Positions 1-40,869 of a stretch of 40,869 nucleotides of DNA are shown in pieces. Origin of the DNA: Candidatus Melainabacteria bacterium. GTDB taxonomy: Bacteria > Cyanobacteriota > Vampirovibrionia > Obscuribacterales > Obscuribacteraceae. The position numbers and the translations under genes were made by a program. The notes beneath the pieces were generated by a model, which ran no database searches, had not been told where the DNA came from, and worked only from the letters and a program-made list of their open reading frames with translations. The first letter of the stretch is position 1. Every line of letters begins with the position of its first letter. The stretch is taken from assembly GCA_003175915.1 (NCBI GenBank), contig PSRH01000216.1, positions 1-40,869 of the forward strand, written 5' to 3'.

Positions 1-498
1 GCAAAGATTGTGCAAGGAGCCTTCGGTACGTTGCAGGCGATGGTCAAATCAGATCAGGCTGATATGGCCCTGGAAGTGGAACCGATGGTATCGAGTGCTG
101 TTGCCGACAAAGGGCACATAGTTTTCGAAGTCAATCAAAAATATCCAGAGTTTGCTTTTACTGGATTGATGGTCTCTGACCAGTTTCGTCAAGAACATCC
201 AGATCAAGTTCAAGCAGCGGTGAATGCTCTGTCTCGGGGGCTGAAGTTCATACAGACGAATCCTGATGGTGCTGTCGAAGTAGCGAAAAAGGAATTTCCT
301 GAACTTGGTGAAGATGTAGTGAGGCATGCCCTTTTGCACTTAATCTCCGAGGGAAACGTACCCAAAACTGCCGTTCTGGATAAAAAAGCTTGGGACAATG
401 CCATTAAGCTGCGCCAGCAAACCGGCGATATCAAAGGTAGCGGAAGCTATGAAGAGAACGTCGATATATCCTTTGCGTCGAAAGCACAGTCGCTCTAA
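1..498 (+). CDS. ABC transporter substrate-binding protein (SsuA/TauA/NMT1-like), 5'-truncated by window edge
   Basis: Open from base 1 (AKIVQGAFGTLQAMVKSDQADMALEVEP...); clear similarity by eye to the full-length paralog at 24674-25696 (-); followed by ATPase and permease genes. Confidence 0.85.
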   Translation, partial: AKIVQGAFGTLQAMVKSDQADMALEVEPMVSSAVADKGHIVFEVNQKYPEFAFTGLMVSDQFRQEHPDQVQAAVNALSRGLKFIQTNPDGAVEVAKKEFPELGEDVVRHALLHLISEGNVPKTAVLDKKAWDNAIKLRQQTGDIKGSGSYEENVDISFASKAQSL

Positions 499-503
499 GC
501 TCC

Positions 504-1316
504 ATGGCCACGACACTGGGGAGTAAATTGGAAAACAAAACCATCCTCAGCGCAGCGAAGGTAAGTTTCACTTATGATCCTCAGCCTGGGGATAAGTCTG
601 CCGTTGAGTGGACGTTCCGCGATCTGTCTTTGCAAGTGAGGGAAGCGGAAATCGTTTGTATAGTCGGGGCGAGCGGTTGCGGCAAAACCACTCTTTTGAA
701 CGTTATTGCGGGATTGTTGAAACCGCAATCGGGCAGCATAACAATCGCTTCCGCAGAAAACCGCGGCAGAGCGATTGGCTACATTTTTCAGCAGGATGCA
801 CTCCTTCCATGGCGAACAGTACGAGCTAATCTGGCTCTCGCTGAAGAGTTGCGAGGAGGGGTGTTCAAGCGCGGCTCGAAAGAGCGGCTTGCTCGCTATA
901 TGGACACTTTCAATTTGAAAGAGCAGATATTGGATCAATTTCCGGCTCAACTTTCTGGTGGAATGCGGCAAAGAGTTTCGATCATTCAATCCCTCATGTT
1001 CGATCCACAATTGCTTCTTTTGGATGAACCCTTTTCTGCACTCGACTTCTATACAAAATTGCGTCTTGAATCTGAGTTCTGCCGACTGGTAAAAGAGCAG
1101 AGAAAAGCAGCAATACTTGTCACTCATGACCTGGATGAAGCGGTTGCTATGGCCAACCGAGTTTATATCATGGACCTGAACGGCAATCTGAGTCATGAGT
1201 TCGAAATTGATTTGCAACAGAATGACGGTTCTGTCGAAGCGGCAAGAGGTACGCCTCAATTTGCCCAGTATTATTCCGCTATATGGTCCGAATTAAAATC
1301 GGTGATTGCAAATTGA
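504..1316 (+). CDS. ABC transporter ATP-binding protein (nitrate/sulfonate/taurine type)
   Basis: Walker A GASGCGKTT, signature LSGGMRQRVSI, Walker B LLLLDEPFSALD. Confidence 0.95.
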   Translation: MATTLGSKLENKTILSAAKVSFTYDPQPGDKSAVEWTFRDLSLQVREAEIVCIVGASGCGKTTLLNVIAGLLKPQSGSITIASAENRGRAIGYIFQQDALLPWRTVRANLALAEELRGGVFKRGSKERLARYMDTFNLKEQILDQFPAQLSGGMRQRVSIIQSLMFDPQLLLLDEPFSALDFYTKLRLESEFCRLVKEQRKAAILVTHDLDEAVAMANRVYIMDLNGNLSHEFEIDLQQNDGSVEAARGTPQFAQYYSAIWSELKSVIAN

Positions 1317-2098
1317 GAGACAAGCGAAAAGATTCAACTGAAAAAAATAGAGCGATAATGAGTATGCTCTATCCTCTTCCGGCCATTGTTCTTTTAATCG
1401 CCTGGTATATTTTTACGGCAAGCGATCCAAAGCGCCAGTTCGTTTTTTCCAGCCCGCAAAAGGTTTTTGATACTCTAGTCCATCTATTGAGTAGCGGAGC
1501 ATTGGTTCGCGATGCAGCCACTACCACCTTTGAAGCGCTGGCTGGATTCATCCTGGGTACGACTAGCGGTGCTCTCATTGGCCTGACTTTTTGGTATTCC
1601 CGGACGGTTGCCAAAATCGCCCAGCCTTACATTAGTGCCCTTGCGTCTGTACCAATTTTTGCTATAGCACCGATGATCATTGTCTGGTTTGGTATCGGAG
1701 TAATGTCCAAAATCATGCTCGCCTTTCTGTCGACGGTTGTTGTGGCTATTGTTCAGTCATACCAGGGTTCGATGAGTGTAGAGCCTCGTATTTTAAAACT
1801 GATGCAGGTACTCGGGGCGAGTCGCAACCAGGTGTTTCGTATAGTCGTCGTGCCATCGTCTCTAATCTGGGTGATCAATGCGATGAAGCTCAATATCGGT
1901 TTGGCGCTTTTGGGCGCCTTTATCGGCGAGTTCATTTCCTCCGAGCAAGGACTGGGATATATGATTGTGAAGGCTTCCGGCTTGTACGATATGGCGACGG
2001 TACTTGTCGGCGTATTCACCTTAATATGTATCGCATTATTTCTTACGATGATTGTTGGCAAACTCGAGGCGTGGCTGTTGCGGTGGAAACATGCCTGA
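1283..2098 (+). CDS. ABC transporter permease (SsuC/TauC-like); translation start may be ATG at 1358
   Basis: Multi-TM BPD_transp_1-type protein with EAA-like loop (LMQVLGASRNQVFRIVVVPSSL); directly downstream of the ATPase. Confidence 0.9.
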   Translation: MVRIKIGDCKLRDKRKDSTEKNRAIMSMLYPLPAIVLLIAWYIFTASDPKRQFVFSSPQKVFDTLVHLLSSGALVRDAATTTFEALAGFILGTTSGALIGLTFWYSRTVAKIAQPYISALASVPIFAIAPMIIVWFGIGVMSKIMLAFLSTVVVAIVQSYQGSMSVEPRILKLMQVLGASRNQVFRIVVVPSSLIWVINAMKLNIGLALLGAFIGEFISSEQGLGYMIVKASGLYDMATVLVGVFTLICIALFLTMIVGKLEAWLLRWKHA

Positions 2099-2240
2099 GT
2101 TCTTGGCTGCTGGCTGGTCACCAAGACTGCCTACCTGGCTTGCTTTCGCCCAAAAGGACTGGCGCTATACTTGTTAACGTGGCCTTGCGTTCCTCTAATC
2201 TTGTTGTTAGGATTGAAAAAGTCATTTAAGGTTCACATTC

Positions 2241-2342
2241 GTGCTCTTTCTGAACACAATCAATATAGGCGTATTTGCTTGGTGGCGCAGCTTGCGACGA
2301 CTGGGTGACTGTGTGCCTGGTTGGTGTTCCACGATTTCTTAG
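2241..2342 (+). CDS. trpL: trp operon leader peptide (attenuator peptide)
   Basis: GTG-started 33-codon ORF MLFLNTINIGVFAWWRSLRRLGDCVPGWCSTIS* with tandem Trp codons at 2280-2285 and a third at 2322; AAGG SD-like sequence 9 nt upstream; lies between the ABC genes and the trpE terminator. Confidence 0.75.
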   Translation: MLFLNTINIGVFAWWRSLRRLGDCVPGWCSTIS

Positions 2343-2379
2343 AGCGCTAACCATTTAAAGATCGAGCCGCAGCTTCACC
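2286..2379 (+). promoter_or_regulatory. Attenuator alternative-pairing region (segments 1, 2, 3)
   Basis: Identical CGCAGCTT at 2286-2293 (segment 1) and 2368-2375 (segment 3) compete for segment 2 GGTGACTGTG (2304-2313); 2:3 gives 10 bp with a 2-nt bulge (one G-U), which excludes the terminator stem. Confidence 0.7.
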
Positions 2380-2403
2380 ATAGGGAGGCTGCGTTTTTGT
2401 TTT
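2368..2403 (+). terminator. Rho-independent terminator / attenuator ahead of trpE
   Basis: CGCAGCTTC ... GAGGCTGCG stem (9 bp, one G-U) followed by TTTTTGTTTT; ends 10 nt before the trpE ATG. Confidence 0.9.
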
Positions 2404-2413
2404 AAAGAGAGAG

Positions 2414-3916
2414 ATGAATATGAAAGCTAAAACCAACCTGGACGGTAGCCAATTGAAAACCGGAACAACACATAGCCCTACAATATTGTCCTTTTGTTCA
2501 GACATAGGAACTCCGGTGTCTGTATTTGAGAAATTGAGTAGGAATGAAGCTCATGCTTTCTTGTTTGAAAGCACTGAAGGAGACAGCCGACTGGCGAGGT
2601 ATTCGTTTTTGGGAGTCGATCCTTGTCTGACAATTTCGTTCTTGCAAGGTGTTGCCACTGTGCGAACGCCAGACGGCAAGAGGAAAGAAGAGTCGATAAG
2701 CGACCCAATTGAATATCTTCAGCAAACTCTATTGAACTTCAGAAAGAACTTTTTTGGTGAGAATACTGATTCGTCCAGCCTCAATCACGCGGCGCTGACG
2801 CTGCCGTTTACAGGGGGCCTGGTGGGCTACCTTGGCTATGGATCGACAAAATATCTGGATAAGATCCCACAGCAAAGTAGAGATGTGCTCGGCGTTCCGG
2901 ACGGTTATTACGGCCTGTATGACTCATGCGTTGCTTTCGATCATCAATATCGGCGCGTCACGGTGATGTCGTTTCGAGGAGAAGCACACGCCCAACATCT
3001 TGTTCAGCAGATATCCGCTCCTTCGGCACTGAAGCCTTTACCCATTTTGCAAGATGTGTTGAGTGAGGCTGAGATATTCGATGAAACCGAAAGCTCGGTG
3101 AGCAAGTCGGAATTTATCAACGCGGTCGAAAGAGCTAAGGAATTTGTATTTGAGGGACAGGTTTTTCAAATCGTGCTATCGCAAAGATTCAGTACGAGGA
3201 CGACTGTAAATCCGATCGATCTATATAGGATGCTGACCGCTACGAACCCTTCGCCGTATGCATATTTCCTTAAGTGCCCTGAATTTACGTACCTCGGCTC
3301 CTCACCTGAAACTTGCGTTCAATACAGAAATGGGCAATTGTTGTTGAGGGCGCTAGCCGGCACGCGTCGTCGCGGTGCTTCTGCGCAAGAAGACGATGCA
3401 CTTGCCCAGGAATTGAAGGCGGATGAAAAGGAAATGGCAGAGCATCGAATGCTAGTCGATCTCGGTCGCAATGATTTAGGACGAGTATGTCGACCTGGAT
3501 CTATAAAGGTCGGTGAGATTGCTTCGCTGACTAGGTATACGCATGTCATGCACCTGGCCACAGAAATTACCGGGACGCTTGACGAAAGTCACACAAGCTT
3601 TGATGCCTTTCGCAGTTGCTTTCCAGCAGGCACTGTCAGCGGTGCGCCAAAGGTAAGGGCAATGCAATTGCTTTCATCATTGGAGCCTGAGAAGCGGGGA
3701 GTCTATTCCGGCGCAGTCGGCTATTTTGATTTGAATGGCAATACGGACGGGGCCATTGCCATTCGTTCCGTCCTAATTAAGGACGGTCTGGCTCATGTGA
3801 ACGCAGGTGCCGGCCTTGTCTACGATTCGAAGCCGGAGATGGAATACCAGGAAACAAGAAATAAAGCGAAGAGCGTTCTACAGGCGATCAAATTGGCCGA
3901 GAGGGCAGCACAATGA
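2414..3916 (+). CDS. trpE: Anthranilate synthase component I
   Basis: Chorismate-binding motifs: RALAGTRRRG, AEHRMLVDLGRNDLGRV, FPAGTVSGAPKVRAM, YSGAVGYFDLNGNTDGAIAIRS. Confidence 0.97.
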   Translation: MNMKAKTNLDGSQLKTGTTHSPTILSFCSDIGTPVSVFEKLSRNEAHAFLFESTEGDSRLARYSFLGVDPCLTISFLQGVATVRTPDGKRKEESISDPIEYLQQTLLNFRKNFFGENTDSSSLNHAALTLPFTGGLVGYLGYGSTKYLDKIPQQSRDVLGVPDGYYGLYDSCVAFDHQYRRVTVMSFRGEAHAQHLVQQISAPSALKPLPILQDVLSEAEIFDETESSVSKSEFINAVERAKEFVFEGQVFQIVLSQRFSTRTTVNPIDLYRMLTATNPSPYAYFLKCPEFTYLGSSPETCVQYRNGQLLLRALAGTRRRGASAQEDDALAQELKADEKEMAEHRMLVDLGRNDLGRVCRPGSIKVGEIASLTRYTHVMHLATEITGTLDESHTSFDAFRSCFPAGTVSGAPKVRAMQLLSSLEPEKRGVYSGAVGYFDLNGNTDGAIAIRSVLIKDGLAHVNAGAGLVYDSKPEMEYQETRNKAKSVLQAIKLAERAAQ

Positions 3917-4500
3917 AACTCGTGATCATAGATAATTACGACTCGTTTACTTTCAACCTTTTTCAGATGTTGCAAGTACTGGTTGATGAGAAGATCGAGG
4001 TCTTCCGGAATGACGACCTGGATTTTAGTGAGCTTAAGCGATTGCACCCTAACAAGGTTGTTCTATCACCTGGTCCGGGTCATCCCAAAAACGACTCTGA
4101 TTTTGGCGTCTGTAAGGATGTGATTGTCAAAAGTAAGGAGCTTGGCTGCTCTGTGCTGGGCGTTTGCCTCGGGCATCAGGGCATGGTGCATCACTTGGGT
4201 GGCCAGGTGGTCAGTGCTCCTCATATCGTGCATGGAAAGACAAGTAAGGTCAAAGTAGGTAAATCTCGACTGTTCGCCGGATTGCCTGAAACCTTTGAGG
4301 CAATGCGCTACCATTCCCTCGTAGCCTCTGAAGACGGTTTTCCGAAAGATCTGACGGTAACCGGCCGAGAGGTGGACCACAATTTGATCATGGCTTTGGA
4401 GCATAAGCAACTGCCGATCTTCGGAGTGCAATTTCATCCGGAGTCAATCGGCACACCAGAAGGGCAAAAAATTCTTCGGAACTTCGTCGAAAAATGTTGA
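3913..4500 (+). CDS. trpG: Anthranilate synthase component II (glutamine amidotransferase)
   Basis: IDNYDSFTFNL, LSPGPGHP, GVCLGHQ, GVQFHPES; overlaps trpE stop (ATGA). Confidence 0.96.
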   Translation: MKLVIIDNYDSFTFNLFQMLQVLVDEKIEVFRNDDLDFSELKRLHPNKVVLSPGPGHPKNDSDFGVCKDVIVKSKELGCSVLGVCLGHQGMVHHLGGQVVSAPHIVHGKTSKVKVGKSRLFAGLPETFEAMRYHSLVASEDGFPKDLTVTGREVDHNLIMALEHKQLPIFGVQFHPESIGTPEGQKILRNFVEKC

Positions 4501-5474
4501 TAACTGAAACCATCTCTCAACTTTTGAATTCGGAACTATCAACGGCGGCTGCCTGCGAGTACGTTCGGCATCTTGGTTCGGTGGATCCCACTGCGGATGT
4601 TCTCAGGGAAGCTGTCCAGATTATCGCGAAATTTGCTGATGTGGAAGCCGTTCAGGCTGTGCAAGACATACCTGGTCTAATGGATTGTTGTGGCACGGGC
4701 GGAAGCGGTCTTCCACACTTCAACACATCGACTGCGGTCGCATTCGTCCTGGCTGCAGCCGGTGTGAAGGTAGCTAAGTTCGGGAATAGATCGTCAACCA
4801 GTCTTTCCGGAAGTTTCGATTTGCTAGAAGCACTTGGGCTTCCTTGTGTCTTGCCTCCTGCCTGCTTTGCCGAGATTGTCGAGGAAACCAATTTGGCTTT
4901 CCTTTTTGTTCAGCAGTTTTATCCGGTTCTGAAAAAACTGGTACCGATCAGGCAAATCGTGGGAGCCAGAACCTTGTTCAACCTGGTCGGTCCTTTGCTC
5001 AATCCTGCGCGCCCCCAATTCAGGTTACTGGGAGTTCCTCATCGATCGGAACAGCGAGCAATTGCTAATTATCTAGAAGCAGAGAATTACTGTCGAAGAG
5101 CCTTTGTGGTTAGCTCTCAGGCAGGTTTGGATGAATTGGATCCTAAGGACGCCAGCACAGTCCTGGATGTCAAACAGGGTTCGACCCGGGAAATCACAAT
5201 AGGGCCGAATGTCAGACAAATCGGCAAGCCACTAGCAAAGCTTAGTACGGAAACAAACTTGCGCATTTTCAAAGCGATTGTGCACAACCAAATGGATGAA
5301 TTTTCTTACTATCGAGCGCTTGTATGCTTGAATGCTGGCGCCGGATTGTATATTGTCAACAAGGTACAAAGCGTGGAGGAGGGTCTGTCCAGGGCCGAAG
5401 AGCTGATTTCCTCCGGGGCTGTTTTAGACAAATTTGAGCAATGCAGGAAAGTTTATGAGCGCTACACTGGCTGA
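4494..5474 (+). CDS. trpD: Anthranilate phosphoribosyltransferase
   Basis: DCCGTGGSGLPHFNTST, KFGNRSSTSLSGSFDLLEALG, RTLFNLVGPLLNPA. Confidence 0.96.
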   Translation: MLITETISQLLNSELSTAAACEYVRHLGSVDPTADVLREAVQIIAKFADVEAVQAVQDIPGLMDCCGTGGSGLPHFNTSTAVAFVLAAAGVKVAKFGNRSSTSLSGSFDLLEALGLPCVLPPACFAEIVEETNLAFLFVQQFYPVLKKLVPIRQIVGARTLFNLVGPLLNPARPQFRLLGVPHRSEQRAIANYLEAENYCRRAFVVSSQAGLDELDPKDASTVLDVKQGSTREITIGPNVRQIGKPLAKLSTETNLRIFKAIVHNQMDEFSYYRALVCLNAGAGLYIVNKVQSVEEGLSRAEELISSGAVLDKFEQCRKVYERYTG

Positions 5475-6267
5475 AATAGTTGCACACAAGAAAGTCGAAG
5501 TTGAACGGCGGGAGCGCTTGGTTTCGATGGAAGCCCTGCACGCGCAGATCAGTCTTGCCGATGGCCGCTTCAAGACGGCGCTCGCCGGTGATCAAATACA
5601 GCTCATTTGCGAAATCAAGCCGAAATCACCATCTGCTGGGGTACTGAGAGGAGAATTGCAACTGGAGCCTTTGGTAGAAAGCTATAACAGGCATGCCAGT
5701 GCAATTTCGGTCCTGACTGATGAAAAATACTTTGGCGGTAGCATTGAATTGCTGCGTCGAGTTAGATCTCTCTCTCCACTGCCGCTTTTATGTAAGGATT
5801 TCATTATTCACCCATATCAGTGCTTTGAGGCAAGGCTTGCCGGGGCAGATGCTGTACTGCTCATTGCCAAAATACTGGACGACTATCAAATTAAGACTTT
5901 GTACGGCCAAATTGTTGGTCTTGGCATGGTGCCAGCCGTAGAGATTCAAAACGAAAGTGAATTGGAAACGGCAAAAGGCTTGGGTGCCAAGCTTGTTCTT
6001 ATCAATAACCGTAACCTGGACACCTTCAAAATCGATTTGAAAACTACACGAAGGCTAGTACCTCTGCTTCCGCCGGAAACGATCAAGGTCGCCGCCAGCG
6101 GCATTGAATCGTATGGTGACATCGACTTCTTGAAAGATACCTGTCATAACTTTCTGGTCGGCTCGTCTTTAATGAGAGCAGACGATGTTGATGCCAAGCT
6201 TCGGGAACTTAAGGGAGAAACTTGTGAAGTCGGTGGCGCGCTTTCAGCTACTGAAGGTGCACGATGA
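5455..6267 (+). CDS. trpC: Indole-3-glycerol phosphate synthase
   Basis: LICEIKPKSPSAGVLR, SVLTDEKYFGGS, LLCKDFIIHPYQ, INNRNLDTFKID; probable ATG at 5455 (maximal ORF starts 5434). Confidence 0.96.
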   Translation: MSATLAEIVAHKKVEVERRERLVSMEALHAQISLADGRFKTALAGDQIQLICEIKPKSPSAGVLRGELQLEPLVESYNRHASAISVLTDEKYFGGSIELLRRVRSLSPLPLLCKDFIIHPYQCFEARLAGADAVLLIAKILDDYQIKTLYGQIVGLGMVPAVEIQNESELETAKGLGAKLVLINNRNLDTFKIDLKTTRRLVPLLPPETIKVAASGIESYGDIDFLKDTCHNFLVGSSLMRADDVDAKLRELKGETCEVGGALSATEGAR

Positions 6268-6938
6268 GAGTCAAAGTTTGTGGCATTACCAATATTGCTG
6301 ATGCCGAGGCTGCGATCAAATGCGGTGCGGATTACATTGGACTGGTCTTTATCGAAGACACCCCCCGTTATCTCGATATTGAAAAGGCTAAGGAAATTGC
6401 TGAATTCGTAGCTAAACGCGCGCACGTGGTAGGCGTGTTCCAAGATCAGGTGGCAAGAGTCATTGAGAAAACAGCAAAGCTTGTGCCGCTAGATATGATC
6501 CAGCTTCACGGATCCGAATCACCAGAACTATGTAGCATGATCGAATTGCCGGTGATTAAGGCCCTCTCCCCACTTCTCGTAAAGGGGAAGATAAGTGAAG
6601 TCGAACAATTTGCCGCTGAAATCGAGCTATATAGATCACGCTGTCAACACATACTCATTGATAAACGAAAGACAGTTGTCGATCCGGACTGGCTAGCATT
6701 AATACTTTCGGACCTGGCTGGCATAGAGAATGTACTGGGTGAATACTTTCTGGCCGGTGGGCTAAATGAAGGGATAGTGCAGTCGGTCTCCGAGACTGTC
6801 AATCCATTTTGCCTGGATTTGTCGTCAGCAATTGAATTTAGGCCTGGAAAAAAGAACCATCAGCTGATGACCAAATTCTTCGAAACAGTGAACAGCCTTA
6901 CTACTGGTCGAGTTGCGGGGGAGGCTAACAGATGCTGA
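6264..6938 (+). CDS. trpF: Phosphoribosylanthranilate isomerase
   Basis: [46 protein letters not shown]. Confidence 0.95.
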
Positions 6939-8107
6939 CGCAAGGGAAATTCGGAGCTTATGGTGGCATTTATGTGCCTGAGACGCTGATGCCGGCTCTC
7001 GAAGAACTTGAGAGTGCATTCCTGCGCAGCAGTAAAGATCCGAATTTCTTGCGAGAGTTTCGAGATTTACTGGAGAATTATGCCGGGCGCCCAACACCTC
7101 TTTATCATGCGAAGAATCTATCGAAAGCCTGGGGTGGAAAAATATTCCTCAAGCGCGAGGATCTGCTTCATGGCGGGGCGCATAAAACCAATAATGCATT
7201 AGGACAAGGCTTGCTTGCCAAGGCAATGGGTAAAACAAGAATCATTGCTGAAACTGGAGCTGGGCAGCATGGCGTTGCTTGTGCAATGACTGGGGCTTTG
7301 CTGGGCCTGAAAACGGAGATCTACATGGGCGAGGTAGACATCGCCCGCCAGCAGCCTAATGTCTATCGCATGAAGCTCATGGGTGCTCAAGTGCATCCAG
7401 TGACGACGGGAAGCAGAACGTTGAAGGACGCGATCAATGAAGCTCTCCGGGATTGGATTACTAACTTACAAGACACCCATTACTTGCTCGGGACTGCAGC
7501 AGGTCCACATCCGTTTCCGACCCTGGTGAAATTCTTCCAGCAAGTGATCGGAGACGAGGCGCGCGAACAGATCATGGCTCTTCGCGGGTCGTTACCTGAA
7601 TACGTGGTTGCTTGCGTAGGGGGAGGCTCCAATGCGATTGGTATTTTCTCTGCGTTTCTAAACGATCAGTCTGTGCAGTTAATTGGCGTTGAGCCGGGCG
7701 GTCACGGACTTAACTCTGGCAAGCACGGTGCAGTACTTAGCAAGGGTACTCCGGGTTGTCTGCACGGAATGAAAAGCAGGGTGCTGCAAACTATGGACGG
7801 GCAAATCGAAGAGGCCCATAGTATTGCTGCCGGTCTTGATTATCCCTCTGTTGGCCCGGAGCATGCGTACTTGCAGGAGATTGGCAGAGCCAAGTATGAA
7901 TCGGCAGACGATCAAGAAGCTCTAGCTGCTTTTCAGGAATTGTCTTGTAGCGAGGGTATTATCCCTGCGCTGGAGAGTGCTCACGCGCTGGCATTTGTCA
8001 AACGGCTTTGCGCCGGAGCTTCTTCTTCACCGAATGTGCTGATTAATCTGTCTGGACGTGGAGACAAGGATTTGGCGGAGGTAATGAAACATGTCCAGAC
8101 GTTATGA
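6932..8107 (+). CDS. trpB: Tryptophan synthase beta subunit
   Basis: [56 protein letters not shown]. Confidence 0.97.
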
Positions 8108-8927
8108 AGAACGCTTCAAGCAACTAGGAAAGTTAGGGAAAAAGGCATTCATACCGTTCACGCTCTTGGGTTGGCCGAATAGAGAAGAGTCGCTCAAGAT
8201 GATCAAAGAAATGATCGAGTGTGAAGCTTCTGCACTTGAATTGGGAATTGCGTTTAGTGACCCAGTAGCTGACGGACCAGTAATTCAGAAGGCGGCCTAT
8301 GAAACCATTGCATCTGGGTTTTCCGTGCACGACGCATTTGAGCTCATAACGGAAGTGCGTAAATTAGATGGGTCCATACCGATCGGCATTCTTGTGTACT
8401 TCAATACTGTATTGGCGAAAGGGATAGGGTCGTTCTTTTCCTTGGCCAAAGAGTCAGGTGTCGATGGTATTTTGATTGCCGATTTACCAGCAGAAAACGC
8501 TCAGGAAGTTCTACCTGCCGCGGAAACCAATGGCATCGACTTGATCTTTCTTGTGTCACCAGTGACGACACCAAATAGACTGGACATAATTCTCTCACGG
8601 GCAAGTGGATTTCTGTATCTTGTCTCTCGTTTGGGTGTTACCGGTACTATGGAGCGCTCGACGGCAAAGGATCTGGAGTTGCGAGCTTTAGTGGACAAAA
8701 TACGGAAGCGGTCTCGTGTTCCAGTTTGCGCTGGTTTTGGCATTTCCAGTCAGGCTGATGCGGAAAGAATGTTCGAAATTGGAGTTGATGGTGTGATTAC
8801 TGGTTCCCGTGTCATTCAATTGGCACAATCATCTTCCTCTTGCTCATCAGGAGTCTTGAAACAATACTTCAAAGAGATGGTCGGGGCATCTGCAAGAAGC
8901 AATCGCTACGAACACTGCGACTCATAG
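8091..8927 (+). CDS. trpA: Tryptophan synthase alpha subunit
   Basis: [49 protein letters not shown]. Confidence 0.95.
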
Positions 8928-9051
8928 ACAGCGGAACTGTAGGACGATATCTCGGGTTAAGTCTAATAAAGCCGACAAAATATTTATCTAAGTGATATAA
9001 CTAATGTCGGAATCGATATACGAGTAGAAGTCAACTATTTCAAGTAGAGTT

Positions 9052-9504
9052 GTGGACCAGGGGATTCCTACAGCAAACAAACAAGTGTTGGCTGCAGTCA
9101 TAGCTGAAGCCAGGCATGATCTTAGCTCGTTGATTAGGAACGACTCAGTCAAGATCACCTATGTACACAAGTTCGATGATGCAGTCAATTTATTGCTTTC
9201 CGTGAATTATGATTTAATCATCTGCGGAGTTCATTTCGACGATTCACGGTCGTTAGAACTCTTACAGCGAGTAAAACAGATAGACAAAAATCGCGATATC
9301 CCGTTTGTCATGTTGAGGATGAGTTCCAACCCGATTGGCGAAGCCATGAGTGGGAGCATTCAGTTAGCTGTGCGAGAACTAGGTGGAACTGATTACTTTG
9401 ATCTTTCGGAATCAGTAGTGAATATCGATCAAATGAAGATTCATTTCTCTCAGGTTCTCCAATCACTAATTGAGGCTCAACCGAAATCGTTGTCCTCACG
9501 ATAG
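9052..9504 (+). CDS. Stand-alone receiver-like (CheY-fold) protein, atypical
   Basis: YDLIICGVHFDDSRSLELLQRVKQIDKNRDIPFVML resembles REC beta3-alpha3-beta4; GTG start. Confidence 0.65.
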   Translation: MDQGIPTANKQVLAAVIAEARHDLSSLIRNDSVKITYVHKFDDAVNLLLSVNYDLIICGVHFDDSRSLELLQRVKQIDKNRDIPFVMLRMSSNPIGEAMSGSIQLAVRELGGTDYFDLSESVVNIDQMKIHFSQVLQSLIEAQPKSLSSR

Positions 9505-9667
9505 TTTCTGACCAGGAAATACGGTTGACGCTTTTGCGTTTTTCATGACCTGGATTGTGCGGCAGTTAAGCACTTATGACTTACATGCAATGGAACGACG
9601 GGGGGTTTGCATCGTCCTCATCTATGTACCGCATGTTTCCGATGCGACGAACGGAGGTAGGAGAATT

Positions 9668-10102
9668 ATGCAATCACCGAGCCATTGCGCCGATAAACTA
9701 AACGGATTACTTAAGGGTGAAATTGCGGCAGTGGAAACTTATGAACAAGCTCTAGAGAAAATAACGAATCCCGATATTCGCCTTGAGTTGGAAGACGTTC
9801 AGCAATGCCACGCTGATCGGGCCGGTTTGTTAACACGAACGGTCGCCAGCATGGGCAAAGAGCCCACTCAAGGAGGAGGACCGTGGGGCGCGTTTGCTAA
9901 ATTGATCGAAGGTGGGGCTAAAGTATTTGGTGAGAAAGCGGCAATAGGCGTTTTAGAAGAAGGCGAGGACAAAGGGTTGGCAGATTATCGCAAACTTCAG
10001 GAGGATTCTGACCCGATCATTCATTCTATCGTCAAAGAGTTGTTACCCAGACAAGAAGAGACGCATGCAAAAATGAGTAGTCTTAAGCAGAGACTACATT
10101 GA
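9668..10102 (+). CDS. DUF2383 / PA2169-type four-helix-bundle protein
   Basis: LNGLLKGEIAAVETYEQALEKI...ELEDVQQCHADRAGLL; ATG at 9668 with upstream GGAGGTAGGAG; maximal ORF from 9545. Confidence 0.8.
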   Translation: MQSPSHCADKLNGLLKGEIAAVETYEQALEKITNPDIRLELEDVQQCHADRAGLLTRTVASMGKEPTQGGGPWGAFAKLIEGGAKVFGEKAAIGVLEEGEDKGLADYRKLQEDSDPIIHSIVKELLPRQEETHAKMSSLKQRLH

Positions 10103-10198
10103 AAGTCGCTTGATCTAATGGCGGATCGTAGACTGATTATTTTGAGCTTTCAGCTGCTCAGTGTCGATGTCATTCTAATTCAATTACGGAATAAGAGC

Positions 10199-10229
10199 GC
10201 TAGGGGTGGCCTTTTTTGCCACCCCTAGC
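10199..10229. terminator. Perfect 12-bp inverted repeat, probable bidirectional terminator-like hairpin
   Basis: GCTAGGGGTGGC-CTTTTTT-GCCACCCCTAGC in the convergent gap between 10102(+) and 10244(-); no external U-tract, T6 in the loop. Confidence 0.55.
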
Positions 10230-10243
10230 TAAGGAAAGTATTG

Positions 10244-10771
10244 TTACCGCTGTGTTTTTACCTTTTGTTCTCCGGTCTTCTTTATGTCTGTTGCGCCGTT
10301 GTCTTTGAAAATATCCTCTACCCGTTTGGCTGACTGGCTGTCCTCCGTGTGAACCGACAAAAGAATATTGCCGTCACGCAGTTTACCTTCATATTGTTTG
10401 GCTTCGTACTCGGGGAGCCCCAAGCCAACGAGCGCTCCTACGACGCCGCCAACGCTACCGCCGACAGCAGCGCCACTGAGGAGCGCCATTATTGGACCTG
10501 CGGCAATAAACGGCCCCAGACCCGGAACTGCCAGCGCTCCGATGCCTGCTAGCCAACCGAGAGCGCCACCAAGTACAGCTCCTACACTGACACCTGTTGT
10601 AACTCCCTCAGGTCCTTTGCTATGCGTTTCATGACCCAGATCGCGGCTCATATTTTTATTCGGAAGTAACATAGAGACGTCATCTGCATTGAACTGTGCT
10701 GCTCTTAGCGCTTCGACGATCCGATCCGCTTGTTCTTCCGTATGAACGATACAAATAACTGCTTGCTTCAT
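10244..10771 (-). CDS. General stress protein 17M-like / glycine-zipper membrane protein
   Basis: N-terminal VICIVHTEEQADRIVEALRAAQF, central Gly-rich hydrophobic GAVLGGALGWLAGIG...GAAVGGSVGGVVGALVGLGLPEYEAKQYE, C-terminal ILLSVHTED. Confidence 0.75.
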   Translation of the reverse strand: MKQAVICIVHTEEQADRIVEALRAAQFNADDVSMLLPNKNMSRDLGHETHSKGPEGVTTGVSVGAVLGGALGWLAGIGALAVPGLGPFIAAGPIMALLSGAAVGGSVGGVVGALVGLGLPEYEAKQYEGKLRDGNILLSVHTEDSQSAKRVEDIFKDNGATDIKKTGEQKVKTQR

Positions 10772-10807
10772 AAAAACTCCTTTGAGTATCAATTGAGATC
10801 CATCCGA

Positions 10808-11182
10808 CTATTTACCTTCTTTGACTTGCAACTCGTTCTTGTAGTTGCTGCCAAAGCAGTGGTTCGCCAGTGCATCGATAATTTGTTTTTCACGTGAATT
10901 ATCAACGGGACCTCGCAGGAATACCTGACCTTGCTCGCTGACGATTTTTATGTTCTGCGCGTTAACGGATAAGCCCTTTTCCTTCATGAGAGCGCGGCGC
11001 ATCTCAGCTGTTTGTTCCACTTGCGATTTTTCGTTAGATTGATCTTGGGCCGTCGGTGCATTCCGATAGTCGGCATTTTGCTTGGTGTTGTCTGCATCTA
11101 TTACTCGATCCGCAAGTGCACGCGGTATGAAGCAAGTTACGGTAACAAGTGCACACAATATTCCTGTGGTTTTACTACGCAT
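10808..11182 (-). CDS. Exported BON-domain protein
   Basis: Signal peptide (MRSKTTGILCALVTVTCFIPRALA) and BON-like NIKIVSEQGQVFLRGPVDNSREKQIIDALA; ATG at 11182 with GGAGGAAC SD. Confidence 0.75.
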   Translation of the reverse strand: MRSKTTGILCALVTVTCFIPRALADRVIDADNTKQNADYRNAPTAQDQSNEKSQVEQTAEMRRALMKEKGLSVNAQNIKIVSEQGQVFLRGPVDNSREKQIIDALANHCFGSNYKNELQVKEGK

Positions 11183-11280
11183 TAGTTGTTCCTCCAAATG
11201 GGATAAGCCTGAAAAGCGGATCGTGTTTTCACGATCCACTTTTCAAATGTTGCTGCATACGGAATTAGAGCTGTTCTTGC

Positions 11281-11478
11281 TCAGCACGTCCTACAAAATT
11301 CGTCCAATTCCTTCTCTGCCTTTTCTTTGGCGTAACCGTATCGCTCTTGGAGCTTTCCTGATAATTGATCTCGTTTCCCTTCGATGACTTTCAAATCATC
11401 ATCGGTAAGTTTGCCCCACTTCTCTTTGATCTTTCCTTTAAGGTGTGTCCAATCGCCCTGTAATTGATCTTTATTCAT
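11281..11478 (-). CDS. CsbD family stress protein
   Basis: MNKDQLQGDWTHLKGKIKEKWGKLTDDDLKVIEGKRDQLSGKLQERYGYAKEKAEKEL matches the CsbD pattern. Confidence 0.93.
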   Translation of the reverse strand: MNKDQLQGDWTHLKGKIKEKWGKLTDDDLKVIEGKRDQLSGKLQERYGYAKEKAEKELDEFCRTC

Positions 11479-11599
11479 AGACTCGTCTCCTGTTACTCAC
11501 TCTTTGAACTAATACCTCAATCTCAGACGTGACTTTGGTTTTTGGGGTTCCAGTTCTTGGCTGCCGCGCTGATGAGCTGATTTTGTGGACGCTAAGGTT

Positions 11600-12109
11600 T
11601 CACTGTTTCTTGTTATTACTCGGCCCCATGACTTCAAGCTGTTCTCGCTCTCTGGTCGAAAGTCCATTTTGAATTTTGATCATCAAATTCTCCTGCTGCA
11701 GCTTCCAGTAGAGATCGAAGGCCAAATAGATGAGAGCGAATGCGCTTTCGCCCGCTAGAAACGCTTTGTCGCGCCAACCAGCGAACGCAGCCATAGCAAG
11801 GAGAGCGAAAGGTAGACCTTTGTTTACTGATGGCAATTCGGCTAGTTTAGCTGCGCCGGCGTCAAAACGATCGGACCAGGTTCGCAAATTGGGAAAGATT
11901 TTCTCCAGAATGTCATGCGTTACTTGGTCGTTGTTGTGTTCGATGATGAGCGAGCGACGAGACCTTCGAACGCTTTTTATTTCCGGTGATAGCTTGAGAT
12001 CTGTGATGAGTGTCTTAAGGTCCACTTCGCTTACCTCATTAGGTAGTGAAAGACGCAAGCGTCCGGGAATTTTGTGGGCGATAGTTGGGGAGCGGGATGC
12101 CCTCGACAT
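11600..12109 (-). CDS. HMA_2-like (heavy-metal-associated-like) domain membrane protein
   Basis: SPTIAHKIPGRLRLSLP...SPEIKSVRRSRRSLIIEHN followed by a hydrophobic segment; ATG at 12109 with AGGA SD. Confidence 0.6.
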   Translation of the reverse strand: MSRASRSPTIAHKIPGRLRLSLPNEVSEVDLKTLITDLKLSPEIKSVRRSRRSLIIEHNNDQVTHDILEKIFPNLRTWSDRFDAGAAKLAELPSVNKGLPFALLAMAAFAGWRDKAFLAGESAFALIYLAFDLYWKLQQENLMIKIQNGLSTREREQLEVMGPSNNKKQ

Positions 12110-12565
12110 TTGCAATTCCTCCCTTTCAAACATTGGACACAATGCACTAGACTCAACCGGCCTGGAAAAGTTCAAAGATCCCAGAAATGTCGAGCTCTAA
12201 ATTTTATAGAATAATCCCGGAACCTTTTCTTTTGTTTTCGCATCGTTGTGAACAATGAGAGGCACTACCCAAACTGCAAAGCGAGGAGTGGTGTCTCTCA
12301 GCTTTTCTGTGCTCCAAACCTGTTGACCTCGAAAGAAGTACGGCAGCGAATTACTAAAACTTGGAAGACAAGAGAATTTCAGGTCAGGAAAACGGCCAGA
12401 GAAATGGGCTCGGCAGAATGGGCTGCCAATCATTGAGCTTCCGCTCTGAACAAAGAAGCGATTGAAAATGGCAGCCTGATCCAAGCGCAACCTTCGGAAC
12501 AACTCTTTGTAATCGGGCGTCCAGGTTTTGACCGGCAACTATGAAACTATCTGAGGAGAATATAT

Positions 12566-12847
12566 ATGAGAACACGATTAAGCGTTGGTATTGCCATGGC
12601 TGCGATCGCTATTTCCGGGTCCAATCCCAGTTTGGCGGATGAGATAAGGAGTACCACAACCCGGATGGAAAATGCGCCAACAACCGAAGTACATCATACA
12701 AGCGTCACTAGTGGTAATGGTTCTGCATCCGTTTCACATACCCAGACAAGAATGGGTACTGAGCCAAGAGTCCAATCGCAATATACCAGAGTAAAAGAGG
12801 GCCACCACACAACCAAATCTTCTACGACACAAGTAAACAGCTATTGA
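12566..12847 (+). CDS. Small secreted protein of unknown function
   Basis: Signal peptide MRTRLSVGIAMAAIAISGSNPSLADE then Ser/Thr/His-rich region; GAGGAG SD upstream. Confidence 0.65.
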   Translation: MRTRLSVGIAMAAIAISGSNPSLADEIRSTTTRMENAPTTEVHHTSVTSGNGSASVSHTQTRMGTEPRVQSQYTRVKEGHHTTKSSTTQVNSY

Positions 12848-12975
12848 AATGCTGCTCAGATTAATCGATGCTGGTATTCATCGGCAGCGATTGTCAGGAA
12901 TTAATGGTTGGGAACTCAGGTTCGCTTATTCAGTAAAAACGCATAGGCGACGTTTCCACGTGCGGAGGTGCTCTA

Positions 12976-13644
12976 ATGGAATCGATAGTCGATGTCGTTA
13001 ACAGGTTTCTAGGTCAAGAGGTCATTTCACTTCTCGAGAAGGCCACCAAGGCTACCGATGTTCTAAAGGCAGACCATAGAAAAGTCGAAGCTCTTTTCGA
13101 GCAGTTTACAAAGGCTAGCGGGGCAGACAAACAAGTTCTGCTGGAATCGATTCTAAAAGAATTGCGTGTTCACACAACCGTAGAAGAAGAACTAGTCTAT
13201 CCAATCCTTGCGCAGCAAGATGCAGATTTGGCCGCCGAAGCAAAGGAAGAGCATCATATCGTCAAACTTTTGATGGAAGAGCTGGCTAGCCTTTCTGCCA
13301 ATTCACCATTGGAAGAGCCGAAAGTCAAAGTTTTGAGTGAAATCGTAAAGGCTCACGTTAAAGAAGAAGAACATACGATCTTTCCTGCTTTGAGAAAGAC
13401 CGGTGTGGATCTGGATGACCTGGGTATGCGTATCAAAGATCGCAGGGGCGAGCTAATGATGAGAAGCAAAGCCACCACCATTAGGCAGGCTAAATCGGCA
13501 AATAACTCCGTAAAATCGAAGAAAATGAAAGGGAACGGAGCTGTGCCAAAGCGGGCTCGAACAAACAAAGAGCCTGGTGGTGCGAAGCGTCGTGCGGTGC
13601 GCCAAGATACTCGGAGCAAGAAGAGAGCTCAAAAACGATCATAA
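12976..13644 (+). CDS. Hemerythrin (HHE) domain protein with Lys/Arg-rich C-terminal tail
   Basis: DHRKVEALFEQF, HTTVEEELVYPIL, EEHHIVKLLMEEL, HVKEEEHTIFPAL; tail KSKKMKGNGAVPKRARTNKEPGGAKRRAVRQDTRSKKRAQKRS. Confidence 0.9.
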   Translation: MESIVDVVNRFLGQEVISLLEKATKATDVLKADHRKVEALFEQFTKASGADKQVLLESILKELRVHTTVEEELVYPILAQQDADLAAEAKEEHHIVKLLMEELASLSANSPLEEPKVKVLSEIVKAHVKEEEHTIFPALRKTGVDLDDLGMRIKDRRGELMMRSKATTIRQAKSANNSVKSKKMKGNGAVPKRARTNKEPGGAKRRAVRQDTRSKKRAQKRS

Positions 13645-13681
13645 TGAAGCGCTCTGCTCATAAATGGATTGCTAACTTACA

Positions 13682-14467
13682 ATGCGAAATCTACGTGTCT
13701 CCGGGCCTAGCAGGACTGGAAAACGACGATCGAGGCATCATGGAGACGACACGGATAAATCCGATTCGCCCAGATACTGGCAAATCTTGACGGCTGAACT
13801 GGTAGGCACTTTTTTCTTAACTCTCAGTGCAATATTGCCAGTTCATCAGGCAAGCTCTCCCGTCTCTCATTTAGAGAAAGCATTGCCCTCTGGGCTGGTT
13901 GTCTGCGCTCTAATACTAGCAATTGGTCCAACCTCAGGTGCCCACTTTAATCCTGCCGTCACTATGGCATTTTTCCTGCGGCAGGCGTTTTCTCTAAAGA
14001 AAGTGCCCTCATACATAACTGCTCAGATAATGGGCGCAGTACTGGCGGCGTCTCTGGCTGCCGGTCTGGCCCGAAACCGATTCCTCGTTGGGCAAACGCA
14101 TCCTCTTGTAGATCCAATCAGTGCTGTAGTAATTGAGGCTGTACTTACGACACTCCTCGTTCTAGTTATTTTAGGCACTGCAAATAACCACAGATTGGTT
14201 GGAAACAATGCGGCTTTGGCAGTTGGAGCTGCCATCTGTCTGAGCGGTATGATCGGCAGGGAAAGCGGCCCCTCCCTAAACCCTGCTCGCTCGTTAGGGC
14301 CAGCTATTGTAAGTGGGGATTTTGCTGATATATGGATTTATCTTCTCGGACCGCTGCTAGGTGTTGGCATCGCCGTAGTGCTTACAACAATCCTGGTGGC
14401 TCCCGCTAACGCTGACGAGGCTCAAGAGGCGCGAGGACGCGATCAGCGCCTGCCTGGAGACACTTGA
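13682..14467 (+). CDS. Aquaporin (MIP family)
   Basis: Two NPA boxes: SGAHFNPAVTMAFFLRQ and GPSLNPARSLGPAI. Confidence 0.94.
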   Translation: MRNLRVSGPSRTGKRRSRHHGDDTDKSDSPRYWQILTAELVGTFFLTLSAILPVHQASSPVSHLEKALPSGLVVCALILAIGPTSGAHFNPAVTMAFFLRQAFSLKKVPSYITAQIMGAVLAASLAAGLARNRFLVGQTHPLVDPISAVVIEAVLTTLLVLVILGTANNHRLVGNNAALAVGAAICLSGMIGRESGPSLNPARSLGPAIVSGDFADIWIYLLGPLLGVGIAVVLTTILVAPANADEAQEARGRDQRLPGDT

Positions 14468-14672
14468 TATGTCGACTATGTCATACAACGGCCCATCCCG
14501 GCTTTTTAAACAACCTCAGCGACAAACGGCGAACTAAGAGGGCAAAGCGTTAGCCGTCCGACCTTTGCGAAAATGCACCGCCTTGCACGATGTCGACTGA
14601 ATTAGACGCAACTAAATTGACCTATCGACGTCGTCCTAGGCGGCAAGTAATCAATTGTGTGGAGGAGGAGCG

Positions 14673-14879
14673 ATGAATAGACAGAGAAAAACTGGCCTAG
14701 ATAGCTCTAAGAAGAAGCGTCCAGCAAATGCCTCTGAATGCAGAATCGGTACGGACCGATCACATGATGATCAACAAATGATTGCGGTTGATTCGATACG
14801 GGTAAATGTTTGCCATATCGACAGTTGCGGTGGGCCTGGTTGCCGTACACTGTGGAAGCCGCGAAAGCGTACGGCTTGA
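14673..14879 (+). CDS. Small Cys-containing protein of unknown function (68 aa)
   Basis: Strong GGAGGAGG SD 5' of ATG 14673; VCHIDSCGGPGCRT motif. Confidence 0.5.
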   Translation: MNRQRKTGLDSSKKKRPANASECRIGTDRSHDDQQMIAVDSIRVNVCHIDSCGGPGCRTLWKPRKRTA

Positions 14880-14939
14880 GCCTGAATTACGCAGGGAACG
14901 AACGCGGAGCGAGGTTAGTAGAGGCCATGAGCCCTTGGT

Positions 14940-15089
14940 TTAGACCTCGACACGGCTGCCTGTGAGCAAATCATAAATGAACAACACGGCCGCAATTACC
15001 AAAAGCGCATGAATAAGGCTACCACCGACCTGAGTCGCGAAACCCAAAATCCACAGTAATAAAACTAGTCCGATTAAAGTACGTATCAT
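14940..15089 (-). CDS. lmo0937-family small membrane protein (49 aa)
   Basis: MIRTLIGLVLLLWILGFATQVGGSLIHALLVIAAVLFIYDLLTGSRVEV; SD GGAGAA upstream of ATG at 15089. Confidence 0.85.
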   Translation of the reverse strand: MIRTLIGLVLLLWILGFATQVGGSLIHALLVIAAVLFIYDLLTGSRVEV

Positions 15090-15333
15090 TTGATTTCTCC
15101 TTGTCTCACGAATAGGTTCGTAGACAATGAAAAGCCTCTTTAGTTCCTCCGGTTCAGGTATGGATCCTAGACTTTGGCCGTTTTGCTGAGCGCAATGTTT
15201 TCGAAACAGTTCAATCTGGTGCTTAGAAGATCGCCGCAATTTTGCTGGCAGTGATATGGGTGCGAACCTGGGTAAACGCAATGGTTCCCCGAAAGTATTT
15301 CACCAAAAATCGGAAGAATGGAGGTAGAAGACT

Positions 15334-15540
15334 TCATTGGTATGGAGGTAAAAATTTTGCTTCCCTGGCGAATTGAAGTTCTTGGACGGCCCTGTATATC
15401 TCCTCAGCTCGACTAGTATGTCCGTGCTTATGGTAAAGAGTGGCAATGACCCTCAGCTCGTGTTCGCTTCGATCAAGGGCTTCTTGGAGAAATCTAGAGC
15501 TCTGAAGGTAAGTTGCTTTCTGAGTCAACGGATCATTCAT
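15334..15540 (-). CDS. Small TPR-like protein of unknown function
   Basis: 68-aa ORF, ALDRSEHELRVIATLYHKHGHTSRAEEIYRAVQE resembles a single TPR unit. Confidence 0.45.
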   Translation of the reverse strand: MNDPLTQKATYLQSSRFLQEALDRSEHELRVIATLYHKHGHTSRAEEIYRAVQELQFAREAKFLPPYQ

Positions 15541-15834
15541 AGCAATTATTCTCGGGATATGTGATCTGCGCTAAATGTATATTTCTTGACGACGCCGCGC
15601 CACCATAGTTCCCCAAAACGAGCAGATAAGACAAGCATTGAAGATTTGCATTGTAGGCAACTGGCGACATGGATTGAATCAGAAAGTTTGAGGTCCGCCC
15701 GCGAACAAAACTCACGGGCGCCTGTCACGTTTGTAATCTGATGTCTACGAAAGGAGACAGTAGCGACAGGAACATTCAAATAGTTGCCATGTCATTGCTA
15801 TTTAGTTACTACAGCAAAAGGACGTGTGAGTTAT

Positions 15835-17052
15835 ATGAAAGCCCTCGTTTTCAAAGGTGTTGGAAAGATCGAACTGGCTGAATTACCCAAGCCAGTCTTG
15901 CAAGATTCAACTGATGCGATTGTGCGCATTATTGCCGCGTCGATTTGTGGAACTGATTTGCACATGGTGCGTGGCAGTATGTCGGGAATGAAACCAGGTA
16001 GCATTTTGGGACACGAAGCCGTGGGAATTGTGGAACAGGTCGGTGCCAGTGTGCAAAATTTCAAGGAGGGCGATAGAGTAGTTGTCTGCTCAACCATTGC
16101 TTGCGGGAATTGCGTCTACTGTCAGGCTGAAGAGTACTCATCCTGCGATCGCGCCAACCCAAATGGTCCCGAGGCCGGTACGGCTTTCTTTGGTGGACCG
16201 GTTTCGAGCGGGCCCTTTGATGGTCTGCAAGCAGAGTTCGCCCGTATACCCTACGCCGATGCGGTGCTCGTAGCAATCCCAGAGCAAGTTAACAATGACG
16301 ATGCATTGTTGGTTTCTGACGTATTCCCAACGGGTTATATGGCAGCAAAAATCGCCGACGTCCAAGAAGGAGACATTGTCGCTGTTTTTGGCTGTGGACC
16401 GGTGGGGCAGATGGCCATCGCTTCGGCAAAACTCTTGGGCGCGTCCAAGGTGATCGCGGTAGATTGCTTGCAAGATCGCCTGGAAACAGCCAAAGGCCAA
16501 GGTGCAATGATTTTGAACTACAATGAAAACGATCCGGTCGAGGCCTTGCACGACTTGAGCGATGGGTATGGGCCTGACGCGTGCATTGATGCCGTGGGAC
16601 TAGATGCAGAAAAGGCGACGGAAGGACCAGCTTCGGAAAAACGACCTTTCATCAAAGAATTTTCCGATTATCTCGAACAAAAAATGCTGGCTCCTACAAA
16701 GTTCAATTTGGGCGATCAATGGAGACAAGGCAATGCCCCATCGCAGGTTCTTCAATGGTGCGTGGAATCGGTGAGAAAGAGCGGTGTCATCTCGATCGTT
16801 GGCGTCTATGCCGAGAATTCGGTAAGGTTTCCAATCGGCTTGGCAATGCAAAAGGCATTGACGGTTCGCGCCGCTAACTGCAGTCACCGTAAATATGTGC
16901 CCACATTGTTAAAGCTAATTGCAGATGGACAGTTCCGTCCGTCTGCGATTCTAACCAAGCAGTGCGATTTAATACAGGCTGTCAATTGTTACGAGCATTT
17001 TGACAGGCGCGAATCAGGTTGGCTCAAAGTGAGGCTCTCACCGGCGGCATAG
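15835..17052 (+). CDS. Zinc-dependent alcohol dehydrogenase (formaldehyde-dehydrogenase-like MDR)
   Basis: CGTDLHMVRG, GHEAVGIVEQVG, structural Zn cysteines CGNCVYCQAEEYSSC, Rossmann VAVFGCGPVGQMA. Confidence 0.93.
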   Translation: MKALVFKGVGKIELAELPKPVLQDSTDAIVRIIAASICGTDLHMVRGSMSGMKPGSILGHEAVGIVEQVGASVQNFKEGDRVVVCSTIACGNCVYCQAEEYSSCDRANPNGPEAGTAFFGGPVSSGPFDGLQAEFARIPYADAVLVAIPEQVNNDDALLVSDVFPTGYMAAKIADVQEGDIVAVFGCGPVGQMAIASAKLLGASKVIAVDCLQDRLETAKGQGAMILNYNENDPVEALHDLSDGYGPDACIDAVGLDAEKATEGPASEKRPFIKEFSDYLEQKMLAPTKFNLGDQWRQGNAPSQVLQWCVESVRKSGVISIVGVYAENSVRFPIGLAMQKALTVRAANCSHRKYVPTLLKLIADGQFRPSAILTKQCDLIQAVNCYEHFDRRESGWLKVRLSPAA

Positions 17053-17217
17053 GCGAAATGGTTTTCCAGAACTTGTTTATGTAAAACCTGGAACCAGTTT
17101 TGTATGTTATTCGTCCGAGATGGGTGTCGGATATGGGCGACACCGCTTTGAATCCATTTTTAATGGGCACGTCAGCCTGTTGGCTACCATGGAAGGCAGA
17201 AATTAGAGTTATTGATT

Positions 17218-17445
17218 ATGAAGGTTCCAGACGGCTACTCCTATTACACCCTGTTCGACGCGCTTCGCCAACGCGTCCTCAGTTGTGATGTTGCCTGTGA
17301 CGTCGAGTATTGCTTAGACTTGATGGATATCCTTGTAGCTAAACAAGAAGATTTACTTATTGAATTTTTGCAGAACGACTTTAGGTTGAAGGCCGACGGC
17401 AATGGTAAAAAGACTCAGCGCAATTGCAGAAAGCGCGAAAAATGA
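17218..17445 (+). CDS. Hypothetical small protein
   Basis: 75-aa ORF with acidic helical core and basic C-terminus; no recognised domain. Confidence 0.4.
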   Translation: MKVPDGYSYYTLFDALRQRVLSCDVACDVEYCLDLMDILVAKQEDLLIEFLQNDFRLKADGNGKKTQRNCRKREK

Positions 17446-17543
17446 ATGTGGTTACGAGCGGGAAAGAGGGACAAGACAAGATGCTGTCTTCGGGTGTATC
17501 TCATTGACCGAAGATTAGATCTCGTGTTGCCGCGTTCCGTTAT

Positions 17544-19121
17544 TTAGGCAATCGATCGAGCCCCTGCCTTTTCCTTAGAGCGTGGTTTTCCACGAGACTC
17601 GAAAGTTCGATTGAGGGTGCGCCAGTCGACGACCAGTTCACCGCCATTGGCGAAGTGGCGCTTCTGAATGCCGTAGATCAACTCCAGGCAGGCATGATCA
17701 ATGTAGGACAGTCCATCGATGTGCAGGTGGATCAGTTTGTCCGGACCCAACTCCTCAATCGTTTCTGCCAGTCTGGGTAAGGTCAAGAAGGAAGCAGTGC
17801 CACGCAAGAAAATATGTGTTTCGCCGACGGCATCTTCGGCAATTCTGATTTCCAGGTGAGAAACACGGTAAAGCAACTTGGCAAAGCAAAGTACGATGCC
17901 AGTCGTGACACCAGTCAAAAGATCGACGCACACAATGGTGGCAACAGTAATGACGTAGATGATCAATTCCATTGAACCGACTTTTCTGAGGTCGCCGATC
18001 ACTTTGAAGTTAGCAAGCTTGTAGCCAATGTAGACGAGAAGGGCCGCCAGGCTGCAAGTGGGAATCAACTTAATCCAGGAAGATAAGAACACAACGAAGA
18101 GCAACAGCCATAAGCCATGGAGAAAAGCTGACATGCGTGTTTTGGCGCCGGCTGCTACATTTGTGCTGCTGCGAACCATAACGCCGGTGATTGGCAAACC
18201 GCCAACCAGGGCAGAAATGGAGTTTCCGATTCCTTGACTGGTCAATTCGCGATTATAGTCAGTCCGCCGGCCTCTATGCAGCTTATCGATCGCCGTTGCA
18301 CTGAGGAGCGTTTCGGCGGTGGCAATTACCGCAATAGCCAGACCGTCAAGCAGAACTTCGCGCAGCGTCATTCCATGCAAATCTTGAAAGCTCGGGAAAT
18401 TGAAGGCGATAGCTAGATTCTCCGGTATTGATACGTGCTTGATCGGTAACTGCGTCGCCGTTGCTACTAAGGTAGCAACAACGATGGCAACCAATGGTCC
18501 CGGAATGAACTTAAGCGCTTTGATTTGCAAGTTGTTCCAGCAAACCAAGATGACGATGGTCATGATGCCGATTGCCGCTGCCAGGTGATGGCTAGTCGTT
18601 TCCAGAGGAAAGAGACCAGTGGTAATGGCAGTCGGTATGCCGCAAATATTGCTCAAACCGGACGCCCCCGGGATGTGGTCCAGCATGACGTGGAACTGGC
18701 TGACCAGAATCAGTATGCCTATGCCGGAAAGCATTCCATGCACAACCGACGGTGGCACTGCCCGAAACCAATGAGCCCAACGACATAGCCCGGCGAGAAC
18801 CTGACAGATGCCGCCGACCAGAAGGACTACTCCTAGTTGTTCGACTCCGTATTTGGCTATCAACGAAGAGACTATGACGACAAGTCCGGCTGCCGGTCCA
18901 CTTACTTGCAATTGGCAGCCACCCAGTGGTCCAACAATAAGTCCACCGACTATCCCGGAAATTATGCCGAGAGCGGGTGGCACGCCGCAGGCAATCGCAA
19001 TACCCATACAGAGGGGCAGGGCGACAAGGAACACAACCAATGAAGCCAGAAAATCGTTACCGAAAGTGTGTCGCATTTTCTTCAGCGACACAACTAAGCT
19101 AGGCCTAAACAATAGCCTCAC
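17544..19121 (-). CDS. SulP family anion/bicarbonate transporter with STAS domain (start may be 19076)
   Basis: FLVALPLCMGIAIACGVPPALGIISGIVGGLIVG, QVSGPAAGLVVIV, C-terminal STAS-like LIHLHIDGLSYIDHACLELI. Confidence 0.92.
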   Translation of the reverse strand: MRLLFRPSLVVSLKKMRHTFGNDFLASLVVFLVALPLCMGIAIACGVPPALGIISGIVGGLIVGPLGGCQLQVSGPAAGLVVIVSSLIAKYGVEQLGVVLLVGGICQVLAGLCRWAHWFRAVPPSVVHGMLSGIGILILVSQFHVMLDHIPGASGLSNICGIPTAITTGLFPLETTSHHLAAAIGIMTIVILVCWNNLQIKALKFIPGPLVAIVVATLVATATQLPIKHVSIPENLAIAFNFPSFQDLHGMTLREVLLDGLAIAVIATAETLLSATAIDKLHRGRRTDYNRELTSQGIGNSISALVGGLPITGVMVRSSTNVAAGAKTRMSAFLHGLWLLLFVVFLSSWIKLIPTCSLAALLVYIGYKLANFKVIGDLRKVGSMELIIYVITVATIVCVDLLTGVTTGIVLCFAKLLYRVSHLEIRIAEDAVGETHIFLRGTASFLTLPRLAETIEELGPDKLIHLHIDGLSYIDHACLELIYGIQKRHFANGGELVVDWRTLNRTFESRGKPRSKEKAGARSIA

Positions 19122-19148
19122 CTCCAGATGTAGGGGCGGGATGCCAAT

Positions 19149-19167
19149 GATTTTCCTAAGGAAAATC
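19149..19167. promoter_or_regulatory. Operator-like perfect dyad upstream of SulP gene
   Basis: GATTTTCCT-A-AGGAAAATC (9-1-9). Confidence 0.35.
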
Positions 19168-19295
19168 CGGGGTTACTCAATTGCCTGAACGTCATTCAAT
19201 AGCGTTTCATGATGCTGCTACTGCTTGCTAGGAACCTGATTGCTCAATTCCACGCATTCAAATTTTGACGGCAGAGCAAGGGCATTCTCACCCTT

Positions 19296-19637
19296 TTAAA
19301 TCAAAAGACTCTGATAGAGAAGCCAACGCTTTACGGACCCTGCTGGTGAGACTATATCTTCAATGCAGTAAGGACTGTAACGAACCAAGTAACAGTTCAA
19401 CGTGCGATTTGGCAGTGATGGTCTATTTTGGTCGTCGCCGAAAGAGCTTGTATTCCTTTCAGACCCGTTTCTAAATGAGTAGTCCAAACGCGGGGTAAGC
19501 GCATGATGATCCAGTTGCTCTTTGGCTCGTACTGCTAAGGAAGCCTGAGCCTGCGGTGACCAGCGGAAACAAATCAGACACTGCGCTAGTAAGAGCAGTG
19601 TCACTCCAAATAGGGCGTTGATTCTACGCTTGTTCAT
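19296..19637 (-). CDS. Hypothetical exported protein
   Basis: N-terminal MNKRRINALFGVTLLLLAQCLICF signal-like segment; otherwise uninformative. Confidence 0.35.
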   Translation of the reverse strand: MNKRRINALFGVTLLLLAQCLICFRWSPQAQASLAVRAKEQLDHHALTPRLDYSFRNGSERNTSSFGDDQNRPSLPNRTLNCYLVRYSPYCIEDIVSPAGSVKRWLLYQSLLI

Positions 19638-19795
19638 CCGAATGCAACCCCGGCAGACTAGAGAGTATTTTACCAAAAGTTTCTAATCAATCAACCCCGC
19701 GTATCGGTTTAATGCAAGCTCTACCGATATTGTTCGCCTGTTGATTAACCCATTTGTAAGTGAGAACATCGCTCTTGTGATAAAGTCTCTAAGCT

Positions 19796-21019
19796 TTGTC
19801 CGGGTTGCTCGAACCGCTGTCTCACTTTGTTACAAGTGCCGTTAATCGCACATTGAAGATGGCTGAATTTTTGAACTCAAGAAATAGTGCAGGCGCGGAG
19901 ACGATCGCTAAGAGCGTGGACGAAGTCCCCACGGCGCAAACACAAAGACTTTATAAAGAAGCTGATGCGAAGACGGTCGAGTCGTCTATTAGCCGCGGGC
20001 ATTTTGACAGCGTTCAGGTGATGAGAGCGTTGAGCGTCATTGCTGTTGTCCTGTTTCATGTGGCTATGAGGCAAAGGCAGGATTTTCCGCACATAGCACT
20101 ACCACTCACCTACCCTCAATCGCTGATGGGGCATGCTGGTGTAGATCTGTTTTTCATCATCAGCGGATTTATCATCACTACTGTGAACTGGCGCGAATTC
20201 GCTAGACCATCCGCTATCCGGAGTTACCTTGCCAAAAGGCTTATACGTGTTATGCCTCTGTATTGGCTGACTGCGCTGCCTATGATACCGCTGGCTATGG
20301 CTAATCTCGATCTAAAGTCGGCCTTCGGTGCTTTACTCTTGTTGCCGCATTATGCTTCACGAATCAACCAGGTAGCCTGGAGCCTCGCCTACGAGATTTT
20401 GTTCTATGCAGTGTTCGCTCTGTTTTTGGTATTTCCCCGCCGCTACTTACCGGTGTGTGTCAGTGCCTGGGTAATTATGATTCTTGCAAGCAACGCTGCC
20501 TCCGGGCATGTTGCCTGGTTAGGAAATTTTCTCCGCCCGCTCAATCTGGAATTTGTCCTTGGCATAACCGTTGCGGGACTCATTCAGGCAAGAGTTTTCT
20601 TCCGTCGACCGAGACTTCTCATTTGCCTGGGTCTAATCGGAATCCTTGCCGTAGCGGCGTTAAAGCACTTTGGTCCTAATCCATACCCGGAATATGACGG
20701 TAAGATGCGGGCTCTATTATTTGGTGTCCCCTGCGCTCTCTTGTTGTATGGAGCGATTGTCATTGAGTGCTTAGGTAAGACTGCATACTCGAAACTATTA
20801 TTACTCCTCGGCGATGCGTCCTACTCCATATACCTGGTACACTTCGTCTTGATTCAACTGTTGATGCTCAACCCACTTGCTGCGGCGATAAAGAACCCCA
20901 TAGCGTTCTTCCTCTGGGAGTTGCTGGTCATCGTTCTTGTTATGGCAGCCGGAGTTCTCGTTCATTTGAAACTTGAGAAGCCGCTTCTCAGAACCCTTAA
21001 ACACCGCTTTATTAGTTAG
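19796..21019 (+). CDS. Acyltransferase 3 (OafA/YrhL-like); start may be ATG 19859
   Basis: FDSVQVMRALSVIAVVLFHVA, GHAGVDLFFIISGFIIT, AKRLIRVMPLYWL. Confidence 0.93.
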   Translation: MSGLLEPLSHFVTSAVNRTLKMAEFLNSRNSAGAETIAKSVDEVPTAQTQRLYKEADAKTVESSISRGHFDSVQVMRALSVIAVVLFHVAMRQRQDFPHIALPLTYPQSLMGHAGVDLFFIISGFIITTVNWREFARPSAIRSYLAKRLIRVMPLYWLTALPMIPLAMANLDLKSAFGALLLLPHYASRINQVAWSLAYEILFYAVFALFLVFPRRYLPVCVSAWVIMILASNAASGHVAWLGNFLRPLNLEFVLGITVAGLIQARVFFRRPRLLICLGLIGILAVAALKHFGPNPYPEYDGKMRALLFGVPCALLLYGAIVIECLGKTAYSKLLLLLGDASYSIYLVHFVLIQLLMLNPLAAAIKNPIAFFLWELLVIVLVMAAGVLVHLKLEKPLLRTLKHRFIS

Positions 21020-21482
21020 TTTCGATGTCCTTAAGCAGACAAACTTCTACACCAGCTTCTTTGAACTGCATGGTTGCTAACTCGAATTCGTCCTTCCAAC
21101 GCGGATTCTCGCTATAGGGAGCAACGATTCTCTTAATTCCTGCCTGGATACACATCGCCGCACAGGCTGCGCAAGACATGAAAGGCCAGGTGTAGAGAGT
21201 GCAACCCTCTAACGATTGACTGGCAAAAATGATCGCGTTTCGTTCGCAATGGACAAACATCTTGTACTTAAGATCCCGGTTGTTCAGTCTTTCCGGTAAA
21301 TCGTCAACACCCTGGGCAAGTCCGTTGTATCCAAGCGAAACGACGCGGCGTTTGTTGTCTACTATTACCGCACCAGCCTTGGTGCTTGGATCTTTTGACC
21401 AGGAGGCAACATGCTCGGCTAAGCCGAGAAAACGTTTGTCCCACTTTTCTGTGTCTGACATATGCTCCCCAGAGATACTCAA
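21012..21482 (-). CDS. dCMP/cytidine deaminase family protein (ComEB-like)
   Basis: SKDPSTKAGAVIVD, HCERNAI, SCAACAAMCIQAGIKRIV; Zn-ligand pattern of deoxycytidylate deaminase. Confidence 0.88.
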   Translation of the reverse strand: MSISGEHMSDTEKWDKRFLGLAEHVASWSKDPSTKAGAVIVDNKRRVVSLGYNGLAQGVDDLPERLNNRDLKYKMFVHCERNAIIFASQSLEGCTLYTWPFMSCAACAAMCIQAGIKRIVAPYSENPRWKDEFELATMQFKEAGVEVCLLKDIETN

Positions 21483-21599
21483 GTGTAGTAAAGGAACAGA
21501 TTATCACAAGCCAGTGAAACAGTTAATCAACTGATCCATATAACACATACGAGATTTTCCTTGACGCTAATATGACACAGAGCGCGTAGGCAAGGTTAG

Positions 21600-22508
21600 A
21601 TGAAATCGCGAATCTTTGTTATTGGTCTGCTCTTCTGGTTTGCAATTAGTCCGGCGATTGCCAGGCACTCTGACGTGACTAGAATCAAAGAGTCAATCGA
21701 TGTCGCCGGTGTCAGGCGCAGGTTCACTGTTTGTGTTCCAAACGATTGTGCGAAGTCAGGTGTTCCACTTGTCATTGTCCTGCACGGTGCTATGGGTAAC
21801 GGATGGTGTGCCGAACACGATAGTCAAATGACTCCGAAAGCGGAGAAGGAACGCTTTATCGTGGCTTATCCTAACGGGACCGGATTTTTTCGCAAGTTCT
21901 TTCTATCCTGGAATGTTGGCCCTTGCCGTAAATTGGTCCGGTCGAAGAAAGTAGATGACCTTGCTTTCATCAGAAAGATGATTGAATTGTTCGAGGCTAA
22001 ATATAACGTAGATCCTCGACGTGTTTATGTAACCGGACTTTCTAATGGCGGAATGCTTGCTTATCGCATTGCCGCAGAAATGCCGGATCTTGTTGCTGCT
22101 ATCTCGCCGGTTGCTTGCTGCATGTACAACACCCCCAATGATATGAGCGCGCCTGTAAGCGTCCTGGCTTTTCATGGCACTGCCGATCGAGTAATTCCAT
22201 TGGACGGACATAAAGGATCTTTTTATGGTTACCAAATTCAGACTGTGCCGGTCTCGGAGGGGATACGCTACTGGGTGAAGCGAGACCAGTGCTGTCCCTG
22301 TCCTCTGCATGAAGATATTGGCGTGGTTAGCAAGGAAACCTATCGCAACTCGTCAGGAAATGCGGAAGTATGCCTCTACACCATCAAACACGGAAATCAT
22401 TCCTGGCCGGGGGGTAAGTGCGTTTTCCCCCTGGCTGATCATCCGCAAAAGTGCCTGGTGGCTACCGATTTGATGTGGGAGTTTTTTCGCACCCATCCGA
22501 AGCAATGA
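21600..22508 (+). CDS. Secreted PHB-depolymerase/LpqC-like esterase
   Basis: Signal peptide; VPLVIVLHGAMGNGW, RVYVTGLSNGGMLAYRIAAE (GxSxG), FHGTADRVIPLDG, HGNHSWPGG. Confidence 0.88.
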   Translation: MKSRIFVIGLLFWFAISPAIARHSDVTRIKESIDVAGVRRRFTVCVPNDCAKSGVPLVIVLHGAMGNGWCAEHDSQMTPKAEKERFIVAYPNGTGFFRKFFLSWNVGPCRKLVRSKKVDDLAFIRKMIELFEAKYNVDPRRVYVTGLSNGGMLAYRIAAEMPDLVAAISPVACCMYNTPNDMSAPVSVLAFHGTADRVIPLDGHKGSFYGYQIQTVPVSEGIRYWVKRDQCCPCPLHEDIGVVSKETYRNSSGNAEVCLYTIKHGNHSWPGGKCVFPLADHPQKCLVATDLMWEFFRTHPKQ

Positions 22509-22587
22509 CCAAACGTTGTCAGGCTGTAACGAACCCCGCTGGCGGAGCCAATATCGTGATTGGACTATACGCTGTTGAGCGTCAGTA

Positions 22588-24657
22588 GTGATAATCTGTT
22601 ATATAGATGGGCTTGAAGAGCGGTGGTCCAACAGAAAAGGTATATTTAGGTGTCCCGGGGTCGAGGTGTTTGCTAGCGTGAGGAAAGGGCTACAGGCCGC
22701 AGTCAGCATCATAGTCTTGGCTACATTGCTGGGCCCGGCGGCAGACGCGAACGGACTCTACCGCCTGTTTCAGCCGAAGAAAAGGGACGCCAGCAGCGGC
22801 GTTCCTAGTACGTATCGTACGCCCGTGTCATCGCCAAAGTTCGAGCGGACTTCACAGTATTTCCAATTGGACGACGGCACCAGGCTTGCGGTGGAGATAT
22901 ATCTACCAAAACATAGCCTCGAAGATAAGCTACCGACCATCCTCGAGCAAACGCGCTATTGGCGCATCATTCAACCTAAGTTTCCTCTCAATAAGCTTTA
23001 TTCCAAGCCTTTAAGCATCTACAGACACGAATTCATAACTCATGGCTATGCCTGGGTAGCGGTTGACTCGCGGGGCGCAGGCGCATCGTTTGGTAGCCGT
23101 CCTTGGGAATTTTCACCGATTGAGATCGACGATAGTCGGCAAATCATCGATTGGATTACGAAGCAGCCCTGGTCGAACGGACAAGTGGGCACGATCGGCC
23201 ATTCGTTCTCTGGCAACATGGCTGAATTTACCCTGTTGACCAAGCATCCCGCTGTTAAGGCTGCCGCCGTTCTGTCCAGTCCCTTTGATCTCTATTCTGA
23301 TGTACTGCGCCCAGGTGGCATGCCGCTCCAGCCCTTCATCAAGCAATGGATCGACTTGACTGAAAGCTTTGACCGTAACAAATTTCCGGCCAACCTCCGC
23401 ATATTCAGTTGGGCCGTGCGAGGGATAACGCCGGTTCAGGCGGACAAGAAGGAAGCGCTTCTCAAAGCTGCCTTACAGGAGCATCGCTTGAACGCAGACC
23501 TGAGAACGCTGGACAAGATTGACTTTCGCGATGACTGTATTTTCGATGGACAGACTGCAGCAATGGCTAAGCGAACGCCGGCATTCGACCGAAGTGTTCG
23601 TCTCCTGCATGCTAAGTTCGATGAGGACCAACTGCACCACGACGGTATTGAACCGGTGAGCCCCAGCGGCTACGTTCGCGAGATTGATAAGGCCAAGGTG
23701 CCGATGTACTTTTCGGCTGGTTGGTTAGATGGGGGAAATGCCGGTGCCGCCGTCGGTAGGTATCTCAACTACACTTCTCCTGAAAATAAGTTGATCCTGG
23801 GCCCTTGGGACCACAATTTCTTCAACATAAGTCCCTTCACGCATCCGGGAATGAGCAAATTTCGCATCGATCAGGAGATGCTTAAGTTCTTCGACGAACA
23901 TATGAAGAAACCGAATTTGGTCGAACCTAATGAAGCACCGGTTCACTACTATACGCTTGGTGAGGAACGCTGGCATGCCAGCGATAAGTGGCCACCTGCC
24001 TCTGCCCCCACGGAGCATTATCTCTCGGAAAATCACGAGCTTAGTCCCAATTGCCAAAATGGCTCTGCCAGCGACAATTACCGGATAAATTTCAAGGCTG
24101 GTAGCGGTAAGAGCGGGCGTTGGGATTGCATGCTGGGCAATCCGCTTCTGCAGCCATATCCAAACCGCAAGAAAGAGGACAAGCTTTTGCTTTGCTATGA
24201 CAGCCAACCGTTAGCAAAAGACTTGCGAGTAACAGGACATCCATCCGTGAATCTGTTTTTGAAGTCAAATGGAGACGATTGCTCGCTGTTTGTCTATTTG
24301 GAGGACGTTGCTCCCGACGGATTCGTCCGCTACGTAAGCGAAGGCGAATTATTGTGCGGAAACAGGCTTAACGCGGGCAACGGCGCCAACTTGAAGACGG
24401 TTTTGCCAAAACCCACATTTTGCAAAGCCGATTATCATACGTTGCCAAAAGACGGGGTGACCAGCGTTGAAGTTGGCATGCTGCCCATGTCGTATCAATT
24501 CAAGAAAGGTCATAAGATAAGGCTTTCCATAGCCGGTGCCGACAAGGACCATTTCCAGCCGCCGAAATTTGCCAATCTGTGCACCCGGTTGGAAATCTTG
24601 CGCGGTAGCGAATTCCCTTCGCGGCTTTCTCTGCCTCAAGACATCAATGGATCCTGA
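22588..24657 (+). CDS. CocE/NonD family (S15) hydrolase; true start uncertain (GTG 22666/22678 possible)
   Basis: DGTRLAVEIYLPK, HGYAWVAVDSRGAGASFGS, IGHSFSGNMAE, C-terminal X-Pro-DAP-like beta domain. Confidence 0.9.
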   Translation: MIICYIDGLEERWSNRKGIFRCPGVEVFASVRKGLQAAVSIIVLATLLGPAADANGLYRLFQPKKRDASSGVPSTYRTPVSSPKFERTSQYFQLDDGTRLAVEIYLPKHSLEDKLPTILEQTRYWRIIQPKFPLNKLYSKPLSIYRHEFITHGYAWVAVDSRGAGASFGSRPWEFSPIEIDDSRQIIDWITKQPWSNGQVGTIGHSFSGNMAEFTLLTKHPAVKAAAVLSSPFDLYSDVLRPGGMPLQPFIKQWIDLTESFDRNKFPANLRIFSWAVRGITPVQADKKEALLKAALQEHRLNADLRTLDKIDFRDDCIFDGQTAAMAKRTPAFDRSVRLLHAKFDEDQLHHDGIEPVSPSGYVREIDKAKVPMYFSAGWLDGGNAGAAVGRYLNYTSPENKLILGPWDHNFFNISPFTHPGMSKFRIDQEMLKFFDEHMKKPNLVEPNEAPVHYYTLGEERWHASDKWPPASAPTEHYLSENHELSPNCQNGSASDNYRINFKAGSGKSGRWDCMLGNPLLQPYPNRKKEDKLLLCYDSQPLAKDLRVTGHPSVNLFLKSNGDDCSLFVYLEDVAPDGFVRYVSEGELLCGNRLNAGNGANLKTVLPKPTFCKADYHTLPKDGVTSVEVGMLPMSYQFKKGHKIRLSIAGADKDHFQPPKFANLCTRLEILRGSEFPSRLSLPQDINGS

Positions 24658-24673
24658 TCGCCTCTGGGCGATT

Positions 24674-25696
24674 TCATAAGGATGCTTTGGGACCGTTCGT
24701 GTCTGCCGTGTTGGCAAAAGTCATGTCCACATTGGTGGCAAACGAACCATCGCCTGTTAGATCGCCGGTTTCGCGGCGCAAGGCGATAGCCTTGTCCCAG
24801 GCCTGCTGCGAGATAACAGGTGAAGTCGGAATTATTCCTTCGTTGATCATTCTGGTAAGGGCAGCACGAAGGATTTTTGGATCCGTGTCTGAAAATTCCT
24901 TCTGCGCCACTTGAAGCGTTCCTTCAAAATCAGTGTGGATGAACTTCATTGCTTTACTTATTGCTCTTATCGCCGAAGCGATTGTCTGACCATTCTCAGC
25001 TTCATAGTTATCCGCTACGGTCAGCCCTGTGATGGCAAAATCGCCGAATTGTTTCTCTAACGACCAGACAATGTGAGCACCCTGACTGACTGCAATTGAC
25101 GCTGCCGGTTCAATTTCCATAGCAATGTCGGCCTGATTGGCCTTGACCATGGCGACTATGCTTCCTGTGGGAGCACCTTGAACGATCCGGGCATTAACTG
25201 GTTTTCCGTGATTTTGCAGCAGTTTCTTCATCACCGTGTAACTGGTGGAGGGTGCCGAGTAGGTCGCGATCCTTAACCCATGCAAATCTTCAACTCGCTG
25301 GACCTGGGCAATCTCGGGTTTAAATGCCAATCCCCAGAAGGGCACTCCGTTTACGATCGAGGCAACTACTTTGCCACCCTGACCGTGCTCTCTGGCGATA
25401 GCAACGAATGTCGGATCGGCGACACCAAACTGGGCGTTGCCGCTTGCTACTGCCGTAAATGTCTTTTCGTCACCCCCTGTGCTGATCAGGTTAACGTTCA
25501 AACCTTCCTCAGCGAAATAACCTTTGTCGAGCGCCACATAGATAGGTAGGTAGAGAAAGATGTGGCCGAATTGGGCAATGGTTACAGATTTTGGCGCAAT
25601 AGCACTGGCAGGAGGAGTGGGCGTGCTCGTGCAGCCACTGAAAGCAGCGATCAGACAAGCTGTGACTAGTGGAAAATGAAGTCTGAACAACGGCAA
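24674..25696 (-). CDS. ABC transporter substrate-binding lipoprotein (SsuA/TauA-like), orphan
   Basis: Lipobox AAFSGC; similar by eye throughout to the protein at 1-498; no adjacent ATPase or permease. Confidence 0.9.
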   Translation of the reverse strand: MPLFRLHFPLVTACLIAAFSGCTSTPTPPASAIAPKSVTIAQFGHIFLYLPIYVALDKGYFAEEGLNVNLISTGGDEKTFTAVASGNAQFGVADPTFVAIAREHGQGGKVVASIVNGVPFWGLAFKPEIAQVQRVEDLHGLRIATYSAPSTSYTVMKKLLQNHGKPVNARIVQGAPTGSIVAMVKANQADIAMEIEPAASIAVSQGAHIVWSLEKQFGDFAITGLTVADNYEAENGQTIASAIRAISKAMKFIHTDFEGTLQVAQKEFSDTDPKILRAALTRMINEGIIPTSPVISQQAWDKAIALRRETGDLTGDGSFATNVDMTFANTADTNGPKASL

Positions 25697-25787
25697 ATCT
25701 TGGCTAAGGTCATTGGCAGGCCAGGCAACATTATCCCATAGCTCATTTCGAGCTAATTACTGGTTAACTTCGTGAATTTGCCTAGGC

Positions 25788-26027
25788 TTACGACTTGGGC
25801 TGCTCTGGCGCGGAAGCCGCGGCACAACGGCGTTTGTCGATAATCACGTAGGCAATTGCCAGGACGCTTATCACTGCTGGAATTAGTAAATTGATCGGCA
25901 GTTCTGCGAACTTCAGTCCGCCGGGAATTATATTAAAAGCGGCACCTGATAGAGCGGCGGCAATGACCAGAATGGCGACCTCGCGATGCGATAGGTTTTT
26001 GAGCATTCCGCATTGATTTGCTTGCAT
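25788..26027 (-). CDS. Small two-TM membrane protein of unknown function
   Basis: VAILVIAAALSGAAFNIIPGG...LLIPAVISVLAIAYVIIDKRR. Confidence 0.6.
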   Translation of the reverse strand: MQANQCGMLKNLSHREVAILVIAAALSGAAFNIIPGGLKFAELPINLLIPAVISVLAIAYVIIDKRRCAAASAPEQPKS

Positions 26028-26173
26028 ACAACGAATCTCCTTAAGATCCGCAGCTACACTAACAGAAAACCAATAGTTGTCAAGTAAAAACGCCTGCGTC
26101 TAATGCCGAAAAGCCTTATCCACAGAGCGATTTCGGACGGCGCGCCGGTACATTCCCGGGCTGCCGAACAGCC

Positions 26174-27280
26174 CTAGGGCTTCCGCTTAAGTGCCTTCCC
26201 TTTCTCCAGCTCAAGCAAAGCTTTCTTGCGCTTCAATCCCCAGCGATAACCGCCCAGGTTGCCGGTCTTGCGGACGACGCGATGGCAGGGCACGACCAGG
26301 GAAACAGGATTAGTGGCACAGGCCCGAGCCACTGCCCTGACAGCGGCGGGTTGTCCTATCGCTTCGGCAATTTCGCTGTAGGAACGGATCGCCCCATAGG
26401 GTATACGTCTTAGTTCTTGCCAGACCATGGCCTGAAACGCTGTTGACCTAACATCCACGGGCAAATCGCAGTGCGGTTGTTCACCACGCAGATAGCTCAG
26501 CACATGAGCAGCATAGCCCTGACTGTCGTTGATGTCTTTAGTGAGCTTCGCTCCGGGAAATTCGGCTTCCAGCCAGTTGAGCAGGTCCTGAGGCGAATCT
26601 CCCAGGCTGAGGGCGCAAATTCCTTTTGTGGTGTTAGCGATGAGAAGCCAGCCCAGAGGGCAGCGCGCCGTTGCATAAGTGATCGCCGATTGAATTGCAC
26701 CCGATTTATAGTGGGCCGGCGTCATGCCCAACCGATCGGCAGCCTGTTCATAGAGAGTGCTGCTTGAGCCGTAACCTGCCTCATACAGCGCTTCTGTCAC
26801 AGGTGCTCCTTTCTTCAGTTGATTTTTCAAGCGCCGGAAGCGAATTTCGTCTGCGTACTGATGCGGTGAAATGCCAGTTATTTTTTTGAATGTTCGTTGT
26901 AAATGATAGGAACTCAAGTTGAAATGCGCAGCCAGCTCCGCTAAGGACGGTGGTTGGTCAAGGCTTTGAATGAATTGGCAAATGTTCTCAACCAGTTCGA
27001 TTTGCTTGCTCTTGCCATTGGTGCAGTCGGGTTGGCAGCGCAAACAAGGGCGGTATCCTTTCTGCTGAGCCGATTCTCCGCTGTCGAAGAATGCTACCTG
27101 ATCAAAGTTTGGTCTGCGGGATGGGCATGACGGGCGGCAATAGATGCCAGTTGATCGAACTGCATAAACAAAGGTTCCATCGGCACTCTTGTCTCGTTTC
27201 AGTACCTTTTCCCATTGCGGGATTTTTGCGGTCAATCTCATTCTCCTGCTCCAGCTTTCGTCGTTAATTTTCGCTTTCAA
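26174..27280 (-). CDS. ada: Bifunctional DNA-binding transcriptional regulator / O6-methylguanine-DNA methyltransferase
   Basis: Zn-Cys domain GIYCRPSCPSRRP...CLRCQPD, AraC HTH, active site VVPCHRVVRKTGNLGGYRWG. Confidence 0.94.
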   Translation of the reverse strand: MKAKINDESWSRRMRLTAKIPQWEKVLKRDKSADGTFVYAVRSTGIYCRPSCPSRRPNFDQVAFFDSGESAQQKGYRPCLRCQPDCTNGKSKQIELVENICQFIQSLDQPPSLAELAAHFNLSSYHLQRTFKKITGISPHQYADEIRFRRLKNQLKKGAPVTEALYEAGYGSSSTLYEQAADRLGMTPAHYKSGAIQSAITYATARCPLGWLLIANTTKGICALSLGDSPQDLLNWLEAEFPGAKLTKDINDSQGYAAHVLSYLRGEQPHCDLPVDVRSTAFQAMVWQELRRIPYGAIRSYSEIAEAIGQPAAVRAVARACATNPVSLVVPCHRVVRKTGNLGGYRWGLKRKKALLELEKGKALKRKP

Positions 27281-27430
27281 TGATAGGGTGGCGAGGGAAA
27301 TAGCGCTACCGGTTTCTTGCGCTTCAATTTACTGAAGAAATAATCTGTATGTCGACCACGCCTGCGGGGAATAAGACAAACGTTGGTCAACTTCCTATGG
27401 TATCTCTTCTATTACCCGAATACTTACTAG

Positions 27431-29242
27431 GTGGTGTTGATGATGGTTAGCATTTCTCTTCTGACCGAGGTCAGACATTTCAGATTGGCAACGAAAGGGC
27501 TGGTTCCAACGTTTCTCGTATTGTCGTACATAACTTTCAGTTTGCCTGTCCTTTGCCAGACAGTCCCAGGCGAACCACCTGCGGCAAACAATGCAAACAG
27601 TGAGCAAACCGCTCCCCAATCATCTGCCAATCCTGAGCAAAGATCTGATAAAACTCATCCGTTATTCCTTTGGAAAGGCACTAGAAACGACCAGACAGTC
27701 TATCTATTGGGTACGATTCATGTCGCCAAACCGAACTTCTATCCGCTTCCCCAAGAGATTGAGACAGCCAGCAACGAGAGTAAGGTGCTCTTTGTCGAGG
27801 CTGATATTTTGCAGGCCGACAAGTTGAAGATACTGGAAACGTTAAAACAGCAGGGAGCCTACAAACCTCCTGAAACGCTCAGTAAGAATCTTTCACCGCA
27901 AGCAAGGGCGGTCCTCAATGAATATCTGAATTGGTCGGGCGAATCAATTGGCATATATGATGCCTGGAAGCCCTGGGTGGTGGCTGAGATTCTCACGTCG
28001 GGCGCCTTGAGGAGGGCTGGCTTTAAGAGTGATCTTGGCATTGACATGCATTTACTCAAAGAAGCACATGCGACAAAAAAGAAAATCGTGGCCTTGGAAT
28101 CGGTTGAATCGCAACTGAAAATGATGGAGAGCTTTGATAAGTCCGCCCAGGAAAAAATGCTGGCGGCTGATGTTCTAACCATGAAAGACCTGAGCAACGA
28201 ACTAAACAAAATAGCGGACGCCTGGCGCAAGGGCGATGCCTACGAAATGGCTAAGATCATAGATTCCGCTACTGGAGCATCGAGCGACATGAATGCAGCC
28301 AGAAATAAATTGCTGGATGCCCGCAATCGCTTAATGGTAGAAACTTTGGAAAAGTCACTGCCGCCATCAGGTGTGGCGATGGTGGCAGTAGGTGCTGCTC
28401 ATTTGCCTGGAGCGAATGGACTGATTGTGCTTCTCAGGCAGAAAGGTTTTGAAGTCAATCAGGTATATGGCGATCAGGCTTTATCAAACAACCAGGCGAT
28501 ATCCTTTGGCGGCAAGAATCTCGAAAAGCTCTATTACCCTGAAGGACACTTTCGTGTAAAGCTTCCGGGAGAACCGGAGATGCATTACAGTACTTTGAAC
28601 GGCATTAGAAGTGTCGACTATTCGTATCCTGAATTCGCCGGCAATTTCCAGGTATCTTATTTGATTCTACCGGGCATAATTACCACTGCTTCCGCTCAGC
28701 AGAAGTTCATGAACATTATCACCAATGTTTTTGTCGAAAAAACGAAAGCAAAATTGTTATCCAGTACCCCATTTTCCAATGCCTACGGAGCTGGTACCCT
28801 GGTTGATTGCAAATTGCCGATCAAGGCCAAGACAACAAACGAAGATATTCTGATGCGATTGCGCTTTCAACTTTCTGGGCGCATGCTTTATCTAGTGGGT
28901 GGGCAAGGTACGGCACCATGGATTCACTCCAAGCGGCTGGCCGACGTTATGAATTCACTTGAAATAATTCCGGAAACGAGCGCTTCTGGAAATTCGACGA
29001 CACGATCGGCAAGCAGTACAGCTAATAGCTACGGGCAAACGGCCCGAAGTGGTCCGTTAGGCGGCTATTCAAGTCCATCATCTTCATACAGCTTTCGCAG
29101 CAACTATGGTGTACAACCAACCAGTTATGGTTCCAATTCCACTAACAGTTGGGGAGGGGATCAAAGAAATCGCATGCAGGAAGTTCAACGCAAAATGCGT
29201 CAGGACATGGAGCACTCTCATGCGCAGTGGGGAAGCAACTGA
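27431..29242 (+). CDS. TraB/GumN family protein with C-terminal extension and low-complexity tail
   Basis: VYLLGTIHVAKPNFYPLP...LFVEAD, MVAVGAAHLPGANGLIVLLRQKGF; Ser/Gly/Tyr/Asn-rich tail. Confidence 0.88.
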   Translation: MVLMMVSISLLTEVRHFRLATKGLVPTFLVLSYITFSLPVLCQTVPGEPPAANNANSEQTAPQSSANPEQRSDKTHPLFLWKGTRNDQTVYLLGTIHVAKPNFYPLPQEIETASNESKVLFVEADILQADKLKILETLKQQGAYKPPETLSKNLSPQARAVLNEYLNWSGESIGIYDAWKPWVVAEILTSGALRRAGFKSDLGIDMHLLKEAHATKKKIVALESVESQLKMMESFDKSAQEKMLAADVLTMKDLSNELNKIADAWRKGDAYEMAKIIDSATGASSDMNAARNKLLDARNRLMVETLEKSLPPSGVAMVAVGAAHLPGANGLIVLLRQKGFEVNQVYGDQALSNNQAISFGGKNLEKLYYPEGHFRVKLPGEPEMHYSTLNGIRSVDYSYPEFAGNFQVSYLILPGIITTASAQQKFMNIITNVFVEKTKAKLLSSTPFSNAYGAGTLVDCKLPIKAKTTNEDILMRLRFQLSGRMLYLVGGQGTAPWIHSKRLADVMNSLEIIPETSASGNSTTRSASSTANSYGQTARSGPLGGYSSPSSSYSFRSNYGVQPTSYGSNSTNSWGGDQRNRMQEVQRKMRQDMEHSHAQWGSN

Positions 29243-29275
29243 GTCGAGTGGCATAGAAATCGATTGTAGGTTTAT

Positions 29276-30016
29276 ATGAAATACGTACTGATTTTGATCG
29301 CAATCGGAGCATTGTTCTATTATTGCTTCAACAATCATTATCTAATAGACGCGGTCATGAAAAGTGCCAAGTTTGTTGGCGCTCCAGTGGATGCCGATAA
29401 TTTGGAAAAAAGGCCGGTGAAACCGTATGCGATACCGAAGGGGCATTGCAAGGCCTACTTCCCCGGTGACCCGCACGCTCCTAACATAGGACAGGAGTTA
29501 TTTGCGACTTTCTTATACTCGAGTACGAACGAAATGATGGCCGATAATGAGATGAACTATTACTTGAGTGAGATATCCGTACCGTCGATGGGCCTGGCGA
29601 CTTTGAACTTTTCCGGTGGCGACAACCTAAAATCAAAGCTGGCGAACATCAATTACAGTGGCTTGCAGAGCGGAACATCTTTTTCTACAATGGGAAACAA
29701 TGAAGCTACGCAAGCGAATAATTTTCAGTCGGATGCTGTTAAAGCACAAACCGCCGTTGATAATTTCGTCAACGATTGGGTTAAGGACAAGAGAGCAACA
29801 ATCGAAAGCCGGATGGGAGCCAGTCTGAACGGGGGCCGCTTTAATGGGCTGGAGATTTTAGGTCATTTGAAGGATGCCGATGAGCGATTCCATCTCAAAT
29901 TATTCTGCGATCCGAGAAATCAAATCATCATCATCATTGGCGTAGTGGGACATGCAAAACGAGTAGCAGGAAGCGGCGCCAATAAATTCCTAAGATCGCT
30001 GGAGATGTGGCAATAA
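29276..30016 (+). CDS. Membrane-anchored protein sharing a domain with the TraB/GumN C-terminus
   Basis: N-terminal TM; GHCKAYFPGDPH motif parallels GHFRVKLPGEPE in the upstream protein. Confidence 0.7.
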   Translation: MKYVLILIAIGALFYYCFNNHYLIDAVMKSAKFVGAPVDADNLEKRPVKPYAIPKGHCKAYFPGDPHAPNIGQELFATFLYSSTNEMMADNEMNYYLSEISVPSMGLATLNFSGGDNLKSKLANINYSGLQSGTSFSTMGNNEATQANNFQSDAVKAQTAVDNFVNDWVKDKRATIESRMGASLNGGRFNGLEILGHLKDADERFHLKLFCDPRNQIIIIIGVVGHAKRVAGSGANKFLRSLEMWQ

Positions 30017-30020
30017 AGTA

Positions 30021-31013
30021 CTAGCTCTCACTCCCGGTACCGATTGCGGTAACGGCCGGTCTTGCATGCGGTACGGGCTCGATGAAGTCTTTCAGTTGTG
30101 CTAATACCGCGGTAACGCTAATTGAGTTCATGCACTTTAATTCTTCTGTTGCGGTGCAGCGTTCAAATTGACCATGGTACCAGGCCCAGGGTGGGCTCTT
30201 TTCTCTGTGCTCAAATGAAAACGAAAATGCTTCGATACACTCCTTTTGGCAAGGAGAAGCAAATAATGGCCGGCAGCAAGGATGTGGACGGTAGTAGAGC
30301 GGCGAGTTTTCAAACAAAGCAACCGTTGGTTTATTCTGATGGACGCTGAGATGCATAATGCCTGTATCAACACTTACCACTGCCCTGCAACTGCTGACAG
30401 TGTCTACGACATCAGTGATGTTCGGGGTGGCTAACCAGGGCACACCCAATTCCTGAAGTTGCTTGACCGGTGGTGCGCGATCTGGCTCGCCAATCATCAG
30501 CACACGATGGCCGTCACTTTTCAGCGCTTGGTATAACTCAAACCATCGCCGTACCGGCCAGCTCTTGGTATCGATTACGGTGCCTGGTACGAATACGATT
30601 GTCTGTGACCATTCGGGATGAAATGTGAACGGTAATGGCTCGAGCGGTCTGCGAAAGTCAACGTCAAGTCCAAAATCTCGGCAAATAATTTCGAGCATGT
30701 TCTGGATATTAATACCGGGAAAGTCCCTGTGGAATTCTGGGCTAGTCCAGTCGTACGTCGTCTGGATCGGATGGGCGCGAAAGTTGTGATATGAGCCGTC
30801 AATGTTCTCTTCGTCTAAATCTGGCTCACGGATAATTCCAGTTAGACCGGGAAGCAAAGCTTCCAGGTTTTCCTGCCGCTCAGATTTGGCGACTAAGTAG
30901 ACTCGTTCACCGCGGGCGATCAATTGCTGCAAGATTGGCAAAGAGACAACAATGTCACCCAATCCGGAGCCAATTGCAGAAAAGTAGACGGCCATAAAAT
31001 AGCGATCTCCCAA
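30021..31013 (-). CDS. Glycosyltransferase family 9 (heptosyltransferase-like)
   Basis: SGLGDIVVSLPILQQL, VFVPGTVIDTKSWPVRRWFELYQAL, VVSVDTGIMHLSVHQNKPTVALF. Confidence 0.85.
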   Translation of the reverse strand: MGDRYFMAVYFSAIGSGLGDIVVSLPILQQLIARGERVYLVAKSERQENLEALLPGLTGIIREPDLDEENIDGSYHNFRAHPIQTTYDWTSPEFHRDFPGINIQNMLEIICRDFGLDVDFRRPLEPLPFTFHPEWSQTIVFVPGTVIDTKSWPVRRWFELYQALKSDGHRVLMIGEPDRAPPVKQLQELGVPWLATPNITDVVDTVSSCRAVVSVDTGIMHLSVHQNKPTVALFENSPLYYRPHPCCRPLFASPCQKECIEAFSFSFEHREKSPPWAWYHGQFERCTATEELKCMNSISVTAVLAQLKDFIEPVPHARPAVTAIGTGSES

Positions 31014-31319
31014 CTTGCGAAGAAGCCAAGTTTACTGGAAAGGGAAGCACAGCGCTAGCCGGGTGTTAGTTAGCTAACAGCCAAAAGATAGACCGAATTC
31101 GTCTCAACTTTTTAACATTCACTTTTACTGTCAAACTTGAACCGCTCTTGAAGAGCCCGTCTTTCTTTCGTCACAGCGCTCTGCCATCGGCACAGCATCA
31201 TCCGCTTGAGATATTGGCCGCCAGTGGTTTTGCGGTGGGAAGTTTACGCTTGCAATCGTTTACTGCATATCCTATAAACATAATCATTCACAGTCCTTCG
31301 TCGCGCGGGGTTAGGTGAT

Positions 31320-31787
31320 ATGAAAGAACGAAAACCAGTCATTGAGAAGGAAGTTGGAGACGGATGGAGCCTTTACGAGACATATATAGGTGACCATCCT
31401 GCTTTCATTCGTCTAAGAGAGGGAATCGGCAATCTGATTGGCCGCAAAGGCCGGACATTGAGAGTAAGGGTCGCCTGGGGATATGGACCAGAAAATTCTG
31501 GCGAAATGCCCACCCCCGACCAAATGCATAGCATGGAAGAATGCGAGAATCTTTTGGTCGAGGCGCTAGAAGGGAAAGAATTTGGGTTGTTGACCAACTC
31601 CAGTTTGTGCGATGGGCTACGCATCTGGTGTTTCTATTGCAAGGACGATATAGAGGAGCTTAATAAGCGAATCCAAAGAACACTTCCCCACGATGAGCCG
31701 TTTCCGATCGAGTTTGATTGCGAAGAAGACGCGGGGTGGAATGAGTATTGCAATGCCTGGGCTCACTGCCAACCTGCGCCTAACTAA
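31320..31787 (+). CDS. DUF695-like protein of unknown function
   Basis: WSLYETYIGDHPAFIRLREGIGNL...; single-domain 155 aa. Confidence 0.55.
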   Translation: MKERKPVIEKEVGDGWSLYETYIGDHPAFIRLREGIGNLIGRKGRTLRVRVAWGYGPENSGEMPTPDQMHSMEECENLLVEALEGKEFGLLTNSSLCDGLRIWCFYCKDDIEELNKRIQRTLPHDEPFPIEFDCEEDAGWNEYCNAWAHCQPAPN

Positions 31788-31881
31788 CTCGTGTACCAGA
31801 TCGGTCGTCGTACGGAGCTGTGACTTTGTGATGTGACTGGAGCACCGTTAATGGTGAAAAGTTCAATAGACAACCGGTTGG

Positions 31882-34266
31882 TCAAACAGATTGGCTGTAA
31901 CCTGGACTAGGGCGAATAGCAACTGAGCTGGCGCCAACCGGTAATAAATCCCTCGCCTCAGTAAAGAGCTTGCCGGTTCTGATAAAAACCCGGTTCTCAC
32001 CGGTCGCCGGAAGAGAGAGATGGGCAACTTTCAGGTAACCATTTAGCTCTGCCAAACCGATTAGATCCTTTATGTGCGGAACGTAGGCGTCATCCATAAC
32101 AATCGTGCACCCGCCCGGAGCGTTGCGAAGCACAAAGTCAAAATCGAACCGCACATCATCCGGGCTGTGACCGCCGTCCACATGGATAATTTCAAAATCG
32201 AGCTTGTGCTCCAATTCAAGGGAAGGGAGAAGTTCACGCGTTGCTCCCAATAGGAAGCGGAAGCGCCCGGGATATCGGCTGGCAATTATTTCGGCGCACG
32301 CTCGCGTATAACCGTGCAGTCCAATATCTATTGAAGTAAGTTGAAGGCATGGGTTCGCGTCCAGCATTACCACCGCGCTATGTCCGGCATTGAAGCCTAA
32401 CTCCAGCGCTGTTTGTCCGACGCCGGTTGCTCTTCTTAAAACTTCTCGCTTCCACGATCGCCTTGGATCAGGAGGAGTACGTGGGTGGACAGGGCGCTGA
32501 TGGAAATAACAGTAATTCCCCTCTAACGGTTCGTCGCTCTCGAGCACCGCCTGATTGATAAGCCGGATCGTCTCCAGAGCATGCGAACTCCACCACTCCG
32601 GATGGAAGAGCGCAGGCGCGGGATAACCATTCGGCAAGTCGGGTAGGCTCAGGGCACGCCAGGAAATATTTTCGGCCGACTCTGCATCAAACGGCTTACG
32701 ATCGACGGTGCGCCCGTTTGTGTGTTTGTGGTGGATGACGGAAAATACCGGATTGGTGTGGCGCCAGTCTATATCTATCGGGTTGCAAGTTAAGCCGGCG
32801 GCCCAAAGAGCATAGTTGAAGGAAAGCTGGTCGCGGCGTGCTCCGTTTAAAATAGCGTCCCACCAGAAACGATCTGCGGCGCGCACTTTGGAGTCTCGCA
32901 GATCGCGTGCCAATAATAGTGTGGCCGAAAGTCCCTGATCATCCTTGAAGCCAAGGTCGCGCATTTGATGCCAAAGTCGGCTGGCGGAGATTCGATCTTC
33001 GACACTCAAGAATTCCATAAGAGTCTTCTCCGCTTCGATCTTCTCGCGAATAAGATGTGGCGGAGCAGCGACCGGACCATCTTTTAGCCATGCCAAAATT
33101 GCTTCACAATCAAAGCACAGATCACGTAGGTTGCCGTCTACCCAAATGACAATAGAATCCTGCTCGAAAAGCAACTCAGGATTTGCCTTGAGAAATCCAG
33201 AAGTCACCTTCCGGTCTCGGAATATATTGTCGACGGGCACAATTGACCATGGTGGTGGGCAAGTGATAGCGGTATCCGTGAATGCCAGGTAGGTGATTCT
33301 CGGGTCAACGTGGGCGATGCTCGGAAGTTCGTCATATTCACCCAGAACAGCCGTGTAAACGTAGATTTTTGGATCACAATTCAACCCGGGTTCTGTGGTC
33401 TTAGCGACGCTAATAGAGACTTTTTGTGACCAGGGATTGGCGGTGCGTCCCTCTGCTCGTCCGCGTGTGAGATAGTGGACAAGCGGATTGATCCCGGCTT
33501 CGGCAACATCTGGATTCTGCTCAAGATACCAATCGGTGTCGAACATGGAATTTGGATCTAAGCCTTGCGCTGCTCCCCAACGCAGGTAATGTTCGAGCGG
33601 ATTGGTGCCTGAATCAGCAACATTCGGATGGCGCTGAAGATACCAGGTACTGTCGAACATTGGGTTCGGATCGCGGCGCTCAACCGTTCCCCAGCGCAGA
33701 TAATGTTCGAATGGGTTTAGACCGCATTCGGCAATGTCCGGATACTTCTGGAGATACCATTTGCTGTCAAAAAGTGGACTGGCGTCCCGATGCTCGGCTG
33801 CTCCGATTCGCAAGTAGTGGGCGAGCGCAGATAACCCTGTCAGTAAAACATCTGGGTAACGTTGTACGTACCAATTAGCATCGAACAAAAAGTTGGGGTT
33901 GCGTCCCGATGGAGCTCCCACCGTTATATAGTGCTCCAGAGGATTGGCGCCGGAGAGGCGTACCTCTGGATTTTGCTCAAAATACCAGGCGGTATCGAAC
34001 ATTGCATTAGGATCGCGGCCCTCTAAAGCCCCCCAGCGAATGTAGTGCTCGAGTGGATTAATACCTGCTGCTGCGACATCCGGGTTATGCAGACGATACC
34101 AGGCAGTGCTAAATAGAGGATTGGGGTCTCGGCCAAGCGCCGCTCCGACTCGCAGATAATCTTCCAGCGCATTCACGCCTGCTTGAACGACTTCCGGGTA
34201 CTCCTTTAAGTACCAGTCAGAGTCGAACAAACAGGAGCTAGTTATGATTGGGATGATTTGATCCAT
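31882..34266 (-). CDS. Multidomain: seven ~38-aa repeats + glycosyltransferase-like (DUF616/TOD1-like) + class I methyltransferase
   Basis: Repeats (LFDxxWYLxxxPDVxxxGxNPLEHYLRxGAxEGRDPNP); YTAVLGEYDELPSIAHVDPRITYLAFTD; ALELGFNAGHSAVVML...IIHVDGGHSPDDVRFDF. Confidence 0.8.
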   Translation of the reverse strand: MDQIIPIITSSCLFDSDWYLKEYPEVVQAGVNALEDYLRVGAALGRDPNPLFSTAWYRLHNPDVAAAGINPLEHYIRWGALEGRDPNAMFDTAWYFEQNPEVRLSGANPLEHYITVGAPSGRNPNFLFDANWYVQRYPDVLLTGLSALAHYLRIGAAEHRDASPLFDSKWYLQKYPDIAECGLNPFEHYLRWGTVERRDPNPMFDSTWYLQRHPNVADSGTNPLEHYLRWGAAQGLDPNSMFDTDWYLEQNPDVAEAGINPLVHYLTRGRAEGRTANPWSQKVSISVAKTTEPGLNCDPKIYVYTAVLGEYDELPSIAHVDPRITYLAFTDTAITCPPPWSIVPVDNIFRDRKVTSGFLKANPELLFEQDSIVIWVDGNLRDLCFDCEAILAWLKDGPVAAPPHLIREKIEAEKTLMEFLSVEDRISASRLWHQMRDLGFKDDQGLSATLLLARDLRDSKVRAADRFWWDAILNGARRDQLSFNYALWAAGLTCNPIDIDWRHTNPVFSVIHHKHTNGRTVDRKPFDAESAENISWRALSLPDLPNGYPAPALFHPEWWSSHALETIRLINQAVLESDEPLEGNYCYFHQRPVHPRTPPDPRRSWKREVLRRATGVGQTALELGFNAGHSAVVMLDANPCLQLTSIDIGLHGYTRACAEIIASRYPGRFRFLLGATRELLPSLELEHKLDFEIIHVDGGHSPDDVRFDFDFVLRNAPGGCTIVMDDAYVPHIKDLIGLAELNGYLKVAHLSLPATGENRVFIRTGKLFTEARDLLPVGASSVAIRPSPGYSQSV
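33435..34230 (-). repeat. Seven in-frame 38-codon (about 114-bp) tandem repeats inside the CDS
   Basis: Direct reading of seven consecutive repeat units in the translation. Confidence 0.9.
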
Positions 34267-34549
34267 CAGTACTCAGATACGCCAACAAGAAAAAGGGCAG
34301 ATGTTTGGACATCAGAAAATCTTCAAGGTGCACGTCTTGCTATTTCCAGTTAGGGAAATTTGGATAACGGCGCATCCATTGTAGAAGATTCTCCTAAGTA
34401 TTCAAGACGCCGCGCAGGAGTACCTTTCTAACGATTTACGGGATTGCCGTGAAAAAAATATCACCCCTGGCAGGGAATTTTTTCGAGGTGCCGGCAGTTA
34501 CCTACTTCGGAAGGCTTTTGAACCTTGTACCGAAGATAGGGCCATTAAT

Positions 34550-35455
34550 ATGACTAATGAAATTGATCGCAGGGAATTTTTGAAGTTGGCTGGAATAGGC
34601 GGTGTTGTCTTTGTCTCCAGTCTCGGTTATGAACAGATTGCGTTCGCGCGTAAGCCAAAACCGGAAGACTTCTATTTCGTTCAGCTCTCGGACAGTCATT
34701 GGGGATTTGAGGGCAATAAGATCAACCCTGACGCGAAAGGAACCTTGAAAAAGGCAATTGCTCAGGTGAATGCACTGGAGCAAAAACCGGATTTCATCGT
34801 TTTCACCGGCGATTTGACTCAGACGACCGATGAGGTAAATGTTCGTCGCGCTCGCATGAAAGAGTTTACCAGCATTGTTTCCGAGCTGAATTGCCAGGAC
34901 GTTAAGTTTATGCCGGGAGAACACGACGCCTCGCTCGACAACGGCGAAACGTACAAAGATTTCTTCGGTAAGACACACTACACTTTCGATCATAAGGGCG
35001 TGCATTTCATTGCTATAGACAATGTGTCGGATCCAACTGGAAGCATTGGAGAAGAGCAGCTCGAGTGGCTGAAAAACGACCTGGCTACGCAGTCACGCGA
35101 TAGCAATATTGTCGTGCTTGCCCACAGGCCATTGTTCGATCTTTATCCTCAGTGGGACTGGGCAACGAAAGATGGTGGCAAAGCAATCGATCTGCTCATG
35201 CCTTTCAAGAATGTTACCGTGTTTTATGGACATATTCACCAGGAAAATCATCACACGACAGGGCACATCGCTCATCACTCGGCAAAATCATTGATGATGC
35301 CGATGCCGGCGCCAGGCTCGGTGCCCAAGCGAGTACCGGTACCATGGTCTGATGCGGAACCCTACAAGGGTCTTGGATTTCGCAATGTTGATAGCGAATC
35401 GAGGCGTTCCACATATCTTCTTTCCGAATTTCCCATCAAAGGAGTGATTTCATGA
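34550..35455 (+). CDS. Tat-type exported metallophosphoesterase
   Basis: DRREFLKLAGIGG Tat-like signal; QLSDSHWG, FTGDLTQ, GEHD, AHRPLF, YGHIHQ calcineurin-like motifs. Confidence 0.9.
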   Translation: MTNEIDRREFLKLAGIGGVVFVSSLGYEQIAFARKPKPEDFYFVQLSDSHWGFEGNKINPDAKGTLKKAIAQVNALEQKPDFIVFTGDLTQTTDEVNVRRARMKEFTSIVSELNCQDVKFMPGEHDASLDNGETYKDFFGKTHYTFDHKGVHFIAIDNVSDPTGSIGEEQLEWLKNDLATQSRDSNIVVLAHRPLFDLYPQWDWATKDGGKAIDLLMPFKNVTVFYGHIHQENHHTTGHIAHHSAKSLMMPMPAPGSVPKRVPVPWSDAEPYKGLGFRNVDSESRRSTYLLSEFPIKGVIS

Positions 35456-35811
35456 GAGGCACTGCAACTATTGCTTTACTTGCTGCTTTTGGATTCTTAG
35501 TGGTGGCGTTCAATCCAGGAAACGCCAGTGAGCCGGAACAGGTGATAAAAATCAGTGCGAAAAAGTTTGAATTTATGCCTAATCAGATCACCTTGAAAAA
35601 GGGTGTTCCGGTTGTGCTAGAGCTTACATCTGAAGACAGGGTACATGGTTTCAACGCGCCGGACTTGAGGGCTCGGACTGCTATATTACCTGGCAAGACG
35701 ACAACGCTTAGAGTGGTACCGGAAAAGGTAGGAAGCTTCGATTTCTTTTGCGATATCTTCTGCGGCAGTGGCCACGAAGGCATGAATGGCAAAATCAATG
35801 TAACGGAGTAG
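35452..35811 (+). CDS. Exported cupredoxin with a CuA-type ligand set
   Basis: Signal peptide; DRVHGF...FFCDIFCGSGHEGM (C-x3-C-x3-H-x2-M as in COX2 CuA). Confidence 0.85.
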   Translation: MRGTATIALLAAFGFLVVAFNPGNASEPEQVIKISAKKFEFMPNQITLKKGVPVVLELTSEDRVHGFNAPDLRARTAILPGKTTTLRVVPEKVGSFDFFCDIFCGSGHEGMNGKINVTE

Positions 35812-35812
35812 C

Positions 35813-36448
35813 ATGGTAAGCATGGGTCTGAACGCCTTTTTCAATCGCAAAAGAGAGTTTGAGAAGCTCACCTGGTGCTTTGGAGGACAGCTCTACCGTC
35901 TTGCTTTTTCGCGCTTGAGCAATCAACAAGATGCTGAGGACGTGGTTCAAGAAACCTATTTGCGAGCCTTTCGCTCCTTTCATACACTGGCACCAAACAG
36001 CAATACCAGGGCCTGGCTAATCAAGATCTTGCTCAATGTTATCCGCGATCACTACAGCAAGATGCTCAGGACTGTGCCTACTGAGCCCATTGATGAAAGC
36101 TCTGAGGAGGAATTAAGCGACGACAATTTGCTCAGCCATAGCAAAAATCCGGAAGATAAACTGTTAGATAATGAAATCGACGCAGGCTTACTGCAGGCCC
36201 TGCAATCGTTGCCCAGCACTTTGCTCTATCCGCTATTGTTGCGTGAAATCGAAGATTTGAATTATCAAGAAATTGCCGGTGTCCTTGATATCCCGGTTGG
36301 TACAGTCATGTCGCGCTTGTTCAGGGCTCGCCAGAGTTTGCGAATTAAGCTCGTGCAAAAGAGGCAAATGCCGCAATGCGAAAATGATTCGTCCAAGCAC
36401 CTGTTGGGCGATGGTTTGTCGAAACAAGGAAAACGAAATGACCTGTGA
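35813..36448 (+). CDS. ECF-type RNA polymerase sigma factor
   Basis: Region 2 LAFSRLSNQQDAEDVVQETYLRAFRSFH; region 4 LREIEDLNYQEIAGVLDIPVGTVMSRLFRARQSLR. Confidence 0.93.
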   Translation: MVSMGLNAFFNRKREFEKLTWCFGGQLYRLAFSRLSNQQDAEDVVQETYLRAFRSFHTLAPNSNTRAWLIKILLNVIRDHYSKMLRTVPTEPIDESSEEELSDDNLLSHSKNPEDKLLDNEIDAGLLQALQSLPSTLLYPLLLREIEDLNYQEIAGVLDIPVGTVMSRLFRARQSLRIKLVQKRQMPQCENDSSKHLLGDGLSKQGKRNDL

Positions 36449-37217
36449 GGATGTCCTACCTTTACTGAATCTTCTTGCCGACGATGCCCTTGGTAACCAG
36501 GACGCGGCTCGCATCCTTGAGCACCTTAAAGAATGCAGTCACTGCCAGGGCGAATGGGATGCGATTCTGGCAGTGCGCTCCGGAATGCGGCGCAGAAGAG
36601 ACGCCATTGAGGTGCCGCCCACCCTGATGGACAAAGTCAGCAAGGCGGTGGACCGGGAAAATAAACAAAGACCGATTGCGGCAGTTGCCAAAACATTTAA
36701 CGCCCCGAGTTTAGCGATGGTGGCTGGTCTGGTGCTTTTGATCGTTCTTGCTTCTTACCTCTTTCAGCATCTAAATGCTGGCACTGTGCCCGTCGAAGTT
36801 GCTGCTCTGGTTAACCGGGAATTCAATGCCGATCCGGCTTTTGAGCTGGTCGACGATCGCGAAGCTTTGTCCGACCGGCTCGGCTACCCGATTCGATATC
36901 TTAAATTCGCCGATTGGAAAATAAACCAGGCCGGCACGTACCGGGCTAGGAATATTGAGGGAAATGATCGCTTAATTGCTCGCTTCGAGCTTGAGCGGAG
37001 GTTGGCGGGCAAAGCAGAGAAAATCTATTGTTATCAAGCGCCGGCTGGTGCCCTCAAGGCCGCATCGTTGCTTGAAAAGGATGTCGGGGGTAGGAAAATC
37101 AAGGTGGGGCGGCAAGGTCCGCTCAGCTTCGCTTGCTGGACTGAGAATGAACGGGACTATTTGCTGGTTTCGCCCTTGTCTGAAGAGGAACTGGAGGATT
37201 TAGTCCGCTCTGTCTGA
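36438..37217 (+). CDS. Membrane zf-HC2-type anti-sigma factor
   Basis: HLKECSHCQGEWD zinc motif, single TM SLAMVAGLVLLIVLASYLF; overlaps sigma stop; ATG at 36438. Confidence 0.85.
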   Translation: MTCEDVLPLLNLLADDALGNQDAARILEHLKECSHCQGEWDAILAVRSGMRRRRDAIEVPPTLMDKVSKAVDRENKQRPIAAVAKTFNAPSLAMVAGLVLLIVLASYLFQHLNAGTVPVEVAALVNREFNADPAFELVDDREALSDRLGYPIRYLKFADWKINQAGTYRARNIEGNDRLIARFELERRLAGKAEKIYCYQAPAGALKAASLLEKDVGGRKIKVGRQGPLSFACWTENERDYLLVSPLSEEELEDLVRSV

Positions 37218-37368
37218 ATACCCCGAAATTTGCATTAATTGAGGCGGTTTTCCTGGCCAGGCTTTTAAAAATTGAAAGATCAAGGTATAGCAAGAGTGTG
37301 AGCGCACACTTGATTTGATGAAGTAAGCTTGGGCTTGTAATTGCACTTTGTCTTTGCAAGAGGCAAAT

Positions 37369-38451
37369 ATGGATAAAAAGGGTCCTCTTAATGAACCGGG
37401 GCCGATTCCTCAAGAACCGGATAAGTCGGGCGCTCCAATTCTTTCCAAGAGCCTCTCTAAGAAGATCCTTCAAAATATCAGCAAGTCCTATACGGGCGAA
37501 GAAACTTCAAAATTCATAGTGCATCTGGGCGAAACTTTGCACGCGCCCCCGGCTGAACCACAAACAAATCCACCAGAAGACGACCGGGAGCTAAGAACAC
37601 CAGCTCTAGTCTTTATTGATCGACTGTTTGATGACTTCGTGCGCTACACCTATGAATTTGGTACGACGCCTGTCGGAGCCGAAGTTGCCGTCGAGTATTT
37701 TCGGCCTGCTCCTCCCAAGGAAGCCATCCAACTGGCACCGGGCGAGCCACAGGTAATTGTCGAAGGTACCCTCATCGTTGGCGCCTGGACGATGCTGGTG
37801 CAAGCCCAAGAAAGACGGCTCAGGGCCTTTGTTATACCCAAAGAGTATTTGAGTGGATTCCACGCGCGCCAGTCGTTCTACTCCCCTTTTATGGAGATAC
37901 AGGCGAGCGTTCACAACGGTCAGAATGTCTGGAGAATGGACGAACAACGCTTGAATAGCGATGCCTTAGCCAAATTCTCTAAGCAGCTGTTTGGAGCGTT
38001 GATCAAAGTGAGCGCCGGAGAACTAAGTCCTACGGAGCGCTTCAGGATGGATGCCGGCGGCAATCAATCGATTGCCCAATTATTGCCAAGCAAAAATGAG
38101 AAGTTGACTCTCCAGAATCTACCAAGCATGCGCTCCTTTGCTGGCGAGAAAGAAGGGAAAGCGAATGGGCAAGAAGAGCCTCGCAGTTCAATAAAACCTG
38201 GTTATGCTCTGGAGTTGGAGTCCAACAAGACGAACGTTGTCTCGGCCTGCCAATCATTGCTCCATTCTCTGGACAACGAGCTCAGTCGCCTAAAACGTTT
38301 AGAACAAGAGGGTTTCCGCTTGGAGGATATGAAGATTGTCGAGATGGCACTCTCGCGCGCCGGGCAAGTAAGGTCGCTGATGGAACAAATCAAATTGGCC
38401 GCAGATACTTGGCAGCATCTTCCCACATCGGTGGGCGAGCTAAAGCGATAG
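37369..38451 (+). CDS. Hypothetical protein (360 aa)
   Basis: Long ORF with Pro-rich N-terminus and Leu/Glu helical C-terminus; no recognised domain. Confidence 0.7.
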   Translation: MDKKGPLNEPGPIPQEPDKSGAPILSKSLSKKILQNISKSYTGEETSKFIVHLGETLHAPPAEPQTNPPEDDRELRTPALVFIDRLFDDFVRYTYEFGTTPVGAEVAVEYFRPAPPKEAIQLAPGEPQVIVEGTLIVGAWTMLVQAQERRLRAFVIPKEYLSGFHARQSFYSPFMEIQASVHNGQNVWRMDEQRLNSDALAKFSKQLFGALIKVSAGELSPTERFRMDAGGNQSIAQLLPSKNEKLTLQNLPSMRSFAGEKEGKANGQEEPRSSIKPGYALELESNKTNVVSACQSLLHSLDNELSRLKRLEQEGFRLEDMKIVEMALSRAGQVRSLMEQIKLAADTWQHLPTSVGELKR

Positions 38452-38690
38452 GCGATCGACCTGAATCGGGCTATGGACGACCGAGCTTACGGTTGGGGAA
38501 TTGCCATGCCTGGGCTATCTTTTACTGATGCCACTGCCGATAATGCCACCCATTTCGAGCACCTTACAAAATTCTCTATTAGTGATGGACCGCTCAAACC
38601 TCATTCGGGCTGGACAATGCTAAGATGTGCCCTTCGAACGTGCATGAGTAAATCGATGACAAGACTTCGAATTGAGAGTAAAGCGGCTTC

Positions 38691-40115
38691 ATGACTTGGC
38701 TAAGGGCTGGCTCTACCGTTAGCGCTTATGTACTCTTATTCGCACTGGCAGTGTATAGCATTTTGCCAGCCGCCTTTGCCTATAAAGCATGGGGAAAGGA
38801 TGTCTTTGTGGGTGTTCAGCCGCGCGTTCACGGAGCAATCACTAAACACCTGTCGCATCTCAATAGCCAGATGGCCGGAGCAGGCAATGCCAGGGTCAAT
38901 GGTATACGGGACAAATGGGCCTTGCTGATCGGTACCAATCTGTACCAGGACAAGACAATTAAACCGATGCGCATTGCCCGCAACGACGTGCTTCTCATTT
39001 CCGCCTTGCTAAGGGAACCGGGCAGCGGTCGCTTTGCCGGCGATCACATCAACTATTTGATTGGTAAAAGCGCCACCCGGGAAGCGGTCGAGCAGGCAAT
39101 TTTGAATTCGTCGCTGATCAAAAATGCTCTGCCTAATGATCTGATTCTTCTATATCTTTCCGGGCGCACGCTGCCTTTGGGCCAGGAGCGCGACCTCTGC
39201 CTCTGCACTTACGATACCCTGGCTTCCGAAGCCGGTATTTCTGGTCTCAAGCTCGCCGATGCCCTGACTCAGTTGAGGAAGCGCACGCAATGCCCTCAGA
39301 TAGTCTGCGTTCTCGATTGCGCTTCGGTATCCAAAAAAGACTTTGAGCAGAATGTTGTCTCTCTTGAGGAGCTTTCAAGAAAAACGGGAGTTTCAATCAT
39401 CTCGGCAAGCGACTTGAGCGAGGATACACCGGCTTGCTACGGCGGCACCATCTCCAGCTTCGCTCTCTACTTTGCCAATGCCATTAAGAACAGCTCGGGG
39501 AATTGCTCTTTAGCGATGATCGTTAACTATGTTCAGGACAACCTCAACAGGGAAAGCCAGGAGCTTGGCACAGCCAGCCAGGCGGTCAGTTTCATACCGT
39601 CTGAGAGCAACGCCAGAGCCAGGGACATTGTTCTGGGAACGCCGGTGAGGAATGCCTCAAGACGGGTGGCCATTGGCCACAATGTGAAGACGCTGGCACT
39701 CGATCGTCCCGACCTCACATCTTCCTATCGAGGGGTCGCTATAGCCAACAATACGGTGCCGGCTCAACCCCATGGACGAATCATTAACGGAAAGACCCCG
39801 GATGAGGATGAGGAGGAGAAGAACTTCTCCAAAGTGGATTACGGCCCCTGGATGGACAAAATGAAACGGGACATTCGCTCGAAATGGCGGCCGCCCAAGG
39901 GTTTAGAGCAAAGACACGTGGCTGCCGTTTTGACCATTAAGAGGGACGGTTCAATAGTGACGCCCTCTCTAGTGGAAAGCAGCGGCAACGCGGCTGTCGA
40001 CCAAAGTGCCCTGGATGCCCTCAAAGCAGCCTCACCTTTAGATCCCTTGCCGGCCGGCGCGCCTGCCTCGGTGCAGGTTCGCTACGTCTTCGATTGGAAG
40101 GTCGCAGGCCATTAG
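38691..40115 (+). CDS. Exported caspase-fold (C14-like) protein with TonB C-terminal domain; apparently catalytically dead
   Basis: DKWALLIGTNLYQD, GDHINYLIGKSATREAVEQAI, PNDLILLYLSGRTLP, IVCVLDCASVS, SIISASDLSEDTPACYGGTISSFALYFANAI; C-term KRDIRSKWRPPKGLEQRHVAAVLTIKRDGSIVTPSLVESSGNAAVDQSALDALKAASP. Confidence 0.8.
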   Translation: MTWLRAGSTVSAYVLLFALAVYSILPAAFAYKAWGKDVFVGVQPRVHGAITKHLSHLNSQMAGAGNARVNGIRDKWALLIGTNLYQDKTIKPMRIARNDVLLISALLREPGSGRFAGDHINYLIGKSATREAVEQAILNSSLIKNALPNDLILLYLSGRTLPLGQERDLCLCTYDTLASEAGISGLKLADALTQLRKRTQCPQIVCVLDCASVSKKDFEQNVVSLEELSRKTGVSIISASDLSEDTPACYGGTISSFALYFANAIKNSSGNCSLAMIVNYVQDNLNRESQELGTASQAVSFIPSESNARARDIVLGTPVRNASRRVAIGHNVKTLALDRPDLTSSYRGVAIANNTVPAQPHGRIINGKTPDEDEEEKNFSKVDYGPWMDKMKRDIRSKWRPPKGLEQRHVAAVLTIKRDGSIVTPSLVESSGNAAVDQSALDALKAASPLDPLPAGAPASVQVRYVFDWKVAGH

Positions 40116-40277
40116 TTAAGATAAAGTGACTACGTATTATCCACATTGACGGAAAAGTCCGCCGGCAGTAACGTCTTAATGTGTGCTCAGCCTATATCAG
40201 GTTTGGAGCGTCCGACATCTAGATATTTAAGGTCGGACAAGCAAAAGGCATTGTGGGGGTACCCAAGAGGACTGAAA

Positions 40278-40649
40278 ATGACTCGCAGACCAAATGAAAT
40301 AATTCCACCATCGGAAAGACCAGACGAGTCCCACCAGGGGGTTCACAGTAAGCTCGTTCAGGACAGTATTGGTACTCGGGGTGAAGTCCGCACCGAAAGA
40401 CCGGTAGCTGGCGCTGACGCACTTTTGGCTGGCGTGGATCCGACAACCTATATCAGCGAGCTCAGTTCTCGCTTGGCACCCCGCGTAGCGGCCTTAAGAA
40501 ATGTCGTCGATCCGCATGTGCTGGGGGATTGGGCAGCCATTCTCAACTCCTGCAGGGATCCAAGAGCCAACAACGATACTGATCTGGCTTCGGCTCAAGA
40601 TGTGCACCTGCGACTCATGCAAAGAATCGCCGGGAATCAGACGGCTTAA
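40278..40649 (+). CDS. Hypothetical protein (maximal ORF starts 40146)
   Basis: MTRRPNEIIPPSERPDES...; AAGAGG SD upstream of ATG 40278; no recognised domain. Confidence 0.5.
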   Translation: MTRRPNEIIPPSERPDESHQGVHSKLVQDSIGTRGEVRTERPVAGADALLAGVDPTTYISELSSRLAPRVAALRNVVDPHVLGDWAAILNSCRDPRANNDTDLASAQDVHLRLMQRIAGNQTA

Positions 40650-40817
40650 CCGGCAACTTTGTATAGGTTGCTTTCACCCTTGAATTGAGGACCTAAATTC
40701 CCCTCTTGATTGAAGGCAACAAGGTGGATAACGTTCGCCTTAACACCGTTCATCCAATATATCTAGCGTGCTATACTGGCAAACCGCCCCGATCTATAAC
40801 AGGAGTGTCAATTAGCC

Positions 40818-40869
40818 GTGCCTAATATCAAGTCCGCGATCAAGAGAGTCGAGATAGCCGAAAGAAATC
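40818..40869 (+). CDS. rpsT: 30S ribosomal protein S20, 3'-truncated by window edge
   Basis: GTG start; MPNIKSAIKRVEIAERN matches the S20 N-terminus; AGGAG SD upstream. Confidence 0.88.
   Translation, partial: MPNIKSAIKRVEIAERN

Follow-up and report, generated by a model that had tools for sequence, protein, structure and literature searches.

The window analysed here, a 40,869-nt stretch of DNA constituting contig C147 of genome G000, contains seven trp genes preceded by a short ORF with tandem Trp codons and a terminator-like hairpin. Does this leader regulate the operon by attenuation, and how widely is such control used among relatives of the host? According to a 2016 survey (PMC4833913), reliable data on cyanobacterial attenuation were lacking, and we found no published report of trp attenuators in this lineage in the open-access literature. 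From sequence comparison and RNA folding models we conclude that the leader is very probably (probability about 0.93) a ribosome-mediated transcription attenuator of the trp type.

Leader elements preceding the trp operon

The genes at 2414–8927 (plus strand, as are all elements described below) were identified with Pfam as trpE, G, D, C, F, B and A; the operon is complete, in agreement with an earlier sequence-only reading of this DNA. The encoded proteins avoid Trp, with 4 Trp in 2191 residues compared to 112 in 7588. That reading had also suspected a host of cyanobacterial lineage, correctly so: the nearest named relatives by TrpE were MAGs of Obscuribacterales, 'Melainabacteria' and uncultured 'Cyanobacteria', plus one MAG titled Actinobacteria, and we therefore consider the host to be a non-photosynthetic member of the Cyanobacteriota (Obscuribacterales). 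PsaA and PsaB were absent from G000 (assembly ~65% complete) and from the relatives G039, G051, G016 and G037 (91–97% complete). A public MAG labelled Actinobacteria (L001, genome G006) groups by TrpE with the Obscuribacterales and is probably mislabelled.

The leader ORF (2241–2342, GTG to TAG, stop codon at 2340–2342) specifies the peptide MLFLNTINIGVFAWWRSLRRLGDCVPGWCSTIS and is preceded by a Shine-Dalgarno-like AAGG at 2228–2231. Tandem Trp codons are present at 2280–2285, while a third Trp codon at 2322–2324 forms part of a PGW motif common to the leaders of many relatives. The sequence CGCAGCTT occurs twice, at 2286–2293 immediately after the tandem codons (segment 1) and at 2368–2375, the start of segment 3. 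Segment 2, GGTGACTGTG (2304–2313), is the 5' half of the predicted antiterminator; it pairs with CGCAG(CT)TCACC through 10 bp, including one G-U pair and a 2-nt bulge. Its partner, segment 3 (CGCAGCTTCACC, 2368–2379), is also the 5' arm of the intrinsic terminator, and hence the 2:3 and 3:4 pairings are mutually exclusive. The terminator (2368–2403) consists of a stem at 2368–2393, with an energy of −15.9 kcal/mol, followed by a U-tract at 2394–2403; the trpE ATG is at 2414. Rereading the sequence confirmed the earlier placement of the ORF, Trp codons, AAGG, octamer repeat, 2:3 pairing and terminator. A sigma-70 promoter scan yielded no site above shuffles; the best candidate, TTGTTA-17-TCTAAT at 2171–2199, is weak, scoring 9 out of 12.

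The 163-nt leader region folds more stably than shuffled sequences (z −2.8). The 2:3 duplex of the window considered alone is no better than chance (z −0.6, p 0.28), and a shuffled region of the 700 nt scanned should by itself contain about one terminator-like site. As the window sequence is only partly beyond chance, the significance of these elements rests on comparison with relatives. The same chance frequency would fit an arrangement in which the hairpin merely terminates transcription of the upstream ABC-transporter genes, which have the same orientation and extend to 2098, and the ORF is fortuitous. We regard this explanation as highly improbable because, as described below, 28 of 29 relatives and further families have the WW-encoding ORF together with 2:3 complementarity at a fixed spacing.

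Conservation of the leader and of its alternative pairings

A trpE match was identified in 30 of the 53 genomes of the order. One locus (L092) is cut by a contig edge and was left out, leaving 29 testable Obscuribacteraceae. A leader ORF encoding WW and a terminator were present upstream of trpE in 28 of these; in each case an ORF with TGGTGG, invariant in alignment A1, was followed by a strong hairpin and U-tract. The lone exception, L089 in genome G022, has a divergent gene upstream of trpE and no leader. This genome (L199/L089) carries a full trp operon with the divergent gene abutting trpE, and seems to have lost the attenuator naturally.

A terminator/antiterminator pair by itself would also fit control by Trp-tRNA or by a Trp-binding protein or RNA, as in T-box or TRAP systems, in which the leader need not be translated. 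Two results make such control extremely doubtful: the tandem Trp codons are invariant, and in frame within a short ORF, in 28 diverged leaders, and no Rfam family, T-box included, matched the leaders. At the gathering cut-off neither the window nor its genome matched RF00513 (Trp_leader), and a relaxed threshold applied to the related leaders returned nothing relevant, neither RF00513 nor T-box. Rfam, whose trp leader models had been proposed as a check in the sequence-only reading, recognised none of the leaders.

In nearly all relatives 20–24 nt separate the first Trp codon from the start of segment 2, a distance similar to that covered by a stalled ribosome. In E. coli the distance from the Trp codons to segment 2 is about 20 nt, near the spacing found here. 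Most relatives have GGTAAGC as segment 2, within the codons for a PGK motif, and GCTTACC as segment 3, within the 5' arm of the terminator. The mean z of the 2:3 duplex was −2.0 (n = 28 leaders). Pairing between segments 2 and 3 was retained in 82% of cells over the 28 sequences, counted after manual insertion of a single-base gap into segment 3 of five of them, compared with at most 46% when the segments were slid; none of 500 whole-segment shuffles was as good as the real pairing. The retained pairing and the recurrence of the leader together support the attenuator interpretation, and the Trp-rich ORF sought upstream of trpE in close relatives is indeed conserved.

Covariation had also been suggested as a check. 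The 3:4 terminator stem showed changes on both sides at six of nine pairs. A Gly codon in segment 2 varies silently at its third base, and its non-coding partner in segment 3 changes with it, from T:A (14) to C:G (9). When mapped on the TrpE tree, the 2:3 co-changes amounted to 2–3 events per pair, too few to be significant after correction for ancestry. Other families of the phylum preserve the complementarity with different sequences, GGCCTG:CAGGCC in f3, ACAGGT:ACCTGT in f5 and CAGTGGC:GCCACTG in f15, which provides independent support for 2:3 pairing. In f5 the bases of segment 2 covary with both rival partners (column 31 with columns 23 and 107; columns 37, 101 and 127 together), the mark of mutually exclusive helices.

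The conserved peptide motif could instead mean that the leader peptide senses Trp inside the ribosome, by nascent-chain arrest of the TnaC kind mediated by PGK..PGW. PGKxxPGW is common to many relatives, and in several leaders a Trp codon immediately precedes the stop; against this, the bases with which segment 2 pairs with the terminator are those of the PGK codons, the Gly codon changes silently in step with its RNA partner, and leaders without the motif (L097, L098 and L103, which end before it) retain the RNA pairing. Nascent-chain arrest is therefore very unlikely, if marginally less so than the other two alternatives, and we favour conservation of the RNA pairing within a trp-type attenuator.

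The position of the leader stop codon beyond segment 2 had been viewed as a departure from E. coli. It is ordinary in this family: 25 of 28 leaders would be translated through segment 2, with the stop mostly 25–34 nt before the terminator, whereas the E. coli trpL stop precedes segment 2, 45 nt from the terminator. L097, L098 and L103 follow the E. coli arrangement, with the stop ahead of segment 2. Segment 1 proved to be lineage-specific; its repeat is nearly shared by one close relative only, L100.

Folding of the nascent leader and proposed mechanism

Folding with the leader masked had been proposed as a further check. At equilibrium this was uninformative, with terminator probabilities of 0.97 unmasked and 0.96 masked in the window and 0.96 and 0.94 in the E. 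coli control; the terminator was favoured in almost all states of both. As masking had no effect in either, this approach was dropped and we instead folded the nascent RNA in its state before segment 4 is made, using a thermodynamic model and not a kinetic simulation. An effect was now seen. The antiterminator probability in the window was 0.81 when a ribosome is stalled on the Trp codons, 0.32 without a ribosome and 0.36 with a ribosome at the stop codon, the at-stop figures presuming that the ribosome prevents RNA behind it from pairing with RNA ahead of it. The corresponding averages across the leaders were 0.68, 0.54 and 0.25, and the E. coli control behaved similarly (0.62, 0.03 and 0.05).

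In this calculation the antiterminator forms in many relatives even when no ribosome is present, indicating that Obscuribacteraceae do not generally have a strong 1:2 hairpin. The segment 1 pairing noted earlier is predicted to work in the window and is strong in f5 leaders, but it is not a family feature. The system shares with E. coli trpL (RF00513) the tandem Trp codons, the alternative 2:3 and 3:4 pairings and a terminator preceding trpE; it differs in its lack of a conserved strong 1:2 hairpin and of a match to RF00513, and in the stop codon position.

These features suggest the following sequence of events. The leader would be transcribed by RNA polymerase and translated by a ribosome. 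When charged Trp-tRNA is scarce, the ribosome would stall at the Trp codons at 2280–2285, leaving segment 2 (from 2304) free just ahead of it. Free segment 2 would pair with segment 3 (2368–2379) before segment 4 is made, preventing formation of the terminator and allowing transcription of trpEGDCFBA. When Trp is sufficient, the ribosome would proceed through segment 2 to the stop codon at 2340; positioned between segments 2 and 3, it would block their pairing, such that the 3:4 terminator would form and transcription would end before trpE. As the stop codon lies beyond segment 2 in 25 of 28 leaders, usually 25–34 nt from the terminator, we infer that a terminating ribosome probably acts as this block.

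Trp and His leaders in other Cyanobacteriota

Family f3 has leaders encoding WWW or WRW, followed by terminators, before trpE at all seven loci; complete trp operons are present in the three f3 loci for which a longer stretch was read. No leader preceded trpE at any of 32 loci from families f4–f8, f11 and f12 of the same class. Two f5 genomes (loci L123 and L147) have a W-rich ORF upstream of trpE, which was left uncounted because only a weak hairpin lies behind it. This W-containing ORF (...QWAWCPVK.DN) is conserved between the two loci, which belong to genus g74, and may be a diverged leader. Full trp operons in family f15, which has no PsaA, are preceded by WRWWW leaders and terminators (L161, L182, L191 and L192). 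The TrpE proteins of f1, f3, f8 and f9 form one clade, with that of f15 apart. Upstream of trpE in the 34 PsaA-bearing photosynthetic genomes sampled, no Trp leader was found.

A search model built from Obscuribacteraceae leaders alone found Trp leaders before the f3 trp operons, before aroF-trpE in f9 (L232 and L233, where the DAHP-synthase gene directly precedes trpE) and before trpS, which in one Obscuribacteraceae genome (G014) has a Trp-codon leader and terminator at L235:1060–1243. A second WW leader with a terminator (L234; G037:C1:172127–172252, minus strand) lies before an ORF that, by inspection, resembles a GNAT acetyltransferase gene.

Operons for His biosynthesis show a comparable arrangement. 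A leader with a run of His codons and a terminator preceded hisG at 24 of 28 Obscuribacterales loci, including that of the window's own genome (L332, MTLSVHYHHHYKQ; G000:C97, minus strand, about 300 nt before hisG). These resemble the hisL-type his attenuator and concern another operon, on another contig, than the trp leader. Among 20 photosynthetic hisG loci there was one weak HHH ORF. The presence of His leaders alongside Trp leaders suggests that attenuation is general in the Obscuribacterales lineage.

The model also matched leaders such as MYSQNSKNQAWWNLFKGTGVLSWR in f5, which we infer from genome size and abundance to be the gut Gastranaerophilaceae, before a gene for a ~410-aa protein that we designate X1 (for example at L236, a model match with the leader at 945–1105 and the gene at 1105–2340). 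A WW leader was present at all 30 X1 loci examined (L243–L272), mostly with a clear terminator, whereas the paralogue X2 lacked a leader at all 12 of its loci. A model of the X1 leaders gave matches in 65 genomes, nearly all adjoining X1. Not one Trp occurs among the 11,912 residues of the X1 proteins, where ~80 would be expected at the rate of their neighbours; 14 leaderless paralogues have 2–3 Trp each. X1 has 3–4 predicted membrane spans and showed no significant match to Pfam, NCBIfam, PHROGs or PDB sequences. Of ten f5 genomes with X1 that were tested, nine lack TrpA, and X1 is missing from every f5 genome that has a strong TrpE match. In an f3 genome (G086, L309, about 705–900), a WW ORF, MFIPATLQHSLCWWPCLYRPPVSR, and a hairpin with U-tract lie before a distant X-family gene.

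A protein that is encoded behind a Trp attenuator and has been purged of Trp is presumably made when Trp is missing. Tentatively, and at somewhat less than even odds, non-photosynthetic Cyanobacteriota may run a Trp-attenuation regulon comprising, depending on the family, trp operons, aroF-trpE, trpS and, in f5, whose X1-bearing members mostly lack Trp synthesis, X1 as a starvation-induced component of Trp acquisition or salvage.

Trp leader attenuators with longer peptides have been cited for other bacteria, e.g. Actinobacteria (PMC4833913). Such leaders, in Actinobacteria, Thermodesulfobacteriota and Verrucomicrobia, have the same order of a W-rich leader before trpE and then a terminator, but differ in sequence and lineage. 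We observed trpE genes preceded by W-rich leaders and terminators in several unrelated bacteria, Thermodesulfobacteriota and Verrucomicrobia among them (L021, L022, L023, L029, L032, L060 and L047). Judged from sequence, then, the mechanism is a known one, while the lineage and the targets appear to be new. The X1 leaders offer a handle on the function of an uncharacterised protein family. More broadly, these results place attenuation by Trp and His codons in non-photosynthetic branches of the Cyanobacteriota; as Trp leaders were not found in the photosynthetic genomes sampled, the origin or loss of this control may be traceable.

Follow-up and report, generated by a model that had tools for sequence, protein, structure and literature searches.

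The window, that is, the whole stretch of 40,869 nucleotides that was analysed, contains a forward-strand gene with an ATG start near its end (38691..40115), which encodes a protein of 474 amino acids. The product is composed of a predicted cleavable signal peptide (residues 1-30, 38691..38780), a caspase-like C14 domain (residues 70-320, 38898..39650), a linker (residues 321-382, 39651..39836) with an acidic run DEDEEE (39801-39818), and a C-terminal domain of the TonB/TolA type (TonB_2, PF13103; residues 383-471, 39837..40103), all encoded on the forward strand. The open reading frame is real, as 38 full-length orthologues from the same family were found. A decaying pseudogene was ruled out by these stop-free sequences and by dN/dS ratios between 0.035 and 0.16 for the C14 domain (Nei-Gojobori, nine close pairs with computable dS). 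These low ratios show that the domain, although catalytically dead, is maintained and not decaying.

A sequence-only reading of this gene had proposed a caspase fold, and this was borne out by several comparisons. Residues 70-300 match C14 paralogues of the same genome with a best E-value of 4e-18. The NCBIfam model NF047832 ('caspase, EACC1-associated type') matches the protein with 57.5 bits (E 1.3e-15), which is below the curated cutoff of 140 bits for this model (caspase_w_EACC1), and by this score the protein is related to that family and not a member of it. The same model matches all 39 orthologues, and Pfam Peptidase_C14 matches 19 of the 39. In the window protein itself, the Pfam C14 model has no match and TonB_2 is the only Pfam domain found. 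An AlphaFold model built with 39 orthologues as input has a mean pLDDT of 82, with values mostly above 90 in the C14 and TonB regions. The best match of this model in a Foldseek search against the PDB was the MALT1 paracaspase (3v4o, E 1e-10, TM-score 0.74 by target length), and further matches were metacaspases, the bacterial protein GSU0716, and caspases. The sequence-only reading had left the p20/p10 fold to a structural comparison, and model and search together recover the alpha-beta fold of the clan CD C14 p20/p10 type. A chance resemblance to caspases was ruled out by the paralogue matches, NF047832, AlphaFold and Foldseek.

Both catalytic residues of this domain are replaced. In an alignment with 58 C14 domains that carry His-Cys, most of them from Obscuribacterales, the catalytic His of the SxHG box corresponds to R159 (39165..39167), which agrees with the substitution by Arg reported earlier for 39159-39170, and the catalytic Cys of the DxCxSG box corresponds to A211 (39321..39323). 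The Cys had been described as shifted or lost. It is lost and not shifted, since C210 (39318..39320) lies one residue ahead of the catalytic column. A role of C210 as a shifted nucleophile was ruled out because the residue is not conserved, with L, T, A, S or C among others in the orthologues, and has no His partner. The loss of both residues extends to all 43 family sequences aligned with C14 domains. The His column holds Arg or Lys in 39 of them and never Tyr, and the Cys column holds Ser (18 of 43), Ala, Thr, Gln, Asn, Gly, Leu or Tyr, and never Cys. Active C14 peptidases carry His in SxHG and Cys in DxCxSG, neither of which is present in the window protein. As a p20 homologue with a substituted dyad, it falls under the definition of pseudo-orthocaspases (PMC6426788), without the Tyr-Ser substitution that is common among them.

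Homologues with an intact dyad, for which a search had been proposed, make up nearly all other C14 domains from the same scans: His-Cys is kept in 58 of 59, a sample that was gathered via similarity to the family and therefore is no census, coming mostly from Obscuribacterales, with a few domains labelled Acidobacteria or Proteobacteria. The single exception (L004 1321-3042, G000:C9:18051-18821) is a second pseudo-caspase of the window's own genome. This protein has a signal-peptide-like start, a C14 domain and C-terminal TPR-like repeats, and its His is replaced by Leu (STLG) while the Cys is retained (QACYSG).

One alternative would be proteolysis by a relocated or alternative active site. 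This would be in line with the intact fold, the invariant D209 and Y155, the frequent Ser at the Cys column, and H330, which is part of a new conserved motif. This motif, IGHxxxxLxxxRPDL (residues 327-342, 39669..39716), lies C-terminal to the caspase fold and is specific to the clade, with G329 in 42 and H330 in 37 of the 43 sequences; the region is a gap in nearly all other C14 proteins. However, an intact His/Cys dyad in other positions, as considered in the sequence-only reading, is excluded for a Cys protease because no Cys is conserved anywhere in the family. Furthermore, the column that replaces the Cys varies freely, and most conserved positions in the domain are common to active proteases and hence structural. 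For these reasons, a protease of this kind is very improbable.

The export signal proposed for the N-terminus was found as a hydrophobic core (residues 14-25) and an SPase I-like AFA site ending at residue 30, a call that is based on a rule-of-thumb motif and not on SignalP; an uncleaved anchor is conceivable. Of the 45 homologues scored, 40 combine a hydrophobic core with an AxA-type site behind it, and a TM-like stretch was seen in the mature part of none of the 45. The proposed TonB-like domain at the C-terminus is likewise supported, as TonB_2 matches residues 385-462 with an E-value of 2.5e-13 and a score of 50.4 bits versus a curated cutoff of 22 bits, and all 39 orthologues match. By sequence, the domain also matches the structures of TonB (5lw8, E 1.9e-6) and TolA (1lr0, E 2e-4).

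These matches, together with ExbD in 12 of 12 genomes, would fit an energised TonB/TolA paralogue, whose N-terminal segment stays in the inner membrane and couples to ExbB/ExbD and whose caspase fold serves as a rigid spacer in place of the Pro-rich stalk. We consider this unlikely due to several observations. The cleavage motif follows the core in those 40 homologues, the N-terminal region has a mean identity of 15.5 % without a conserved TM residue, and the gene adjoins rsmI, rpsT and murC instead of exbB/exbD. In addition, another TonB gene of the window's genome heads a conventional tonB-exbB-exbD operon, so that the energised role is already filled. TolB was not found either, with TolB_N in 0 of 10 genomes, including the window's own (65 % complete), and a positive E. 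coli control. TonB-dependent receptor barrels were found in only 3 of 10 genomes. A Pro-rich periplasmic stalk is absent from the window protein, which has a short, acidic linker. Among the other TonB-domain proteins of its genome, those that were read start with a hydrophobic TM-like segment, and their linkers are mostly rich in Pro.

The taxonomic distribution shows that most members of the order Candidatus Obscuribacterales (class Melainabacteria/Vampirovibrionia, phylum Cyanobacteriota), which are uncultured, non-photosynthetic relatives of cyanobacteria, carry one gene for an exported pseudo-caspase-TonB protein. Full-length members occur in nearly all genera of family f1. They are also present in f2, a second family of the same order, in two genomes and in both cases likewise without the dyad. 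In the scans of genome contigs, a query with a single protein gave no match, and the orthologues were found with an alignment as query. Outside the order, a scan of 236 other genomes of the class gave no match at E<=1e-60, and a scan of 385 other genomes from the phylum, some of them the same class genomes, gave none at E<=1e-35. No other case of C14 and TonB in one open reading frame was seen among the loci scanned, and none of the 59 other C14 proteins sampled has a TonB domain.

The 43 family sequences form a single clade in the C14 tree with a support of 100/100, which indicates that the dyad was lost once, before the split of f1 and f2. Since full-length members without the dyad exist in both families, the fusion and the dyad loss are older than this split. 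The C14 domain of the window protein has one of the longest branches in the tree (1.45). Mean pairwise identity is 59 % for the TonB domain, 36 % for the C14 domain, 28 % for the linker and 15.5 % for the N-terminus. Measured by identity, the TonB domain is thus more constrained than the caspase fold, and judged from these comparisons the fusion is an old, selected protein of the order.

A natural deletion was found in genus g6 (G010 and G011, loci L082 and L083), where the gene before rpsT-murC-murB encodes just 156-163 amino acids, namely the signal peptide, a linker with IINGKTPDD or VINGSTPED, and the TonB domain. No C14 remnant was detectable around the short gene, and G011 (96 % complete) has no C14 match anywhere. 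Because g6 is sister to the window's genome and nested within f1 in a MurC tree (97/93), and because the linker of the window protein carries the common IINGKTPDE, the short form is derived and arose by deletion of the caspase domain. Should the TonB domain be sufficient on its own in g6, the core function would not require the caspase domain. The genus offers a ready-made control for domain loss. Locus L081 was rejected as a further short form, as it ends at a contig edge instead. The reverse of g6 was observed at L086 6702-8618 (G030) and L087 7269-8891 (G032), where the TonB domain encoded by this gene has diverged strongly. One of these two genomes is Candidatus Obscuribacter phosphatis, and at L086 the linker is long and rich in NQAGNQAG-type repeats.

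The outright deletion in g6 and the faster evolution of the C14 domain compared to the TonB domain could also be explained by a structural envelope protein that is attached to peptidoglycan or the outer membrane through its TonB domain and has the caspase fold as a mere folded spacer or bulk domain. However, dN/dS is near 0.1 or below in most pairs, and the retained motif IGHxxxxLxxxRPDL points to a more specific role, which makes a purely structural function rather unlikely.

The gene usually lies between rsmI and rpsT-murC-murB. At 44 loci, rpsT was found as a neighbour in 41, rsmI, murC and murB in 39 each, and uppP in 32, with gene names taken from our reading of the cluster sequences. In the window, the start of rpsT (ribosomal protein S20; 40818..40869, forward strand) is truncated by the contig end. 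The last 52 bases (end of L216) recur at the end of contig C225, on which the assembly continues with rpsT-murC-murB, so the window's genome has the same gene order. The location beside the mur genes may be mere chromosomal order.

At 12 loci, including both f2 genomes, the next downstream genes are homologous to each other and form a group whose products have predicted membrane spans. Pfam Yip1 matches three of the four scanned members of this group, one of the three below the cutoff, and in the f2 genomes the gene follows at a distance of 5-7 bp. This neighbour is absent from most genomes, including that of the window, and looks ancestral and lost in the window. An open reading frame for up to 167 amino acids (40146..40649, forward strand) sits at its place, with no Pfam match and no homologue detected.

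At 24 loci, the upstream neighbour is a stand-alone gene for a DNA-methylase-like protein of about 760 amino acids with an NPPY motif. An example is L072 8912-11203, where the two genes overlap by 7 bases at the start of the pseudo-caspase frame. It is absent from the window and from the second family, and is therefore probably not ancestral. The window itself contains an ECF sigma factor gene (35813-36448) with an overlapping frame for a zf-HC2 anti-sigma-like protein (36273-37217), adjoined by a cupredoxin (35452-35811) and a metallophosphoesterase (34550-35455). A VreA-type system formed with this sigma/anti-sigma pair was dropped, as the pair is near this gene at no other locus. On the reverse strand, 31882-34266 encodes a protein of 794 amino acids, in which a methyltransferase domain comes after about seven N-terminal repeats with the pattern FDxxWYLxxxPDVxxxGxNPLEHYLxxGxxEGRDPNP.

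Three C14 proteins of the window's genome with readable N-termini (L006, L010, L012) have signal-peptide-like starts, so this lineage may export caspase homologues generally. The pseudo-caspase could therefore meet active C14 proteases, and a regulator similar to cFLIP, the human precedent for a regulator with a dead caspase domain, would pair with these proteases or shield their substrates. Nevertheless, four genomes (G019, G020, G048 and G051, 93-98 % complete) keep the protein and have no other C14 according to the Pfam model, which argues against a general role in regulating active caspases. Co-localisation with C14 genes was not found either, and we regard such a regulator as quite unlikely.

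The best explanation, to which we would give an even chance given the sequences and the structural model, is a soluble, secreted, non-proteolytic adaptor of the cell envelope. The signal peptide would be cleaved, leaving the protein free in the periplasm and not as a TonB energised by ExbB/ExbD. The TonB domain would dock on a conserved envelope partner, which could be another protein with a TonB-box-like strand, or else peptidoglycan or the outer membrane. Pseudo-enzymes commonly act as binding modules, and the dead caspase domain may bind a protein or peptide in this way and bring a second partner to the docking site. In the ancestral arrangement, the best candidate for this partner would be the putative inner-membrane Yip1-type protein encoded just downstream. 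Sequence or model show for this adaptor an export signal without a second membrane span, the fold, a single dyad loss in the order's ancestor, strong purifying selection, a TonB domain that is the more constrained part and survives alone in one lineage, and a locus beside genes for cell-wall precursors. The envelope scaffold or sensor suggested by the sequence-only reading is compatible with this class of function, which we prefer; beyond that reading, the analysis adds an order-wide orthologous family, an ancestral and fixed dyad loss, and a TonB domain as the more constrained part. More tentatively, and with the balance somewhat against it, the exported pseudo-caspase with its TonB docking domain, ancestrally together with the Yip1-type protein, could form an order-specific, non-proteolytic module that connects inner membrane, cell wall and outer membrane or reports on them. 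If so, the caspase fold would have been put to new use as a binding module beyond the cytoplasm.

Pseudo-orthocaspases are a recognised class and accounted for 8.6 % of bacterial caspase homologues in a 2019 survey, mostly with Tyr-Ser, and 90 % of them were from Alphaproteobacteria and Cyanobacteria; their occurrence mainly in photosynthetic lineages led to a tentative link to photosynthesis (PMC6426788). The text of this survey mentions neither TonB nor Melainabacteria. A survey from 2012 reported 71 Pfam domain types and many possible signal peptides in prokaryotic metacaspases, and TonB is absent from its text (PMC3501461). No description of a C14-TonB fusion was found in the literature searched, which was covered in part. 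Here, a non-photosynthetic sister group keeps a near-universal exported pseudo-caspase, and some genomes have no other detected protein with a caspase fold, which indicates that pseudo-caspases are separable from photosynthesis and from caspase-driven cell death. The family thus offers a clear setting in which to ask about the role of the caspase fold in the absence of catalysis.

Compared to the pseudo-orthocaspases of Cyanobacteria and Alphaproteobacteria (PMC6426788), the family shares the p20 fold, the substituted dyad and the conservation within a lineage. It differs in having Arg or Lys with mostly Ser, Ala or Thr instead of mostly Tyr-Ser, and in being exported with a TonB end, whereas those proteins have TPR or extended C-termini. 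The active C14 proteins (orthocaspases) of Obscuribacterales share the fold and most structural residues, and those read in the window's genome have similar signal-peptide-like starts, but they keep the dyad, often carry TPR repeats and lack the TonB domain. The energy transducers TonB and TolA resemble the protein in the sequence of the C-terminal domain, although here there is no apparent membrane anchor, no Pro-rich stalk and no exbB/exbD or tolQR operon. VreA of the PUMA3 system in Pseudomonas aeruginosa is a non-transporter protein that also ends in a TolA/TonB C-terminal domain (PMC2729926). As its N-terminal lobe it has the signalling domain known from TonB-dependent transducers and not a caspase fold, and no homology is claimed for this part. 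Two-lobed, predicted to be periplasmic and lacking a beta-barrel, VreA is the closest precedent for a TolA/TonB-type C-terminal domain on a protein other than TonB.
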